A DNA stretch of 64,000 bases from Latilactobacillus sakei (GTDB taxonomy: Bacteria; Bacillota; Bacilli; Lactobacillales; Lactobacillaceae): positions 1,116,001-1,180,000 of the forward strand of contig CP025839.1 of the NCBI GenBank assembly GCA_002953655.1, in the 5' to 3' direction. This document shows positions 1 to 64,000 of the stretch, one piece after another. The translations under genes and the position numbers were made by a program. The notes under the pieces were generated by a model. The model saw only the letters and a list, made by a program, of their open reading frames with translations. It ran no database searches and was not told where the DNA came from. Every line of letters starts with the position of its first letter. The stretch's first letter is position 1.

Positions 1-1
1 A

Positions 2-1438
2 AAGGCTGGTTACGAAGCAATCATCATGAATAGTAATCCAGAGACGGTTTCTACCGATTTTTCAATCTCCGACAAGCTTTACTTTGAACCATTAACACTC
101 GAAGATGTTTTAAACGTCGTCGAACTAGAAAAACCAGAAGGCGTTATCGTTCAATTCGGGGGTCAAACAGCGATTAACTTAGCTGCACCACTTGAAGAAA
201 ACGGCGTTAAGATCTTAGGGACGAGCGTTGCCAACTTAGACCGCGCTGAAGACCGTGATTTATTCGACCAATTAATTCAAGAATTGAATATTCCTCAACC
301 TGTTGGTAAAACAGCAACCAACGCCCCTGATGCATTAACGATTGCAAGTGAGATTGGTTATCCCGTCTTAATTCGGCCTAGTTTCGTCTTAGGCGGCCGG
401 GCAATGGAAATTGTGCATACGCCAGAAGACTTAACTCACTATATGCAAGAAGCCGTTAAGGTCTCAGACGAACATCCAGTCTTAATCGATCGTTACTTAA
501 TGGGTAAAGAATGTGAAGTCGATGCTATCTGTGACGGTCAAGAGGTCTTAATTCCAGGCATCATGGAACATATCGAACGGGCCGGCGTCCATTCAGGCGA
601 TTCAATGGCCGTTTATCCACCACAAAACCTCACAGAAGATCAAAAAGCAGCAATTATCGACTACACCACTAAACTCTGTCTTGCACTCGATTGTCATGGT
701 TTGTTGAATATCCAATTCATCATTCAAAATGACGAAGTTTACGTCATCGAAGTCAACCCGCGTGCTAGCCGGACAGTGCCATTCTTAAGTAAAGTTACTC
801 AAATCCCAATGGCACAACTTGCAACCCAATTAATCTTAGGTAGCACCTTAGCTGAATTGAAGAGCCCAACTGGTTTATTACCCGCCGGGCCACTCATCCA
901 CGTGAAAGCACCAGTTTTCTCATTTTCAAAACTAACCCGCGTTGATAGTCTCTTAGGACCTGAAATGAAATCAACCGGGGAAGTGATGGGCACAGATGTC
1001 ACGATGCAAAAAGCACTTTATAAAGCCTTCGAAGCTAGTGGCATGCATTTGCCCAGTCACGGTAACGTCTTAATGACAGTCACGAACCAAGATAAAGCCC
1101 AAGCACTTGCTTTAACAAAACGCTTTAGAGAAGTCGGTTACCAAATCATTGCAACACCCGGAACGACACAACAATTTAAAGCAGCGGGCATTCCAGTCCA
1201 ACAAGTCGACAAGATCAACGCCACTTCAGGCGACTTACTCGACAAGATTAAGGCCGGCCATATCCAACTGGTCATCAATACAACCGGTTTAAACGAAGCA
1301 CCCCAAGTGGCTAAAGACAGTATTGTCATTCGCCAAACCGCTATTGAACACGGCATTCCATTATTAACATCGCTCGATACAACGGATGCCATTTTGACAG
1401 TCCTAGAATCCCAATCACTCCTCACAAAACCACTATAA
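2..1438 (+). CDS. carB: Carbamoyl-phosphate synthase large subunit, 3' part
   Basis: The reading frame is open from the first bases, so the 5' half lies outside the window and about 478 codons remain. The product is the C-terminal half of the large subunit of carbamoyl-phosphate synthase, which makes carbamoyl phosphate for pyrimidine and arginine synthesis in the cytoplasm. The visible part starts in the second ATP-grasp half, with the metal-binding run [15 protein letters not shown] near residue 250 of the visible part. It ends with the MGS-like allosteric domain ([16 protein letters not shown]). It sits directly upstream of pyrK-pyrD-pyrF-pyrE on the same strand, so this is the pyrimidine-operon copy (pyrAB). 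Its TAA stop is followed at once by a structured repeat and then a terminator-like hairpin, which separate it from pyrK by 225 bp. Confidence 0.97.
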
Positions 1439-1439
1439 A

Positions 1440-1556
1440 GGAAGTGCGTTCAAACTGATTATATTCTGAGCATTAGCCTAATACTGTGAATGAGCGACAG
1501 AGTCGATTATTTACGGTATGTTGCTAAGCACAGAAGTTAGTTTCAAAAAGCACGTT
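1440..1556 (+). repeat. Structured ~120-bp repeat, full copy behind carB
   Basis: This copy begins one base after the carB stop codon with GAAGTGCGTTCAAACTGA and ends with AAAAAGCACGTTA. It is the same element as the four tandem copies at 57493-57984, in the same orientation relative to transcription. The ends pair (GTGC with GCAC, AAACT with AGTTT). Inner stems TTAGC/GCTAA and CGAC/GTCG are also present. No protein is encoded in it. Confidence 0.85.
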
Positions 1557-1560
1557 ACAA

Positions 1561-1597
1561 AGAAGTGCGTTCATACTGATTGTATTCTGAACATTAT
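1561..1597 (+). repeat. Truncated second copy of the structured repeat
   Basis: About 36 bp match the first third of the preceding copy (GAAGTGCGTTCATACTGATT, then TATTCTGAACATTA). The match then stops where the terminator hairpin begins. This looks like a partial duplication or the remnant of a tandem array. Confidence 0.75.
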
Positions 1598-1598
1598 T

Positions 1599-1634
1599 AA
1601 AGCGCCAAGGGCCGCCTTGGTCTTGGCGCTTTTA
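1599..1634 (+). terminator. Intrinsic terminator-like hairpin between carB and pyrK
   Basis: The arms AAAGCGCCAAG (1599-1609) and CTTGGCGCTTT (1622-1632) pair perfectly over 11 bp and are followed by TTTTATTA. An alternative small hairpin CCAAGG/CCTTGG shares the 5' arm. Placed inside an operon, it should lower read-through into pyrK-pyrD-pyrF-pyrE. Confidence 0.75.
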
Positions 1635-1663
1635 TTACATAAAAATTCAAAGGAGTCACGCTT

Positions 1664-3378
<1,715 letters not shown>

Positions 3379-3381
3379 TTA

Positions 3382-4101
3382 ATGACAAATCCCGTAATTA
3401 TCGCGCTAGACTTTCCCAATTGGCAAAAAACAGACCAATTTCTCCAACAATTCCCCAAAGATGAAACGCTATTCGTAAAAATCGGCATGGAACTTTTCTA
3501 TCAAGAAGGGCCGCAACTCATTAAAACGCTCAAAGCACGTGGCTATCGGATTTTCCTCGATTTAAAGCTCTATGACATTCCTAATACGGTTCAAAGCGCA
3601 ATGACCGTCATCGGCCAATTAGGCGTCGATTACACGACCATTCACGCCGCGGGTGGACAAACAATGCTACAAGCCGGCGCTGCGGGATTAAAAGCGGGTG
3701 CTAAACAAGCCAACGTCAAACCCGCTAAGTTATTAGCCATCACGCAATTAACGTCAACCAATGAGGCTCAAATGCAACAGGAACAACTCGTTTCTGTCAG
3801 CCTGCCTGAGTCAGTAGCACATTACGCACAACTCGCGCAACAATCCGCCTGTGACGGGGTGATCTGTTCTGCACAAGAGATTACCACTATTAAAAGTAAG
3901 ACGGCTACAGATTTTCTCTGCGTCACACCGGGTATTCGTCCCGCAACGAGCCAAAATAACGACCAAAAACGGGCGGTTACACCACTTGAGGCCGCTCAGA
4001 TGCATAGTAACGGCATCGTTGTTGGGCGCCCAATTACGCAAGCCAGTAATCCTTATCAAGCTTACCAAGCTATTAAATCAGAATGGGAGTCTTTCAAATG
4101 A
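3382..4101 (+). CDS. pyrF: Orotidine-5'-phosphate decarboxylase
   Basis: PyrF decarboxylates OMP to UMP, the last step of de novo UMP synthesis. The 239-residue protein has the family start (VIIALDF), the catalytic D60-x-K62-xx-D65 set in FLDLKLYDIPNT, and the phosphate-binding GIRP near residue 177 and VVGRPIT near 212. The start ATG at 3382 follows AGGAGG. The last codons contain the ATG of pyrE (ATGA overlap), so pyrF and pyrE are translationally coupled. Confidence 0.97.
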   Translation: MTNPVIIALDFPNWQKTDQFLQQFPKDETLFVKIGMELFYQEGPQLIKTLKARGYRIFLDLKLYDIPNTVQSAMTVIGQLGVDYTTIHAAGGQTMLQAGAAGLKAGAKQANVKPAKLLAITQLTSTNEAQMQQEQLVSVSLPESVAHYAQLAQQSACDGVICSAQEITTIKSKTATDFLCVTPGIRPATSQNNDQKRAVTPLEAAQMHSNGIVVGRPITQASNPYQAYQAIKSEWESFK

Positions 4102-4736
4102 CAACAATTGCCGAACAAGTCGCACAAGCCTTAATCGATATCAAAGCGGTAAGCCTCAGCCCAAATCAACCCTTTACCTGGGCCAGTGGCCTCAAAAGCC
4201 CCATTTACTGTGACAACCGCCTTACAATTGGTTATCCTCAGGTCCGCAAGCTAATTGCCAGTCAATTAGCTGCTGCTATCAAAGCCCAATTCCCAGAAGT
4301 GGCAGTCATCGGTGGCACCGCAACCGCTGGGATACCACATGCTGCCTGGATTGCAGCTGAACTCGATCTACCCATGGTTTATATTCGCTCTAAACCAAAG
4401 GATCATGGTCAAGGTCGTCAAATTGAAGGCCCATTTACGGCTGGGCAAAAAATGGTCTTGATTGATGACCTAATTTCAACTGGCGGTAGCGTACTACAAG
4501 CTGCTCAAGCTGCTCAAAAAGAAGGCGCTGAAATTTTAGGTGTCTTCGGGATTTTCTCATACGAATTGGCCGCTGGTCGCAAGAACTTCGAACAAGCCGG
4601 CTTTCCATTGATGACCCTTTCTAACTTTTCAGCACTATTAGCGGTTGAACAAGCGGCTGATAATCTGACACCAGAACAAGCGTCATCTTTAAATGAATGG
4701 CGCCAAGACCCACAAGCATGGTCAGACGCACATTAA
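4098..4736 (+). CDS. pyrE: Orotate phosphoribosyltransferase
   Basis: PyrE joins orotate to PRPP to give OMP. I chose the ATG at 4098, which overlaps the pyrF TGA stop and has GGGAG 8 bases upstream, rather than the in-frame ATG at 4083. This gives 212 residues, the usual length. Visible features are the N-terminal FTWASGLKSPIYCDNR substrate loop near residues 25-40, the flexible loop KPKDHGQGRQIEG near 100-112, and the PRPP motif VLIDDLISTGGS near 120-131. It is the last gene of the pyr operon. A bidirectional terminator follows. Confidence 0.96.
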   Translation: MTTIAEQVAQALIDIKAVSLSPNQPFTWASGLKSPIYCDNRLTIGYPQVRKLIASQLAAAIKAQFPEVAVIGGTATAGIPHAAWIAAELDLPMVYIRSKPKDHGQGRQIEGPFTAGQKMVLIDDLISTGGSVLQAAQAAQKEGAEILGVFGIFSYELAAGRKNFEQAGFPLMTLSNFSALLAVEQAADNLTPEQASSLNEWRQDPQAWSDAH

Positions 4737-4792
4737 AAAAAGAGTATGACACCAGTCGGCTATGCTTTGCGGATTAACACAGAATAGCCAAT

Positions 4793-4836
4793 AAAAAAGC
4801 GTTCCGTCAAAATTTAATTTGGCGGAACGCTTTTTT
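4793..4836. terminator. Bidirectional terminator, pyrE / rqcH
   Basis: AAAAAAGCGTTCCG pairs perfectly with CGGAACGCTTTTTT around a short AT-rich loop, giving U-runs on both strands. It lies between the convergent pyrE and rqcH genes. Confidence 0.92.
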
Positions 4837-4837
4837 A

Positions 4838-6553
4838 TTAGGCTTGCACTGGTTTATTACGTAACTTTTGAACGAGTGCTTCGTCCGGTGTCGTATAGAG
4901 GGTTTGTTGTCCTTCGTAAATGACAAAACCTGGTCTGGCACCGTTGGGTTTTTTAATTTTCTTAACTTGAATGTAATCAACTGGCACAGCGGCTGACAAA
5001 CGGGCCTTCGAGAAGTAGGCCGCTAAGTTGCCGGCTTCTTGAATCGTTTGTTCAGACGGTGTCGGACTATCAATAATCACATGGGAACCCGGAATATTCT
5101 TAACATGCAACCAGATATCGGTTTTATGCGCTTTTTTCAAGGTTAACTGATCATTTTGGTAGTTATTCTTCCCAACAAAGATTCGCGTGCCATCGGTCGC
5201 ATAGAAGACTTCTGGTTCACTAATCTTATAGCGTTTTTGTTTCTTAGCGCCTGTTTTCTTAAGCTTAAGATAGCCTTCAGCCTGTAATTCGGCCTTAATA
5301 TCTTCCAAATCCTTAGGTTCGGCAATCTCAATTTGGGCCATAATTGTGTAGAAATACTGTAACTCAGCTTCGGTCTTAGCCATTTGGTCATTGACGTAGG
5401 CAATTGAGTTTCTTAGTTTTTGATATTTCGAGAAGTACTTCTGCGCATTTTTGGAAGGACTAATCTGATTGGATAACGTGATTTTAATGGGCTCATTGTT
5501 ATCGTAAAAATTAGGGAGCGTCACTTCGGTCATACCCCGTTCAACTTGTCGTAAGTAGGTGGTTAAAATTTCACCTTTGATTCGATAATCATCGGCACTA
5601 TCGGCTGCTTTGAGTGTTTTTTGTAGTTTTTTTAGTTTCTTTTCATCCTTTTGAATCTCATTGCGAATGAAATGGATGAGGGCCCCACCTTGTTGTTGCA
5701 CACGGTCGCGCTGAGCCTTATGCAGATAGTATTGGTCTAACAGTTCACTCAGCGTTTCAAAATGGCTCTGAGTCCCTATGAGGCTCTGATAAGGGAAGGC
5801 GGTAAACCATGATTTCTTTTCACCAATTGTTAACGTCGGTTGTGCTTGGTCAAATTGCTTGAAGAAATCAGTCACGACTGCTAAATAGTTATCGTGATCT
5901 ACTAAACGGGTTTGCAATTCAAGGGCACTTTCGCGGCTCATGCCTTGGAATTGTTGTTGTAGCCAGTGAATCTGTTCATCGGCGTCCTCATTATAATAAC
6001 TTAACCAATCAAGCGTGTCTAAATCAGTCGTAAAGGCGTTCAAGCCAGTAGGTGCTGGGGGGTTAACGTAATCAGCCCCGGGCATTAAAAAGCGGAACCG
6101 ATTTTGTGAAACCCCAACATGCCGAATTAAATCGAGGATCTTTTGAGTTTCAAGGTTAATCAAGATGACATTACTATGCCGACCCATTAATTCGACAATC
6201 AAACATAATTTTTGCATGTCGCCTAATTCATTGCGGGATTTAAAAGTTAATCGTAAGATGCGGTCACTTTCAACTTGTTCAATCTGTTCTAAAATGGCAC
6301 CGTCTAAATATTTCCGAAGCGTCATCGCAAAATTCGGCGGTGTAGCAGGGTTTGCATAGGGCACCCGGGTTACTTGCACTCGTGCGTAAGACGGGTGAGC
6401 AGATAACAAAAGAGGGTATGTTTTACGATTTGCCCGGATCGTTAAGATTACCTCATTGGCATAAGGCTGTTGGATTTTAGTAATTTTACCGTCGGCAAGC
6501 GTCGTATTGAGCTCGTTGACAACGGCGTGAGTCATTAAACCGTCAAAGGTCAT
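4838..6553 (-). CDS. rqcH: Ribosome quality control protein RqcH (NFACT/FbpA family)
   Basis: This is the bacterial Rqc2/NEMF homologue. Bound to stalled 50S subunits, it recruits tRNA-Ala and adds C-terminal alanine tails to incomplete chains. The 571-residue protein has the NFACT-N domain (MTFDGLMTHAVVNELN) at the start, a central coiled-coil with many Lys, Glu and Gln around residues 280-420, and the NFACT-R domain (IFVGKNNYQNDQLTLKKA...DIWLHVKNIPGSHVII) from about 450. Asp97 and Arg98, the residue pair known to be needed for tail synthesis in B. subtilis RqcH, are present at the same numbers. Older annotations call this family fibronectin-binding protein. It is monocistronic and convergent with pyrE. 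Confidence 0.92.
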   Translation of the reverse strand: MTFDGLMTHAVVNELNTTLADGKITKIQQPYANEVILTIRANRKTYPLLLSAHPSYARVQVTRVPYANPATPPNFAMTLRKYLDGAILEQIEQVESDRILRLTFKSRNELGDMQKLCLIVELMGRHSNVILINLETQKILDLIRHVGVSQNRFRFLMPGADYVNPPAPTGLNAFTTDLDTLDWLSYYNEDADEQIHWLQQQFQGMSRESALELQTRLVDHDNYLAVVTDFFKQFDQAQPTLTIGEKKSWFTAFPYQSLIGTQSHFETLSELLDQYYLHKAQRDRVQQQGGALIHFIRNEIQKDEKKLKKLQKTLKAADSADDYRIKGEILTTYLRQVERGMTEVTLPNFYDNNEPIKITLSNQISPSKNAQKYFSKYQKLRNSIAYVNDQMAKTEAELQYFYTIMAQIEIAEPKDLEDIKAELQAEGYLKLKKTGAKKQKRYKISEPEVFYATDGTRIFVGKNNYQNDQLTLKKAHKTDIWLHVKNIPGSHVIIDSPTPSEQTIQEAGNLAAYFSKARLSAAVPVDYIQVKKIKKPNGARPGFVIYEGQQTLYTTPDEALVQKLRNKPVQA

Positions 6554-6637
6554 TATTGGTCACACTTTCTGTAATAGAATTATCTTACTTATTGTAACTG
6601 TTTTGGCACAGAACCTCAAAGAAATTAACGTATCCGA

Positions 6638-6781
6638 TTGCTAACCATCAACACACGAAATTTACACGCTGAGGTAAACCGTTATCATCGCCGTTATACC
6701 GATGAACTAAAAGAAGAGGGCCTATACAACTTTTTGAAAAAAGCGATTAATAGGGGAATTAGCCCGTCATTTATGATATAG
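6638..6781 (+). other. Possible small ORF or coding remnant, 47 codons
   Basis: In the 260-bp gap between rqcH and degV, a frame from TTG 6638 to TAG 6779-6781 encodes a basic, Tyr-rich peptide (NRYHRRYTDELKEEGLYN, then FLKKAINRGISPSFMI). Its composition looks protein-like. There is no good ribosome site and no family I recognise. It may be the 3' remnant of a lost gene or chance. The rest of this gap holds only the degV leader. Confidence 0.2.
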
Positions 6782-6814
6782 TTATTACCGAATAATAAAA
6801 AAGTAGGTGTCAAC

Positions 6815-7684
6815 ATGAAAATTGCTGTAGTCACTGATAGTACTGCTTATCTCACAGAACAGCAAGTGAAAGACCATCATCTCTACGTTGTTCCAATCCC
6901 AGTAATTCTCGATGGACAAGTGTACGATGAAGGCGTCGACATTACATCTGAAGAGTTCTATCAAAAATTAAAAACAGCCGAAACATTTCCAAGCACCTCA
7001 CAGCCTCCACTAGGCGAGATGTTAAAATTATACGAGGATCTAGGTAACGAAGGTTACGATGCCGTCATCAGTATCCACCTTGCCAGCACGATCTCCGGAT
7101 TTGTGACAACTTTGAAAAATGCAGCCAGCACCATCGATAACATCCAAGTCGTGCCTTACGATTCTGGGATTACCGTGATGTTGATGGGCTATTTAGCAAT
7201 GGAAGCAGCCCGAATGGCCCGCGACCCAGAAGTCACTGTTGAACAAATTATTGCTCGACTCGATGATTTAAAAAGCACAATGGATGAGTGCTTTATCGTC
7301 AACGACTTACAAAACTTAGTCCGTGGTGGCCGTCTATCAAATGCCTCTGCCTTTATCGGTAGTATGTTAAAAATCAAGCCATTATTAACATTTGATGATG
7401 AAACTAACAAGATTACCGCTTTTGAAAAGGTGCGTTCATTGAAGAAGGCTTACGCCCGCGCTGAACAAATCTTTGAAGAAACACAAGAACGTGTTGATTA
7501 CCCATTACGCGCATTGATTATCCATGCCAATGATGAGGCAGCAGCCCTATCCTGGCGTGACAAGCTCCGCGAAAAACACCCTGATTTACCGATTGATATC
7601 AGCTATTTTGGCCCCGTTATCGGTGCCCACTTAGGTGAAAAAGCAATTGCCTTAGCTTGGATTAAGGATTTCACGAAAGAATAA
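6815..7684 (+). CDS. DegV family fatty-acid-binding protein
   Basis: DegV (FakB-like) proteins bind a single fatty acid and, with the kinase FakA, present it for phosphorylation. The role of this copy is inferred from the family only. The 289-residue protein has the two-domain signature: MKIAVVTDSTAYLT at the N-terminus, TSQPPLGEM near residue 63 in the lipid-head contact loop, and VRGGRLSNASAFIGSMLKIKPLL near residue 168. The ATG at 6815 has an AGTAGGTG site upstream. The gene is monocistronic and ends at a strong terminator. It is the most divergent of the three degV genes here (others at 9096 and 46818). Confidence 0.9.
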   Translation: MKIAVVTDSTAYLTEQQVKDHHLYVVPIPVILDGQVYDEGVDITSEEFYQKLKTAETFPSTSQPPLGEMLKLYEDLGNEGYDAVISIHLASTISGFVTTLKNAASTIDNIQVVPYDSGITVMLMGYLAMEAARMARDPEVTVEQIIARLDDLKSTMDECFIVNDLQNLVRGGRLSNASAFIGSMLKIKPLLTFDDETNKITAFEKVRSLKKAYARAEQIFEETQERVDYPLRALIIHANDEAAALSWRDKLREKHPDLPIDISYFGPVIGAHLGEKAIALAWIKDFTKE

Positions 7685-7700
7685 TATTAAATAATGCTTT

Positions 7701-7746
7701 AAAAAAATGGTTTACAGCAATTAAGTTTGCTGTAAACCATTTTTTA
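7701..7746. terminator. Bidirectional terminator, degV / DUF1836 gene
   Basis: AAAAAAATGGTTTACAGCAA and its complement form a 19-20 bp perfect stem with a TTAAGT loop and U-runs on both sides, between two convergent genes. Confidence 0.94.
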
Positions 7747-7767
7747 GTTATATAATCATGTAAGCGG

Positions 7768-8268
7768 TTAGCTGATTTCGACTAATTTTGTGCCGATCAG
7801 TTTATAAATCACGGATTTAACGGCTACTTTTTGCACAATGGCCAATGATGACTCGCTGAGGTCGAATTCGTTGACGCTAGCAGGGGCATTGATATTGGCC
7901 ATTTCATCGTTAAAAAGCGCCACAAACTGGTCATAAGCTTCACCGGCACTGGCGTTATCTAAGGCTTGTTGAATCCCTTTTTTACAAACATCCAACGGAA
8001 AAACAAGCTTCATAATGCTGACAATAATCAATTCCGCTAGATGATCGCGGTTATAGCGTTTCTTGACTGGCCGCTCAATAATAGCCATCTTAACGTAGCT
8101 ATTAATCATTGTTTTCGTAATCTTAACGTGCAAGAGTGGCTCTAGTTGCTTATTGACTTCATTAATCACTTGGTCCATATATAACTCTAGATCCGGAAAA
8201 TCTTCCCATTGTGGCAAGCGCAGGGCTTGAAAATCACTAAGCCACTGCTTAAATTCTTGAGATTGCAT
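7768..8268 (-). CDS. DUF1836 domain protein, putative helix-turn-helix regulator
   Basis: This 166-residue protein matches the DUF1836 pattern: a N-terminal LRLPQWEDFPDLELYMDQV stretch, then ITKTMINSYVKMAIIERPVKKRYNRDHLAELI near residues 50-85. The latter resembles a MerR-like winged helix in which a partner helix ends in P-x-K-R-Y. The remaining C-terminal part is helical without clear motifs. DUF1836 proteins are of unproven function in Firmicutes; a regulatory role is inferred from the fold-like pattern. The gene stands alone, convergent with degV and divergent from the hemolysin-III gene. No signal peptide or membrane segment is visible. Confidence 0.75.
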   Translation of the reverse strand: MQSQEFKQWLSDFQALRLPQWEDFPDLELYMDQVINEVNKQLEPLLHVKITKTMINSYVKMAIIERPVKKRYNRDHLAELIIVSIMKLVFPLDVCKKGIQQALDNASAGEAYDQFVALFNDEMANINAPASVNEFDLSESSLAIVQKVAVKSVIYKLIGTKLVEIS

Positions 8269-8361
8269 TTCAATACTCCTTAACGACCGACTTGTTTGTG
8301 CTTTTATTATGCCATAGCATTAATCATTTGTCACGTATGTAGAATGTAATTCTATTTTTAG

Positions 8362-8390
8362 TTGACTTATATTCTATATCAATCTATAAT
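8362..8390 (+). promoter_or_regulatory. Sigma-A type promoter for hlyIII-degV
   Basis: TTGACT (8362-8367), a 17-bp spacer and TATAAT (8385-8390) make a near-consensus vegetative promoter 39 bp upstream of the hlyIII start. Confidence 0.8.
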
Positions 8391-8428
8391 ACTCGACAAA
8401 TAGAGAAAAAAGAGGCGATCATTTACAA

Positions 8429-9067
8429 ATGATGACTAATAAACGACAACAAATTATCTACGAAGTTTGGAATGCCATTACACACGGTGTGGGCTTTTTC
8501 GGGAGCCTAGCATTGGTAAGCCTCCTGATTATCAAGAGTGTTCAAAAATCGCTATCCCCAGTAGCAATCGCTAGTTTAATCGTTTATGGTGCCACCTTAC
8601 TAGCGCTGTATCTCGCATCAACGTTATTCCATTGTTTAGCCTTTACTAAGGCCAAGCGGGTTTTCCAAATATTTGATCATAGTAATATTTTCTTGTTAAT
8701 CGCCGGCACCTATACACCATACTGTTTGATTTTTATCGGGCATACGGCGGGCATTAGTCTATTGATTGCGATTTGGACGCTTGCAATTGCGGGGATTTTA
8801 ACGCATATTTTTAGCCACGGTCGCTACCAACGGCTAGAAACCAGCATTTACGTTATTATGGGCTGGTTATGCTTATTGGCGGGCAAAACGTTATATACTA
8901 ACTTATCACCTTCAGGCTTTTGGTTACTCGTCAGCGGTGGGGTCGTCTTCACGGTTGGCGCCTTGATTTACAGTTTTCCTAAAATTCCTGGTTTACATCT
9001 GATTTGGCACTTTTTCGTAATGCTCGGAACGACATTAATGTTCTTTTCAATTTATCTGAACATCTAA
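8429..9067 (+). CDS. Hemolysin III / PAQR family membrane protein
   Basis: This 212-residue integral membrane protein of the TrhA/YqfA (PAQR, progestin and adipoQ receptor-like) family has about seven hydrophobic segments. It carries the family's metal-site residues: the N-terminal EVWNAITHGVGFF, LASTLFHCLAF near residue 67, FDHSNIFLLIAGTYTP near 85, and the C-terminal LHLIWHFFVMLGT near 190 with its paired His. In E. coli and B. subtilis members are linked to membrane energetics and lipid homeostasis; toxin activity is doubtful despite the name. The start may be ATG 8429 or 8432. The gene is co-transcribed with the following degV, 28 bp downstream, a pairing that fits a lipid-related role. 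Confidence 0.88.
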   Translation: MMTNKRQQIIYEVWNAITHGVGFFGSLALVSLLIIKSVQKSLSPVAIASLIVYGATLLALYLASTLFHCLAFTKAKRVFQIFDHSNIFLLIAGTYTPYCLIFIGHTAGISLLIAIWTLAIAGILTHIFSHGRYQRLETSIYVIMGWLCLLAGKTLYTNLSPSGFWLLVSGGVVFTVGALIYSFPKIPGLHLIWHFFVMLGTTLMFFSIYLNI

Positions 9068-9095
9068 ATTATTGACTCAAAGGAGTACAACTCAT

Positions 9096-9938
9096 ATGAC
9101 AATTAAAATAGTGACCGACTCATCGATTCAACTAACTACAGCAGAACAAGAACGGTATGATATCCATATTGTGCCACTAACTATTCAACAGGGGGCTGAA
9201 TCTTTCGTTGACGGTCAAACGATTACCCGTGCCGAATTTTTGAGCCGTTTGCAAAATGCAACGACTGAGTTTCCAACAACGAGCCAACCAACAGTTGGTA
9301 GCTTTGTTGAACTATACGATCAATTGGGGGCTGATGGCAGTACGATTTTGTCAATCCACTGTACAGGGTTACTCAGTGGGACTATCGAAGGCGCACACAC
9401 AGCGGCCCAACAATCAACAAGTGACGTCCACGTCATCGATAGTAAAGAAATTGACCGTGGCTTGGCTTATCAAGTCGTCGCAGCCGCTCAAGATGTTGAA
9501 GCGGGGAAGACACTTACTGAAATCATTGCCCATCTTGATGAGATCCGTAGCAAGACAGAAACCTATGTTTTCTTAGATTCACTAGATGCACTCCAACGCG
9601 GCGGGCGTATCAGCCGGATGGCAGGGCTCTTAACAAAACTGATTAAACTCAAGGTGATCGTCCGCTTAACAGATACGGAATTAGAAGTGATTGCTAAGGG
9701 ACGCGGGCTAAAAGCCTTCACCAAAGAAATCAATAATATTCGCGAACACTTGGCCACTCAAGATGTTGCTGAAATTGGTATTTCACATGTCGGCATCACT
9801 GACGAATTATCCGCTAAAATCCAAGCAACACTAGCAGAAACCCAACCCCATGTCCCTTATACAGTCGCTTTAACCAGCCCCGTTATTATGAGTCACGTTG
9901 GTCTGGGGGCCTTCGGGATTTTTTACCTTACGAAATAG
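9096..9938 (+). CDS. DegV family fatty-acid-binding protein (second copy)
   Basis: This is a DegV/FakB-like lipid-binding protein of 280 residues. I chose the ATG at 9096 because AAAGGAG lies 10 bases upstream; an upstream in-frame TTG at 9072 overlaps that ribosome site and is unlikely. It has the family marks IKIVTDSSIQLT at the N-terminus, TTSQPTVGSF near residue 65 and LQRGGRISRMAGLLTKLIKLKVIV near 160. It is much closer to the copy at 46818-47663 than to the one at 6815: both share the DSSIQLT start and the GADGS/ILSIH block. It follows the hemolysin-III gene in one operon and ends at its own terminator. Confidence 0.9.
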   Translation: MTIKIVTDSSIQLTTAEQERYDIHIVPLTIQQGAESFVDGQTITRAEFLSRLQNATTEFPTTSQPTVGSFVELYDQLGADGSTILSIHCTGLLSGTIEGAHTAAQQSTSDVHVIDSKEIDRGLAYQVVAAAQDVEAGKTLTEIIAHLDEIRSKTETYVFLDSLDALQRGGRISRMAGLLTKLIKLKVIVRLTDTELEVIAKGRGLKAFTKEINNIREHLATQDVAEIGISHVGITDELSAKIQATLAETQPHVPYTVALTSPVIMSHVGLGAFGIFYLTK

Positions 9939-9945
9939 CATCACC

Positions 9946-9977
9946 AAAGAACGTCTTCATGAGACGTTCTTTTTTTG
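9946..9977 (+). terminator. Terminator of hlyIII-degV operon
   Basis: AAAGAACGTCT pairs with AGACGTTCTTT around TCATG, followed by a seven-T run. Confidence 0.92.
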
Positions 9978-10001
9978 TCTTTGAAATTGCGCAAAATCTA
10001 G

Positions 10002-10043
10002 TTGTGTTATTCAGAGTCATCATCTATACTAGAATGAACGTTC
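10002..10043 (+). promoter_or_regulatory. Promoter with palindromic operator for tetR-dehydrogenase
   Basis: TTGTGT (10002-10007), 17 bp, TATACT (10025-10030) form a promoter. The self-complementary octamer GAACGTTC (10036-10043) lies just downstream, at the expected transcription start. An operator here would let the TetR protein repress its own operon. The palindrome is short, so the site is a candidate only. Confidence 0.55.
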
Positions 10044-10063
10044 TAATAAAAGGAGATCATCAG

Positions 10064-10645
10064 ATGCGCACGAAAGAATTTGAAACAACAGCCGTCTTAG
10101 ACAAAGCAATGCTCGTTTTTTGGCGCCAGGGATATGAACAAACGTCGATGCAAAACCTAGTCGACGAAATGGGCATCCATCGCCGCAGTATTTATGATAC
10201 GTTTGGGGATAAGCACCAGCTATTTATCGCAGTCCTAGCGCGTTACCACAATCAAATCACCGCGACATTTAAGCAAATCATCAATGAGCATCGCGACCTT
10301 AGTAGTCGTTTAACAGCCATTTTTGAGGCGTTCATTAAACACCCAACGCAACAACCAGACGGCTGTTTAATCGTTAATACAGCAACCACGTTACCAACGT
10401 TAGAAGGCGACATCCAACAGCTCGTTAAACGCTATTTGCAACAGGAACAAGCAATGCTGCAGCAATTACTGCTTGCAGGACAAGCTGAGTTGCAGACCCC
10501 CATTAAGTACGAGCTACTAGCCGCAACACTTCAAAATGCATTAGTTGGTATCCGTATCATGGCTAAAGTAAATCCTGATTCAGAGGCGCTAATCGCAATA
10601 GCACACCAAACACTTCAAATACTCCCATGGAAAGAGGCACTTTAA
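10064..10645 (+). CDS. TetR/AcrR family transcriptional regulator
   Basis: This 193-residue repressor has the TetR DNA-binding domain in residues 1-50. The helix-turn-helix is in the SMQNLVDEMGIHRRSIYDTFG stretch (about residues 26-46), with the usual FGDKHQLF after it. The C-terminal half is the variable ligand-binding domain (QPDGCLIVNTATTLP near 100), whose TetR_C-like pattern resembles YxaF/LmrA-type regulators. The ATG at 10064 has AAAGGAG upstream; longer reading frames into the terminator are rejected. It is followed after one base by the dehydrogenase gene, so it most likely controls that gene and itself through the palindrome at 10036-10043. Confidence 0.88.
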   Translation: MRTKEFETTAVLDKAMLVFWRQGYEQTSMQNLVDEMGIHRRSIYDTFGDKHQLFIAVLARYHNQITATFKQIINEHRDLSSRLTAIFEAFIKHPTQQPDGCLIVNTATTLPTLEGDIQQLVKRYLQQEQAMLQQLLLAGQAELQTPIKYELLAATLQNALVGIRIMAKVNPDSEALIAIAHQTLQILPWKEAL

Positions 10646-10646
10646 A

Positions 10647-11654
10647 ATGAAAGCAGCTCAAATTACAAAATATAGTAAAGATCTTAATGTGACAGTGAAG
10701 GAAATTACCACCCCCAAACCCCAAGCGAACGAAGTACTCATCAAAGTTAGCTATGCCGCAGTCAATCCGTTAGATTTAATGAATATTCACGGCAGCGTTA
10801 AGTTGATTCAAGACTATTCGATGCCACTAACCCTTGGCAATGAAGTTGTTGGTGAAATTACCGCTATCGGCACTAACGTAACACCTTTTAAACCGGGTGA
10901 CCTGGTTTACACCCGGCTACCACTTGCTAAAATTGGTGGTTTTGCAGAATATGTTGTCGTTGATGCCAAGGCTATCTGGTATACACCTTCCAATTTGTCA
11001 GCTAAAGAGGCCGTGGCTGTCCCCTTGACTGGTTTAACTGCTTATCAAGGCCTCACAGAAGAATTGGCTGTTGAAGCAGGGAAGACGCTTTTCATTCCTG
11101 GTGGTTCTGGTAGTTTTGGCCAATTAGCCGTGCCAGTCGCTAAATCTTTAGGCTTAACAGTCATTGTCTCGGGAAATGCGGCAGCACGTGAGCATATTTT
11201 AAAATTAGGCGCTGATCAATACCTTGATTACCGGACAACCGATTATTGGAAAGTATTAAACGATGTCGATTACGTTATCGATACTCGTGGCGCTCAAGAT
11301 ATCGAACGTGAACTTGCAATTATGAAACCCGGTGGTCGCTTATTAAGTTTGGTGGCAGGCCCTAACAAACACTTTGCCATCGCGCATCAATTACCTGCTT
11401 GGAAACGGCTCTTGTTTAGTTTAGTGGGTAAGAAATGGGATAAACTCGCTGCTAAAGCCCAAGTTGACTACCGCTTCATCTTTGTGCGTTCAGACGGTCA
11501 ACAACTAAAAAAAGTTACTGAATTAGTTGAAAAACATCACATTACACCAGCTATCGATCCACAAGATTTTGATCTTGATCACGTTCAAGATGCACTGGAA
11601 TTGGTTGCTAATGGTAAGTTAGCCGGTAAAGTTGTGATTCGACTAACTGACTAA
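10647..11654 (+). CDS. Medium-chain dehydrogenase/reductase, quinone-oxidoreductase-like
   Basis: This 335-residue protein is a zinc-independent member of the MDR superfamily. It has a GroES-like N-terminal domain (VSYAAVNPLDLMNIHG near 33, LGNEVVGEI near 66) and a Rossmann domain with the dinucleotide motif GGSGSFGQLAVPVAKSLG near residue 152. It lacks the cysteine clusters of zinc alcohol dehydrogenases, which points to an NADPH-dependent enone or quinone reductase. The exact substrate cannot be read from sequence. The start lies one base after the tetR stop, so it is translated from the same mRNA. It ends at a terminator. Confidence 0.85.
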   Translation: MKAAQITKYSKDLNVTVKEITTPKPQANEVLIKVSYAAVNPLDLMNIHGSVKLIQDYSMPLTLGNEVVGEITAIGTNVTPFKPGDLVYTRLPLAKIGGFAEYVVVDAKAIWYTPSNLSAKEAVAVPLTGLTAYQGLTEELAVEAGKTLFIPGGSGSFGQLAVPVAKSLGLTVIVSGNAAAREHILKLGADQYLDYRTTDYWKVLNDVDYVIDTRGAQDIERELAIMKPGGRLLSLVAGPNKHFAIAHQLPAWKRLLFSLVGKKWDKLAAKAQVDYRFIFVRSDGQQLKKVTELVEKHHITPAIDPQDFDLDHVQDALELVANGKLAGKVVIRLTD

Positions 11655-11664
11655 AATTAATCTA

Positions 11665-11706
11665 AAAAGCCCAACGATTGGTATTTAACCAGTAGCTGGG
11701 CTTTTA
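11665..11706 (+). terminator. Terminator behind the dehydrogenase gene
   Basis: AAAAGCCCA pairs with TGGGCTTTT over a loop of about 23 bases that holds a further ATTGG/CCAGT pairing. Confidence 0.82.
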
Positions 11707-12371
<665 letters not shown>

Positions 12372-12373
12372 AA

Positions 12374-12411
12374 ACAAGTGTTGTTAAAATTATGGTTTTA
12401 ACAACACTTGT
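12374..12411. promoter_or_regulatory. Candidate dif-like Xer recombination site
   Basis: A perfect inverted repeat of 16-bp arms (ACAAGTGTTGTTAAAA / TTTTAACAACACTTGT) flanks a 6-bp centre TTATGG. The inner 28 bp have the 11-6-11 layout of Xer sites, with AAAA-N6-TTTT at the centre as I recall for lactococcal/streptococcal difSL. It lies 60 bp upstream of xerS, at the place where gene orientation flips. It has no T-run and is AT-rich, so a terminator role is less likely. It could instead be an operator of xerS. Confidence 0.6.
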
Positions 12412-12471
12412 GGTATTCTCGCCGCTTTTTTGTTAAACTAACTATAATTCTTTATTAAGGTGGTTTCAATC

Positions 12472-13530
12472 ATGGACCAACAACGTTATCTCGAACTATG
12501 TGAACAACGCTTAGCAGATTTTCCCGATTACGTCCGTAAATTCTATATTAATCGGCAAGCCAACGCATACTCCTCTGCAACGCTCTACCAATACCTCCAA
12601 GAATACGTCCGCTTCTTCTCCTGGTTAATTGACGAACAAATCGTGGCTGTTCAAACGACCAAGGAGATCCCCCTCATTGCGCTTGATAAGATGAAGTTAG
12701 AAGATATCGAACTCTACAAGATTTTTTTAATGAATAAACGGAAAGCAAATAATCATAAACTCTCCTTCCAGGCAGTTAATCGCTCTATCAATGCTTTGAA
12801 TGCGCTCTGGTACTTCCTGACAATTGAAGCTGAACAAGCTGATGGCGAGCCTTATTTTTACCGGAACGTCATGAAAAAAGTTAAACTCCTGAAATCTTCC
12901 GAGACAATGGCCACTCGGTCCCGCCATATCGGTCAAAAGTTGCTCACCGGCGATAAAAAACACGACTTCATTACCTTTATGCAAGTCGACTATCCCAGTG
13001 CGCTCTCTAATCGCCAACTCGCTTCTTATAAGCAAAATTGTGAACGTGATATTGCGATTTGCGTATTGGCACTCACTACCGGCATTCGTCTTTCCGAACT
13101 CGCCCAAGCTAACGTTTCTGATTTAAACCTTGAACAACTAACAATTACGGTTATTCGCAAAGGCGGTCAACAAGATACCGTGCCGATCGCACCTTGGGGT
13201 TTACCTTATCTGCAAGATTACGTTCAAATCCGGCAACAGCGCTATTTAGCCGCTAACGAACGGGCCTTATTTGTCACAAAGTATCGCGGCCAAGCCAAAC
13301 GAATCAGTAACTATGCCATTGAAAAACTGGTAGCTAAGTACTCTGAAGCTTTTGGCGTTCGACTAACGCCGCATAAATTCCGTCATACACTCGCAACCGA
13401 TCTGATGTCAGCGACCCACAGCGAAACGATCGTAGCGACCCAATTGGGCCAAACCACCACGCAGGCCACCCATTTGTATACGCACGTGGTTGATGACGAA
13501 CAGCGCTCGGCAATGGATAAGCTCGAATGA
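12472..13530 (+). CDS. xerS: Tyrosine recombinase XerS
   Basis: XerS is the single-recombinase system that resolves chromosome dimers at difSL in streptococci and lactococci. This 352-residue protein has the long N-terminal SAM-like domain typical of XerS (residues 1-155) and a C-terminal catalytic domain with Arg206 (TTGIRLSEL), Lys230, His301-x-x-Arg304 (HKFRHTLAT) and the nucleophile Tyr336 (HLYTH). The position usually held by His or Trp in the LGH motif is Gln327 (LGQTTTQ). The ATG at 12472 has AAGGTGG upstream; an in-frame GTG at 12460 lies inside that site and is rejected. The palindrome at 12374-12411 lies just upstream. A separate XerC is encoded at 35663-36568. Confidence 0.9.
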   Translation: MDQQRYLELCEQRLADFPDYVRKFYINRQANAYSSATLYQYLQEYVRFFSWLIDEQIVAVQTTKEIPLIALDKMKLEDIELYKIFLMNKRKANNHKLSFQAVNRSINALNALWYFLTIEAEQADGEPYFYRNVMKKVKLLKSSETMATRSRHIGQKLLTGDKKHDFITFMQVDYPSALSNRQLASYKQNCERDIAICVLALTTGIRLSELAQANVSDLNLEQLTITVIRKGGQQDTVPIAPWGLPYLQDYVQIRQQRYLAANERALFVTKYRGQAKRISNYAIEKLVAKYSEAFGVRLTPHKFRHTLATDLMSATHSETIVATQLGQTTTQATHLYTHVVDDEQRSAMDKLE

Positions 13531-13541
13531 AGCTTGATTGC

Positions 13542-13569
13542 TTGACATCTTTGTTGTATCCGGTATACT
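13542..13569 (+). promoter_or_regulatory. Promoter of the thiT transcript
   Basis: TTGACA (13542-13547), 16 bp, TATACT (13564-13569), about 28 bp upstream of the TPP riboswitch. Confidence 0.8.
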
Positions 13570-13597
13570 GAAAACGTTCTTAAAATTTAAATATTAA

Positions 13598-13687
13598 CCA
13601 TCGCAAAGGGGAGCCATTGGCTGAGAGTGATTAGATGATCAGACCCTTCGAACCTGTTTGTTAAGACAAGCGTAGGAATTGTGATGG
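13598..13687 (+). ncRNA. TPP riboswitch (THI element)
   Basis: The conserved thi-box parts occur in order: GGGGAGCC, GGCTGAGAGT, GACCCTT, GAACCTG and GCGTAGGAA. Helix P1 is formed by CCATCGCAA (13598-13606) and TTGTGATGG (13679-13687). Binding of thiamine pyrophosphate is expected to allow the overlapping terminator to form and shut off thiT. Confidence 0.96.
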
Positions 13688-13711
13688 AGTTGAGACTTTA
13701 ACTCCTTTTTT
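13686..13711 (+). terminator. Riboswitch-controlled terminator upstream of thiT
   Basis: GGAGTT pairs with AACTCC and is followed by six T. The 5' arm overlaps the last two bases of riboswitch helix P1, so the two structures are linked. Confidence 0.85.
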
Positions 13712-13743
13712 GTGTTGGTTAACCAAGAAAAGGGGTTATTTTT

Positions 13744-14346
13744 ATGCAACATCAACGGTTATTGATTCAAATTGAAGGGGCCATTATCGCGGCATTTGCG
13801 ATGGCTCTGGAATATATTCCGCATACTGTAGGGCCATCAGCGATTGAGGTTTCCTTTGGGATTATCCCCATTATTATCTATAGTCTCCGTCGCGGCGCCG
13901 CGGCTGGGATGGTTTCGGGTTTAATCTGGGGCCTTTTAGACCTCGTCTTACGCGGACTTGGTAACGGGAGTGTTCTCAACGTTTGGCAAGGATTACTAGA
14001 ATTTACGATTGCCTTCATGGTCGTTGGCCTAGCTGGCGTTTTACAAAAACCAGTTCAAGCAAGTATCCAACAAAATACCAAAGTAAAAACGATTGCGCTC
14101 CTTTGGTCCGCAGCTTTCATTGGTACTTTCGCCAAATACTTCTGCCACTTCTTAGCTGGGGCCATCTACTGGGGCTCATACGCACCTAAAGGAATGAATG
14201 CTTGGCTCTATTCGTTAACCGTAAATGGCGGCAGTTTCGTTGCCGGCTTCATCTTAAATGGTATCGTCTTTGGGATTTTATTGGCGATGATTCCGAAATT
14301 ATATCTCCCAAAAGATATGTTTTTAAAAGTCCAATCTGAAAAATAA
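13744..14346 (+). CDS. thiT: Thiamine-specific ECF transporter substrate-binding protein ThiT
   Basis: ThiT is the membrane S-component that binds thiamine and works with the shared ECF module (EcfT and two EcfA ATPases, not in this window). The 200-residue protein has about six hydrophobic segments and family motifs: EVSFGIIPIIIYSLRRG near 37 (the L-module contact and amphipathic part), GLIWGLLDLVLRG near 60 and VWQGLLEFTIAFMVVGLAG near 80, containing aromatic and acidic residues of the thiamine pocket. The upstream TPP riboswitch supports the assignment strongly. A ribosome site AAGGGG precedes ATG 13744. Confidence 0.95.
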   Translation: MQHQRLLIQIEGAIIAAFAMALEYIPHTVGPSAIEVSFGIIPIIIYSLRRGAAAGMVSGLIWGLLDLVLRGLGNGSVLNVWQGLLEFTIAFMVVGLAGVLQKPVQASIQQNTKVKTIALLWSAAFIGTFAKYFCHFLAGAIYWGSYAPKGMNAWLYSLTVNGGSFVAGFILNGIVFGILLAMIPKLYLPKDMFLKVQSEK

Positions 14347-14356
14347 TTAACAATAC

Positions 14357-14387
14357 AAAAAAGAGGCCCTCAGCGGCCTCTTTTTTT
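14357..14387. terminator. Bidirectional terminator, thiT / metal ATPase
   Basis: AAAAAAGAGGCC pairs with GGCCTCTTTTTTT around CTCAGC. The last T bases overlap the stop codon of the convergent ATPase gene. Confidence 0.93.
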
Positions 14388-16182
14388 AATGGTCATTTCT
14401 AGCACGTAATGCGTATAAAATCGAAACTGTGTCGACAACTTCTTGGAATAAGGCCCCAATTAAAGCTGGCACGACACCGGTACTAGCAATCAACATCAAT
14501 CCGATACAGATGAAGATCCCAATCAAAACGGACTGGCGCGCCACCCGCATTGTATCCCGTGCAATCGTGATGGCGCCACTAACCCGACTCAAATCATCCT
14601 TTAAAATGACGACATCTGCGGATTCGCTCGCTGCTGTGGCACCGTGAGCACCCATCGCAATTCCGACATCGGCACTCGCTAAGGATGGTGCGTCGTTAAC
14701 ACCATCGCCAACCATGATTATCGGCCGCTGCTCCGGCGTGACATTATTGATGAGTCGAATCTTATCGGCAGGCAAACATCCAGCGTGAACTTCATCAATG
14801 CCGACTTGAGCCGCAATCTCTTTAGCGGTTGTCGCCTGATCCCCTGTGAGCATCATTAAGCGCTGTAAACCGAGCTGATGGAGCGTTGACATCGTTTGAG
14901 GCGCTTCCTGGCGAAGATGGTCGATAAATGTGATATAGCCCGCATAACGCCCGTCAATGCCAATGTAGACAGTTGTCTGTGTCTGGGATTGTTTAGCTTG
15001 GTCAGGCGCCACAAATTCAAATTTACCGACTTGAACCGTCTGTCCAGATGCTAATTGGGCAGTCACACCAGCACCTGTCATTTCTTTTAAACTAATAATT
15101 TCTAATAATTGCGCTGTTGGGACGACTTGTAGTAAGGAACGAGCCAGAATATGGGCCGAAGCCTGTTCAGCACTGGCTGCTAAACGACATAACTCCGATG
15201 GTTCAATATCAATCACTGGTACAACTTGATCCACGGTTAATTGGCCATTCGTAATCGTGCCGGTTTTATCAAAAGCAGCTGATTTGGCCAACGCCAATTT
15301 TTCAATTGTCGTCCCCGTTTTGACGATAATCCCATTCCGGCTGGCACGACTCATACCTGAGATAAGTGCAATCGGTGCCGCGAGAATCAACGGGCATGGC
15401 GACGCGACCACCAAGACCTCGGCAAAGCGCACAGGGTCTTTTGAGAGCCACCATGCCACCCCTGCAATCAAATACGCCACTAATGTAAATGGTACGGCAT
15501 AACGATCCGCTAAACGAACAAAATGGGCAGGTTGTGCTGCTGAGCTTTCAACCAGTTTAACAATTGCTTGATACTGACTGTTAATAGCTAATTGATCGAC
15601 CACCATCGTGATTGATGTCTCACCATTTACTGACCCTGACATAATTGGCTCATTGATTGTTCTTTCAACTGGGCGTGATTCACCAGTTAGAGACGATTCA
15701 TCAAACAGCGATGACCCCTCAATGATATGACCGTCAACCGGAACCAGTTCCCCTGGCTTCACAACAACTTGATCATTGACTTGGAGTTCGTCGACAGCAA
15801 CATCGACAAGTCCGTCACCACGCATTAAATGCGCGACTTGTGGCGAGTTGTCCAATAACGATTTTAATTCCCGCCCTGCTTTATGCGCGGCGTAATCTTC
15901 CAGGGAATCGCCGCCTGTTAACATTACGAGGACCATCAAGGCAGCCCAATATTCACCAACAGCGAGTGTTGCAATGATTGCCGTAATGGCTAGTAAATCA
16001 ACACCATATCGACCTGATTTTAAAGTGCGAATCATCTCAATCAGCATCGATAATGCGACTAACCCCCCAGCTAGACTAACTAATACTTGGGCCCACAGTG
16101 GTTGTTGACATAAAAAGGCTAATATTAATGCGGTAATCCCAACCACAATTGTGAGCACTAATTTCAACGTATGTTTCATCAT
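14386..16182 (-). CDS. P1B-type heavy-metal-transporting ATPase
   Basis: This 598-residue membrane ATPase exports a transition metal. There is no N-terminal metal-binding (HMA) domain; the protein starts with transmembrane helices. The order is the A-domain TGES loop (SSLTGESRPVE, about 165-175), the transmembrane ion motif Ser-Pro-Cys (VVASPCPLIL, about 260), the phosphorylation site DKTGT (about 305) and the hinge GDGVNDAPSLASADVGIA (about 500). An SPC motif is typical of the P1B-4 group (iron, cobalt, zinc), but the last helix has QEVVD rather than the HEGxT of classical P1B-4 pumps, so the metal is not fixed by sequence. A PerR/Fur-like box lies upstream. AAGGAGG precedes the ATG pair at 16182. 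Confidence 0.88.
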   Translation of the reverse strand: MMKHTLKLVLTIVVGITALILAFLCQQPLWAQVLVSLAGGLVALSMLIEMIRTLKSGRYGVDLLAITAIIATLAVGEYWAALMVLVMLTGGDSLEDYAAHKAGRELKSLLDNSPQVAHLMRGDGLVDVAVDELQVNDQVVVKPGELVPVDGHIIEGSSLFDESSLTGESRPVERTINEPIMSGSVNGETSITMVVDQLAINSQYQAIVKLVESSAAQPAHFVRLADRYAVPFTLVAYLIAGVAWWLSKDPVRFAEVLVVASPCPLILAAPIALISGMSRASRNGIIVKTGTTIEKLALAKSAAFDKTGTITNGQLTVDQVVPVIDIEPSELCRLAASAEQASAHILARSLLQVVPTAQLLEIISLKEMTGAGVTAQLASGQTVQVGKFEFVAPDQAKQSQTQTTVYIGIDGRYAGYITFIDHLRQEAPQTMSTLHQLGLQRLMMLTGDQATTAKEIAAQVGIDEVHAGCLPADKIRLINNVTPEQRPIIMVGDGVNDAPSLASADVGIAMGAHGATAASESADVVILKDDLSRVSGAITIARDTMRVARQSVLIGIFICIGLMLIASTGVVPALIGALFQEVVDTVSILYALRARNDH

Positions 16183-16232
16183 TATCGGCCTCCTTGTGAA
16201 TTCTATTACATTATAACATGTTCATTGTCAGA

Positions 16233-16247
16233 TTAGAATTATTATCA
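16233..16247 (-). promoter_or_regulatory. Candidate PerR/Fur-type box upstream of the metal ATPase
   Basis: TTAGAAT-T-ATTATCA matches the PerR box TTATAAT-N-ATTATAA at 12 of 14 defined positions. It overlaps the -35 region for a TATAAT -10 box on the minus strand (+ strand 16210-16215, 17 bp spacing). PerR-controlled P1B metal pumps are known in Bacillus (PfeT) and Streptococcus (PmtA). Confidence 0.5.
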
Positions 16248-16263
16248 TCTGTAAAAAAGACAC

Positions 16264-16290
16264 AAAAAAACCCATCATATTATTGATGGG
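16264..16290 (-). terminator. Terminator overlapping the end of the 117-codon gene
   Basis: On the minus strand CCCATCA pairs with TGATGGG and is followed by a run of seven T. The TAA stop of the upstream gene lies in the hairpin loop. Confidence 0.85.
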
Positions 16291-16633
16291 TCTCATTTAC
16301 AGAAAGTTGTGCCATAATAGCTGTCCGAATGGATGTCATTGCTGCTATTAATGTTGTCATCCGCTTAATTGCAGGCGATGTCTTTTTTTGGTTAGCCAAC
16401 GCTTTTTCGGTTTTATGGATGATTGACTCAATCGGTGCCTGTGCTCTGACCAATGCTTCAGCAGTTATATCTGTGCGCCCATTCAATAAATCACGACCAA
16501 CTTCCAATGCGTGAATTCTATTTTTTAATAAAGTAAATTGGGCGGACCCTTCTCCAAATTTTAGCTGACTCTTTTGACAATTTCGAATTGTCGCTTCAAT
16601 CACTTGAATTGCCTTTGTTACTTCCTCAGTCAT
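16280..16633 (-). CDS. Small protein of unknown function
   Basis: The 117-residue product matches no family I recognise. It is helical in character, soluble, with a Lys/Ala-rich middle (RAQAPIESIIHKTEKALANQ near 64-83) and regular heptad-like spacing that could form a helical bundle. There is no signal peptide, membrane segment or cysteine pair. TTAGGAG lies 7 bases before the ATG at 16633, so it is very likely translated. The last codons ACC CAT CAA TAA lie inside the terminator stem and loop. It stands between ppaC, which has its own terminator, and the metal ATPase, which has its own promoter, so it is probably transcribed alone. Confidence 0.7.
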   Translation of the reverse strand: MTEEVTKAIQVIEATIRNCQKSQLKFGEGSAQFTLLKNRIHALEVGRDLLNGRTDITAEALVRAQAPIESIIHKTEKALANQKKTSPAIKRMTTLIAAMTSIRTAIMAQLSVNETHQ

Positions 16634-16646
16634 CTGTTGCTCCTAA

Positions 16647-16673
16647 CAAAAAAATAAAGCCCCGCAGGACTTT
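16647..16673 (-). terminator. Terminator of ppaC
   Basis: On the minus strand AAAGTCC pairs with GGGCTTT (one G-T) around TGCG, followed by TATTTTTTT. Confidence 0.8.
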
Positions 16674-16689
16674 ATCTTCTTAATTGCTA

Positions 16690-17613
16690 TTAAAATGCTG
16701 CTGTTAATTGTGGGACAACTTGTTTCTTACGTGACACAACACCGGCTAATTGGGCACGATGGTTGTTTAAGGTCACATCAAAAGCCTTTTCGAAGGCTTC
16801 AGCTGGTTCGCCGATAACAAGCGCTTCTGAGTTACTGTTTAAGATGTCAGTAATCAAAAGTACGAATAAGTCGTAACCGTTAGCTTTGTTGTCTGCTTCG
16901 ATAGCAGCTTCAAAAGCAGCTTGGCGTTTGAAGACCGCTTCGATATCAACTGTGTTAACTTGATCGATACGAACTTTTTTACCAGCCATATCGAATGTTT
17001 TAGCATCAGCTTCAATTAATTCAGCTTCGCTCTTATCATCTAAGTTAGTACCAGCTTTTAACATTTCAAGACCATATGATTCAAAATCAACATCTGCAAT
17101 TTCTGCTAATGTCTTGATAGCAATCCGATCTTTTTCAGTTGTTGTTGGTGATTTCATCAACAATGTATCTGAAATGATGGCACTCATCATTAAACCAGCT
17201 AGTTGTGCAGGGATTTCAATCTTATTTTCGTTGAACATTGATAAAAGAATCGTGCTGGTACAGCCAACTGGTTCCGCACGGTAGAATAATGGGCTCACTG
17301 TTTCAAAATTAGCAATCCGATGATGATCGACAACATCAGTCACTGTTAAATCTTTGATATCAGCAACACTTTGTTGGGCTTCGTTGTGGTCAACTAGCAT
17401 AACACTTTGTACTTCACTACCAGCTTCTTTAATCACACGTGGTGTGCTTGCAGCAAAGTGGCGCAATGCAAAGCTTGTTTCTTCATTTGGTTCGCCTAAA
17501 GCAACAGCTTCAACGTCCTTACCAAGTTGTTGTTGAAGATAAGCAAACGCCATTGCCGCAACAATTGCGTCTGTATCTGGGTTTTGGTGACCAAAAACTA
17601 ATTCTTTACTCAT
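16690..17613 (-). CDS. ppaC: Manganese-dependent inorganic pyrophosphatase (family II)
   Basis: PpaC hydrolyses pyrophosphate to phosphate in the cytoplasm. The 307-residue protein has the DHH-family metal ligands in order: [10 protein letters not shown] at residues 7-16, the DHN of [10 protein letters not shown] near 75, the DHH of [10 protein letters not shown] near 97, and the DHHA2 substrate-binding end with the [10 protein letters not shown] tail near 295. I chose the internal Met at 17613 ([13 protein letters not shown]), which fits the family start and has GAAGGG upstream; the upstream in-frame Met is not conserved in type. It is monocistronic. Confidence 0.95.
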
Positions 17614-17665
17614 ATTTATACAGACCCTTCTTTTCAAAATTACATTATCGATTATACCAGAAATA

Positions 17666-18631
17666 TTAAACGATTTTACGGTTTTGTTCTTTAATTCGCG
17701 TTAAATAGTCTTTTTCTTCTAGGTAAAGATTGAATTCACGGAAGAAACTGTCAATCCGAGGAATATCTTCCTTTTCTTTACGGAATACGAAGGCTAGTTC
17801 AAATTGAATCGCTGGATCAAATTGTACCGCGTTCGATTCAATGCCAACATTATGGGCATCGTAAAAACTCTTTGGCAATGCGGTACTTAACCCAGTTGCT
17901 TCTGCGAAACGTAAGATTTCAAATGGTGATGTAAATTGTGCGGCACTGATTGGTCGATCGACCATCTGATTCTTATAAGCTTCACTAATAAATTGGTTGA
18001 GATAGTATTCATCAGGATAAGTAACCCATTTTTCAGTTAAGGTATCTTCAAAATGAATCTTCTTACGTTTTTTCAATAACGGATTACTGCTCAAGAAAAC
18101 AAGGCTTTCATCCGCAATCTTCTTAGAACGGTAAGGCTTCCAATTTTTGATACTGTCATCTGGCAAGTACATAATAGCCAAATCAATTTTATTATTTTCG
18201 AGGCGATCCCAAATCTCCTTACGTGTCAATAAGTGAACACTAACTTCGATGTTAGGAAATTGTTGATAATATTTGATTAAGAAACTTTGAATAACACTAA
18301 GTTCCATTGAGGCCAAAATTCCGATATTAATTTTACCGCGGCTAGCGCTAGTCGCACTTTGGATTTCATCCGTTGCCGTATTTAATAAATCATAGATTTG
18401 ATGGGTCGCATCTAACATTGTCCGGCCAGCATCAGAAATGTGTAATTTCTTACCCACGGAATAAAAAAGTGGTGCCCCAACTGTGCGTTCTAATTTCTTA
18501 ATTTGTTGGGTTAGTGCAGGTTGTGTAATCCCTAATAGCTGAGCGGCCTGCGTATAGTTCATTGTTTCCGCTAATTGCAAAAAATAAGTTAACGTTTTAG
18601 AAGAAAATATGTTTTCTTGTCTCGTCTTCAT
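17666..18631 (-). CDS. LysR family transcriptional regulator
   Basis: This 321-residue regulator has the N-terminal winged helix-turn-helix typical of LysR proteins ([20 protein letters not shown], then [21 protein letters not shown], residues about 15-58) and a C-terminal periplasmic-binding-like effector domain ([18 protein letters not shown] from about 100). The effector and targets are unknown. The ATG at 18631 has GAGG 7 bases upstream; an upstream TTG is rejected. It lies behind pflA with a terminator between, so it is likely transcribed separately and need not regulate pfl. Confidence 0.87.
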
Positions 18632-18683
18632 GCTCAATCCTCATTTCTTTGGGTTATCCCTTATCATTATAATAATAAAAAAA

Positions 18684-18714
18684 TAAAAAAAGAGCAACCT
18701 TTTTCGTCGCCCTT
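18684..18714 (-). terminator. Terminator behind pflA
   Basis: On the minus strand AAGGGCGAC pairs with GTTGCTCTT (two G-T pairs) around GAAAAAG and is followed by a T-run. Confidence 0.75.
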
Positions 18715-18760
18715 TCTTATTATTCACTTAAAAATTTCTTATGCTACCGCTTTATACCAT

Positions 18761-19570
18761 TTATTTTGAATAATCAGCGGTATGCAACAGCCGTTCAGCA
18801 TTGACAACGCGATCATGAGTTGGGGGTTCGATACCTTCAAGTGGGTACTTAATCCCCATTTTCTCATATTTAACAATTCCCATTGTATGATAAGGCAATA
18901 CCTCAACCCGGTCAACATTATTCAAGGTCTTAATATAATCACCAAGACGTTCTAAGTAACAGTCATAATCAGTCCGTTCTGGAATGAGGACGTGCCGAAT
19001 CCACATATGATGGCCGTGATTAGACATATATTCAATCATTTCTAAAATATGTTCATTTGAAAAACCAGTTAACTTCTTATGGCCTTCTGGATCAATATGT
19101 TTGATATCAACCATCGATAAATCCGTATACTTCATCAATTCTTTAAACTTACTAAAGAATGGTTCTTTGTATGTGAAAGGTTGACCGCACGTATCAAGAC
19201 ATGTATTAATCCCTTGTGCTTTGCATTTTTTAAATAGATCAATTAAGAAATCAATTTGAATCAGTGATTCACCACCACTACAGGTAATACCGCCTTCTTT
19301 ACCCCAAAACGCTTTGTAAGGTAATGCTTTTGCAATTAATTCATCAGCAGTATATGGCTCACCACTACCAATATTCCAAGTATCGGGATTATGACAGAAT
19401 TCACACCGCATGCGACACCCCTGTAAAAAGGCCACAAAACGAATGCCAGGACCATCTACAGATCCAAAAGACTCAATTGAATGGACATAGCCAATTGGGG
19501 CTTCTGTTGTTTCCGGTACGACTGTTTCTGCTGGTTCCGTTGATAAACGGGTTGTAAAGTTAATTGCCAT
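18761..19570 (-). CDS. pflA: Pyruvate formate-lyase activating enzyme
   Basis: PflA is the radical-SAM enzyme that installs the glycyl radical on PflB under anaerobic conditions. The 269-residue protein has the cluster motif GCRMRCEFCHNPDTW (CxxxCxxC, about residues 50-64), the SAM-contact run GGITCSGGESLIQ near 90, and SMVDIKHIDPEGHKKLTG near 155. I chose the ATG at 19570, which follows AGAGGTGGAAGAA, over a Met three codons upstream. It lies 117 bp behind pflB, and two hairpins in that gap probably reduce its expression relative to pflB. Confidence 0.96.
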   Translation of the reverse strand: MAINFTTRLSTEPAETVVPETTEAPIGYVHSIESFGSVDGPGIRFVAFLQGCRMRCEFCHNPDTWNIGSGEPYTADELIAKALPYKAFWGKEGGITCSGGESLIQIDFLIDLFKKCKAQGINTCLDTCGQPFTYKEPFFSKFKELMKYTDLSMVDIKHIDPEGHKKLTGFSNEHILEMIEYMSNHGHHMWIRHVLIPERTDYDCYLERLGDYIKTLNNVDRVEVLPYHTMGIVKYEKMGIKYPLEGIEPPTHDRVVNAERLLHTADYSK

Positions 19571-19605
19571 TTCTTCCACCTCTTATAAAAGACACTCTTC
19601 CTAGC

Positions 19606-19665
19606 AAAACTGCTAAGTCTAAATTAGCAGCTTTACAAGAAAGCGGATAGGGTTAGCTATCCGCT
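19606..19665 (-). terminator. Two hairpins between pflB and pflA
   Basis: On the minus strand the first hairpin is AGCGGATAG/CTATCCGCT (19642-19665) with a weak T-tract. The second is CTGCTAA/TTAGCAG (19610-19630) followed by TTTT. They can act as partial terminators or as RNA-processing/stability elements setting a PflB excess over PflA. Confidence 0.55.
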
Positions 19666-19687
19666 GCCTCGTTTATTTTATAAATGA

Positions 19688-21949
19688 CTACATTTCATCG
19701 AAGAATGTTCTTGAAATAACATCATCTTGTTGTTCCTTGGTTAAATCTGCGAAGTAGACACAGTAACCAGAAACACGAACCGTTAATGTTGGGTATTCTT
19801 CAGGATGTTGTTGGGCATCCATTAATGTTTGTTTGTTGAAGACGTTGATATTCAAATGCATACCATGATTGATCATATAACCGTCGACCATGTTGACTAA
19901 GGCATCTTTACGTGCGTTATCGTCATGACCTAAAGTATTAGGTGTCACACCAAATGTATTTGAAATCCCATCAGTTGCATAACGATAAGGAATCTTAGCT
20001 GTTGAAAGTAATGATGCTAAAGCACCGTTCTTTTCAGCACCGTATGCTGGGTTAGCACCAGGTGAGAATGGTTCGCCGGCTTGACGGCCGTTAGGGGTTG
20101 TCCCTGTATTCTTACCATAAACAACGTTTGATGTGATTGTTAAAACAGATGTTGATAATTTTGAACCACGATATAAATGGTGTGTATTCATCTTGTTGTA
20201 GAAAGTCTTAACTAACCATTTAGCAATATCATCAGCACGGTCATCATTGTTACCGTAACGTGGGTAATCAGGATTTTGAGCTTCAAAATCGACTGCCATA
20301 CCGTCTTCATCACGAATAACTTTAACTTGACCATATTTAATAGCTGAAATTGAATCAACCGCATGTGATAAACCAGAAATACCAGTCGCAAATGTCCGGT
20401 CTAAACGACTATTCTTCAATGCTAATTGTGCTGATTCATAGTAATACTTGTCATGCATGTAGTGGATTGTGTTTAAAGCATTAACGTAAACGTCTGCTAA
20501 CCAATCTAACATCTTATCGTATTTACCCATGAATTCTTTGTAATCGATGATTTCGCTTGTAATTGGTTGATAAGCTGGACCAACTTGGGCTTTACCTAAT
20601 TCATCAATCCCACCGTTAATTGCGTAAAGGATTGTCTTAGCCAAGTTAGCACGAGCACCGAAGTATTGTACGCCATCTGCAATTGGTTGTGCAGAAACAC
20701 AACAAGCAATCCCATAATAATCGCTACCCCATTCGTTGCGCATCAAGTCGTCATTTTCGTATTGAATGGTTGAACTCTTAATTGATACTTCAGTTGCATA
20801 GCGTTTAAAGCCGTCTGGTAAGCGATCTGACCAGAGCAATGTGATATTAGGTTCTGGTGCAGCCCCCATGTTTTCCAAGGTCTTCAAGACACGGAAGGCT
20901 GTCTTAGTAACATGATGGCGGCCATCCATGCCAATCCCACACATTGATAAGGTTGCCCAGATTGGATCACCTGAGAATAATGAGTTGTAATCTTCTGTCC
21001 GAATGAAGCGCACCATCCGTAATTTCATGACAAAATGATCAACCATTTCTTGTGCTTCAGCTTCTGTAATTAAGCCACGATCTAAATCACGTTGGATAAA
21101 GATATCCATCGTTGTATCAATTCGGCCAACTGACATTGCAGCTCCGTTTTGTGTCTTGATCGCTGCTAAGTAGCCAAAGTAAATCCATTGAATAGCTTCT
21201 TGCGCATTTTTAGCAGGTTTTGAAATATCAAAACCATAGCTAGCAGCCATTTTCTTCATGTCTTGTAAAGCACGATATTGTTCATTGATTTCTTCACGAA
21301 GGCGAATAACATCATCTGTCATTTCACCGTCACCAATGCCGTTAAAGTCGCGGACTTTTTCTTCGGCTAAACGGTCAATCCCATAGACAGCAATCCGTGG
21401 TAAATCAGGGATAATCCGGCCACGTGCATAAGCATCAGGAAGTCCTGTGATAATCTTGTAGTGACGTGCTTTACGCATGTCTGGTGTATAAGCATCGAAA
21501 ACCCCTTGGTTATGAGTCTTACGATATTCGTTAAAGATTTTGTGTTGTTCTGGATCTGTCTTAAAACCATAAGCTTCTAAGGCATCTTCGGCCATCCGAA
21601 TCCCACCAAAAGGCATGAATGCTCGTTTGAGTGGTGCGTCAGTTTGTAACCCAACGATTTTTTCAAGATCCTTATTTAAATAACCAGGACCATGTGATGT
21701 AACAGTTGCAGGATTGTCGTTATCAGCATCTAAAACACCGCCTGCTTCACGTTCTTTTTTCTTAAGTGCCATTAATTGGTCGTTTAAAGTTGTTGTCGCT
21801 TCAGTAGGACCAGCTAAGAAACTTTCATCACCATCATAGGCTGTAAAGTTTTGTTGGATGAAATCGCGAATATCGATTTCATCTTGCCAATCACCCTTAT
21901 TAAAACCGTCCCAATAATCGGCTAAGTTGATTTTTTCAGTTTTTACCAT
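19688..21949 (-). CDS. pflB: Formate C-acetyltransferase (pyruvate formate-lyase)
   Basis: PflB converts pyruvate and CoA to acetyl-CoA and formate without oxygen. The 753-residue protein carries the active-site cysteine pair in [15 protein letters not shown] (about residue 418) and the C-terminal glycyl-radical motif RVSGYCVYF with Gly728. The length is normal. I chose the ATG at 21949 ([13 protein letters not shown]), preceded by GGAGG, over a Met five codons upstream that overlaps the ribosome site. It has its own promoter and a candidate cre site upstream. pflA follows. Confidence 0.97.
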
Positions 21950-22000
21950 GTGGATTGCCTCCATTTATTTAAAATTCAATCATACAGTTTTTACACATTT

Positions 22001-22028
22001 AGTATAACACGTCACAAGCTTTTTGCAA
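22001..22028 (-). promoter_or_regulatory. Candidate pflB promoter
   Basis: On the minus strand TTGCAA (22023-22028), 16 bp and TATACT (22001-22006) lie about 52 bp before the pflB start. The spacer contains TTGTGA, half of a Rex or CRP/FNR-type palindrome, without a clear second half. Confidence 0.5.
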
Positions 22029-22082
22029 ACCCTTTCTTTTCGAAAATATCCACGAGTCCTTATATACCATAAAACATTGGTG

Positions 22083-22096
22083 TGTAAGCGTTCGTA
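22083..22096 (+). promoter_or_regulatory. Candidate cre (CcpA) site upstream of pflB
   Basis: TGTAAGCGTTCGTA matches the cre consensus TGTAANCGNTNNCA at nine of ten defined positions. It lies about 135 bp upstream of the pflB start and 55 bp upstream of the proposed -35 box. Confidence 0.5.
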
Positions 22097-22194
22097 GCTT
22101 ATTTGAGAACTAGTTATCCGTCTAATTTAGATTGTGCAAAACCTTTTAAGTGTTATGGTACAGATTCGATTTTTCAGCTTCTTTTATATAACAG

Positions 22195-22229
22195 AAAAGG
22201 ATGCTAATCAGCCTGATTAGCATCCTTTT
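22195..22229 (-). terminator. Terminator of parE-parC
   Basis: AAAAGGATGCTAATCA and its exact complement form a 16-bp stem with a 3-base loop. On the minus strand it ends in TTTT, two bases after the parC stop. Confidence 0.92.
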
Positions 22230-22231
22230 GA

Positions 22232-24706
22232 TTAATCTTTATGATTTGAAATTGGTTCGCTGGATTGCGCTAAAACAAATACCGGTTGACCAACTTCTTC
22301 AACATCCATGACAAAGCTCCCGTTTGAATATCGGTCACCTGTTGCATGTGCTTGTGGGTCAATTGTTAATAATGCCTGCTCAGTTTTCACTAATAATGCG
22401 ATCTTAGGTGCAACACGAATCATAGCGGCCACCCGATGCGGATCGCGTTTTAATTCACGCAAGATTAAGACCCCACGCCGTGCACGGCTTGTTAAGCCGA
22501 CTTCGCTTAAGAACATGCGCTTAAAGGCCCCACGTTGCGTGATAATTGCGACAGCAGCGTGCTTTTCAGCGGGGTCAAAGAGCGTAAAGTTAGCGACATG
22601 ATCGCCATCTTTAAGATCCATCAGTTTCACACCACCGGCTTTGGCACCAGAGACTGATACTTCGCTTAAAGCAAAGCTTAAGCCATAACCGTTATAACTA
22701 GCACTAAAAACAGCCTGTTGTTGGGCATCTGCTTCCGAGACCCAATAAACATTCGTCACGTTCGCCCCAGCATGTAGCTTAATAAAGTCTTGGGCTTTTG
22801 AACGATAGGTCCGACTTGGCAACAAGTCTTGGAAAGCCGTTTGCTTAATGTAACCATCGGTCGTTCCGATAACAAAATAGCCACTTTGTTCGTTTGGCGT
22901 AAAGCTAAAGGCCGCAATAATCGCTTCATCGGCCGCTAAGCCAATCGATTGCGAAATATGTTCGCCCATTTCTTTCCACTTCAAATCGGCAATTTCATGC
23001 ACTGGTCGTTGAATCAAATGCCCATAGTTGGTAAATAACATCAATTGATCGAGTGTCTGCATAGGTTGTTGTAAGATGGCAAAATCGCCTTCTTTCAGAC
23101 CACCATCAGCCCCTTCTGAGGCTTGATAAGAACGGAGACTACTCCGTTTAAGGTAGCCGTCATGACTAACTGCAACCATAACGGTTTCATCAATCACTGT
23201 CACGCTCGTATCAATCTCAAGGGTTTCAATTTCGGCTTCAATTTCTGTCTTCCGATCGTTCCGGTAAGCTTTAACCACCGATTTTAATTCAGCCTTAATG
23301 ACCCGTGCAAGTTCTTTAGGATTACCCAAGATTGCTTGATAACCTGCAACCGCTGTTTTTAATTCAGCCGCTTCGGCTTCTAAGGCCGTCACATCGGTAT
23401 TCGTTAAACGATACAATTGTAAGGAAACAATTGCTTCGGCTTGTGCTTCGGTAAAATCGTATTGTGCCACTAAGTTTGTCTTAGCGTCTTTTTTATTCTT
23501 ACTTGCGCGAATCGTACTGATTACTTGGTCAAGAATCGATAGGGCTTTAACAAGACCTGCAACAATATGCAACCGATCCTGTGCTTTTTGTAAGCTGTAT
23601 TGTGTCCGCCGCGTAACGACTTCTTCTTGATGCTTTAAGTAGGCATGTAAAATCTCAAGTAAGCCAACCTGTTTAGGTTGCATATCAGAGATGGCGACCA
23701 TATTGAAATTATACGTAATTTGTAAATCGGTATTTTTAAAGAGATAATTCAAAATCCCTTGACTATCCGCTTGTTTCTTTAATTCGATGACCACTGATAA
23801 ACCCATCCGATCACTTTCATCACGGACTTCAGAAATACCATCAACCTTCTTCAAGACTCGTAATTCATCAATCTTTTTGACCATTTGGGCCTTATTGACT
23901 TCGTATGGAATCTCGCTGATAACGATTTGTTCCCGATTACCACGGAGTTGTTGAATGCTGGTTTTAGCCCGCACAACAACGCGACCACGGCCTGTTTCGT
24001 AAGCTTTCTTAATCCCGTCCAGGCCTTGTAGAATCCCACCAGTCGGGAAATCAGGGCCTTTAACAAAGGTCATCATCTTTTCTAGTGTTGCGTCTGGATG
24101 ATCGATTAAATAAACTAACCCATCTGTGACTTCACCTAAGTTATGGGGTGGAATCTCAGTTGCATACCCAGCGGAAATACCAGTCGCCCCGTTGACCAAG
24201 AGGTTCGGGAAGCGGGCTGGTAAAACAGTTGGTTCTTCAGCCGTATCATCAAAGTTTAAGACAAAATCAACTGTCTTTTTATCGATATCTTTTAACATCT
24301 CACTGGCAATTTTGCTGAGTCGCGCTTCTGTATAACGCATAGCAGCTGGTGGATCGCCATCCATCGACCCATTATTCCCGTGCATTTCAATTAATGGTTC
24401 CCGTAATTTCCAGTCTTGGCTTAGGCGGACCATTGCTTCATAAATCGAGCTATCACCATGCGGATGAAAATTACCCATGACGTTCCCAACAGACTTCGCT
24501 GATTTACGGAATCCTTTGTCATAAGTATTACCATCAATTGCCATTGCGTACAAAATTCGCCGTTGAACAGGTTTTAATCCATCCCGAATATCCGGTAATG
24601 CCCGTTCTTGAATGATGTATTTGGAATACCGGCCAAAGCGGTCGCCCATGACTTCTTCAAGGGTTAACTCTTGAATTTTTTGTGCTTCATCAGCCAAATT
24701 AATCAC
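22232..24706 (-). CDS. parC: DNA topoisomerase IV subunit A
   Basis: ParC is the DNA-cleaving subunit of topoisomerase IV, which separates replicated chromosomes. The 824-residue protein has the breakage domain with the catalytic Tyr in AAMRYTEARLSKIA (about residue 120), preceded by the quinolone-region stretch GNFHPHGDSSIYEAMVRLSQ, which shows the usual sensitive-type residues. A GyrA-like C-terminal propeller with repeated VSHDGYLKRSSL and GTTDGYIKQTAF blades follows from about residue 490. It lacks the GyrA-box typical of gyrase, consistent with ParC. It follows parE after 20 bp in one operon. Confidence 0.95.
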   Translation of the reverse strand: MINLADEAQKIQELTLEEVMGDRFGRYSKYIIQERALPDIRDGLKPVQRRILYAMAIDGNTYDKGFRKSAKSVGNVMGNFHPHGDSSIYEAMVRLSQDWKLREPLIEMHGNNGSMDGDPPAAMRYTEARLSKIASEMLKDIDKKTVDFVLNFDDTAEEPTVLPARFPNLLVNGATGISAGYATEIPPHNLGEVTDGLVYLIDHPDATLEKMMTFVKGPDFPTGGILQGLDGIKKAYETGRGRVVVRAKTSIQQLRGNREQIVISEIPYEVNKAQMVKKIDELRVLKKVDGISEVRDESDRMGLSVVIELKKQADSQGILNYLFKNTDLQITYNFNMVAISDMQPKQVGLLEILHAYLKHQEEVVTRRTQYSLQKAQDRLHIVAGLVKALSILDQVISTIRASKNKKDAKTNLVAQYDFTEAQAEAIVSLQLYRLTNTDVTALEAEAAELKTAVAGYQAILGNPKELARVIKAELKSVVKAYRNDRKTEIEAEIETLEIDTSVTVIDETVMVAVSHDGYLKRSSLRSYQASEGADGGLKEGDFAILQQPMQTLDQLMLFTNYGHLIQRPVHEIADLKWKEMGEHISQSIGLAADEAIIAAFSFTPNEQSGYFVIGTTDGYIKQTAFQDLLPSRTYRSKAQDFIKLHAGANVTNVYWVSEADAQQQAVFSASYNGYGLSFALSEVSVSGAKAGGVKLMDLKDGDHVANFTLFDPAEKHAAVAIITQRGAFKRMFLSEVGLTSRARRGVLILRELKRDPHRVAAMIRVAPKIALLVKTEQALLTIDPQAHATGDRYSNGSFVMDVEEVGQPVFVLAQSSEPISNHKD

Positions 24707-24726
24707 TCACTTTTCTAATCGTCTAA

Positions 24727-26718
24727 TTATTCTACTGCGTTATCCTCGGTGACTGGCGTTGTTGCTTGCCCCGTCGTCTCTAAAATGCTACCTTCTTCAG
24801 CGAGCGTGAACTTCACATTTTCTTCGATCCACTTCCGTCGCGGTTCAACTTTATCACCCATCAAGGTTGTGACCCGGCGTTCTGCTAAAGCAGCATCGTC
24901 AATCCGAACACGAATTAAGGTCCGACTTGTTGGATCCATGGTTGTGTCCCAAAGTTGATCGGCATTCATTTCACCTAACCCTTTGAAGCGTTGTTGGCTA
25001 TAACCTTTACCCATTTCCTTCGCGACAACTTTTAATTCATCGTCCGTCCAAGCATAAGCAATCTTCGTTTTAGCGCCGGCACCTTTTTGAAGCTTGTACA
25101 AAGGTGGTAAGGCGATATACACTTTACCGGCTTCGATTAATGGTCGCATGTAACGGTAGAAGAAGGTTAAGAGTAAGATTTGAATATGAGCCCCATCGGT
25201 ATCCGCATCGGTCATGATAATAATCTTATCGTAATTGCTATCTTCAATTTTGAATTCAGCGCCAACACCGGCCCCGATTGTGTAGATCATTGTGTTAATT
25301 TCTTCATTTTTTAGAATTTCTTGTAATTTTGCCTTTTGGGTATTCAATACCTTCCCACGTAATGGCAAGATTGCTTGGAACTTCCGATCACGGCCCTGTT
25401 TAGCTGAACCGCCAGCGGAATCGCCTTCGACCAAGTACAATTCGTTTTTAGCCGCGTTCTTAGATTGCGCGGGTGTCAACTTACCAGAGAGTAAACCGTC
25501 TGATTTTTTCTTTTTCTTACCGTTTCGGCTTTGTTCACGCGCTTTACGGGCTGCCTCACGGGCTTCACGGGCCTTGAGTGACTTTCTAACCAAGGCTTGG
25601 GCAAATTCCCCATTCTCTAGTAAAAAGAAGCTCATTTGCTCGTAAACGAGGTTGTCGACCGCGGTTCTAGCCTGTGGTGAGCCTAACTTACCTTTGGTCT
25701 GACCTTCAAATTGTAGTAACTCTTCTGGGATCCGTACAGATAAGACGGCACTGAGTCCTTCACGAACATCTGAGCCTTCCATGTTCTTATCCCGTTCTTT
25801 TAATAAGTTAACCTTGCGCGCATAATCGTTAAATGCTTTGGTTAATCCGGCTTTCATCCCGGCTTCATGCGTACCACCATCACCAGTCCGCACGTTATTA
25901 ACAAATGACATGATGTTTTCGGAATAGCCGTCGTTATATTGACCAGCGAATTCAACTTCGATGTCTTCTTTAGTGCCTTCAAAATAGAGTTTATTCCCAA
26001 TCGTGTCTTTATCCTCATTTAGATAATCAACGAATGATTGAATCCCCTCTGGATAATGAAAGACATCTTCCTTAGCAGGATCAGCACGTAAGTCCGTTAA
26101 CGTAATCTTAACGTCCTTTAACAAAAAGGCTGATTCCCGTAACCGTTCTGCTAACGTATTGTAATTATACGTTGTGACTTGGAAAATTGATGCATCCGGT
26201 TTAAAGGTAATTAGTGTCCCGTTAGGTTCGTTGGCTTTACCAACCTTTTTTAAAGTGCCCACTGGATGGCCGCCGTTTTCAAAGCGTTCTTCATAAGCCA
26301 CGCCGTCTCGAACCACCCGAACGGTTAACCATTCAGATAACGCATTAACAACACTGGCCCCAACACCATGGAGCCCCCCAGACGTTTTATAACTATTCTG
26401 AGTGAACTTACCACCGGCATGGAGGACCGTTAAGATGACTTCAATCGTTGGAATCCCTGATTGATGCATCCCCGTTGGCATCCCCCGCCCATGATCACGA
26501 ACACTAATACTATTGTCCGCACCGATTGTGACGTTAATTTCGGCACCAAAACCGGCGAGTGCTTCATCGACTGCATTGTCGACAATTTCGTATACTAAAT
26601 GATGTAACCCACGCCCATCGGTTGAGCCAATATACATGCCAGGCCGTTTTCGAACTGCTTCCAAGCCCTCTAAGACTTGAATCGAATTATCATTATAATC
26701 TTGTTTTTGATTTGGCAT
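24727..26718 (-). CDS. parE: DNA topoisomerase IV subunit B
   Basis: ParE is the ATPase subunit of topoisomerase IV. The 663-residue protein has the GHKL ATPase fold (EIVDNAVDEALAGFG near residue 45, RDHGRGMP near 75, GGLHGVGASVVNALSE near 110), the transducer domain, and the TOPRIM domain with EGDSAGGSAKQGRDRKFQ near 430 and DADTDGAHI near 510. A lysine-rich insert (SRNGKKKKKSDG) sits just before TOPRIM. AAAGGAG precedes ATG 26718. It is divergent from plsY across 201 bp of AT-rich DNA, an arrangement common in Firmicutes. Confidence 0.96.
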   Translation of the reverse strand: MPNQKQDYNDNSIQVLEGLEAVRKRPGMYIGSTDGRGLHHLVYEIVDNAVDEALAGFGAEINVTIGADNSISVRDHGRGMPTGMHQSGIPTIEVILTVLHAGGKFTQNSYKTSGGLHGVGASVVNALSEWLTVRVVRDGVAYEERFENGGHPVGTLKKVGKANEPNGTLITFKPDASIFQVTTYNYNTLAERLRESAFLLKDVKITLTDLRADPAKEDVFHYPEGIQSFVDYLNEDKDTIGNKLYFEGTKEDIEVEFAGQYNDGYSENIMSFVNNVRTGDGGTHEAGMKAGLTKAFNDYARKVNLLKERDKNMEGSDVREGLSAVLSVRIPEELLQFEGQTKGKLGSPQARTAVDNLVYEQMSFFLLENGEFAQALVRKSLKAREAREAARKAREQSRNGKKKKKSDGLLSGKLTPAQSKNAAKNELYLVEGDSAGGSAKQGRDRKFQAILPLRGKVLNTQKAKLQEILKNEEINTMIYTIGAGVGAEFKIEDSNYDKIIIMTDADTDGAHIQILLLTFFYRYMRPLIEAGKVYIALPPLYKLQKGAGAKTKIAYAWTDDELKVVAKEMGKGYSQQRFKGLGEMNADQLWDTTMDPTSRTLIRVRIDDAALAERRVTTLMGDKVEPRRKWIEENVKFTLAEEGSILETTGQATTPVTEDNAVE

Positions 26719-26919
26719 TCAACAATGACTCCTTTGTCTAAAAATGAACAGATAAGTTATATTATCAACAAATTTGAACGATTTTACAATCCCTAAATTT
26801 AAAATAACCACTTATCCAAATGTATGTTCGCATTCATCTATTCTAACATACAATATTCCTTTTCCCTTGTCAAAATGCTAGAATAGATTAATCAAATGTT
26901 GTGAATAGGAGTTCTGACA

Positions 26920-27540
26920 ATGAAATTAAGTCTTATTTTTATCTTGGCCTACCTGATTGGCTCGTTTCCCTCAGGCGTCATTATCGGCCGGGTCTTTTGT
27001 CATAAAGATCCCCGGGATGCTGGCAGTCATAATATTGGAACAACCAATTCTTACCGGGTATTAGGCCCAATCGCTGGGACGGCTGTTTTGTTCCTCGATA
27101 TTTTAAAGGGTACTTTAGCAGCCAGTCTACCAATGATTTTTCACATCCCTAATCATTCATTGGTCTTAGTCGTTGGTTTAGCTGCAGTTGTTGGCCATGC
27201 CTACTCTATCTTTTTACGCTTTACAGGTGGCAAAGCCGTTGCAACCAGCGCTGGGATCTTACTGGCCTACAACCCGCTTTTCTTCGTGATTGCTAGTACG
27301 ATTTTTATTAGTGTCATTTTAATCACGAGTATGGTCAGCATGGCCAGTATCATCGGCCCCTTGCTAATTGCTATCTTGTCATTTTACACACACGACTGGT
27401 TACTCGGTACGATTGCGACGTTAGTTCTAATCTTTTTAACCTACCGCCATCGCGAGAACATCAGTCGCATTAAAAATGGTACGGAAAACCTAGTCCCATT
27501 CGGGTTATATTACCGTTATAAACAAAAAAAACGCCAATAA
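26920..27540 (+). CDS. plsY: Glycerol-3-phosphate acyltransferase PlsY
   Basis: PlsY transfers an acyl group from acyl-phosphate to glycerol-3-phosphate, the first step of phospholipid synthesis, in the membrane. The 206-residue protein has about five membrane segments and the three conserved loops: GSFPSGVIIGR near residue 13, GSHNIGTTNSYRVLG near 36 and FTGGKAVATSAGIL near 101. TAGGAG precedes ATG 26920. The stop codon lies inside the loop of the following terminator, so the last residues are encoded by its 5' arm. Confidence 0.95.
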   Translation: MKLSLIFILAYLIGSFPSGVIIGRVFCHKDPRDAGSHNIGTTNSYRVLGPIAGTAVLFLDILKGTLAASLPMIFHIPNHSLVLVVGLAAVVGHAYSIFLRFTGGKAVATSAGILLAYNPLFFVIASTIFISVILITSMVSMASIIGPLLIAILSFYTHDWLLGTIATLVLIFLTYRHRENISRIKNGTENLVPFGLYYRYKQKKRQ

Positions 27541-27552
27541 AGGCGTTTTTTT
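27525..27552 (+). terminator. Terminator overlapping the plsY stop codon
   Basis: AAAAAAACGCC pairs with GGCGTTTTTTT. The loop AATAAA contains the plsY TAA stop. A-runs on the other side make it usable for the convergent fetB as well. Confidence 0.88.
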
Positions 27553-27562
27553 GTGCAATCAT

Positions 27563-28330
27563 TTAAAGATCGATTAATTGTTCGCGGTCATTATAAAATG
27601 AATGATAGGCTAAATAACAGGCAATAACTGACCCGAGACTCGTCGCCGACAATAGCATGAAGGTGACTAATATTTGATACATAATGGCTTTAACCGGATC
27701 AACACCGGCAAAGATTAACCCCGACATCATCCCTGGGAGACTGACCAGGCCGACCGTCTTGGCTGAATCGATTGTCGGTGACATCCCCGTTTTAATACTT
27801 TCTCTCACAATTGCAATTGAGGCTTGTTTCAAGCTAGCGCCGAGTGCCAAGCGTTCCAATACGGCTTGGCGTTGATCCTTAAACTGTGTCAACATACTCC
27901 GATAGCTCAGGCCAATGGCGACCATCGAATTGGAAGCAATCATCCCCGTAATCGGGATAATCTGCGATGGCACGAATTTAATCGCACCAGATAAGACTAA
28001 TAACCCGAGTGTAACACCGGTACTCGTTAAAATCGCAATTAATGAAATGCCAAACGCGTGCTGTAACGTACTAGCACGTTTACGAGCGTTAGCCGCCGCG
28101 TTAAAGATAATGATCAACATCATCGCTAGCGTTATCCAAACATGGTTAATTTGAAAAATAAATTTCAATAAATAACCCACGATAATTAATTGGACAATCG
28201 CTCGCCCGACACTGATCAACATATCTTTTTCGAGACCAATTTTTTCGTGAAAACTGATGATTAACGCGACAAAAACTAACGAAACAGCAAAGGTTAATGA
28301 TAACCCATTAACGGCTAGATTCATCTGCAT
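27563..28330 (-). CDS. fetB: FetB-like ABC transporter permease (UPF0014)
   Basis: This 255-residue permease of the FetB/YbbM family has about seven membrane segments (for example VNGLSLTFAVSLVFVALIIS at the start and the MIASNSMVAIGLSYRSML stretch near 130). The soluble loop ALGASLKQASIAIVRESIKTGMSPTIDSAKTVGLVSLPGMM near 165-205 is the family signature. In E. coli FetAB is linked to iron export; a metal role here is by homology only. The start overlaps the end of fetA by 23 bases, so the pair is coupled. An ATG two codons downstream is an alternative start. Confidence 0.85.
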   Translation of the reverse strand: MQMNLAVNGLSLTFAVSLVFVALIISFHEKIGLEKDMLISVGRAIVQLIIVGYLLKFIFQINHVWITLAMMLIIIFNAAANARKRASTLQHAFGISLIAILTSTGVTLGLLVLSGAIKFVPSQIIPITGMIASNSMVAIGLSYRSMLTQFKDQRQAVLERLALGASLKQASIAIVRESIKTGMSPTIDSAKTVGLVSLPGMMSGLIFAGVDPVKAIMYQILVTFMLLSATSLGSVIACYLAYHSFYNDREQLIDL

Positions 28331-28967
28331 GTACCAAACGACCAGCTACAATTTGAAGCTGACGCCCTTTCCGTTGTTGTTCTTGTGTATCATGGGTAAT
28401 CGACAAGACCGTAATCCCATCTTCTTGATTCAATTGTGTGATTAGCCCATTAACCAAGGATTTAGTCTGCTCATCTAGGCCGGTCGTAATTTCATCCAGT
28501 AGCAGGATTTCCGGTTTAAACATCAGGTTACGAATTAAAGCAATTCGTTGCTTTTCGCCCCCCGAGAGCGTTGTAATCTTTTTAGTCAAGGGCATCTCCG
28601 CTAACCCAACTCGGGCTAATTGCGTCTGAACTAGCGTCTCATCCACTGGTAATTCGCGAATTTCAAACGGAAATACTAGATTATCACCAACTGTCGTCCC
28701 AAATAACGTTGGTTGTTGGAAGCAATAAGACACGCGTTGCCGATATTGCGTCGGTTTATAGTCGCTAATGGCCTGTCCTGCCAACAAAATCTCCCCACTC
28801 GTTGGTGTCAATAAATCGGCTAATAGCCGTAACAACGTACTCTTACCACTCCCTGATGGTCCCACAATCGTATTATAAGACCCTTGTTCAATTGTGATAT
28901 TAATATCGCTCAATATTGCTTGGCCATCAACGCTATAATTAAGGCCCTTTGTCTCTAGCTGAAGCAT
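28308..28967 (-). CDS. fetA: FetA-like ABC transporter ATP-binding protein
   Basis: This 219-residue ATPase pairs with the UPF0014 permease. It shows Walker A GPSGSGKSTLL near residue 36, the Q-loop region SYCFQQPTLFG near 77, the signature LSGGEKQRIALIRNLMF near 130 and Walker B PEILLLDEITTGLD near 153. I chose the ATG at 28967, with GGGAGGG five bases upstream, and rejected an upstream Met without a site. It overlaps fetB. Confidence 0.88.
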   Translation of the reverse strand: MLQLETKGLNYSVDGQAILSDINITIEQGSYNTIVGPSGSGKSTLLRLLADLLTPTSGEILLAGQAISDYKPTQYRQRVSYCFQQPTLFGTTVGDNLVFPFEIRELPVDETLVQTQLARVGLAEMPLTKKITTLSGGEKQRIALIRNLMFKPEILLLDEITTGLDEQTKSLVNGLITQLNQEDGITVLSITHDTQEQQRKGRQLQIVAGRLVHADESSR

Positions 28968-29135
28968 GATACCCTCCCTTAAATCTGTCATTACTTCTAG
29001 TATACGCGAATTTTTAATTTTTAGGGTAAACGATGATTGATAAGTAGCACGAGTAACGCTTATACTAGCAATAGGGACTCTTAGTTGATATCGCCAATTA
29101 AGCTGACCACAAACTTAAGAAAAGAGATGGTTACA

Positions 29136-29933
29136 ATGTTAAACAGCTTTCCCCAAGTCATGACAATCGCCGGTTCCGACTCTGATGGTAGCGCTGGCGC
29201 CCAAGCTGATTTAAACACTTTCTTCGCCCGCGGTGTTTATGGCATGAGCGTTTTGACCGCCTGTGTCGCTGGTAATTCATTTGGAATCCACGCGAGCCAA
29301 GCGCTGACCCCTGAATTTATCAACGCCGAATTTGAAGCAATTGCCGCCGATTTTAAGGTCCGGGCTTGCAAGACCGGGATGCTCACCGATAGTGAGACGA
29401 TTATGACCGTTGCCAAGCAACTCAAGCAACACGATTTTGGCCCCTTGGTTTTAGACCCGGTCATTATCACAAAACACGGCGCACTATTACTTGCTGATGA
29501 AGCCTACCAGACGCTAAAAACCGAATTGATTCCAATGGCGACCGTTTTAACCCCTAATTTCTATGAAGCCCAAAAACTAACCGGCATTTCTTTGAATGAA
29601 CCGGCTGATTTCCAAGCAGCTGCTGAAAAGCTACTGGCGCTAGGCGCTAAGAATGTAATAATCAAAGGCCACCACGCTGCTGGTCAATCAAGCGTTACTG
29701 ATTATGTGCGACTAGCCGATGGTCAAGAATTCTGGTTATCAGAACCCTATATCGAAACGACCCATATTAATGGGACAGGTGATTCACTCTCTGCATGTAT
29801 CTGCGCTGAAATTGCTAAGGGGCACTCGATCGAAGAAGCCATTAAAACGGCTAAAAAATTCGTACACGCCGCCATTGCTAATCCTATCGACGTCGGCCAC
29901 AAATACGGTCCCATCAATCATCACGCGCAATAA
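29136..29933 (+). CDS. Hydroxymethylpyrimidine/phosphomethylpyrimidine or pyridoxal kinase
   Basis: This 265-residue protein belongs to the ThiD/PdxK branch of the ribokinase fold. It has the substrate-binding start TIAGSDSDGSAGAQADLNTFF (residues 9-29), KTGMLTD near 84, LDPVIITKHG near 108 and the anion-hole motif NGTGDSLSACICAE near 213. Firmicute members of this branch can be ThiD (thiamine salvage) or PdxK (vitamin B6 salvage), and sequence alone does not decide. No other thi gene is adjacent and no TPP riboswitch precedes it, which slightly favours pyridoxal kinase. The ATG at 29136 follows AGAGATGG. It is monocistronic. Confidence 0.85.
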   Translation: MLNSFPQVMTIAGSDSDGSAGAQADLNTFFARGVYGMSVLTACVAGNSFGIHASQALTPEFINAEFEAIAADFKVRACKTGMLTDSETIMTVAKQLKQHDFGPLVLDPVIITKHGALLLADEAYQTLKTELIPMATVLTPNFYEAQKLTGISLNEPADFQAAAEKLLALGAKNVIIKGHHAAGQSSVTDYVRLADGQEFWLSEPYIETTHINGTGDSLSACICAEIAKGHSIEEAIKTAKKFVHAAIANPIDVGHKYGPINHHAQ

Positions 29934-30071
29934 AGTTTAGCATTTTCCCTTATTAGCCGCTGCATAACGACTGATAAGGTTGTCCTAAAGCTTAATCGGC
30001 AACACGATTATTAATCGTAGCTACTTTTCTTAAATCAGTGCGTACAGGCCACTTAAGGCGATAAGAATAGC

Positions 30072-30118
30072 AAAAGACCCGTCAAACGTTACTTAAAACG
30101 TCGGCCGGGTCTTTTTTT
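30072..30118. terminator. Bidirectional terminator, kinase gene / aldB
   Basis: AAAAGACCCG pairs with CGGGTCTTTT, with an inner ACGTT/AACGT pairing. A T-run overlaps the aldB stop codon. The preceding 130 bp (29934-30070) show nothing else I can support. Confidence 0.85.
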
Positions 30119-30836
30119 AGTGTTCTGCTTCTTCAATATCGGCGTTAATTGCCTTCAAATCGAAATCGCTATTTAAAAAGTCAGGATCTTGACTTGGGAA
30201 ATGTTGCTCAAAAGTCTCAAACGGTTGTACCGTTAATTGAGCGTCTTCAATCACATAATCTAAGACGTGGCCCCCAAAATCATGCGCCGTGTTTAAAAAG
30301 TGCACGTGATAACCGGCAACTGCGGCCCCTTGATAGAGCGCTGGTGCGTAGTAACCAACTAGCGTGCCAGTCACTCCATCTTGCTCAAACTCGGGCTGCA
30401 CGCGCGTTGCGTCCGTCAAATTGGGATAGGGTTGTTCTTGGGCCTCAACGGCACGCGTATGCATTTTCTTAAAGCGACCAGTCACCTTAACGGCAAAAAA
30501 GAGATTCTTCAGCGGCTGTTGCGCTAAGATCTGATCTTCAAGTTCCGCCTTAGTCACTGTCCCTAACGCTTGGCTTGACAGTTCAGGGGCTTGAAAATGA
30601 ACTGTCGCAAAAGGCACCATGTCAGTGGAGGCAAGTTGATTAACTTGGCCCTCACCGGTTACTTGGTAGGCTTGACCATCCAAGATGATCATTTCGCCTG
30701 CTAAACCATGTGCCGTGCCAATGCCAAAATCACCATGGGTTAATAAATCGGCGACCGACAAAGTCCCGGTAAATAAACCGGGGACCAATAGGGCCAAGGT
30801 GCCGTGTTGATAGACGCGTTGATAATCAAATGTCAT
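30117..30836 (-). CDS. aldB: Alpha-acetolactate decarboxylase
   Basis: AldB decarboxylates alpha-acetolactate to acetoin in the cytoplasm. The 239-residue protein has the zinc-binding triad at His177, His179 and His190 in the GYHVHFLNTAHDFGGHVLDY block. The spacing of +2 and +13 is the same as in the characterised Bacillus enzyme (194, 196, 207). Family start features (HGDFGIGTAHGLAGEMIILDGQ) appear near residue 33. It follows alsS after 33 bp, forming the acetoin branch that removes pyruvate and acid. Confidence 0.95.
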   Translation of the reverse strand: MTFDYQRVYQHGTLALLVPGLFTGTLSVADLLTHGDFGIGTAHGLAGEMIILDGQAYQVTGEGQVNQLASTDMVPFATVHFQAPELSSQALGTVTKAELEDQILAQQPLKNLFFAVKVTGRFKKMHTRAVEAQEQPYPNLTDATRVQPEFEQDGVTGTLVGYYAPALYQGAAVAGYHVHFLNTAHDFGGHVLDYVIEDAQLTVQPFETFEQHFPSQDPDFLNSDFDLKAINADIEEAEH

Positions 30837-30869
30837 TTTATGCTTCCTCCTTCACACCAATCAAAAAAA

Positions 30870-32552
30870 TTAAACAAGTTGATCTGGTAATAAAGCTTGA
30901 CCAAGTAGCTTATTATCACTGTAATCGACTGGAATATCGACAATGACTGGGCCTTCAGTGGCAAAAGCTTGGTCTAGGACTTGGCCTAGATCGGCTGCTT
31001 TTTCAACACGTAAGCCAGTAGCGCCGAAACTTTCAGCATATTTGACGAAATCGACTGGGCCAAATTGAACGGCTGCTGATTCGCCATATTTCATTTCTTC
31101 CTGGAATTTAACCATGTCATAGTAACCATCATTCCAAATGATATGCACAATGTTTAAATTCAAACGAACGGCTGTTTCTAAATCTTGGCTTGAGAATAAG
31201 AAGCCACCATCACCAGAAACAGAGACAATTTGGGTATTAGGACGGACTAAAGCGGCACTAATGGCCCATGGTAAAGCGACCCCTAATGTTTGCATCCCGT
31301 TACTAAAGAGTAAATGACGCGGTTCGTAACTTCTAAAGTGACGCGCCATCCAGATATAATGACTCCCAACATCAACCGTGACTGTCATTTCATCAGTCAC
31401 GCGTTCTTGCAACTCAGACACAATGTTCAATGGGTGGTTGAGCGTCTTGTCGGCTGACATTTCAGGTGCTGTATCGCGTTGGTGTAATTCTGCGTGGAGT
31501 TCCTTGAGGTAGTCGCGAACGTCATCAGCTAATTGATAGCCCTTCATGTATGGCAACAAGAAATCGAGCGTTTGTGCGATATCACCGACTAATTCCTTTT
31601 CAGGTTGGAAATTATGATCGATTTCAGCACGCATATCATCGATGACCATGATGTGCGCATCACTTTCAGCATTCCAGTTACGTGGTTCGTATTCAATTGG
31701 GTCATAGCCAATTGCAATCACCAAATCGCTGCGTTTTAAGATCCGATCGCCTGGTTGATTACGGAATAAGCCCACCCGGCCGTAAAAATCAGTTTCCAAT
31801 TCACGTGAGACCACCCCCGCGGCTTGGAAAGTTTCAACGACTGGAATGTGGGTTTCGGCAATTAAATTTCGAATAGCGGCGGTTACTTCTGGTGAAGATG
31901 CTCGCATCCCAACTAATAATACGGGAAGTTTCGCTTCTTTAATCCGTTGGGCTAACAAGGTTGTTTCAACCGGACTAGCAGGCCCTAATTTAGGTGCAAT
32001 TAGAGGCTTAATTACTTTAGATTGAACCTTAGCATCCGTCACATCTTGAGGGACACTGACAAAGCTAGCCCCTTGTTTAGCTGATTCCGCTTCTTGATAG
32101 GCATTGGCAATCACTTCTGATAAATTTTCAGGTTCTTGCACTTCTGCACTAAACTTAGTAATTGGTGCAAAGAGCGCTGCATTCCGCATACTCTGATGGG
32201 TTAACCGGAGTAAATCAGCTCGTTTCACTTGTCCAGCGATTGCTAAGACCGGATCACCTTCAGCAGTGGCAGTGACCACCCCGGTTGCTAGGTTACTAGC
32301 GCCAGGACCAGATGTGGCCATCACAACGCCGGGTTTACCAGTAATTCGGCCGATACCAGCGGCCATAAATGCCGCATTTTGTTCATGGCGTGCTAAAATC
32401 AATTGGGGTGTTTTAGGATTGACGGGGTGTTCTAGTCGTTCAAATACTCGGTCAATTTTGGCGCCTGGAATACCAAAAACATATTCTACTTCATGATTTA
32501 CTAAGCTATCGATAATTGCATCTGCACCATAGTACTCTTTTTTGTCAGTCAT
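30870..32552 (-). CDS. alsS: Acetolactate synthase, catabolic type
   Basis: AlsS condenses two pyruvates to alpha-acetolactate with thiamine pyrophosphate. The 560-residue protein has the N-terminal pyrimidine-binding domain with the catalytic Glu in [23 protein letters not shown] (about residues 50-72), and the C-terminal TPP motif [20 protein letters not shown] to [11 protein letters not shown] near 450-480. The single-subunit form next to aldB, without ilvN or ilvC, marks the catabolic acetoin enzyme. I chose the ATG at 32552, with GAGGGAAATC upstream. Confidence 0.95.
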
Positions 32553-32639
32553 GATTTCCCTCACTTATTGTTTAATAATTCTTATCTTAGCATGCAATCT
32601 ATTTAAAAACTAGCACGTTTGCTTCGTGTAATACCGAGC

Positions 32640-32669
32640 AAAAAAGCGCTTCTCTACGAGAAACGCTTT
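32640..32669 (-). terminator. Terminator behind the LacX-like gene
   Basis: On the minus strand AAAGCGTTTCTC pairs with GAGAAGCGCTTT (one mismatch) around GTA, followed by six T. Confidence 0.88.
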
Positions 32670-32676
32670 ATATTAA

Positions 32677-33555
32677 CTATTTAACTGTAATTTCGTAACT
32701 GGCATTAAATACTTCGCCGGGTGCTAATTGATTGACACCAAATTTTTCTGAAAGTTCACCAGAAGCGTCAACATCATCTGCAATCCCCCACCAAGGTTCA
32801 AGACAAACTAATTCGCCTTCCGTTGGGTAAGGTGACCAAACACCGATAAATGGGGCGCCTGATACTTTCAAACTAATCGCATGATCCGTTTTTTCAGAAC
32901 GAATGCTAAATTTATTTTCTTTACCCTTTAATTCGTAAATTAAGGCATCATCTTTGAAGAGTGAGTGATTAATATCAGTCGCCACATCCGTTGGTGCTAA
33001 TGTGCGTTCATTTAGATTGATGAATGCCCCTTGCAATGGAATCTTGACGCGTGATTTTTGTGGTCGGTAGTCTAAAAAGTAGTCTTCAAATTGGGTATCG
33101 TCCGTTAATGGGACTTTAAAGCCGGGGTGGCCCCCAACAGAAAAGTACATTGGGCCAGATTGTGCTGTATTTTTAACATCATAGCCCACTTTTAAGTGCA
33201 TGTCGTTTACTTGGTAAGAAACGCGTAGTTCAAATTCAAATGGATAAATTTTTAAACTTTCTTCATCTGATTTCAATAAGAATGTCACCGCCGTATCAGT
33301 TTGGCTTTCTACTTCAAATTGACGATCACGGGCAAAGCCGTGTTGGCCCATTGGGTAAGTTTTACCTTGATACGTATATTGATCATCCTTAGAACGCCCA
33401 ACAAACGGGAATAAAACGGGTGCGTGGCGCCCCCAAACTTTGGGATCTGCTTGCCAGAGATATTCTAAGCCTGAAACAGCCCCTTTAACACTCTGTAATT
33501 CCGCACCTTGTGGACTAAGTGTCACTGTTAAAAATTCATTTGCAATTTGGATCAT
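32677..33555 (-). CDS. LacX-like aldose 1-epimerase family protein
   Basis: This 292-residue protein belongs to the aldose-1-epimerase (galactose mutarotase) superfamily, LacX-type branch. Visible parts are the N-terminal LSPQGAELQSVKG, the HAPVLFPFVGRSKDDQY block near residue 47, the catalytic-type His in YFSVGGHPGFKVPLTDD near 148 and the Glu in GELVCLEPWWGIADD near 258. Members of this branch act on hexose or hexose-phosphate anomers, but the substrate here is unknown. The start at 33555 has AAGGTGG eight bases upstream. It lies 22 bp behind hslU, in the place where Bacillus has codY. Confidence 0.85.
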   Translation of the reverse strand: MIQIANEFLTVTLSPQGAELQSVKGAVSGLEYLWQADPKVWGRHAPVLFPFVGRSKDDQYTYQGKTYPMGQHGFARDRQFEVESQTDTAVTFLLKSDEESLKIYPFEFELRVSYQVNDMHLKVGYDVKNTAQSGPMYFSVGGHPGFKVPLTDDTQFEDYFLDYRPQKSRVKIPLQGAFINLNERTLAPTDVATDINHSLFKDDALIYELKGKENKFSIRSEKTDHAISLKVSGAPFIGVWSPYPTEGELVCLEPWWGIADDVDASGELSEKFGVNQLAPGEVFNASYEITVK

Positions 33556-33577
33556 TTTTAAAACCACCTTTAGAAAT

Positions 33578-34996
33578 TTATAGAATAAAGCGGGTTAAAT
33601 CTTTATCGGCTACAATCTTACCAATTTTATCATTAACATATTGTTCAGTGATGGTGATATCACCCATCTGCATATCTGGTCCTTCAAAGAGAATATCTTC
33701 CAACAATTTCTCCAAGATGGTTGCCAAGCGTCGCGCACCAATGTTTTCGGTGTCGTGGTTTACTTGGAAGGCAATTGCAGCAATTCGGCCAATGGCTTCC
33801 ATGGTGAAGGTGACGTGGACCCCATCTGCACCGATTAAAGCCATATATTGCTTAACAAGCGCGTTGTTAGGTTCCGTTAAGATCCGGACAAAGTCGGCTT
33901 CAGTTAAGTCTTCTAATTCCACTCGAATTGGAAAACGACCTTGTAACTCAGCGATTAAATCACTTGGTTTAGATTCCGCAAAAGCCCCAGAACCAATGAA
34001 GAGGATATGGTCTGTTTTAAGTACCCCGTATTTGGTATTAACTTGTGAGCCTTCAACGATTGGTAAAATATCGCGTTGTACCCCTTCACGTGAGACTTCG
34101 CCAGATTGTTTCTTACCACCGGCAGCAATCTTATCGATTTCATCGATAAAGATAATCCCGGTATTTTCGGCTCTTTGAAGGGCATCATGATAAATATCGG
34201 CATGATTAACCAACTTGTCTGATTCTTCTTGAATGAAGATTTCACGCGCTTCTTTAACGGTAACGGTTCTGACCATCTTCTTTTTAGGCATGATTGAGCC
34301 TAATGTATCGTTCAAGTCAATTCCCATTTGACCCATCATATCGTTCATTGGTGCGGCCTTTTTAGGTTCGTCAACTTGAATTTCAATTTCGCGATCATCC
34401 AAAAGCCCCTTATCAAGTTGCTCCTTAACAGATAACCGTTGATCGCGTACTTCGTCGGTGACTTCTTCAGTTTCAGCTTGGTTTAAACCAGCTGGTGTTT
34501 CACCATTTTGAAGGGCCGTGAACATCGACATTAAGTCGTTCATGCTATTATTATTTTTACGTTGTTCCTTCTTGATACCAGGGACTAATAATTTTACTAA
34601 GCGTTTGTCTGCTTGACGAGCCGCTTTACCACGCACATTCTTGAATTGTTCTGATTCTTCCATGTGAACAGCAACATCCGCTAAGTCTCGGACCATTGAT
34701 TCAACATCACGACCAACATAGCCGACTTCTGTAAATTTAGTGGCTTCAACCTTGATTAAAGGCGCATCAACGACTTTCGCTAACCGGCGAGCGATTTCTG
34801 TCTTACCGACCCCGGTTGGTCCGATCATCAATAAGTTTTTAGGTGTTATTTCTTGTTGCATCTTAGTGCTTAATTGCATCCGACGATAACGATTATACAA
34901 GGCTACCGCTACGGCTTTTTTAGCTTTATCTTGGCCAATTACAAACTTGTCTAATTCAGCGACAATTGATTTAGGTGTTTTATTCATCAAATCCAT
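33578..34996 (-). CDS. hslU: HslU (ClpY) ATPase of the HslUV protease
   Basis: HslU is the AAA+ unfoldase that feeds HslV. The 472-residue protein has Walker A GPTGVGKTEIARRLA near residue 55, the pore GYVGRDVE near 85, the long I-domain (about 110-230, charged and methionine-rich, with NDLMSMFTALQNGE), Walker B IIFIDEIDKIA near 275 and the sensor-2/C-terminal GARRLATILEKLLEDI near 420. It ends with a short hydrophobic tail, as required to activate HslV. I chose the ATG at 34996, eight bases after AGGAGG; an upstream GTG lies inside the ribosome site. It is 12 bp behind hslV. Confidence 0.96.
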   Translation of the reverse strand: MDLMNKTPKSIVAELDKFVIGQDKAKKAVAVALYNRYRRMQLSTKMQQEITPKNLLMIGPTGVGKTEIARRLAKVVDAPLIKVEATKFTEVGYVGRDVESMVRDLADVAVHMEESEQFKNVRGKAARQADKRLVKLLVPGIKKEQRKNNNSMNDLMSMFTALQNGETPAGLNQAETEEVTDEVRDQRLSVKEQLDKGLLDDREIEIQVDEPKKAAPMNDMMGQMGIDLNDTLGSIMPKKKMVRTVTVKEAREIFIQEESDKLVNHADIYHDALQRAENTGIIFIDEIDKIAAGGKKQSGEVSREGVQRDILPIVEGSQVNTKYGVLKTDHILFIGSGAFAESKPSDLIAELQGRFPIRVELEDLTEADFVRILTEPNNALVKQYMALIGADGVHVTFTMEAIGRIAAIAFQVNHDTENIGARRLATILEKLLEDILFEGPDMQMGDITITEQYVNDKIGKIVADKDLTRFIL

Positions 34997-35008
34997 TGGG
35001 GCCACCTC

Positions 35009-35554
35009 CTAAAATGATTCCACAATCACGTTGTGGTTCGTATAAACGTCGATGCCACCAGCAATATTCACGCCAGTTTCAACGATTTTTTCGGCTGTTA
35101 ATTCAGGCTTACCTTCTAAAATCAAGGCCGTTGCAGCCGCTTGGGCGAAATTACCACCTGAACCAACCGCAATCACTTGATCCCCTGATTCAGCAAGTGT
35201 ATCCGGGGTAATGACTTCACCGTTACCTGAGATCAAAAGAATATCTGTTTCGTTAATGGCAATCAACATTGCTTCTAATTTTTGAAGTGTTGGATCTTTA
35301 CGCCAATCCTGTGCCAAAGCAACAGCCGCGTGTTGTAAATCGCCTGAGTATTTTTCTAATTTTTGTTCAAACCATTCTTGTAACGTAAATGCATCTGCAA
35401 CGCCACCGGCAAAACCAATTGCGACTTTATTGCCGTAAATCCGGCGAATTTTCTTCGCTGAATCTTTTGTGACGAATTTTTCGCCCATCGTTACTTGTCC
35501 GTCGCCAGCAATCGCTGTTCGACCATTATGTTTTACTGCACAAATTGTTGTCAT
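35009..35554 (-). CDS. hslV: HslV (ClpQ) peptidase subunit
   Basis: HslV is the threonine or serine peptidase of the HslUV protease. The 181-residue protein begins MTTICAVKHNG, giving an N-terminal Thr nucleophile after Met removal, as in most species (Bacillus has Ser). GDGQVTMG near 18 and the Lys of SAKKIRRIYG near 32 complete the active site. GGNFAQAAATALI lies near 132. AAAGGAG precedes ATG 35554. It is followed directly by hslU and preceded by xerC, the common Firmicute order. Confidence 0.96.
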   Translation of the reverse strand: MTTICAVKHNGRTAIAGDGQVTMGEKFVTKDSAKKIRRIYGNKVAIGFAGGVADAFTLQEWFEQKLEKYSGDLQHAAVALAQDWRKDPTLQKLEAMLIAINETDILLISGNGEVITPDTLAESGDQVIAVGSGGNFAQAAATALILEGKPELTAEKIVETGVNIAGGIDVYTNHNVIVESF

Positions 35555-35662
35555 TTGATTTGCTCCTTTAAATAGCGTTAATCACATTTTAGCAGTCTTT
35601 ATGACTGTGTGCTAATCTTATCGCTCTTTTTTGCTAAAAAAATCGTTCTTTAGTCCTAGTTT

Positions 35663-36568
35663 TTAAGCCCGTGGGAAGAACTGCCGGTAATCCTTTTGTA
35701 AATGGGCCGTTGTCACGTGGGTGTAGATCTGAGTCGTCGATAAGCTACTGTGGCCTAATAACTCCTGAACCGTTCGTAAATCTGCCCCATGGTCTAGCAA
35801 GTGGGTTGCAAAAGTATGGCGAATCATGTGGGGATGAATGCCACTGGTTAAACTGGTCTTTTTAACCACTTGATCCAATGCGTATTCAATCCCCCGACTG
35901 GTAATTGGATTCCCTAAATGGTTGACAAAAACCACATCGTGTTCTTGTTGGCGTTTAGCCATCAATTGTACCCGGCCATTGTTTAAATAATCCTGCAAAG
36001 CCTTAGTCGCATGATTGCCAAAAGGGACGTAACGATCCTTATTTCCTTTACCATGCACTAAAATAACCCGTAAACCAAAGTCAATCTGGCCAATCGTTAG
36101 CTGGGCACACTCGCTAACCCGCATCCCTGTTGCATATAATAACTCAAGAATGGCCCGATTACGTTGGGTTAGCGGTTCTTGTCCGACAATCGCGGCAAAT
36201 AACGCATCCATCTCTTTTTCATAGAAAAAGCGGGGTAACTTGTGGCGTTGTTTTTTGAGTTGAACCGTTTCAAACGGATCAGTCTGTAAAAATTCGTTGC
36301 GTACCAAGTAGCGATAAAACGACCGCAGACTTGAAATCCGCCGGGCAATTGTCTCGCCACTATATTGTTTTTGGTCCATTTCATTCAAATAAGTTTGTAC
36401 TTCAAGGGTGCCGACCTGCTTAAAGGAAGTCAGACCACCATTAGCCGTCAAAAAATTAACAAACGCTTTAATATCGGCTTGATAGGCCTTTTGCGTTTCT
36501 GGTGAATAGTGTCGATCAACGATTAAGTATTGTAAAAATAAATTAATCCAATCTTGTTCAAGCGCCAA
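35663..36568 (-). CDS. xerC: Tyrosine recombinase XerC (CodV-like)
   Basis: This 301-residue tyrosine recombinase has a SAM-like N-terminal domain (RHYSPETQKAYQADIKAFVNF near 20) and a catalytic domain with Arg in YATGMRVSECAQL near 150, HMIRHTFATHLLDHGADLRT near 245, LGHSSLSTTQIYTHV near 270 with the Tyr nucleophile, and the RQFFPRA end. The start codon appears to be TTG at 36568, six bases after GGAGGG. Its position between trmFO and hslV matches codV/xerC loci. The genome also has xerS at 12472, so which recombinase serves the terminus is open. Confidence 0.92.
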   Translation of the reverse strand: MALEQDWINLFLQYLIVDRHYSPETQKAYQADIKAFVNFLTANGGLTSFKQVGTLEVQTYLNEMDQKQYSGETIARRISSLRSFYRYLVRNEFLQTDPFETVQLKKQRHKLPRFFYEKEMDALFAAIVGQEPLTQRNRAILELLYATGMRVSECAQLTIGQIDFGLRVILVHGKGNKDRYVPFGNHATKALQDYLNNGRVQLMAKRQQEHDVVFVNHLGNPITSRGIEYALDQVVKKTSLTSGIHPHMIRHTFATHLLDHGADLRTVQELLGHSSLSTTQIYTHVTTAHLQKDYRQFFPRA

Positions 36569-36635
36569 AAAAATCCCTCCAAGCTTGGTTAATAATACTT
36601 TACCACAAGCTTAGCGGGATTTAAAAGGTGTTTAC

Positions 36636-37946
36636 CTAGAGTGTTTCTTTAAACGTGTCAATACTTGCTAACGCACGGTCGGCAAGGGCTTGATTCCGTT
36701 CTTTTTTATCACGAATCCGTTGTTTTAAAGGTTCGAAAATCCCGAAGTTCGCATTCATTGGTTGGAAATGTTTGGCACTGGTATGCGTAATGTAATGTGC
36801 CATTGAACCCATTGCCGTGGTTGTTGGGAAAGCAACGGGTTCTGTTGCTAGTGCTAAACGGGCAGCGTTAATCCCAGCGACTAAGCCAGAAGCCGCACTT
36901 TCAACGTACCCTTCAACCCCTGTCATTTGACCGGCGAAGAATAAATCAGCACGTTGTTTTGATTGGTAAGTGGGTAATAACACGTCGGGTGACTTCATGA
37001 AAGTATTCCGATGCATGACACCGTAACGGACAAATTCAGCGTTTTCTAAACCCGGAATCATCCGGAAAACACGTTTTTGTTCGCCCCACTTTAAATGAGT
37101 TTGGAAACCAACGATATTATAAAGACTGGCAGCAGCATTATCCTGACGTAATTGAACAACCGCGTAAGGTTGTTCACCGGTCTTAGGATTTTCAAGCCCA
37201 ACTGGTTTTAAAGGACCGAATAACATGGTTTTGATACCGCGTTTTGCCATGACTTCAATTGGCATGCAACCGTCGAAGAATTTTTCATCTTCAAAGTCGT
37301 GCATTTCAGCAACTTCTGCTGAAATCAAAGCCTTATAAAAGGCTTCAAATTCGGCCTCAGTCATTGGGCAATTCAAGTAAGCTGCTTCACCCTTGTCATA
37401 CCGTGACTTAAGATAAACTTTATCAAAATCGATACTGTTTTTATCCAGGATTGGTGCAGCGGCGTCGTAGAAATACAAACCTTCACTACCGTTTAACGCG
37501 CTGATTTGCTCTGCTAAACCAGGTGATGTTAATGGACCAGTAGCAACTACTGTCGGGCCTTCTGGGAAAGCCGTCAGTTCTTCGTGATGCACGGTTACTC
37601 GTTCATGATTAGCAAGTTTATCGGTGACCGTTTGTGAAAATGGTGTCCGATCGACAGCTAACGCCCCACCAGCAGGAACGGCATTTTCGTCCGCTGCAGC
37701 GATGATAATTGAATCTAAACGGCGCATCTCTTCTTTAATCAAACCAGCCGCATTCGTGACTTGGTTTGCGCGGAGTGAATTGGTACAAACTAATTCCGCA
37801 AATTGTTCCGTGTGATGGGCGGGCGTCATTTTAACTGGCCGCATTTCATATAAATGAACATCAACACCGCGTTTGGCGATTTGCCAAGCTGCTTCAGAAC
37901 CAGCTAAGCCGGCACCAATCACATTTACAAAAGGTTTTGTCGTCAT
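36636..37946 (-). CDS. trmFO: tRNA (uracil-5-)-methyltransferase TrmFO
   Basis: TrmFO is the folate- and FAD-dependent enzyme that makes ribothymidine at position 54 of tRNA. The 436-residue protein starts with the FAD motif [21 protein letters not shown] (residues 8-28), has CTNSLRANQ with a conserved Cys near 54, and a C-terminal FAD-binding [23 protein letters not shown] near 345. Older names are Gid or GidA-small. It follows topA after 21 bp with GAGGTAATTAG before ATG 37946. Confidence 0.96.
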
Positions 37947-37967
37947 CTAATTACCTCAAATTTTCTC

Positions 37968-40052
37968 TTATTTTTGAACGGCTTCTTCATAATCACCATT
38001 AGGACAGATGACTTGTTTGCCGCCTTTAATTTTCTTTTCAACTAAGTAGTGTTCACACTTAGGACAGTTTCTGCCGACTGGTTTATCCCAGGTGACAAAA
38101 TCACAGTCTGGATAACGATCACAGCCGTAGAATAACCGGTTTTTCTTAGATTTACGTTCAATGACTTGCCCCTTGCCACATTTAGGACAGGTCACACCGA
38201 TTTCTTTAACAATTGCCTTGGTATTGCGACAATCTGGGAAGCGACTGCAGGCAAAGAACTTACCATAACGGCCCATCTTAACCACCATTGGTGCCCCACA
38301 GATATCACAATCAAAACCAGCCGGTTCATCTTTAATCTGAACCTTTTCGATTTGAACGCTAGCTTTTTCAACTTCTTTTTCAAAAGGTTGGTAGAAATTA
38401 TCAATAATCTTGATCCAATTTTCTTGGCCTGTTTCAACTTCATCCAAACGATGTTCAAGATCGGCAGTAAAGTCGATGCTGACAATATCTGGGAAGAATT
38501 CGACGATTAAATTATTGACGATTTCACCTAGTTCCGTTGGTTCAAATCGTTTGGCGTTCAACTTCACGTAATAGCGTCGTTGAATCGTTTCAATCGTTGG
38601 TGAATAGGTTGACGGACGTCCAACGCCGTTTTCTTCGAGCGCTTTAACTAAGTTAGCTTCAGAATAACGTGCCGGTGGTTGTGTGAAATGTTGCGCTGGA
38701 TCAGTTTTAGCTAATTTAACCTCATCGCCAATCGCTAATTCAGGTAATAAATTATCCTTCGCTGAATCTTCGGTATCACGGGATGAAACGTATAGTTTAG
38801 TAAACCCTGGAAAGCGCATTTGTGACCCATTAGCCTTAAATAAGACGTTGTTTTGGTTAATCTTAACCGCCACTGTGTCAAAGACCGCCGGTGTCATCTG
38901 ACTGGCGACAAACCGGGACCAAATCAAGTTGTAAATCTTATATTGATCGTTTGTTAAAACATCTTTTAAGCTCTTAGGTGTCCGCATCACAGAAGTTGGG
39001 CGGATTGCTTCATGGGCATCTTGTGCGCCTTCTGGATTTTTCGTCTTATGGGCTTTAACAGCCGCGTATTCTTCACCATAATTATCGTGAATGAATTGGG
39101 ATGCTTCGTGTTTGGCCCCCGTTGAAATCCGGGTTGAATCGGTACGCATATACGTAATCAACCCAACCGTGCCTTCTTTACCCCCGAGATTAATCCCTTC
39201 ATATAACTGTTGGGCTTGCATCATCGTTTTACGGGTTCTGAAGTTTAACTTCCGGTTGGCTTCTTGTTGCAATGAACTGGTGGTAAAAGGTGCCGCCGCA
39301 AAACGTTTGCGTTCACGCTTTTTGACATCTTCAATTGTAAAAGGTTGCGTCTTGTCAATTTGCTTTAAGACGTCTTGAACCGCATCGTTATTGCCTAAGG
39401 CTGTTTTCTTACCGTTTAAACCGTAAAAACTAGCTTTAAACTTACTGCGGCCCTTCTTGAATTCAGCATCTAATGACCAATATTCTTCCGGTTTGAAAGC
39501 TTTAATTTCTTGTTCACGATCAATCACGAGTTTTAACGCCACTGATTGCACCCGACCGGCACTCAAGCCCTTTTTAACTTTTTGCCAAAGGAGCGGACTA
39601 ATTGAATAGCCCACAATCCGGTCTAAAACCCGGCGTGCTTGTTGGGCATCGACTAATTTCATATCGATACTACGTGGATTTTTAAAGGCACTCTTAACAG
39701 TGTCTTTGGTAATTTCATTGAAGACCACCCGATTTTTATCGTTTGGATCTAATTTTAAAATATGCGAAACATGCCATGCAATTGCTTCCCCTTCACGATC
39801 GGGATCGGCTGCTAGATAGATATGATCCGCTTTTTTAGCGTGTTTCTTTAATTCTTTAATTGTTTCGCCTTTACCGCGAATTGAAATATATTTAGGTTCA
39901 TAATTATTTTCGAAATCCACACCCATTTGACTCTTAGGTAAATCGCGGATATGACCCTTACTTGCAACGACTTTATAGTTGCGTCCAAGATATTTCTCAA
40001 TTGTTTTGGCCTTTGCAGGTGATTCTACAATGACTAAATTTTTGCCTGCCAT
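37968..40052 (-). CDS. topA: DNA topoisomerase I
   Basis: TopA relaxes negative supercoils. The 694-residue protein has the TOPRIM start [31 protein letters not shown] near 110, and the catalytic Tyr in [14 protein letters not shown] near 300. It ends with three zinc-ribbon modules: two full four-Cys modules (from CDICGAP and CPKCGKG) and a last one ([12 protein letters not shown]) with only three Cys. I chose the ATG at 40052 after AAAGGGG. Upstream, 40059-40250 holds only promoter-like AT-rich DNA with no gene. Confidence 0.96.
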
Positions 40053-40252
40053 GGACAAACCCCTTTCAACAGAACGCTTTGTTCAAAATCGTACATAATG
40101 ATATGTGACGTGGCACCGTTTGTCAAATCTAACGGGCACTAGTGATTATCAGATTAAAGCATAGCATAGGTTTCCCAGTATTCAAAGGAAACTTATCAGA
40201 AAAACGACGGATTATAATAAATTCATAACCAATCCTACCGCATTAAACCACA

Positions 40253-40300
40253 AAAAAACAAGGTGCGATAAAAAATAATTTTTATCCTTACCTTGTTTTC
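40253..40300 (-). terminator. Terminator of the NmrA-Rrf2 operon
   Basis: On the minus strand AACAAGGT, a short bulge and GATAAAAA pair with TTTTTATC and ACCTTGTT, followed by a long T-run. Confidence 0.85.
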
Positions 40301-40307
40301 TTGAAAA

Positions 40308-40736
40308 CTATACTCGTGCATTATTAACCAAAATATCAGCAATAATATCAGCCAACTTAATCTGAGCCATCTGATTTTCCGCCGCTTGTTGAACCTGATC
40401 ATAAGCGTCATTCAAAGCAGATTGGATGTTAGCACCGACCAGACATTTTGGATTGGTCTTATCATCAACATGCAATAGGCGTTGATCAGCATCTAATGCC
40501 TGATAGACATCCAAAACACTAATTTGTTCAGCTGGTCGAGCCAATTTAGGGGCAATCGTACCTGGACGACTTTCCAATAAATCAGCTTTAACTAAAATCG
40601 ACATCAGGCGGCGAACCAAACTTGGATTAGATTCAATACTGCCTGCAATCGCCTGACTCGATAAATCACCATCCTGACAAATTTCGACATAAGCTAAGAT
40701 ATGAATCGCATCACTTAGTTTGTGGGAATATTTCAT
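40308..40736 (-). CDS. Rrf2 family transcriptional regulator
   Basis: This 142-residue protein has the Rrf2 winged helix: MKYSHKLSDAIHILAYVEI at the start, then the recognition region SSQAIAGSIESNPSLVRRLMSIL (about residues 26-48) and the wing ADLLESRPGTIAPKLARPAEQISVLDVYQAL. It has one Cys besides Cys19 (NPKCLVGANIQ, about 100) and lacks the three-Cys cluster of IscR/NsrR-type sensors, so it is not expected to hold an iron-sulfur cluster. Thiol-based or ligand sensing as in YwnA/HypR-type members is possible. It follows the NmrA gene in one transcript and probably controls it. Confidence 0.86.
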   Translation of the reverse strand: MKYSHKLSDAIHILAYVEICQDGDLSSQAIAGSIESNPSLVRRLMSILVKADLLESRPGTIAPKLARPAEQISVLDVYQALDADQRLLHVDDKTNPKCLVGANIQSALNDAYDQVQQAAENQMAQIKLADIIADILVNNARV

Positions 40737-40767
40737 CGTTTAACCTCAATTTCAAACTTGTTCTCTA

Positions 40768-41631
40768 CTATGATTGTGCTGATAATAACTCTTGAAGAGC
40801 CGCCGTTAATGATGGCAATGGCCGCCCTAAGACATCCGGTAAGTCACTTGAAACTTCATCTAGTTCCCCATCACGGATCAGGCCTTGAATCATGGTAATA
40901 ACCCCAGCAACTTCAGTAGGTAAGCCGCTTGCTTCCAGCCCTTTTTGATAATCAGCGATACTTAATGATGATACCGCAAATTCTTGATTAGTCAATTGTG
41001 CAACACTTTTGGCTAAATCAGCGTAAGTGGCGGGTGCACCAGCGAATTCATAAATATCTTTCGTGTCAGTCATGGCCAATACTTTAGCAGCTGCTTCAGC
41101 ATAAAGACGTTCAAGTGTCCAACCAACATGACTGTCACCAGCGCCATAAACGAATGGTTGCCCCGCGATAGCGCCTTTAATTGTATCGAGTTCGTTTTCA
41201 AGATACCAATTATTACGTAAGAAAGAATGCGCAATACCAGATTCGATAATAGCCGCTTCTGTTTTACGGTGGTCTTCAGCTAAACCAGAAGTTGTTTGGT
41301 CAGCATGGGGGAAGCTTGTATAACCAATCCAGTTAACCCCGGCTTTTTTAGCTGCCCGGACAACAGCCAGATGTTGTTGATCACGTGGCACTTCTGCGCC
41401 TGGTTGAGAGGAAATAAATAGTAGACGATCAACACCTTGTAATGAGTCGACTAATGTTGCTTCTTGTGTATAATCGCCAGGGCGAACGATAACACCTGCT
41501 GGTACCATCTTTTGCGCTTTTTCCACGTTCCGTGCCAAACCAATAATATCTGAAGCAGGTACTAATTTTGCTAATTCGTGAACGGCTACTTGACCAAAAC
41601 GTCCTGTTACAGCTGTGATTGCATATTTCAT
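40768..41631 (-). CDS. NmrA-like NAD(P)-binding oxidoreductase
   Basis: This 287-residue protein belongs to the atypical SDR family of NmrA/QOR2-like reductases. It has the N-terminal Rossmann motif AVTGRFGQVAVHEL (residues 6-20), LLFISSQPGAE near 70, YTSFPHADQTTSGLAEDHRKTE near 106 and LRNNWYLENE near 140, the pattern of NADPH:quinone oxidoreductase 2 (YtfG). Detoxification of quinones or electrophiles is inferred. AAGGGG precedes the ATG. A perfect palindrome sits at its promoter. The NmrA-Rrf2 pair interrupts the usual dprA-topA order. Confidence 0.87.
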   Translation of the reverse strand: MKYAITAVTGRFGQVAVHELAKLVPASDIIGLARNVEKAQKMVPAGVIVRPGDYTQEATLVDSLQGVDRLLFISSQPGAEVPRDQQHLAVVRAAKKAGVNWIGYTSFPHADQTTSGLAEDHRKTEAAIIESGIAHSFLRNNWYLENELDTIKGAIAGQPFVYGAGDSHVGWTLERLYAEAAAKVLAMTDTKDIYEFAGAPATYADLAKSVAQLTNQEFAVSSLSIADYQKGLEASGLPTEVAGVITMIQGLIRDGELDEVSSDLPDVLGRPLPSLTAALQELLSAQS

Positions 41632-41658
41632 ATTTAAAATCCCCTTAGTGGTTTATTT

Positions 41659-41690
41659 GTTACTTTATAAGTAACTTGTTGTTTTAACAA
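41659..41690 (-). promoter_or_regulatory. Palindromic operator candidate at the NmrA-Rrf2 promoter
   Basis: GTTACTT-TAT-AAGTAAC (41659-41675) is a perfect 7-3-7 inverted repeat. A second repeat TTGTT-GTTTT-AACAA (41676-41690) directly abuts it. On the minus strand they cover TTGTTA (-35-like) and TATAAA or TAAAGT (-10-like), so a bound repressor would block the promoter. Confidence 0.55.
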
Positions 41691-41730
41691 TAACAGGTAA
41701 GCTGATGGATGTCAAACAAAACGGTTTTGC

Positions 41731-42597
41731 CTAGTCAAAATAACGTAATTCTTCTATTAACATGTTTTTATCTAGCAATGGTGTCGCTCCCGCGGCGATT
41801 AATTGGTTGCACCCTTGCGACAGGGATTGATCAATGCGCCCCGGAATTGCATAGACATTGCGATTAGCTTGAAGGGCCAAGTTAGCGGTAATCAAGCTAC
41901 CACTCTTATGGCGGGCCTCCGTCACAATTAAGCTATGACATAACCCCGCAATAATTTTATTCCGGGCTGGAAATTGATAGCGCCGGGCCGGTGTATCGAG
42001 GGCATATTCAGATAGTAACAAGCCTTTTTCAGCAACTGTCTGTTGTAAATGCTCATTTTGTGGTGGGTAACTGCAATTAATGCCCGTGCCAATCACCCCA
42101 ATTGGTGCTAACCCACGCTGCAAGGCAACTTCGTGGGCCATCGCATCTGCTCCTTGCGCTAACCCACTAATAATCGTAGTGGCAGTTAGTCCTTGTAATA
42201 ACAGTTCAAGTGATTGTTTAGAATAATGAGTTGCTTGACGCGCCCCGACTACCGCGAGACATGGCCGTTTTAACACTGTTAAATCCCCACGATAAAATAA
42301 CAAAACGGGCGGCAAATAGGTTTCCAATAAACGCTGGGGGTAGTCGCTATCTAAGATGGTTAAATAAGTGGTTCGAACGTCATGTTCGATGCATTGGCGT
42401 TGTAAGGTTGTACTTTGAAAACTTGCTTGAAAAGTCGGCCAATAACGTTCCGGCAAGCGCGCAATCTGCGCAATTTCTAACGCCGATAACGCCCAATGAT
42501 GACTGGTTGCCAGCCACGCCGCCAAGCGTAATTCACTAATAGGCCCAAACCCCGCCGCTAAATGTACTTTTAAGAGTAATTGATTTTTAGTTAACAC
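41731..42597 (-). CDS. dprA: DNA processing protein DprA
   Basis: DprA loads RecA on incoming single-stranded DNA in natural transformation. The 288-residue protein has a short N-terminal part and the Rossmann-like DprA core: VVGARQATHYSKQSLELLLQG near 116, ISGLAQGADAMAHEVALQRG near 145, IGTGINCSYPPQNEHL near 168, and GSLITANLALQANRNVYAIPG near 230. The start is a GTG at 42597 eight bases after AAAGGAG. That ribosome site lies in the 3' arm of a terminator-like hairpin (42599-42645), which is unusual. Confidence 0.93.
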   Translation of the reverse strand: MLTKNQLLLKVHLAAGFGPISELRLAAWLATSHHWALSALEIAQIARLPERYWPTFQASFQSTTLQRQCIEHDVRTTYLTILDSDYPQRLLETYLPPVLLFYRGDLTVLKRPCLAVVGARQATHYSKQSLELLLQGLTATTIISGLAQGADAMAHEVALQRGLAPIGVIGTGINCSYPPQNEHLQQTVAEKGLLLSEYALDTPARRYQFPARNKIIAGLCHSLIVTEARHKSGSLITANLALQANRNVYAIPGRIDQSLSQGCNQLIAAGATPLLDKNMLIEELRYFD

Positions 42598-42598
42598 A

Positions 42599-42645
42599 AA
42601 AACAGCTCCTTTACGTTAATTAATAATCCGTAAAAGAGCTGTTTT
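42599..42645 (-). terminator. Hairpin between rnhB and dprA that buries the dprA ribosome site
   Basis: On the minus strand AAAACAGCTC-T-TTTACG pairs with CGTAAA-G-GAGCTGTTTT: 16 pairs and one mismatch with a 13-base loop. Five T follow and run directly into the GTG start of dprA. The Shine-Dalgarno AAAGGAG is wholly inside the 3' arm. It can terminate rnhB transcription and/or hide the dprA start. Confidence 0.85.
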
Positions 42646-42651
42646 ATTTTT

Positions 42652-43413
42652 CTATAAAGCATCTTGAACTGGGGAAAAACTGCGACGATGAATTGGTGTA
42701 ACCCCGAGTTCAGCAAGCCCCGCTAAATGCTTAGCTGTCCCGTACCCCATATTGTTAGCTAAATCATAGCCCGGATATTGTTGATCATAATTAATCATCA
42801 ATTGATCCCGAATGACTTTCGCGACAATGCTGGCTGAGGCAATACTAATACTGCGGGCATCGCCCTTAATTAATTTTTCTTGCGGAATATCAGTGGGCAC
42901 GGTCATCGCATCCACTAATAAGTAGTCCGGTTGCTTATCCAGACCGGCAACCGCTTCGCCCATTGCCAATTCTGTTGCGTGGTAGATGTTTTCGGTATCG
43001 ATCCGTTCAGGGGACGCAATTCCGATACTGACACTGACTGCCTGAGCCATAATCTTCCGATACAACGCTTGTTTGAGTTTAAATGACAGTTGCTTAGAAT
43101 CATTGACCTGCCAAAGATCAAAATCATGGGGCAAAATCACAGCAGCCGTTACAACGGGGCCGGCTAGTGGCCCCCGACCCACCTCATCAATTCCGGCGAC
43201 TAGCGGATAATCAGGCCAGAGCGCTTTTTCCATTTGGCGCCGTTCTTCAAAAGCCGCTTTTTGGGCCGCTAATTTTGCCGCTCGCTTATGATATTGAACT
43301 ACCAATTTCTGAACACCCGCCCGCGAATCAGCCGCAAAAGTGGCTAACTGCTCTTCAGTCACTGGTGCTTGTAATAATTGCTTAATTTCAGCAATCGATT
43401 GTGCTTTGGTCAT
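42652..43413 (-). CDS. rnhB: Ribonuclease HII
   Basis: RNase HII removes RNA primers and single ribonucleotides from DNA. The 253-residue protein has an N-terminal extension of about 70 residues typical of Gram-positive RnhB, then the catalytic Asp-Glu in [20 protein letters not shown]. Further acidic residues are in YLLVDAM and in [17 protein letters not shown] near 200. I chose the ATG at 43413 after GTGGAGGCG. Only one base separates it from the rbgA stop. Confidence 0.94.
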
Positions 43414-43414
43414 C

Positions 43415-44263
43415 TTATGACGCCTCCACTGGGACAACGTCTAAAGTGAAGCGTCCTAATTTACCTTGGCGCGCATCATTAATGAACTTCACACAAAAAC
43501 GATCATAGTCTTCTTTGAAACCTAATCGCTTGGTCAAAGTCATGATTAATTCTGCAGCGGGTTCTTCAAGCTCCGCATCTGTTACCTTATAAACTTTTTG
43601 AAGTTGACTTGGATAATATGCTTTGAAGTAGTCTAAGGCAAAAATAACGACATCATCGGGATGATAGATGGCATCTGAAATCGCACCGGTAAGCGCTAAT
43701 TTACTACCGACCGTTGGATCTTCAAACTTAGGCCATAAAACCCCTGGTGTATCGAGCAATTCAAGTGTTTGTCCGGCTTTCAACCATTGTTGGTTCTTCG
43801 TCACACCGGGACGATTACCGGTTACGGCGATGTTCTTTTGCACTAAACGGTTTAAAATCGTCGATTTACCAACGTTCGGCACGCCGACACACATCGCCCG
43901 GATGACCGGGTTACGAATGCCTTTAGCACGTTTTTTAGCCAATTTTTCAGCTAAAATTTCTTGTGCTACTTTTTCGATCATGGGTAACTTAGCCTTATGC
44001 TGGGCATCAAGGGCAATTGCGGTTATGCCGCGTTTCTTGAACGTTTCAATCCATTGTTGCGTCCGTCGTGGATCAGCCATATCGGCCTTATTCATAATTA
44101 ATAAAATGGGTTTATTTTGACCCAGTTCTTGAATCATGGGATTAATTGAAGCTTCCGGTACACGGGCGTCCACAATTTCTAAAATTAAATCAACTGCCTT
44201 GAGCCGTTCTTTAATTTGTTTTTGTGCTTTGGCCATGTGACCTGGGTACCATTGTATTGTCAT
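43415..44263 (-). CDS. rbgA: Ribosome biogenesis GTPase RbgA (YlqF)
   Basis: RbgA is needed for late assembly of the 50S subunit. The 282-residue protein is a circularly permuted GTPase: the G4 motif NKADMADP near residue 60 precedes G1 [14 protein letters not shown] near 125 and G3 DTPGVLWP near 170. The N-terminal [16 protein letters not shown] is the family hallmark and fixes the start at the ATG 44263, which follows AAAGGAG; longer upstream frames are rejected. It is the first gene of rbgA-rnhB. Confidence 0.95.
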
Positions 44264-44361
44264 AATAACTCCTTTATTACTGTTTAAGATGAATACATCT
44301 CTTACCGATAGTATTATTCTTAATTCTATCATACCTCAGCGCGAACTTGCTGGCTTAAATT

Positions 44362-44395
44362 AAAAAGGTTACGACCCGCAGCCGTAACCTTTTTC
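44362..44395 (-). terminator. Terminator of lepB
   Basis: AAAAAGGTTACG pairs with CGTAACCTTTTT around a short loop. The hairpin lies three bases after the lepB stop. Confidence 0.9.
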
Positions 44396-44397
44396 GT

Positions 44398-44928
44398 TTA
44401 TTTAAAATAATTAATCTCTTCAAACGGCCAATAAACGCCCACTGCGCGACCAATAATCATTTCACGTTCGATTGTACCAAACGTGCGACTATCCTTGCTA
44501 ATTCGGCGATTATCACCAAGAACAAAGTATTGATTAGCCGGAATTCGATCATGATCGGTTAATGTTTTTAAATCAAAATCAGAAGTTAAGACCGTCTTTT
44601 GCCGTGATTGCTTCAAAAAAGGTTCCGCAACTGGCCGGTCATTCACGTATAATTGGCCCTCCCGATAAGCAATATGCTCCCCTGGTAACCCAATCACTCG
44701 CTTCACATAAGTGGTCCCATTGGCTAAGCGAAAGACGACGATTTCAAAGCGGTGGACCGGCCCAAACTTTTTCAACAAGAGTTGGTCACCCGATTCAAGG
44801 GTTGGTTGCATCGAATTACCGGCCACCGTCGCTGGCACCAAAAAGAAGGACCGAATGACAAAGGCAACCAGTCCGGCCACGAGAATTGCTAAAAACCAAT
44901 TACCTGCGATTGCTAGTTTCCGTCTCAT
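44398..44928 (-). CDS. lepB: Signal peptidase I
   Basis: LepB cleaves signal peptides from exported proteins at the outer face of the membrane. The 176-residue protein has one N-terminal membrane anchor (about residues 9-30), the catalytic Ser39 in GNSMQPTLESGD, the catalytic Lys76 in TYVKRVIGLPGE, and the family box VLGDNRRISKDSRTFGTI near 140. It is a short Gram-positive type. It lies 24 bp behind yozE and ends at a terminator. Confidence 0.95.
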   Translation of the reverse strand: MRRKLAIAGNWFLAILVAGLVAFVIRSFFLVPATVAGNSMQPTLESGDQLLLKKFGPVHRFEIVVFRLANGTTYVKRVIGLPGEHIAYREGQLYVNDRPVAEPFLKQSRQKTVLTSDFDLKTLTDHDRIPANQYFVLGDNRRISKDSRTFGTIEREMIIGRAVGVYWPFEEINYFK

Positions 44929-44952
44929 TAAATCGCCTCAATCACTCTTTTA

Positions 44953-45177
44953 CTATGCCTCTTCGCTTTCTTGATACAGCTGATAGGCCTCATCAAAAAT
45001 TAGCATGCTCGGTAAATAACTACCGTTTAACTCCAAATATTGGGATAACGGTTCATAGTCCCCTTCATGTTTAGGGAATGATTGATCAAAGAAAGCATTG
45101 TTAGCAAATTGCGCAACTGGTTCGTAGTTATTCGGATCGCGCTGTGTCATGAGATACCGATAGAAACTCTGCTTCAT
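44953..45177 (-). CDS. yozE: YozE family small protein (sterile-alpha-motif-like)
   Basis: This 74-residue acidic protein matches the YozE/UPF0346 pattern: [27 protein letters not shown] at the start, [20 protein letters not shown] in the middle and a Glu-rich end. It is thought to adopt a SAM-like helical fold; its function is unknown. I chose the ATG at 45177 after AAGGTG. It is the third gene of ypmR-ypmS-yozE, the same order as in related lactobacilli and near the Bacillus order. Confidence 0.85.
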
Positions 45178-45187
45178 TTTGCACACC

Positions 45188-45817
45188 TTATTTCTTATTT
45201 TTTAGTGGCACGTATACGGCTAAATCAATCTTATCGTTCTTCAAATCAATATGGCGGGCCTTGACTTGCATCCCGTTAGCTAACTTAAATTCATTCAAGC
45301 GCAAGGTAATGCGACTCTTATGCGCATTTAAAACCACCCATTTAGGGAATTTATATTGGCGTTGGATGTAATTAAAAACAAATGACATCGGTACTTTCAA
45401 CTGACCAACAGCCAATTGCTTAGCACGTAGTTGAATATCACCATTTTCAAGCACATACGGTTTGAAAAAGAGGTTGAATTCGACCGGAAAACCTAAGAAC
45501 TTAAATTGACCGGAAAGAATCGCTTGTTGGTCTAAAGTAAAATTATACTTCACTTTTGAGTTCTCAAGATAGTTTTCGAGATAATAGGCCACTACACTAT
45601 TAATTTGCTTCTTGTGCATCTGAATATCAAAGGTACTGTCAGCCTTAATCATTTTTTCAGTCTGAACTTGCTTGGTTTGCGGTGCACTAACGTTATAGGC
45701 GATAAAACCCAGTGTGCCAATCACTAACGCTAGTAAAACAATAAAGCTATATTTCCAATAATTAATCGTTCGTTTGGGGCTAACTTGTTCCTTTTTTTTA
45801 TCTTGTCTAGTTTGCAT
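45188..45817 (-). CDS. ypmS: YpmS family (DUF2140) membrane-anchored protein
   Basis: This 209-residue protein has a basic N-terminus, one membrane segment ([21 protein letters not shown], about 24-44) and an outside domain of DUF2140 type ([20 protein letters not shown] near 107, [21 protein letters not shown] near 172). Function is not established; it is always found with YpmR in Firmicutes and a role at the cell surface is inferred. GGAAG precedes ATG 45817. Confidence 0.85.
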
Positions 45818-45829
45818 GAACTAACTTCC

Positions 45830-46738
45830 TTACTTGGCCCAATCTTTTTGGTGTTGCGCCATCTGTTGCCAAAAAGCGTTGGTAATGAGTTGATACCCTT
45901 TTTGGTTAGGATGGAAATGATCGTCGTCGCTAATATAGGGATTAAGATGCTCGTTTGCTGCTAGTGTCTTTTGTAATTGACTACTATCCATCTTAGCGAG
46001 CGATTTCGTTTGTTTTACATAGTGACCATCACCATGCGTTAAAAGACGGTCGCTATTGATATAATAGGCCGACTCAAAGTCATTGGCAACTTCTTTGACT
46101 GTCTTATTCCAGGCCGTTACAGCCGTTGACATCCCGGTAATCTCTGGAAAGTAAACGTAAAATGGGTTATAGACCCCCATTACGAAAATGGGTGCCGTTA
46201 GATTTTGTTGCCGAATTTGTCTAAACAACGTCATCAAATGTGTTTGATAGGCCTTTTGACCGGCTGCAATCTGTTTTTGATTTAAATCTAAAAAGTTGTT
46301 CTGCAAGACCGCCATTAAGTCATTACCCCCAACGGTCAAGGTGATGATGTCCGCTTTTTTCAAATTGGCTTGTAAGGTTGGTTGCGTACGCACGCGTTTT
46401 TCAATCTGCACGCTGGTATCCCCGGTGACACCATAATTTTCAGTCACCACAGGATGACCCGTTTCGGTTTTAATTTTAGTGGCAATCCGCGAAACATAAC
46501 CTTCTTTATTTTGCTCATCACCCACCCCGTGGGTCAATGAATCGCCGACTGCTACTAAGTGCAATGTTTTCTTAACTTTTTTTGGTTGAACGACTTTTGT
46601 TTTTTGAATACTTTCTTGATGACTACGAACTTTGACTTTCATTGGACGTGGTGTCAATAACTGCCAAACGATAAAGACGACGAGTAACACCCCGGTAAAT
46701 ATCCCTAGGTCAATCAATAATTGTCGTATTTTTTTCAT
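45830..46738 (-). CDS. ypmR: YpmR-like SGNH/GDSL hydrolase
   Basis: This 302-residue protein has a N-terminal membrane anchor or uncleaved signal (LLIDLGIFTGVLLVVFIVWQL) and an extracellular SGNH-hydrolase domain: block I AVGDSLTHGVGDEQNKEG with the Ser nucleophile near 64, block III TVGGNDLM near 137, and block V DDHFHPNQKGYQ near 275 with the catalytic Asp and His. The substrate is unknown; a lipid or cell-wall ester is inferred from family and location. The ATG at 46738 follows GAGGGTG. It heads the ypmR-ypmS-yozE-lepB run. Confidence 0.88.
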   Translation of the reverse strand: MKKIRQLLIDLGIFTGVLLVVFIVWQLLTPRPMKVKVRSHQESIQKTKVVQPKKVKKTLHLVAVGDSLTHGVGDEQNKEGYVSRIATKIKTETGHPVVTENYGVTGDTSVQIEKRVRTQPTLQANLKKADIITLTVGGNDLMAVLQNNFLDLNQKQIAAGQKAYQTHLMTLFRQIRQQNLTAPIFVMGVYNPFYVYFPEITGMSTAVTAWNKTVKEVANDFESAYYINSDRLLTHGDGHYVKQTKSLAKMDSSQLQKTLAANEHLNPYISDDDHFHPNQKGYQLITNAFWQQMAQHQKDWAK

Positions 46739-46772
46739 ATCTGACACCCTCATATCTCTTTAGATAATAGTT

Positions 46773-46804
46773 AAGGCTGGGACAAATAAATGTCAACCAG
46801 CCTT
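46773..46804 (-). terminator. Terminator-like hairpin behind degV
   Basis: AAGGCTGG pairs with CCAGCCTT, with an inner GACA/TGTC pairing. The T-tract is poor, so termination may be incomplete. Confidence 0.65.
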
Positions 46805-46817
46805 AGTCATAAACTTC

Positions 46818-47663
46818 TTAGTTTTCAGTATAATACATCACTGCAAAAGCCCCAGCGCCCGCGTGGGTTGCAATGACTGGATCAGTGGTTCGTACTAAAA
46901 TTTCGATTGCTGGAAAGGCTGCTTGTAATTGCGCCTTGATTTTTTCACTGAGTTCCAACCCATCGGCGTGTGAAATACCGATTGCTTTAACATTTTTTAA
47001 CTTTCTGAGGTCATCATCCATTTCATCAATGAACTTCGTAATCGTCTTCATACCACGCCCCTTACGGAGGACCTTAAGCTCACTGTCAGCAACTTCAAGA
47101 ATTACTTTGATGTTTAATAAACTTGAAATCACACCGGCTGCATGACTTAAACGGCCACCTTTAACAAGGTTAGTTAAGTCAGTCACACCCATATATAGTT
47201 TCGTATTATCATGGACTGCTTGAATAGCTGCTAAGGCATCTTCTAATGAGCCGCCTGCTTCAATCACTTCCGCTGCTTTTAAAACTTGGAAGGCCATTGC
47301 ACGATCTGTAAAGTCACTATCAATAACAGTGACGTCAGCTTTCGCCATTTCGCCAGCTTGACGCGCAGTATCAACTGTCCCGCTAATCGCACGTAACATA
47401 TGAATTGATAGAATTTGACTACCGTCAGCTGCTAGTTGTTCGTATGTTTCGATAAAATTACCGATGGCTGGTTGACTCGTCTTAGGAAGCGCACTAGCAC
47501 TAGCCATTTCAGTCATAAATTGATCACGTGTGATTGTTTCACCATCAATATAGACGGTATTGTCAATCATGATGGTCAACGGAATCACCGTAATATGATG
47601 TTGTTTAATTTCTTCTGGTGTTAATTGAATTGATGAATCCGTTACGATTTTAATATTAGCCAC
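46818..47663 (-). CDS. DegV family fatty-acid-binding protein (third copy)
   Basis: This DegV/FakB-like lipid-binding protein is of about 281 residues. It has IKIVTDSSIQLTPEEI at the start, KTSQPAIGNFIETYEQLAAD near 63 and LVKGGRLSHAAGVISSLLNIKVI near 160. I place the start at the GTG 47663 because this gives the family start (M)ANIKIVTDSS; the upstream in-frame sequence is not family-like. The ribosome site (GAAG) is weak, and a GTG at 47678 is an alternative. It is a close paralogue of the gene at 9096-9938. Confidence 0.85.
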   Translation of the reverse strand: MANIKIVTDSSIQLTPEEIKQHHITVIPLTIMIDNTVYIDGETITRDQFMTEMASASALPKTSQPAIGNFIETYEQLAADGSQILSIHMLRAISGTVDTARQAGEMAKADVTVIDSDFTDRAMAFQVLKAAEVIEAGGSLEDALAAIQAVHDNTKLYMGVTDLTNLVKGGRLSHAAGVISSLLNIKVILEVADSELKVLRKGRGMKTITKFIDEMDDDLRKLKNVKAIGISHADGLELSEKIKAQLQAAFPAIEILVRTTDPVIATHAGAGAFAVMYYTEN

Positions 47664-47802
47664 TACTACTTCAGCCACACTTTCTATCTCGAAACAGGCC
47701 CATATGCGGACCGCTATTTCTATGATTATATCTATAAGACAGTATATCAAACTACGCCCATTTTTTCAGCAAAAGTTACTGAGAAAAAATGACAGTCTAA
47801 CT

Positions 47803-47850
47803 AAAAAGGATCACGCCGTTCGTTTTTAAACGAATAACGTAATCCTTTTT
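47803..47850 (-). terminator. Terminator of the mdc operon
   Basis: AAAAAGGAT and ATCCTTTTT form the base of a long stem, extended inside by ACG/CGT and TTCGTTT/AAACGAA, with a T-run on the minus strand. Confidence 0.85.
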
Positions 47851-47870
47851 AACACCGTTTATTTCTAATA

Positions 47871-48686
47871 TCAACAGCCACTAATCTTTGCGTCAACTGC
47901 AAGCACAAACAGACTAGCTGCCAATAAATCTGCACTACCACCTGGCGAAATATGGTGTGCTTGGCAGTATTGGATCAACGCCGTAAAACGATCATTGGGA
48001 AGCGCGTTTTGACCAGCTTGAATGGCTAGTTGTTGCATCTTAATAAGCGTTTGTTGATCACTGCGGTGTAATACGCAAGTATCTGCAACTGAGCCCATTA
48101 ACGACAATAACATCTGGAGTTGGGCTTGCTGCGGTGCACTTGTTTGCCATTTTTGATAAGTCTGAATGGCTAGCAAGATATGCGGGTACCCTAAGACCGC
48201 CTCTTCATAAGCACCATTCACCCGATACCGTTTTTTTACAACGGCGCCATGTGTAACATTTTGAGGTGTATAACGTTCATCTGGGAATTGCGCTAATTGG
48301 CTCACTGTTTTTAAAACGGTCTCAATTTGCGTAGACTTGTGCATACTAATTTGGTGCGCATAAACGCTTACCAAAAGACCCATCACCCAAATAGCGCCTT
48401 TATGCGTGTTAACCCCATTGGTGGCTTCAAACATAGCTTGCTCAGCGGCTCGACCAATCTGCGCAATTGTCTCTCGCAATGTCTGATCGACAGGATGATT
48501 CCAAGCAGCTTGTGCCATTTGTTCAAAAAAAGGTGTCAAAGCCTGTGCCGACTTGATAAATAAAGATGCATCCATATCCGTATGCGCACCATTATTGTAC
48601 GCATCAACTAAACCTGGTTTAGGACTCAACTGAACCTCATCGACTAAAGCTTGCTCGACTAAACCAGCTAATTGTTTAATCATCAT
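47871..48686 (-). CDS. mdcB: Triphosphoribosyl-dephospho-CoA synthase (MdcB/CitG family)
   Basis: MdcB makes 2'-(5''-triphosphoribosyl)-3'-dephospho-CoA, the precursor of the acyl-carrier prosthetic group. The 271-residue protein has the family core EVQLSPKPGLVDAYNNGAHTDMD near residue 17, FEATNGVNTHKGAIWVMGLL near 90 and QNVTHGAVVKKRY near 146, plus SPGGSADLLAASLFVLAVD at the end. CitG has the same motifs, but the operon assigns it to malonate decarboxylase. I chose the ATG at 48686 after GAGG; an upstream TTG is possible. Last gene of the operon. Confidence 0.9.
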   Translation of the reverse strand: MMIKQLAGLVEQALVDEVQLSPKPGLVDAYNNGAHTDMDASLFIKSAQALTPFFEQMAQAAWNHPVDQTLRETIAQIGRAAEQAMFEATNGVNTHKGAIWVMGLLVSVYAHQISMHKSTQIETVLKTVSQLAQFPDERYTPQNVTHGAVVKKRYRVNGAYEEAVLGYPHILLAIQTYQKWQTSAPQQAQLQMLLSLMGSVADTCVLHRSDQQTLIKMQQLAIQAGQNALPNDRFTALIQYCQAHHISPGGSADLLAASLFVLAVDAKISGC

Positions 48687-48724
48687 TTGGTGTGCCTCAT
48701 TATTTATCAAAGTCTAAACACTCC

Positions 48725-49807
48725 TTAACTAAATTGCTTTTTAATTCCTGACCATCCTAAATGGAGGAGCCAGCTGAGCATAAACGCGCCGGTTGCCGTG
48801 CTCAAGTAGGCAACCACAATCATCGTCCCCATTGGTAATCGTAACCAAGTTGACTTAAAAACTAGCAATAAGGCTTGAAAAACAAAAACATTAGCTAAAT
48901 ACGTCCGATAAGCATAAACCGCTAGCCATTTGAACCAGGGTAACTTAGGTGATTGATTAACAATCATTCTTGAGGCAAACGTAAAGACTGTCAGAATAAT
49001 CATCAAACTGTATAAGCTTTGCAAGGTATTCAAATAAGGCGCGTGGCCAAAGTTAACATCACCAGGATAAGCTAATAAGGCGCGTACTGATAAACCGCCC
49101 ACTACTAAGCCAACAGGTAGTAATGCAAAGCGAATTCGATTTAACTGCTTAAAAATTGCTTCATGATAGACAAAACCGGCAACGCCATAAATCCCATAAA
49201 TTAGAAAACTGACGACCAAGCGGTCTAATAAATACCAGCTTTCAGCTAATGGGCCGTTTAAAACCTGCATACTATAAAAAGAGTACCATCCGATATAAAA
49301 AACAGTAGCCCCGATGAGTACCGGCCAAACGAGTTTACGGTTGGCAAAAACGCGATAGCCCAACCAAATAAAGAACGGCATCAATAATTGAATTTGTAAC
49401 ATCATGACCGTATACCATAGATGCGGTGCACCATCACCTGTGACAACTTTCAATAAAAAGGTTCCCACATTAGTGTATGGTGTTTTTTGTTGCACACCTG
49501 GGAATACCAATAAATAAGCGATTGTCCATAGTAAATATGGTACAACGAGTTCAAAAAATTTATCCTTTAAAAATTCAAAATAAGATGTTTTCTCACTGGT
49601 TTTAACCATATTGTAGACAATGGCAAAAATAAACATCGGTGCTGTGTACTTAGCAAATACATAAAGTGTTCCAACAAAAGCCGCCGTCGTCTGATTATGA
49701 CAATTAGCCAATGCGAAACTTAATATGGTTTGTAACATGACCGCCGTCACGGCTGATACTTTTTGAAAATCACTAACGTTTATTTTAGTCTTTTGATCTT
49801 CGAACAT
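48725..49807 (-). CDS. Acyltransferase-3-like multi-pass membrane protein in the mdc operon
   Basis: This 360-residue protein has about ten membrane segments and the overall pattern of the acyltransferase-3 (OatA/IcaC-like) family: YVFAKYTAPMFIFAIVYNM near 50, VVPYLLWTIAYLLVFPGV near 88 and GAPHLWYTVMMLQIQLLMPFFIWLG near 128. The Arg and His expected in the first segment of acyltransferases (RxxAxxxVxxxH) are not visible; the stretch reads KVSAVTAVMLQ. Such members may move a substrate rather than acylate it. It lies between mdcG and mdcB, 15 bp after mdcG, where a malonate transporter would be expected and is otherwise missing. GAGGGTGG precedes the ATG at 49807. Function unknown. Confidence 0.65.
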   Translation of the reverse strand: MFEDQKTKINVSDFQKVSAVTAVMLQTILSFALANCHNQTTAAFVGTLYVFAKYTAPMFIFAIVYNMVKTSEKTSYFEFLKDKFFELVVPYLLWTIAYLLVFPGVQQKTPYTNVGTFLLKVVTGDGAPHLWYTVMMLQIQLLMPFFIWLGYRVFANRKLVWPVLIGATVFYIGWYSFYSMQVLNGPLAESWYLLDRLVVSFLIYGIYGVAGFVYHEAIFKQLNRIRFALLPVGLVVGGLSVRALLAYPGDVNFGHAPYLNTLQSLYSLMIILTVFTFASRMIVNQSPKLPWFKWLAVYAYRTYLANVFVFQALLLVFKSTWLRLPMGTMIVVAYLSTATGAFMLSWLLHLGWSGIKKQFS

Positions 49808-49822
49808 TTTTTCCACCCTCAT

Positions 49823-50419
49823 TTATGACCAAAGTTCTTTGGTTAATAGCGGGCCTGCATCGGTTTTTAATAAAATCTTTTTAGCCGGTGTTCGCAAATA
49901 TTCCTTTAATGCAAAACCACCCTTGGCGGTTATCACTTGCGTATCAAACTGTTCGAAAAAAGAATGATTGGCAGCAATTACCGTAAGCGGTAACTCTGCC
50001 GGCGCGTTAGCATATAGCAATAAATCAAAATCACTCGTCGGCTTAATGGCACTAATACCAGATGATAATTCAAACCCTAAGCTGCCACCAACACCCCATT
50101 TGAACCCTGATAATATTTTTCTAGCAGCATGATATTGTGCATAAACCGGAAATTGTGCGACTTCAGTGACTCTGAAAGATTCACGCGTCGTAATTTCCCA
50201 GGGATGAATAACAGCTTGAATTGCATCAGCAGGAATTTCGAGAGCAAACCGCTGATTCCGAGCTACTCCGCGAAGGCCGACTGGTACGAGATCTGACTGA
50301 CTAGCAATTCCCCGTCGAATAACGCCGAAAACCTGTTTAGTCAGCGCTAATTGGGCCACTAAAGCTGGTTGTTGAATAATTTCACGATCAAAGCGAACAA
50401 TATCATGTGCAGATTTCAT
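49823..50419 (-). CDS. mdcG: Phosphoribosyl-dephospho-CoA transferase MdcG
   Basis: MdcG attaches the dephospho-CoA-derived prosthetic group to the acyl-carrier subunit MdcC. The 198-residue protein carries a nucleotidyltransferase-type site: WGVGGSLGFELSSGISAIKPTSDFDLLLYA near 110-138, with a glycine-rich loop and the SDFD acidic pair. The N-terminal half has the MdcG-type VGLRGVARNQRFAL block near 47. It is four bases behind mdcDE and is followed by the membrane gene. Confidence 0.9.
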   Translation of the reverse strand: MKSAHDIVRFDREIIQQPALVAQLALTKQVFGVIRRGIASQSDLVPVGLRGVARNQRFALEIPADAIQAVIHPWEITTRESFRVTEVAQFPVYAQYHAARKILSGFKWGVGGSLGFELSSGISAIKPTSDFDLLLYANAPAELPLTVIAANHSFFEQFDTQVITAKGGFALKEYLRTPAKKILLKTDAGPLLTKELWS

Positions 50420-50423
50420 TTAA

Positions 50424-52106
50424 TTAAGCATCCCATTCTTCGTCCATTTTTGCTTGGACCTTATTAGTTTCAACACGGCCCATTTTGACAGCAATGTCAT
50501 TTGTATAGCGATTCGTCAACATCGTATCGTTTGTATGACGAACATCTTCAATGGCATCATTAACGGCTTCAATCACAGTTGCAACGTTATCAGTCGTCGT
50601 TTTTTGATCTGTCACACCATCTAAGAAACAATACAAGGCACCTAATTTATTATAATTACGGATATCGTAGGCAATTGAAGGTACTTTTTCCGCTGCTGCT
50701 TCAATTTCAGCAATTGATCGTTTAGTAATTCGGCTAGCACTTGCTTTAGACATCGCTTGAACAGTAATTGCGTCACTGTTTAAAGCAATTAACCGACTAG
50801 ATTGTAACCCATGCGCCAAGAAAGCACCTGAAATAGCATTACCAACAACCACCCCAATTACCGGGTGCCCTGCTTGCCGTAATTTGGCATAAGCCGCTGC
50901 ACTATTTGCTAACGCCACATGAATCCCGATTAATTCTTCGTTATAACCGTAAGCTTGACTAGGGACATCAATGACGACAACGATTGGTCGTTTAACGATC
51001 TTATTTTGATCTTCTTCATAGACGTGATTTAAGATTTGTGCCATCCGGAAGCCTTCTACTAAGCCAACTTCACCATCTCGGACGCGATACATTGGATTTT
51101 TACCATCCGGTACAATTGTCGTTACGACAGCATCTTCATTAAAACGATCTGAATCACCGTAATAAACAGTACTAATTGTTGAACTTGGATTCTTTAACCC
51201 AGTTAGCGCTTGGAACCAGTCGTACCCAACACTGGCGGTTGCCGGTGTTGCTTGTTCAGTAATCACTGGTAGCTCAACTACTTGTGTTTGGTGTTTGGCA
51301 AGTATTTGATTATAGTCTTCAATGGCCATTGGTTTTGAAAGATCGAGTTTTGCCAATAATGACAAGTAAAAGTCAGCATTTTCACTACGGTGGCTATCTT
51401 TACGTTCAACCATTGCCGCCACGATTGCATCCTTAACATTTTCGACACTATCAGTCACCAATTCATCAATAATTTGAGCTTCAACGCGTTGACGGGCACC
51501 AATTGTATTCCAAATTAAATCTTTGTCGCTGGAATCAAATTCGCGGACACCGGCTTCTTGTTCGATTACTTCTGGGCCATTCAAGCCAACCCGCGCTTTT
51601 TTAGTCGTAATTAAATAACTCATTAAAGCTGAAGTAATGGACATCCCACCAAATGAACCAACTCGTCCAGGGACAACCCCAATGACGGGCACGTATTTTT
51701 TAAGCGCCACAATTAAGTTGCTAATTTCAGAAATTGAAAGTAGACCATAGTTGGCTTCTTGTAGCCGCACGCCACCAGTATCTAACACGATGATTGGGAA
51801 AATTTCATTACCATTTTGATTTTCAGTTAGGGCATGTGTTAGTGCAGCGATAATCTTTGCACCTGAAACTTCGCCAATCCCACCACCTTGGAAACTACCT
51901 TCCATTGCGATTACGACAACTTCTTTATTACCAATCGTCCCACGTGACACAATAATGCCATCATCACTTTCTGGGACAATTCCTTGGGCAATCAAGTTAG
52001 GGGCTGTCATTTGGTCAAAAGGACCAACTAATTCGCGACCAGTCGGTGTGTCTAATAAAGCATTCACCCGTTCGCGGGCCTTTAATTCTACAAAACTATT
52101 TTTCAT
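50424..52106 (-). CDS. Malonate decarboxylase beta-gamma fusion (MdcD-MdcE)
   Basis: This 560-residue protein joins two carboxyltransferase-fold subunits that decarboxylate malonyl-ACP. Residues 1 to about 275 match MdcD (beta): LVGPFDQMTAPNLIAQGIV, then EGSFQGGGIGEVSGAKIIAA near 70 and PGRVGSFGGMSITSALMSYL near 145. From about 295 the chain matches MdcE (gamma): YDWFQALTGLKNP, then VVIDVPSQAYGYNEELIGIH near 395 and VVVGNAISGAFLAHGLQSSR near 432. In the well-known Klebsiella and Acinetobacter systems these are separate genes. The linker around 270-290 is Thr/Ala-rich. The start overlaps mdcC by 11 bases. Confidence 0.9.
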   Translation of the reverse strand: MKNSFVELKARERVNALLDTPTGRELVGPFDQMTAPNLIAQGIVPESDDGIIVSRGTIGNKEVVVIAMEGSFQGGGIGEVSGAKIIAALTHALTENQNGNEIFPIIVLDTGGVRLQEANYGLLSISEISNLIVALKKYVPVIGVVPGRVGSFGGMSITSALMSYLITTKKARVGLNGPEVIEQEAGVREFDSSDKDLIWNTIGARQRVEAQIIDELVTDSVENVKDAIVAAMVERKDSHRSENADFYLSLLAKLDLSKPMAIEDYNQILAKHQTQVVELPVITEQATPATASVGYDWFQALTGLKNPSSTISTVYYGDSDRFNEDAVVTTIVPDGKNPMYRVRDGEVGLVEGFRMAQILNHVYEEDQNKIVKRPIVVVIDVPSQAYGYNEELIGIHVALANSAAAYAKLRQAGHPVIGVVVGNAISGAFLAHGLQSSRLIALNSDAITVQAMSKASASRITKRSIAEIEAAAEKVPSIAYDIRNYNKLGALYCFLDGVTDQKTTTDNVATVIEAVNDAIEDVRHTNDTMLTNRYTNDIAVKMGRVETNKVQAKMDEEWDA

Positions 52107-52395
52107 CAGCTAGTTCCTCCATTGCTTGTGTTAATCGGAGATAAACGACACCTGGTGTTGCACCAAAGTCATTAATCACAATGTCGGCCGAAATTGGATA
52201 GCGATCAAAGAAACGGGTTAAAACATTTCCCCATACCTCGTCAAAACCGTCACTACCGGTGCAGACTTTAACTGTTGATTCAGCTTTAGTGGTTGGAAAC
52301 ATTAAAATTTCCAAATCTCCTGATCCAACGACCCCGACGTGTACTCGTTTATTAATGGGTTGGCTTGTTTGATATTGATAAGCTAATTGTTCCAT
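52096..52395 (-). CDS. mdcC: Malonate decarboxylase acyl carrier protein (delta subunit)
   Basis: MdcC carries acetyl and malonyl groups on a phosphoribosyl-dephospho-CoA arm. The 99-residue protein has the attachment motif VGVVGSGDLEIL with Ser25, the same position as in Klebsiella MdcC, and the conserved FDRYPISADIVINDFGATPGVV near 63-84. GGGAGATTATC precedes ATG 52395. It is 15 bp behind mdcA and overlaps mdcDE. Confidence 0.94.
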   Translation of the reverse strand: MEQLAYQYQTSQPINKRVHVGVVGSGDLEILMFPTTKAESTVKVCTGSDGFDEVWGNVLTRFFDRYPISADIVINDFGATPGVVYLRLTQAMEELADEK

Positions 52396-52410
52396 GATAA
52401 TCTCCCTTTC

Positions 52411-54057
52411 CTATGACCAAGTTCTGAACTTCATTGGTGGTTGATATAGGCCATCTGACCATTCAACCAAATCATCAATTGTTTGCGCTGCTAATAATGA
52501 ACGTTTTGCATCGCTTCGTTTGATACCCAAGTCTTCAGGCAGTTTAACAATCCCAGCTCGGCGTAATTGATCCAATGATTCTTTAGTACTTGTCATGCCA
52601 AGTGGTGTTACGCCACCAATTGCGGCAATTGCGGCTTGACGCTGTTCTTTGCTAGTTGTCTTGTAAAGATAGGCAATCCCTTCTTCAGTCACAATATGCG
52701 TTGTATCTTCGCTATAAATCATAACGGGAGCATTTGCTAGGCTCGCTTGTTTTTGAACAGCAAGCGCATCTAAGGTTTCAACAAAAACTGGCTTCTTATT
52801 AGAACCGTATGTTTCAACCATTTGGACGACTAGTTTTTGGCCTTTGCCTAAAGGATTTTCTTCATCACGTAATGATTGCCATGCCGGTGTTGAATGACGA
52901 CGCCCACCAGGATTATGACCCATGTTAGGTGCACCACCAAAACCAGATAGACGACCTTTGGTAACAGTTGAAGAATTACCATCATAATCTAATTGCAGTG
53001 TTGAACCGATAAACATATCAACCGCATATTGCCCAGCCACTTGGCCTAGGACCCGGTTACTGCGCATCGTGCCATCTTGGCCTACGAAGAAAATATCAGG
53101 ACGAGCAGCGATATATTTTTCCATCCCAACTTCGCCACCAAAACTATGGATACTTTCAACCCAACCAGATTCAATCGCTGGAATAATTGTTGGATGTGGA
53201 TTTAAAGCCCAATTTTTAGCAATTTTCCCCTTAAGACCTAATGCTTCACCGTAAGTTGGTAAGAGGAGTTCAATGGCAGCTGTGTTGAAACCAATCCCAT
53301 GATTAAGTGATTGGACACCATGTTCTGCATAAATCCCTTTAATCGCCATCATTGCCATTAGAATCTGAAGTTCCGTAATATTTTGTGGATCACGGGTAAA
53401 GAGCGCTTCTAATTCATAAGGTTTGTCCGCTGGAACAACAACATCCACCCAGCCAGCAGGAATATCAATCCGTGGTAATTCATCAACAACTTCATTGACT
53501 TGAACGATCACAATCCCGTCTTTAAAAGCGGCTGCTTCAACAATCGTTGGTGTTTCTTCGGTATTAAAGCCGGTATATAAATTTCCTGCTTTGTCCGCTT
53601 TATCCGCAGCCACCAATACGACATTAGGAATTAAATCAATGAATAAGCGACCATATAGTTCTAAATAAGTATGAATGTCGCCTAATTTCATTTTGCCGTC
53701 TTCGATCATTTGCGCAACACGAACACTTTGTGCCCCTGCATATGAAAAATCAATTTTTGAAGCAATTTGGCGTTCAAAGATATTCAAATGTTCAGGACGT
53801 GAAATACTCGACATAATCATGTGTAAATTGTTTACTTTTTCAGGGTTAACTTGTTCTAAACTTTGTGACAAGAAACTGGCTTGCTTTTGATTATCCCCTT
53901 CTAAAACGACCTTATCACCAGGGGCGATTAAGGCCTCTAGAACTGTGATAATTTGGTCTGTTTCGACATACTTACCAGTCATTAACTGACTAATTTTCGC
54001 TAATCGTTGTGCTTTTTGAACTCGTTTCGTGTCCCAATTGCGTTGTGGTTTTTCCAT
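52411..54057 (-). CDS. mdcA: Malonate decarboxylase alpha subunit (ACP transferase)
   Basis: MdcA swaps acetyl for malonyl on the carrier protein (acetyl-ACP:malonate ACP transferase) and belongs to the CoA-transferase fold. The 548-residue protein has the start RNWDTKRVQKAQRLAKISQL, LEGDNQKQASFLSQSLEQV near 54, FSYAGAQSVRVAQMIEDGKMKLGD near 107 and SGFGGAPNMGHNPGGRRHSTPAW near 375, a family-specific run. Length is normal for MdcA. It starts five bases behind mdcH after GGAGATG. Confidence 0.94.
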   Translation of the reverse strand: MEKPQRNWDTKRVQKAQRLAKISQLMTGKYVETDQIITVLEALIAPGDKVVLEGDNQKQASFLSQSLEQVNPEKVNNLHMIMSSISRPEHLNIFERQIASKIDFSYAGAQSVRVAQMIEDGKMKLGDIHTYLELYGRLFIDLIPNVVLVAADKADKAGNLYTGFNTEETPTIVEAAAFKDGIVIVQVNEVVDELPRIDIPAGWVDVVVPADKPYELEALFTRDPQNITELQILMAMMAIKGIYAEHGVQSLNHGIGFNTAAIELLLPTYGEALGLKGKIAKNWALNPHPTIIPAIESGWVESIHSFGGEVGMEKYIAARPDIFFVGQDGTMRSNRVLGQVAGQYAVDMFIGSTLQLDYDGNSSTVTKGRLSGFGGAPNMGHNPGGRRHSTPAWQSLRDEENPLGKGQKLVVQMVETYGSNKKPVFVETLDALAVQKQASLANAPVMIYSEDTTHIVTEEGIAYLYKTTSKEQRQAAIAAIGGVTPLGMTSTKESLDQLRRAGIVKLPEDLGIKRSDAKRSLLAAQTIDDLVEWSDGLYQPPMKFRTWS

Positions 54058-54062
54058 CTAGT

Positions 54063-54971
54063 TCATCTCCATTTTCGATATAGAAACGTTGCATCATCAA
54101 TGCCATGTTGGCTGATATTAATCGTCCGGATTAACTGCTCTCCAAAATTAGCATGAATCAACTTTGTTAACGTATTGCCTGGCGGAAATTCAATCGTCAG
54201 ATCCATTCCCATTTCCTTAGCAACGGCCATCATTTGTCGCCATTGTACTGGTTGTTCAATATTGGCTAATAAATCTTGACGAATGGCTTCTGCATCCTGT
54301 GTGAGCCGCCCATCCGTATTCTTCAAGTACGGACAAGTTGCCGGCTGCAAAGTCAACTGGTTAATGTAAGGTCTTAATTGTTCAACGGTTGCTTGCATCA
54401 ACTTACAATGTGATGGCACCGGAACCTTCAATAACTTAGCAGTTCGTGCTTGACGCTGCTTAGCTAGTGCCAAAGTCTTCTCAAGGCCAATTATGGCACC
54501 CGAGATTGTATGCTGCATTGGGCAGTTCTCGTTTGAAAGATAGACCGGATAATCAGGATCAAATGTTTCTTGAACTACTTGAGCCGCCTCATCCCGGGTC
54601 AATCCAACCATAACACCCATCGCATAACCGCTTGGATAAGCAGCCTTCATTAACATTGCTCGTTGATAGACCAACCACACGGCATCATCAAACGATAACG
54701 TTTGACAAGCGACAGCAGCGGCAAAAGCCCCCAACGAATGTCCAGCAACCAAATCCGGCACGATGTCATTCTTTTGGATTTCGTCTAAAGCAAATAATGC
54801 CTTCACTAACAACGCCAATTGGATAAAGACGGTATCCTCATAATTCTGAGGGACATCAATTAATTGATAGCCCGTCACTTTAGCGACCCGCTCAAGGTAT
54901 TCAGCGGGAATATCTTGTAACATACCAACTTGTTGACTACCTTGCCCTGGAAATAAAAATGCTGTACTCAT
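54063..54971 (-). CDS. mdcH: Malonyl-CoA:ACP transacylase MdcH
   Basis: MdcH primes the carrier protein by transferring malonyl from malonyl-CoA. The 302-residue protein is a FabD-like transacylase with LFPGQGSQQVGML at the start, the nucleophile Ser in VAGHSLGAFAAAVA near 87, the malonyl-binding Arg in VWLVYQRAMLMK near 108, and the His of VPVPSHCKLM near 192. It is the first gene of the mdc operon, with AAAGGAGGAG before ATG 54971, and is divergent from the LysR gene. Its place in the operon separates it from the housekeeping fabD. Confidence 0.92.
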   Translation of the reverse strand: MSTAFLFPGQGSQQVGMLQDIPAEYLERVAKVTGYQLIDVPQNYEDTVFIQLALLVKALFALDEIQKNDIVPDLVAGHSLGAFAAAVACQTLSFDDAVWLVYQRAMLMKAAYPSGYAMGVMVGLTRDEAAQVVQETFDPDYPVYLSNENCPMQHTISGAIIGLEKTLALAKQRQARTAKLLKVPVPSHCKLMQATVEQLRPYINQLTLQPATCPYLKNTDGRLTQDAEAIRQDLLANIEQPVQWRQMMAVAKEMGMDLTIEFPPGNTLTKLIHANFGEQLIRTINISQHGIDDATFLYRKWR

Positions 54972-55057
54972 TAAATCTCCTCCTTTCGCAATTACCGATT
55001 ACTCTTTAATCTTAAGGGAGTTCTGTTATAATAAAAAATACTTAAAAAATGGAGAAC

Positions 55058-55074
55058 GATAACTAATAGGTATC
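55058..55074. promoter_or_regulatory. LysR-type binding box candidate in the mdcH-lysR gap
   Basis: GATAAC-TAATA-GGTATC is an imperfect inverted repeat of the T-N11-A kind used by LysR regulators. It lies between the divergent mdcH and lysR genes, 17 bp before the lysR start. A TATAAT at 55027-55032 could serve as a -10 box on the + strand. Confidence 0.4.
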
Positions 55075-55091
55075 AATTAAGGTGGTCAATA

Positions 55092-55952
55092 ATGAAATTA
55101 ATTCATTTACAATACTTTAAAAAGGTCTTTGAAACTCAAAATATTACGCAGGCAGCCAAGGCACTCTATATTTCACAGCCGGCACTTAGCCGCGCCATTA
55201 AACATCTAGAATCTGAGTTAGGGGTAACACTGTTTTATCACACCGGTCGTAATATTGAAGCAACACCATATGCCCATACCTTCTACCCCTACGTTACCAA
55301 GACACTAGCCATTCTTGATGACGGATTTCGCGCAGTTACTGCCTTAAATAAGGAGATTATTACCTCAGTGACACTTTGTTTAGAAGTCGCCTCTGTGTCG
55401 GTGCCAAACCTAATTCGAATTTTTTCAGAAAAACATCCTGATATTAAATTAACAATTATCCAACATCATCTCCCAGAAAATATTAATGAATCGGTTTTAT
55501 TTATTACATCGGATTCAAAGCCGGATTTAAATAATGTCCCGATTATAAGAGAGCCCGTCTTAGTCGCTATCCCGAAATCACATCCATTAGCTCACAAAGC
55601 AATTTTGCAAACAAGTGATATTGAACAAACACCCATTATTATGTTAAGTCCCAGCAATGCTTTTCGTAATACGATTGATATGGCGCTTGAAGCTAATCAT
55701 ATTCACCCTAAAATTAGTTCAACCACGGATGATCCTGGCACATTGCGCTCCATCATCAATCAGGGATTAGGAATCACCTTCTTCCCGCAAATTTCTTGGT
55801 CATATCGAGCTAACGATCACTTCGTCCTCAAAGAAATTGCGGATGTCTCAATTGAACGAACTATCTATCTTTCTTCAACACTGCGAAAAGATCACCCGCT
55901 TGTTGAAACAATTGTGACGACACTCCGAGAATGGTTCATCTGCCACAATTAA
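55092..55952 (+). CDS. LysR family regulator, probable activator of the mdc operon
   Basis: This 286-residue LysR protein has the helix-turn-helix in YFKKVFETQNITQAAKALYI and SQPALSRAIKHLESELGVTLF (residues 8-48) and an effector-binding domain from about 90 (VTLCLEVASVSVPNLIRIFSEKHPDIKL). It is divergently transcribed from mdcH, the arrangement of MdcR in Klebsiella-type loci, so malonate-responsive control of mdc is a fair inference. AAGGTGG precedes ATG 55092. It ends at a shared terminator. Confidence 0.88.
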   Translation: MKLIHLQYFKKVFETQNITQAAKALYISQPALSRAIKHLESELGVTLFYHTGRNIEATPYAHTFYPYVTKTLAILDDGFRAVTALNKEIITSVTLCLEVASVSVPNLIRIFSEKHPDIKLTIIQHHLPENINESVLFITSDSKPDLNNVPIIREPVLVAIPKSHPLAHKAILQTSDIEQTPIIMLSPSNAFRNTIDMALEANHIHPKISSTTDDPGTLRSIINQGLGITFFPQISWSYRANDHFVLKEIADVSIERTIYLSSTLRKDHPLVETIVTTLREWFICHN

Positions 55953-55998
55953 AAAAGGAACGGTTACTATCATTGATTGATAGTAACCGTTCCTTTTT
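55952..55998. terminator. Bidirectional terminator, lysR / dfrA
   Basis: AAAAAGGAACGGTTACTATC and one further base pair perfectly with their complement over 21 bp around TTGAT, giving T-runs on both strands. Confidence 0.95.
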
Positions 55999-56003
55999 GT
56001 TGT

Positions 56004-56504
56004 TTATTCAGTTATTCTTTGATAAATCTCAAAAATATGCGGGTATTGATTACGTTCATCAACCGTCCCTGCTTTTTGCGAGATTAATTTAAATTGCGTG
56101 TAGTCAATTGTGGGCATATAAACATCACCTTGGAACTTGGCGGCAATCTTCGTGACGTATAGATAATCGACATCGGCCGCAAAAAGTTTAAAGATATCAG
56201 CACCGCCGATAATGAACAACTTTTGCGTGGGATGTTCTTTTTGATAATCAAGCAGTTGTATGCGCTCATTAAAAACTAAAACGTCTTTGGCAACTGTCAA
56301 ACCACTTTGGCGTGTAATTACGATGTTTTGTCGGCCGGGTAACGGCTTTTTAGGCAAGCTGTCATACGTTTTGCGCCCCATAATGACTGCTTCGTTAATC
56401 GTTTCGCGTTTAAAATTAGCTAGATCATTGGGTAAGCGCCAAGGTAAATGCCCATCTTGACCGATTAAGCCATTTTGATCTTCAGCCCATAAAAATGCTA
56501 TCAT
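56004..56504 (-). CDS. dfrA: Dihydrofolate reductase
   Basis: This enzyme reduces dihydrofolate to tetrahydrofolate with NADPH, regenerating folate after thymidylate synthase. The 166-residue protein has MIAFLWAEDQNGLIGQDGHLPWRLPNDL at the start (with the substrate Asp in the LPND run), IMGRKTYDSLP near 41 and FIIGGADIFKLF near 95. Its AGGAGG ribosome site overlaps the thyA stop codon, so the two are coupled. Last gene of the ABC-F/thyA/dfrA run. Confidence 0.95.
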   Translation of the reverse strand: MIAFLWAEDQNGLIGQDGHLPWRLPNDLANFKRETINEAVIMGRKTYDSLPKKPLPGRQNIVITRQSGLTVAKDVLVFNERIQLLDYQKEHPTQKLFIIGGADIFKLFAADVDYLYVTKIAAKFQGDVYMPTIDYTQFKLISQKAGTVDERNQYPHIFEIYQRITE

Positions 56505-56514
56505 CTGCTACCTC

Positions 56515-57465
56515 CTAAACCGCAACGGGTGCTTTAATTGCGGGTTCTGATTCATAATTTTCCACTTTAATATCAGCAACATCAAAATCAAAGATACTCT
56601 GCTTGTCTGGATTTAACCACAATTTGGGGGCAGCATGCATTGGCCGTGCCAATTGAGTCTTCACTTGGGTCACGTGGTTACTGTAAATATGCGCATCTCC
56701 CAGCGTATGGATGAATTCACCGACTTCAAGCCCCGTTTCATGGGCAATCAAATGCGTTAATAACGCATAGCTAGCGATGTTAAACGGTACACCGAGGAAG
56801 ACATCGCCACTTCGTTGATAGAGTTGACATGAGAGTTTACCATCGTTGACGTAAAATTGGAACATGGTATGACAAGGTGGTAAAGCCATACTAGGCACAT
56901 CTTCTGGATTCCAAGCAGACACAATTAAGCGGCGTGAGTCAGGATTTTTTTTAATCATTTCGATGACATTTTTAATTTGATCGATGGTTTCGCCGGAACG
57001 TGTTTGCCAAGCGCGCCATTGCTTACCGTAAATATCACCTAATTCGCCATATTGTTTCGCAAATGCTTCGTCGGCTAAGATCCGTTCGTTAAATAGACGC
57101 ATTTGTTCTTGATAAACGGCTTTGAAATCAGCATCATCTTGGGCCCGATGACTGAAATCGGTCATGTCAGGGCCGCTGTAATCAGCACTTTTAACAAAGC
57201 GTTCAAACGCCCATTCATCCCAGATATGATTATTGTGTTGTAATAAATAACGAATATTAGAATCCCCTTTTAAAAACCACAAGAGTTCGCTCTTGATTAA
57301 GCCAAAGGGCACCTTCTTGGTTGTTAATAAAGGAAATCCCTCTTGTAAATTAAAACGCATTTGGTAGCCAAAGAGGCTGTAGGTACCGGTATTAGTCCGA
57401 TCTTCCTTGTAGTGCCCCTCTGCTAAGATTGTCCGTGCTAAATCGAGGTATACTTGTTCTGACAT
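56515..57465 (-). CDS. thyA: Thymidylate synthase
   Basis: ThyA methylates dUMP to dTMP using methylene-tetrahydrofolate. The 316-residue protein has [23 protein letters not shown] at the start, the catalytic Cys in [13 protein letters not shown] near 200, and [20 protein letters not shown] near 220. I chose the ATG at 57465 ([10 protein letters not shown]), which follows AAGGGAG; an upstream in-frame Met (57507) reaches into the repeat array and is rejected. A small insert typical of the Lactobacillus long-type ThyA is present near 90-140. Confidence 0.96.
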
Positions 57466-57492
57466 GGTAATCTCCCTTTTGGATAGTTGTGG

Positions 57493-57984
57493 TAACGTGC
57501 TTTTCAAGCTAACTTTCTGCGCTTAGCTTCGTACGCCAAATAATCGACACCGTCGGTTATTCGCCCCACTGTGCTAATGCTCGAAAGTTGACCAAACTTG
57601 AACGCACTTCTTTCTTTAATGTGCTTTTTGAAACTGACTCCTGCGCTTAACCATATTTGTCAAATCAGCGATTACATCGCTAATCTGCCAAATCCAGTTA
57701 ATGCTCAGAGTCAAACCGTTTCAAACGCACTTCTTTCTTTAACGTGTTTTTCAAACCATATTCCTGTGCCTAGCGCCATAAGTCAAACGATTCCTTCCAG
57801 TAATCATTCGCCTTATTATGCTAGTGCTCGGAACATAACCGGGCTGAACGCACTTCCCTTCTTTAACGTGCTTTTCAGCCCATACTTCTGCGGCTAGCCA
57901 CGTCCCGCAAATGCCCGACTTTGTCGGCCATTCACTGGACTACGCTAGTCCTCAAAGTATAACCGGGCTGAGCGCACTTCTTTA
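57493..57984 (-). repeat. Four tandem copies of a structured ~122-bp repeat
   Basis: Four degenerate copies (about 57493-57613, 57617-57735, 57740-57858, 57864-57984) fill the gap between the ABC-F gene and thyA. Each reads on the + strand from AACGTGCTTTT to ACGCACTTC and folds end to end: GTGC/GCAC, then two variable stems, then TTAGC/GCTAA-type stem, then a central hairpin (for example AGCGAT-TAC-ATCGCT at 57667-57681). The stems differ between copies but remain paired. The array starts right after the ABC-F stop codon (TAAAGAAGTGCG on the minus strand) and ends 28 bp before the thyA start. Confidence 0.88.
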
Positions 57985-59871
57985 GTCTGCGTATTCGCTT
58001 AGGTAGTCCCAGCGCGCCATTTTTTCATCTAGTTCTTGGTTTAAACGATCTAACTCAGCTTGCCATTCGGCTAATTTACCGTAATCAGCACCATTTTGAT
58101 TCATCTCAGTCTTGATTGTTTCGATTTGTTCATCTAGTTTTTCAAGATCTGTTTCAATATGGGCGTATTCCTTTTGTTCGTTATACGTTAACTTATGTTT
58201 AGCGGCTGGTTCCTTAACCGTTTCGACAGTGACTTCAGGTGTGGGCTTAGGTGCTGCAGCCTTTGTTGTCGCTGTTTTTTGTTTAGCCAAGTAATCACTG
58301 AATAGGCCGACTTCTGTCGTAATGTTGCCGTGGCCATCAAGCACCAATAATTTATCGGCGACTTGATCTAGGAAATACCGGTCATGGGAAACGGTAATGA
58401 CGGTCCCATTAAAGTTTTCAAGATAGTTTTCAAGAATCGTCAATGTTCCAATATCAAGGTCATTAGTTGGTTCATCCAATAATAAAACGTTCGGTTGTTG
58501 CATCAATAATTTCAAGAGATACAACCGGCGTTTTTCACCACCAGATAATTTCTTAATTAACGTCCCATGTGTTGACCGGTCAAAGAGGAACTGTTCCAAT
58601 AATTGCGTGACACTAATCCGGTCCCCATTTTTACCGATAACTTCTTCGCCGGCTTCTTGGAGGTAAGCAATCACCCGTTTATCAAGATCTAAATCTTCAT
58701 TTTGTTGCGTGTAATAACCCAAGTTAACCGTCTCACCGACGACCAATTCACCACTATCTAGCGGGATCCGTTCAGCTAAAACATTTAGTAGTGAGGACTT
58801 ACCAGCACCGTTCACCCCAGTAATCCCAATTCGATCATTAGCTTGCACTAACAAGCTGAAATCTTTCAGGATAGGATGCGCATCAAGTGTTAAGTTAGCG
58901 TCTTTGAGTTCTAAGACCTTCTTGCCTAAACGTGATTGGCCCATTTGAATATCAACTTCGGCAGTATCCGGCCCAGTTGTCAGATTGCCCTTCAAATCGT
59001 TAAACCGATTGATTCGCGCTTGTTGTTTTGTCGTCCGAGCTTTAGCCCCGGCGCGCATCCACGTCAACTCTTGCTTATAGAGTTGTTGTTGTTTGTGGGC
59101 GGCTTGTTGTTCGCGTTCAAGCCGGTCCGCTTTTTGTGTTAAGAATTGTTCGTAGTTCCCGGTATACGTATAGAGTTGACCGGCGTCCAATTCAAAAATT
59201 TGATTTGCGACCCGATCCAAGAAATAGCGATCATGCGTCACGATTAAAAGTGCGCCCTTATATTGTGCTAAGCGTTTTTCCAACCATTCGATAGAATCAA
59301 AATCAAGGTGGTTAGTCGGTTCGTCTAAGATTAATAAATCGGGGCTTTCAATCAAGGCTTGTGCCAAACCAACCCGTTTTTGTTGGCCCCCCGAGAGCGT
59401 ATTAATCGGTTGATCTAAGTCAGTTAAATGCAATTGCGTCAAAATTGTTTTGATATCGGTATCCACGGTCCAAGCATCTTGTTGCGTCATCTGCGCATCA
59501 GCTTGTTCATATTGCGTTTGCAACTTAGGATTCGTTGGATCGGCCGTATAAGCTGCCAGGACACGTTCGTAATTCTGAATCGTCTTAAACACTGGATTTT
59601 GGCCGGCAAAAATAGCGGCCATGATACTCAAATTAGTATCAAAGACCGGTTTTTGCGCTAAATAACTCATCGCGTATTGATTAGGTGTTTCAATCTGGCC
59701 ACTATCATAAGAGTCAGTGCCTGTTAACGCGTTTAATAATGTCGTCTTCCCAGTCCCGTTAATCCCAACGAGGCCAATTCGATCACCTTCGCGAATTAAA
59801 AATGAGATATCTTTAAAGAGCGTTTTTTCGCCATAAGTCTTCGTTAAGTTCGTCGCTGTTAATGTTTGCAA
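57982..59871 (-). CDS. ABC-F family ATPase, Uup/YfmR type
   Basis: This 629-residue soluble ABC-F protein has two nucleotide-binding domains without membrane parts. Domain 1 has GINGTGKTTLLNAL near 37, LSGGQQKRVGLAQAL near 160 and LDEPTNHLDF near 180. The inter-domain P-site linker (residues about 235-310) is Gln/Arg-rich (LYKQELTWMRAGAKARTTKQ). Domain 2 has GVNGAGKSSLLNVL near 355, LSGGEKRRLYLLKLL near 445 and LDEPTNDLDI. A coiled-coil C-terminal domain follows from about 560 (LDEQIETIKTEM), the mark of the Uup/YfmR branch, which acts on stalled ribosomes. The start codon appears to be TTG, preceded by AAAGGTG. Confidence 0.9.
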   Translation of the reverse strand: MQTLTATNLTKTYGEKTLFKDISFLIREGDRIGLVGINGTGKTTLLNALTGTDSYDSGQIETPNQYAMSYLAQKPVFDTNLSIMAAIFAGQNPVFKTIQNYERVLAAYTADPTNPKLQTQYEQADAQMTQQDAWTVDTDIKTILTQLHLTDLDQPINTLSGGQQKRVGLAQALIESPDLLILDEPTNHLDFDSIEWLEKRLAQYKGALLIVTHDRYFLDRVANQIFELDAGQLYTYTGNYEQFLTQKADRLEREQQAAHKQQQLYKQELTWMRAGAKARTTKQQARINRFNDLKGNLTTGPDTAEVDIQMGQSRLGKKVLELKDANLTLDAHPILKDFSLLVQANDRIGITGVNGAGKSSLLNVLAERIPLDSGELVVGETVNLGYYTQQNEDLDLDKRVIAYLQEAGEEVIGKNGDRISVTQLLEQFLFDRSTHGTLIKKLSGGEKRRLYLLKLLMQQPNVLLLDEPTNDLDIGTLTILENYLENFNGTVITVSHDRYFLDQVADKLLVLDGHGNITTEVGLFSDYLAKQKTATTKAAAPKPTPEVTVETVKEPAAKHKLTYNEQKEYAHIETDLEKLDEQIETIKTEMNQNGADYGKLAEWQAELDRLNQELDEKMARWDYLSEYAD

Positions 59872-59942
59872 TATTTTTCACCTTTTACTTTCATTCTCTC
59901 AATCATAGCGAATAATCCGGCGGGTGACAATTAAAAATCACT

Positions 59943-59973
59943 AAAAAAACCGATTCATAATCGAATCGGTTTT
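59943..59973 (-). terminator. Terminator behind the 154-codon gene
   Basis: AAAACCGATTC pairs with GAATCGGTTTT around ATAATC, with a seven-T run on the minus strand. Confidence 0.9.
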
Positions 59974-59983
59974 AATGCAGTCA

Positions 59984-60445
59984 TTAAATTTCAGGATATT
60001 CATCGGCAATTGAGCTTGTAGCATCAATGACGATGTATAAATGACCATTTTTTTGTGAGATTTGGCTGGTTTGATAAATGTTATCTAAACCGCTTGTATC
60101 CTTATTCTTGAATGGGAAGTAAATTTGAAGTGGTTTTTTATCTTGTTCGTCTTCAAAGATAAGGTCTAACTTCTCAATATCTTGATACTTCGTTGCGCGG
60201 CCAAACATCCCCATTTCAAGTGAGCCAGTGTTAATGTCTTCACTCTTAACATGATCAGCTTCTGGCAAGATTTCAGCTTTAAAACTCTTACATGGATGAA
60301 TTTCTTGCATTGGGCCACCATTAATGCGGCCATAGCTCGTTGTTACCCGGCTAATCCAAATATCGTTCAATTCCTTGTGGTTGATTGTCCATGCGTCACC
60401 ATTTCTAAAATACAATTTCAATTCTTTAAAAACGTGTTGTGCCAT
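59984..60445 (-). CDS. Conserved-looking protein of unknown function
   Basis: This 153-residue soluble protein is not one I recognise. It starts MAQHVFKELKLYFRNGDAWTIN and has a beta-rich character with alternating hydrophobic and charged runs (IWISRVTTSYGRI near 28, LDLIFEDEQDKKPLQIYFPF near 93, HLYIVIDATSSIADEYPEI at the end). It has a single Cys, and no signal peptide or membrane part. The start at 60445 has AGGGTGACATTG upstream; a Met three codons upstream overlaps that site. It has its own terminator and lies behind cca with a 59-bp gap. Confidence 0.75.
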   Translation of the reverse strand: MAQHVFKELKLYFRNGDAWTINHKELNDIWISRVTTSYGRINGGPMQEIHPCKSFKAEILPEADHVKSEDINTGSLEMGMFGRATKYQDIEKLDLIFEDEQDKKPLQIYFPFKNKDTSGLDNIYQTSQISQKNGHLYIVIDATSSIADEYPEI

Positions 60446-60513
60446 CAATGTCACCCTTTCTGAATGTGCTTACATGCTTATTTTAACACAAGTCTTGAAA
60501 AAGTGGTTCATTT

Positions 60514-61707
60514 TTATTTAGCAGCCTTTAGTAACGCTTCCGTGTCATTTGGTAACTCGGCTAGGACCACTTTCCGTTCTAAAATAGCCAGCGTTTTACC
60601 TAAAATGGGTCCGGGCTGGAAGCCATTTTGCATCAATATTTGGCCATTAATCGCTAAATCGGCTTTTTGTTTAATTTGTAACCGGTCATAACGCGTGAAC
60701 CAGTCGGCAGTCGGAATTGTCGCAGTTGTCACTAATTCTGCGATTTGCAAACTGATCACTAAAACTGCTTGGCCAGCTTGATAAAGGTCCCATTGATCGG
60801 CAGTTGCCGTCAATAATTTAGGCAGTAAGACTAAGCCCGCTTTAACCGCATCAATCACATCATTAGCACTCTTCCAATGCTTCAAAAAACGCCCAGCTTG
60901 TGCGGGGGTTTGCCCAAGTAAATAGGTCACCACTAACCAAACCGTACTTTCGTCATGCAGCTGCTTCGTGGGCAAGGCCGTCAATTGTTCCAAAGCCGGT
61001 AATTGATCAGCCAAATCTGGACAATATCGATATAAGCCCGTGTCAATAAACGTCCGTAACCCATTTTGCCGTTCAATCCCTTGCATCAACTTCATAAATT
61101 CAACGTGAATGCGTTCAACTGCAATTTTTTCAAGTAAGGCAGCGTGTTTTTCAATCGCGGCTTGCGTGTTTTCAGTCACTGAAAAACCGAGTTGGCTCTC
61201 AAACCGAACTGCCCGCATCATCCGAAGTGCATCTTCGTGGAAGCGTTCATCGGCGACACCGACCGCTCGAATTTTATGCGCCTTCAAATCAGCAATGCCG
61301 TCAAAAAGATCGATAATTTCACCATCTGCGCGCATCGCTAAGGCGTTAATGGTAAAATCACGCCGTTTCAAGTCCTCTTCCAATGAGCGGACAAACGTTA
61401 CTGAATCAGGCCGCCGAAAATCTTGGTATCCGGTTTCCGTTCTAAAAGTTGTCACTTCGTAGCCATTCCCATGATCTAAAATCATGACCGTACCATGTTG
61501 AATCCCAGTATCGACGGTCCGTTTAAAAATTTGTTTGATTTCAGCTGGATAGGCAGATGTCGCAATGTCAACATCATGAATTGGTAAGCCCAATAAATTA
61601 TCACGGACACTCCCCCCAACAAAGTAAGCCTCAAAACCAGCTGCTTCAATTTGTTCTAGGATTGGCAGTGCTTCTGCAAATTCGGGCGCAAAAGTCGTTA
61701 ATTTCAT
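60514..61707 (-). CDS. cca: CCA-adding enzyme (tRNA nucleotidyltransferase)
   Basis: This enzyme adds or repairs the CCA end of tRNAs. The 397-residue protein is a class II nucleotidyltransferase: the glycine and Asp site YFVGGSVRDNLLGLPIHDVDIATSAYP (residues 29-55), RRDFTINALAMR near 114, RFHEDALRMMRAVRFESQLGF near 157 and a helical C-terminal body. The length is typical for Firmicute CCA enzymes. AAGAGGTTG precedes ATG 61707. Confidence 0.96.
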   Translation of the reverse strand: MKLTTFAPEFAEALPILEQIEAAGFEAYFVGGSVRDNLLGLPIHDVDIATSAYPAEIKQIFKRTVDTGIQHGTVMILDHGNGYEVTTFRTETGYQDFRRPDSVTFVRSLEEDLKRRDFTINALAMRADGEIIDLFDGIADLKAHKIRAVGVADERFHEDALRMMRAVRFESQLGFSVTENTQAAIEKHAALLEKIAVERIHVEFMKLMQGIERQNGLRTFIDTGLYRYCPDLADQLPALEQLTALPTKQLHDESTVWLVVTYLLGQTPAQAGRFLKHWKSANDVIDAVKAGLVLLPKLLTATADQWDLYQAGQAVLVISLQIAELVTTATIPTADWFTRYDRLQIKQKADLAINGQILMQNGFQPGPILGKTLAILERKVVLAELPNDTEALLKAAK

Positions 61708-61854
61708 TTATTCAACCTCTTATCTGACCACTATTGGTACATCATTTTATCCATTTATCATACCACAATCCTTTGCTAAACTTAATTGGCTTAGTCATGA
61801 CAGCGATTCCGTGCTATATTTAATAGTAGGTACCACAGTAAGGGGGAATGACAA

Positions 61855-62727
61855 ATGACACAAAAAACAAATTTGACCACCACTTTCCGTGATTTAATCG
61901 CGATTGCCATTGGTTGTGCGATTTACGCCTTTGGTTTGATTACGATTAACATTCAAAACCACTTAGCTGAAGGTGGGTTAACCGGGATTACCTTAATTGT
62001 GCGCTATTGGCTTCATATTGATCCAGCATATACAACTTTAATTTTAAATATCCCATTAGTAATTCTTGGGTACAAATTTTTAGGCAAACGCGCCTTAGCG
62101 TATACAATTTACGGCACCGTCATGATGTCCGTCTTCTTATGGATTTGGCAACGCGTCCCGGTCACCATTAATTTAAATCACGATATTTTCATTGCCGCGC
62201 TACTGGCTGGTTTATGTGGTGGTTTTGGTAGTGGTATCATCTACCGCTACGGTGGTACGACAGGCGGTAGTGATGTCATCGCCCGAATTATTGAAAAACG
62301 ACGGGGAGTCCAAATGGGGCGTTCCCTATTAATTTTTGATATCTTTGTTTTAACAGCTTCCCTCAGTTACCTCGATATCGAGCACATGATGTATACCTTA
62401 ATTGCATCATACGTTTTCTCCCGCGTCGTTAACTTTACACTCGAAGGGGCGTATGCGGCCAAAGGTTTGTTAGTCGTCAGCGATCACTATCAAAAGATTG
62501 CCAATCAAATCATGTCTCAAACCGGTCGGGGCGTGACTTTCTTACACGCTGAAGGGGGTTATTCACACCAATCGCGTCAAATGATTTATTGTGTAGTCGG
62601 TGCTAGCGAAGTGGCCCACCTCAAAAGAATTATTGAACACCAAGACCCAAAAGCCTTCATTTCAATTATTGACGTCCACGAAGCACTAGGAGAAGGCTTT
62701 ACGTATGAGACGCCCATGAAGGATTAA
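61855..62727 (+). CDS. YitT family membrane protein
   Basis: This 290-residue protein has five to six membrane segments in its first 190 residues (DUF161: IAIGCAIYAFGLITINIQNHLAEGGLTGI near 16, GFGSGIIYRYGGTTGGSDVIARII near 121) and a C-terminal cytosolic DUF2179 domain (ANQIMSQTGRGVTFLHAEGGYSHQSRQMIYCVV near 217). The function of the family is not settled; an exporter-like role has been proposed. GGGGGAA precedes ATG 61855. It is monocistronic, divergent from cca and convergent with the LPMO gene. Confidence 0.88.
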   Translation: MTQKTNLTTTFRDLIAIAIGCAIYAFGLITINIQNHLAEGGLTGITLIVRYWLHIDPAYTTLILNIPLVILGYKFLGKRALAYTIYGTVMMSVFLWIWQRVPVTINLNHDIFIAALLAGLCGGFGSGIIYRYGGTTGGSDVIARIIEKRRGVQMGRSLLIFDIFVLTASLSYLDIEHMMYTLIASYVFSRVVNFTLEGAYAAKGLLVVSDHYQKIANQIMSQTGRGVTFLHAEGGYSHQSRQMIYCVVGASEVAHLKRIIEHQDPKAFISIIDVHEALGEGFTYETPMKD

Positions 62728-62739
62728 ATAGCATAACCG

Positions 62740-62775
62740 AAAAAAGGCTGAACAGATATTTGTTCAGCCTTTTTT
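62740..62775. terminator. Bidirectional terminator, yitT-family gene / LPMO
   Basis: AAAAAAGGCTGAACA pairs perfectly with TGTTCAGCCTTTTTT around GATATT, between two convergent genes. Confidence 0.94.
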
Positions 62776-62828
62776 GATTTCTTGTTTTAAACAATCGTCA
62801 TGCTTCATTCTTAATAATCCCAATTTCT

Positions 62829-63440
62829 TTACTTCGTAATATTTAAATCCACCGCTTGATAGAAGGCATTTGCCGTATCCGAAATATTCCAAACACCTAG
62901 CAACACATTATAGCCACTTCGGTCGGTTGGAATATTAATCGTCTGTGCAACGTCTTTGGCTGGTAACTTTCCTTGATCATCAATCGAAGAAATCTTTTCA
63001 AAGTTTAAAATACTTAGCGGTTGATTTGGATTCCAACCTGGGCGGGTTAAGTAATAGTCCCACGTACTTGTTTTATGTTGTGCCGTTAAGTGCCACTTAA
63101 TCGTTAATGCGCCTGATTTAACTTGATTTTGATGCCATCTCGTACTCGTTTGTTCATCAAGATTCGAAAATGAACTGATATTAGCACTCGCTAATTTGCC
63201 ATCGATAAATGTATTCTTAGGGGCTTCAATACTTTGTGGCTCGTATTGAACTTGACCAACATTGGTGTTCAATGGTTTTTGACCGGTATCATTTGTGAAC
63301 GCATTACTACCTAAATACGCGCGACTACCTGGGGATGTGATATACCCGTGTGCGCTAACTTGTCCGGCACCTAATGCTGTCACACCTAATACTGAACAAA
63401 AGCCAACGATGGTCCATTTCAATAATTGCTTCTTCATCAT
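62829..63440 (-). CDS. Secreted AA10 lytic polysaccharide monooxygenase (chitin-binding protein)
   Basis: This is a copper enzyme that cleaves crystalline chitin oxidatively outside the cell. The 203-residue precursor has a signal peptide (MMKKQLLKW then a hydrophobic run to QVSA) cut before His31, the N-terminal ligand of the histidine brace. The second ligand is His122 in LTAQHKTSTWDYY, and Phe193 in ANAFYQAVD fits the axial position. The mature domain of about 173 residues stands alone, with no extra binding module, as in EfAA10A of Enterococcus, which it resembles closely as I recall that sequence. AAGGAG precedes the ATG at 63440; the next ATG codon is an equal alternative. A cre-like site overlaps its promoter. 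Confidence 0.93.
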   Translation of the reverse strand: MMKKQLLKWTIVGFCSVLGVTALGAGQVSAHGYITSPGSRAYLGSNAFTNDTGQKPLNTNVGQVQYEPQSIEAPKNTFIDGKLASANISSFSNLDEQTSTRWHQNQVKSGALTIKWHLTAQHKTSTWDYYLTRPGWNPNQPLSILNFEKISSIDDQGKLPAKDVAQTINIPTDRSGYNVLLGVWNISDTANAFYQAVDLNITK

Positions 63441-63486
63441 ATCCACTCCTTATCATTTATATTACATTTTAATGTTATCAAGCTCG

Positions 63487-63501
63487 AGAAAGCGTTGTCA
63501 A
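63487..63501 (-). promoter_or_regulatory. Candidate cre site overlapping the LPMO -35 box
   Basis: AGAAAGCGTTGTCA (+ strand 63487-63500) fits the cre consensus TGWAARCGYTWNCW at 12 of 14 positions. On the minus strand its last bases form the -35 box TTGACA (63496-63501), with GATAAC/TAACAT as a weak -10 16-18 bp downstream. CcpA bound here would block transcription when preferred sugars are present. Confidence 0.5.
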
Positions 63502-63554
63502 AAAATTACGCTTCATTCTTTCTGCCTTTTTAAAATCAATACCGCTTGCACACT

Positions 63555-63596
63555 AAAAAAGACCCTTCAGTTAGATAACACTAACTGAAGGGTCTT
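63555..63596 (-). terminator. Terminator of the MFS gene
   Basis: AAGACCCTTCAGTTAG pairs perfectly with CTAACTGAAGGGTCTT around ATAACA, with a T-run on the minus strand. Confidence 0.94.
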
Positions 63597-63600
63597 CAAT

Positions 63601-64000
63601 TTATAGTAATTCTTTACCGTCGATCATTTCAATTTCTTTTTCTTCTTCCTCCGCCGTTATGAAATACTGTTGATTGCGAAGAACGAATAAAATCCCAATT
63701 AGAATCATCAAGCCGGCGAAGTAAAATGTCCAGTGAGCTGACCATTTTTCAGCAATTTTACCAGCGACAAAAGGCGCAATGGCCCCCGGTAAACCGAATG
63801 AAACTGTAGGCAGACGATGCAACACTGCGTTCAATCGTCTTATTTTCCATTGCAACCGTTGTTAAGAGCGTATTGACTAAGCCTTGGAAGAAGCCGGCGA
63901 TGATCACGCCAAAGGCCACTAGGACTGGTTGATCAGCATTAATCCCAATCACTACTAAGCAAACGAGGAAAAAGCCCAACCCAATCAACAATGTCATTAA
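63601..64000 (-). pseudogene. MFS transporter, C-terminal part, frameshifted and cut by the window end
   Basis: Two overlapping minus-strand frames together encode the end of a major facilitator protein. The upstream frame gives IGLGFFLVCLVVIGINADQP, GFFQGLVNTLLTTVAME and SVASSAYSFIRF, then runs into a nonsense tail. The downstream frame continues with GAIAPFVAGKIAEKW, HWTFYFAGLMILIGILFVL and an acidic end. The switch falls at a run of five C on the + strand (63783-63787). A one-base deletion there would restore a plausible join (RFTGAIAPF). Either the gene is broken in this strain or the base call in the homopolymer is wrong. The N-terminal part lies beyond the window. Confidence 0.8.

Follow-up and report, generated by a model that had tools for sequence, protein, structure and literature searches.

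Between an ABC-F gene and thyA, the window (the whole 64,000-nt stretch of the Latilactobacillus sakei contig CP025839.1 that was analysed) carries a tandem array of a folding element. Four copies extend from 57493 to 57981, in agreement with the first-pass annotation, with a unit of 118 nt, A-rich spacers of 5–6 nt and a start-to-start period of 123–124 nt. The five copies counted in that annotation are all present, and a truncated sixth adjoins the fifth. The features are listed below; bit scores refer to R1, a covariance model of the element.

57982–59871, minus strand: ABC-F family ATPase gene, upstream of the array (translated ORF, profile matches)
57982–57984, minus strand: TAA stop of the ABC-F gene, immediately adjoining copy 1 at distance 0 (sequence, end of the ORF)
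57864–57981, minus strand: element copy 1 in transcription order, nearest the ABC-F stop (118.2 bits; fold −61.2 kcal/mol)
57740–57857, minus strand: element copy 2 in transcription order (117.6 bits; fold −36.8 kcal/mol)
57617–57734, minus strand: element copy 3 in transcription order (117.8 bits; fold −50.4 kcal/mol)
57493–57611, minus strand: element copy 4, 27 nt before the thyA start codon (109.7 bits; fold −45.3 kcal/mol)
56515–57465, minus strand: thyA, thymidylate synthase, downstream of the array (ORF, profile match)
1440–1557, plus strand: fifth full copy, 1 nt past the carB stop codon at 1436–1438 (96.3 bits; fold −42.5 kcal/mol)
1559–1598, plus strand: truncated sixth copy, 5' third only, adjoining the fifth (blastn of the copies against the window, sequence)

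The best full-length matches of the ABC-F gene product are the Uup and EttA models, with a score under the Uup cut-off, and the gene upstream of the fifth copy was assigned as carB by its match to the CarB model. The truncated sixth copy is directly followed by an intrinsic-terminator-like hairpin (approximately 1599–1637). Array copies share about 67–83% identity where alignable; this, together with the short A-rich spacers, agrees with the earlier statement that the array is not a CRISPR locus. Elsewhere, the window includes a TPP riboswitch (13597–13695, plus strand; Rfam RF00059, above the gathering score) and, from a reading of the translations only, a malonate decarboxylase-like gene cluster (50424–54971, minus strand) and a LysR-type regulator divergent from it (55092–55952).

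Fold, covariation and strand

The 118-nt unit consists of one long rod with seven helices and conserved internal loops. Each array copy folds along its whole length, as had been proposed, with minus-strand z scores of −7.5, −3.4, −8.5 and −5.2 from the copy at 57864 down to that at 57493 and none of 200 shuffles as stable. The plus-strand folds are weaker (−50.3, −26.5, −37.4 and −34.3 kcal/mol in the same order), and the array folds best on the strand that is sense to both the ABC-F gene and thyA. The RNA reads in coding sense from the minus strand, which corrects the first-pass annotation with respect to orientation. The constant ends (GTGCTTTT and ACGCACTTC), described there as loop-side, in fact constitute the base of the hairpin, where they form the outermost GUGC/GCAC helix. 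The 5' foot of the element is a GAGTG/AAGTG motif, and the 3' side of the rod ends in GCACGUUW.

The compensatory stem changes originally listed are found in the sequence. A rod of 40 pairs was derived from a MAFFT alignment of 17 copies from this genome (A3) that was not fitted to any structure, and 28 of these pairs have changed on both sides. A second alignment (A7) holds 111 sequences across genera, aligned to the model; it is fitted to the structure and hence biased towards it, with standard pairs in 95.2% of pair cells compared with 64.1% when partners are shuffled, and a covariation score of 0.817 compared with 0.22 for shuffled partners and 0.07–0.14 when the structure is slid by 1–3 columns. 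Covariation was also measured above the phylogenetic background, using our own implementation of an R-scape-like test, in which parsimony substitutions on a FastTree tree are re-dealt over the columns branch by branch, so that the null preserves the tree and the substitutions per branch, and pairs are scored with an APC-corrected G statistic. By this test, 29 of the 40 structure pairs are significant across genera, and 21 of the 40 within this genome alone. In the cross-genus test, only three significant pairs lie outside the structure; two resemble extra basal pairs, and one joins both ends. The original argument that covariation reflects selection on, or repeated generation of, a folded RNA or DNA is thus supported.

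The ratio of G-U to A-C apposition in the cross-genus alignment is 287:24, which assigns the fold to the sense RNA strand. Together with the sense position of copies after stop codons, this favours RNA over DNA, although single-stranded DNA of the same strand may be an alternative. That the element is a folded sense-strand RNA is well supported. Six unpaired bases are near-invariant (A4, G24, G35, A36, A39 and A131 in alignment numbering; 1.87–2.0 bits), and most paired columns, like the apical loop, display little sequence conservation.

A long double-stranded rod is a suitable substrate for RNase III, and the conserved loops could bind a protein. Copies might on this account be processed from mRNA, for instance by RNase III, into RNAs of about 120 nt that act in trans on targets of their own, and some copies that are antisense to both neighbours do end in their own conserved tail and a terminator-like hairpin. 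With neither the apical loop nor most of the paired sequence conserved, there is, however, no shared seed for target pairing, and the number of divergent copies (130) makes a role in trans unlikely. We regard a family of trans-acting small RNAs as improbable.

Copies in this genome have diverged from their orthologues in the closest relative (G005) by 3.2% at paired and 7.0% at unpaired sites. The pair changes comprise 36 switches between Watson-Crick and G-U pairs, 14 that make or undo A-C and 14 other mismatches. Of approximately 68 pairs changed between the sister species, 30 are switches between paired and unpaired states, which indicates that any one copy is under no more than moderate selection.

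Two kinds of structural variant were also observed. Columns 2 and 160 of A7 (2 and 166 of A4) covary, AGAAGTG starts occurring with GTTA ends and NAGAGTG starts with GTTT ends; this may represent an extra end pair or two subfamilies. In some copies, the upper rod is deleted, which leaves about 25 or 66 nt, or a different stem takes its place, with the base still paired (locus L105, about 1925–1950; L151, 7877–7942; L148, 1801–1922), which corresponds to hairpin-internal deletion with re-pairing.

Placement at stop codons

Each array-leading copy was scored by its distance from the stop of a reading frame on the same strand with 80 codons or more. Of the 88 such copies in this genome, 60 begin −3 to +8 nt from the upstream stop; among the controls, this held for 3 of 528 positions obtained by shifting and for 2 of 88 on the opposite strand. 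Sense copies of this genome occupy −3 to +8, with none at +9 to +15. In other Lactobacillaceae genera, 41 of 118 copies from a pattern-derived sample are located at a stop, compared with 14 of 684 controls, and the rest are spread through intergenic space. Not all copies adjoin a stop: about one-third of those in this genome and over half of those in other genera lie elsewhere, some of them antisense to both neighbouring genes.

The upstream genes include groEL, clpP, nusG, rplL, rpsN, acpP, glmS, glmM, leuS, serS, dnaB, apt, rpiA, galU and pcrA, together with phosphotransacetylase and HMG-CoA synthase genes. The L7/L12, S14 and GlmS profiles match to their last position, so that native C-termini lie upstream of the element, and in two L. 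curvatus records, annotated independently by NCBI, the CDS ends fall no more than a few nt from the element match. Truncation of proteins by the element, or the supply of stop codons by it, was mostly rejected on account of these native C-termini and of a filled/empty pair of sites that shares its stop codon. In the class of copies beginning at −3, the stop is TAG in 12 of 15 cases, which suggests that the AG of the element replaced the end of some stops.

Location at gene 3' ends and very stable hairpins are also what repeats of an intrinsic transcription terminator would display. Such a function is very improbable for the element, whose rod has no U-run at its GCACGUUW end. At many sites, separate terminator-like hairpins with T-runs follow it, and many copies are positioned inside operon-like same-strand gene pairs, as between the ABC-F gene and thyA, where the last copy precedes the start codon by 27 nt. 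The terminator-like hairpins that recur 3' of elements in this genome share, in many cases, the core GACAAAATTAnTTTTGTC but differ in their outer stems, as though they were a repeat family of their own or part of the mobile unit.

Dispersal and turnover

Construction of a covariance model, as the first-pass annotation had suggested, extended the view from one locus to genome-wide dispersal, stop-codon placement and spread across the Bacilli. R1 detects about 131 non-overlapping copies in this 2.1-Mb genome, distributed over 84 sites. All six sampled Latilactobacillus genomes match, with about 20 to at least 150 copies each among the matches listed. Across the Lactobacillaceae, 127 of 301 sampled genomes, in 19 of 40 genera, have R1 matches, and many genomes have none. 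Hosts include Lactiplantibacillus plantarum, Levilactobacillus, Lapidilactobacillus, Companilactobacillus, Paucilactobacillus, Pediococcus acidilactici, Periweissella, Secundilactobacillus, Loigolactobacillus and Lacticaseibacillus saniviri. With R2, a broader model, matches extend to 118 of 395 Lactobacillales genomes (35 of 80 genera, in several families) and to some other Bacilli; among the sampled genomes listed for one family (f4), none matched. One host genus outside the Lactobacillales has an FBP aldolase gene that we take to be staphylococcal, and there the array starts at the stop of this gene, with the TAA inside the first nucleotides of the element. Distant copies from other families and classes are tandem too, with a period of 115–124 nt (L181, L183, L374, L380 and L381), and copies of two sequence types alternate in the array at L380. 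No phage record searched with the element gave a match; plasmid matches were confined to three L. curvatus records, in two of which, on examination, the elements are unannotated.

Copies have spread between loci and have been gained and lost between sister species. The site between the ABC-F gene and thyA holds four copies in this genome, three in G001, two in G004, one in G002, none in G003 and a truncated remnant in G005, and the junctions inspected in related genera carry no element. In G003, about 20 nt separate the stop from the ATG; in G004, the ABC-F stop is a TGA within the element; and the single copy of G002 has an upper stem that is shortened but re-paired. At 28 sites compared with G005, whose flanks are mostly 86–99% identical, the two genomes differ at many spans by a whole number of units of about 123 nt, and a few spans are empty or almost empty. 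At one filled/empty pair, L150, the flanks are AT-rich and no target duplication is clearly recognisable.

Another genome, G046, contains about nine copies that are 95–100% identical and located at unrelated loci, 7–47 nt past stops or elsewhere, with a shared 3' tail that runs into a terminator-like hairpin. The near-identity and the common tail indicate recent dispersal; a similar tail is shared by a subset of copies in this genome. An origin of the arrays mainly by tandem duplication was rejected, since for 58 of 65 copies the best match within the genome lies at another locus. Three tandem copies with identical scores do occur in G001.

Given the patchiness and turnover, the strongest rival to a function for the host is a selfish element. 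The repeat would then be a purely selfish, non-autonomous mobile element whose fold, as RNA or as single-stranded DNA of one strand, serves the copying or insertion machinery only, sites past stops being the least harmful and the host gene unaffected. Counts that range from 0 to at least 150 per genome among the matches listed, almost identical copies at unrelated loci in G046, orthologous sites that are empty or shortened, array copies mostly closer to those at other loci than to their neighbours, and the lack of any host gene class that is obviously required are all in line with this reading. By contrast, harmlessness alone predicts a spread over the 3' UTR instead of the narrow interval of −3 to +8 occupied by sense copies. 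Searches of this genome detected neither a Y1/RAYT transposase (PF01797; the E. coli control was positive) nor a reverse transcriptase (PF00078), and no clear target duplication was seen. We consider a purely selfish nature possible but rather doubtful; selfishness and an effect on the host can both hold.

Relation to known repeats and possible function

No Rfam family (release 15) covers the element in the window or in 15 copy-bearing loci, distant ones included, which is consistent with the initial view that no named family fits. A literature search of open-licence papers likewise returned no description of it. The first-pass annotation had also considered a scattered family devoid of structural conservation; the copies are indeed scattered, but their structure is conserved.

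A parallel in position is offered by the REP/BIME sequences of E. coli. These are palindromic repeats dispersed at the 3' ends of genes, and a subset of them lies at most 15 nt from stops. By position, sense copies of the element likewise start within 15 nt of a stop (60 of 88 compared with 3 of 528). REPs are, however, only 20–40 nt long, linked to RAYT (Y1) transposases and marked by a GTAG/CGTC-type tag, whereas the present element has 118 nt, seven helices and a GAGTG/AAGTG foot. According to a statement in PMC12306157 that cites earlier work, REPs of E. coli that lie up to 15 nt from stop codons cause ribosomes to stall.

Among repeats of Firmicutes, EFAR of Enterococcus faecalis, which we assume to be the same as Efa-1, is also a small folding repeat in a related organism and is counted among the MITEs. 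Efa-1 measures 163 nt and is described as two adjacent stem-loops, and it is by this description alone that it is set apart from the single rod found here. The bcr1–bcr18 repeats of the Bacillus cereus group are interspersed, about half of them are transcribed within UTRs, and some have conserved RNA structure, as outlined in parts of PMC3446304; bcr1 is said to be confined to the B. cereus group, which separates it from the element by description only, and stop-codon locking is not among the features that these parts report. ERIC, RUP, NEMIS and other MITE-like repeats are similarly intergenic, 70–300 nt long, robustly folded and transcribed with their neighbours. MITEs have transposase-recognised terminal inverted repeats, usually of 15–30 nt, and usually target duplications; here the inverted ends amount to the GUGC/GCAC base helix of about 4–5 nt, and no clear duplication or candidate transposase was found. 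A group II intron or retroelement would call for a reverse transcriptase in trans, a domain absent from this genome. By the tests run, the element is not a REP, a group II intron, a CRISPR or a member of an Rfam family, with EFAR and bcr compared by description only.

We infer the function of the element and its mode of spread as follows. The explanation we favour, at about even chances, is a dispersed family of structured 3'-UTR RNAs that spreads as mobile copies and acts where translation ends. The element would be transcribed together with the upstream gene, and its basal GUGC/GCAC helix, starting about 4 nt past the stop, would be overlapped by the terminating ribosome. The fold would act at this junction, most likely in one or both of two ways: protection of the coding region against 3'-to-5' exonucleases, and detection by the terminating ribosome. 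The elements would have arrived as mobile copies, stop-adjacent placement marking insertion that is tolerated or favoured there. An effect on translation termination or 3' decay is our best guess because of the stop-codon position, the essential genes served and the behaviour of REPs; the patchy copy number and the empty orthologous site, in turn, argue against an essential host function.

A bolder and more tentative proposal is that of an ancient, mobile RNA element of the Bacilli, targeted to or selected at stop codons, that senses or modulates termination and 3'-end decay of housekeeping mRNAs and represents a class of stop-codon-anchored structured RNA repeats to which no named family corresponds. 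Dispersed repeats usually decay, whereas compensatory change has preserved this fold in several families of Bacilli as the paired sequence drifted. If functional, the element would be a general 3'-end control element that has been overlooked in food bacteria as well studied as Lactiplantibacillus plantarum and Pediococcus; a selfish element, on the other reading, would be a mobile element with an unusual insertion rule.
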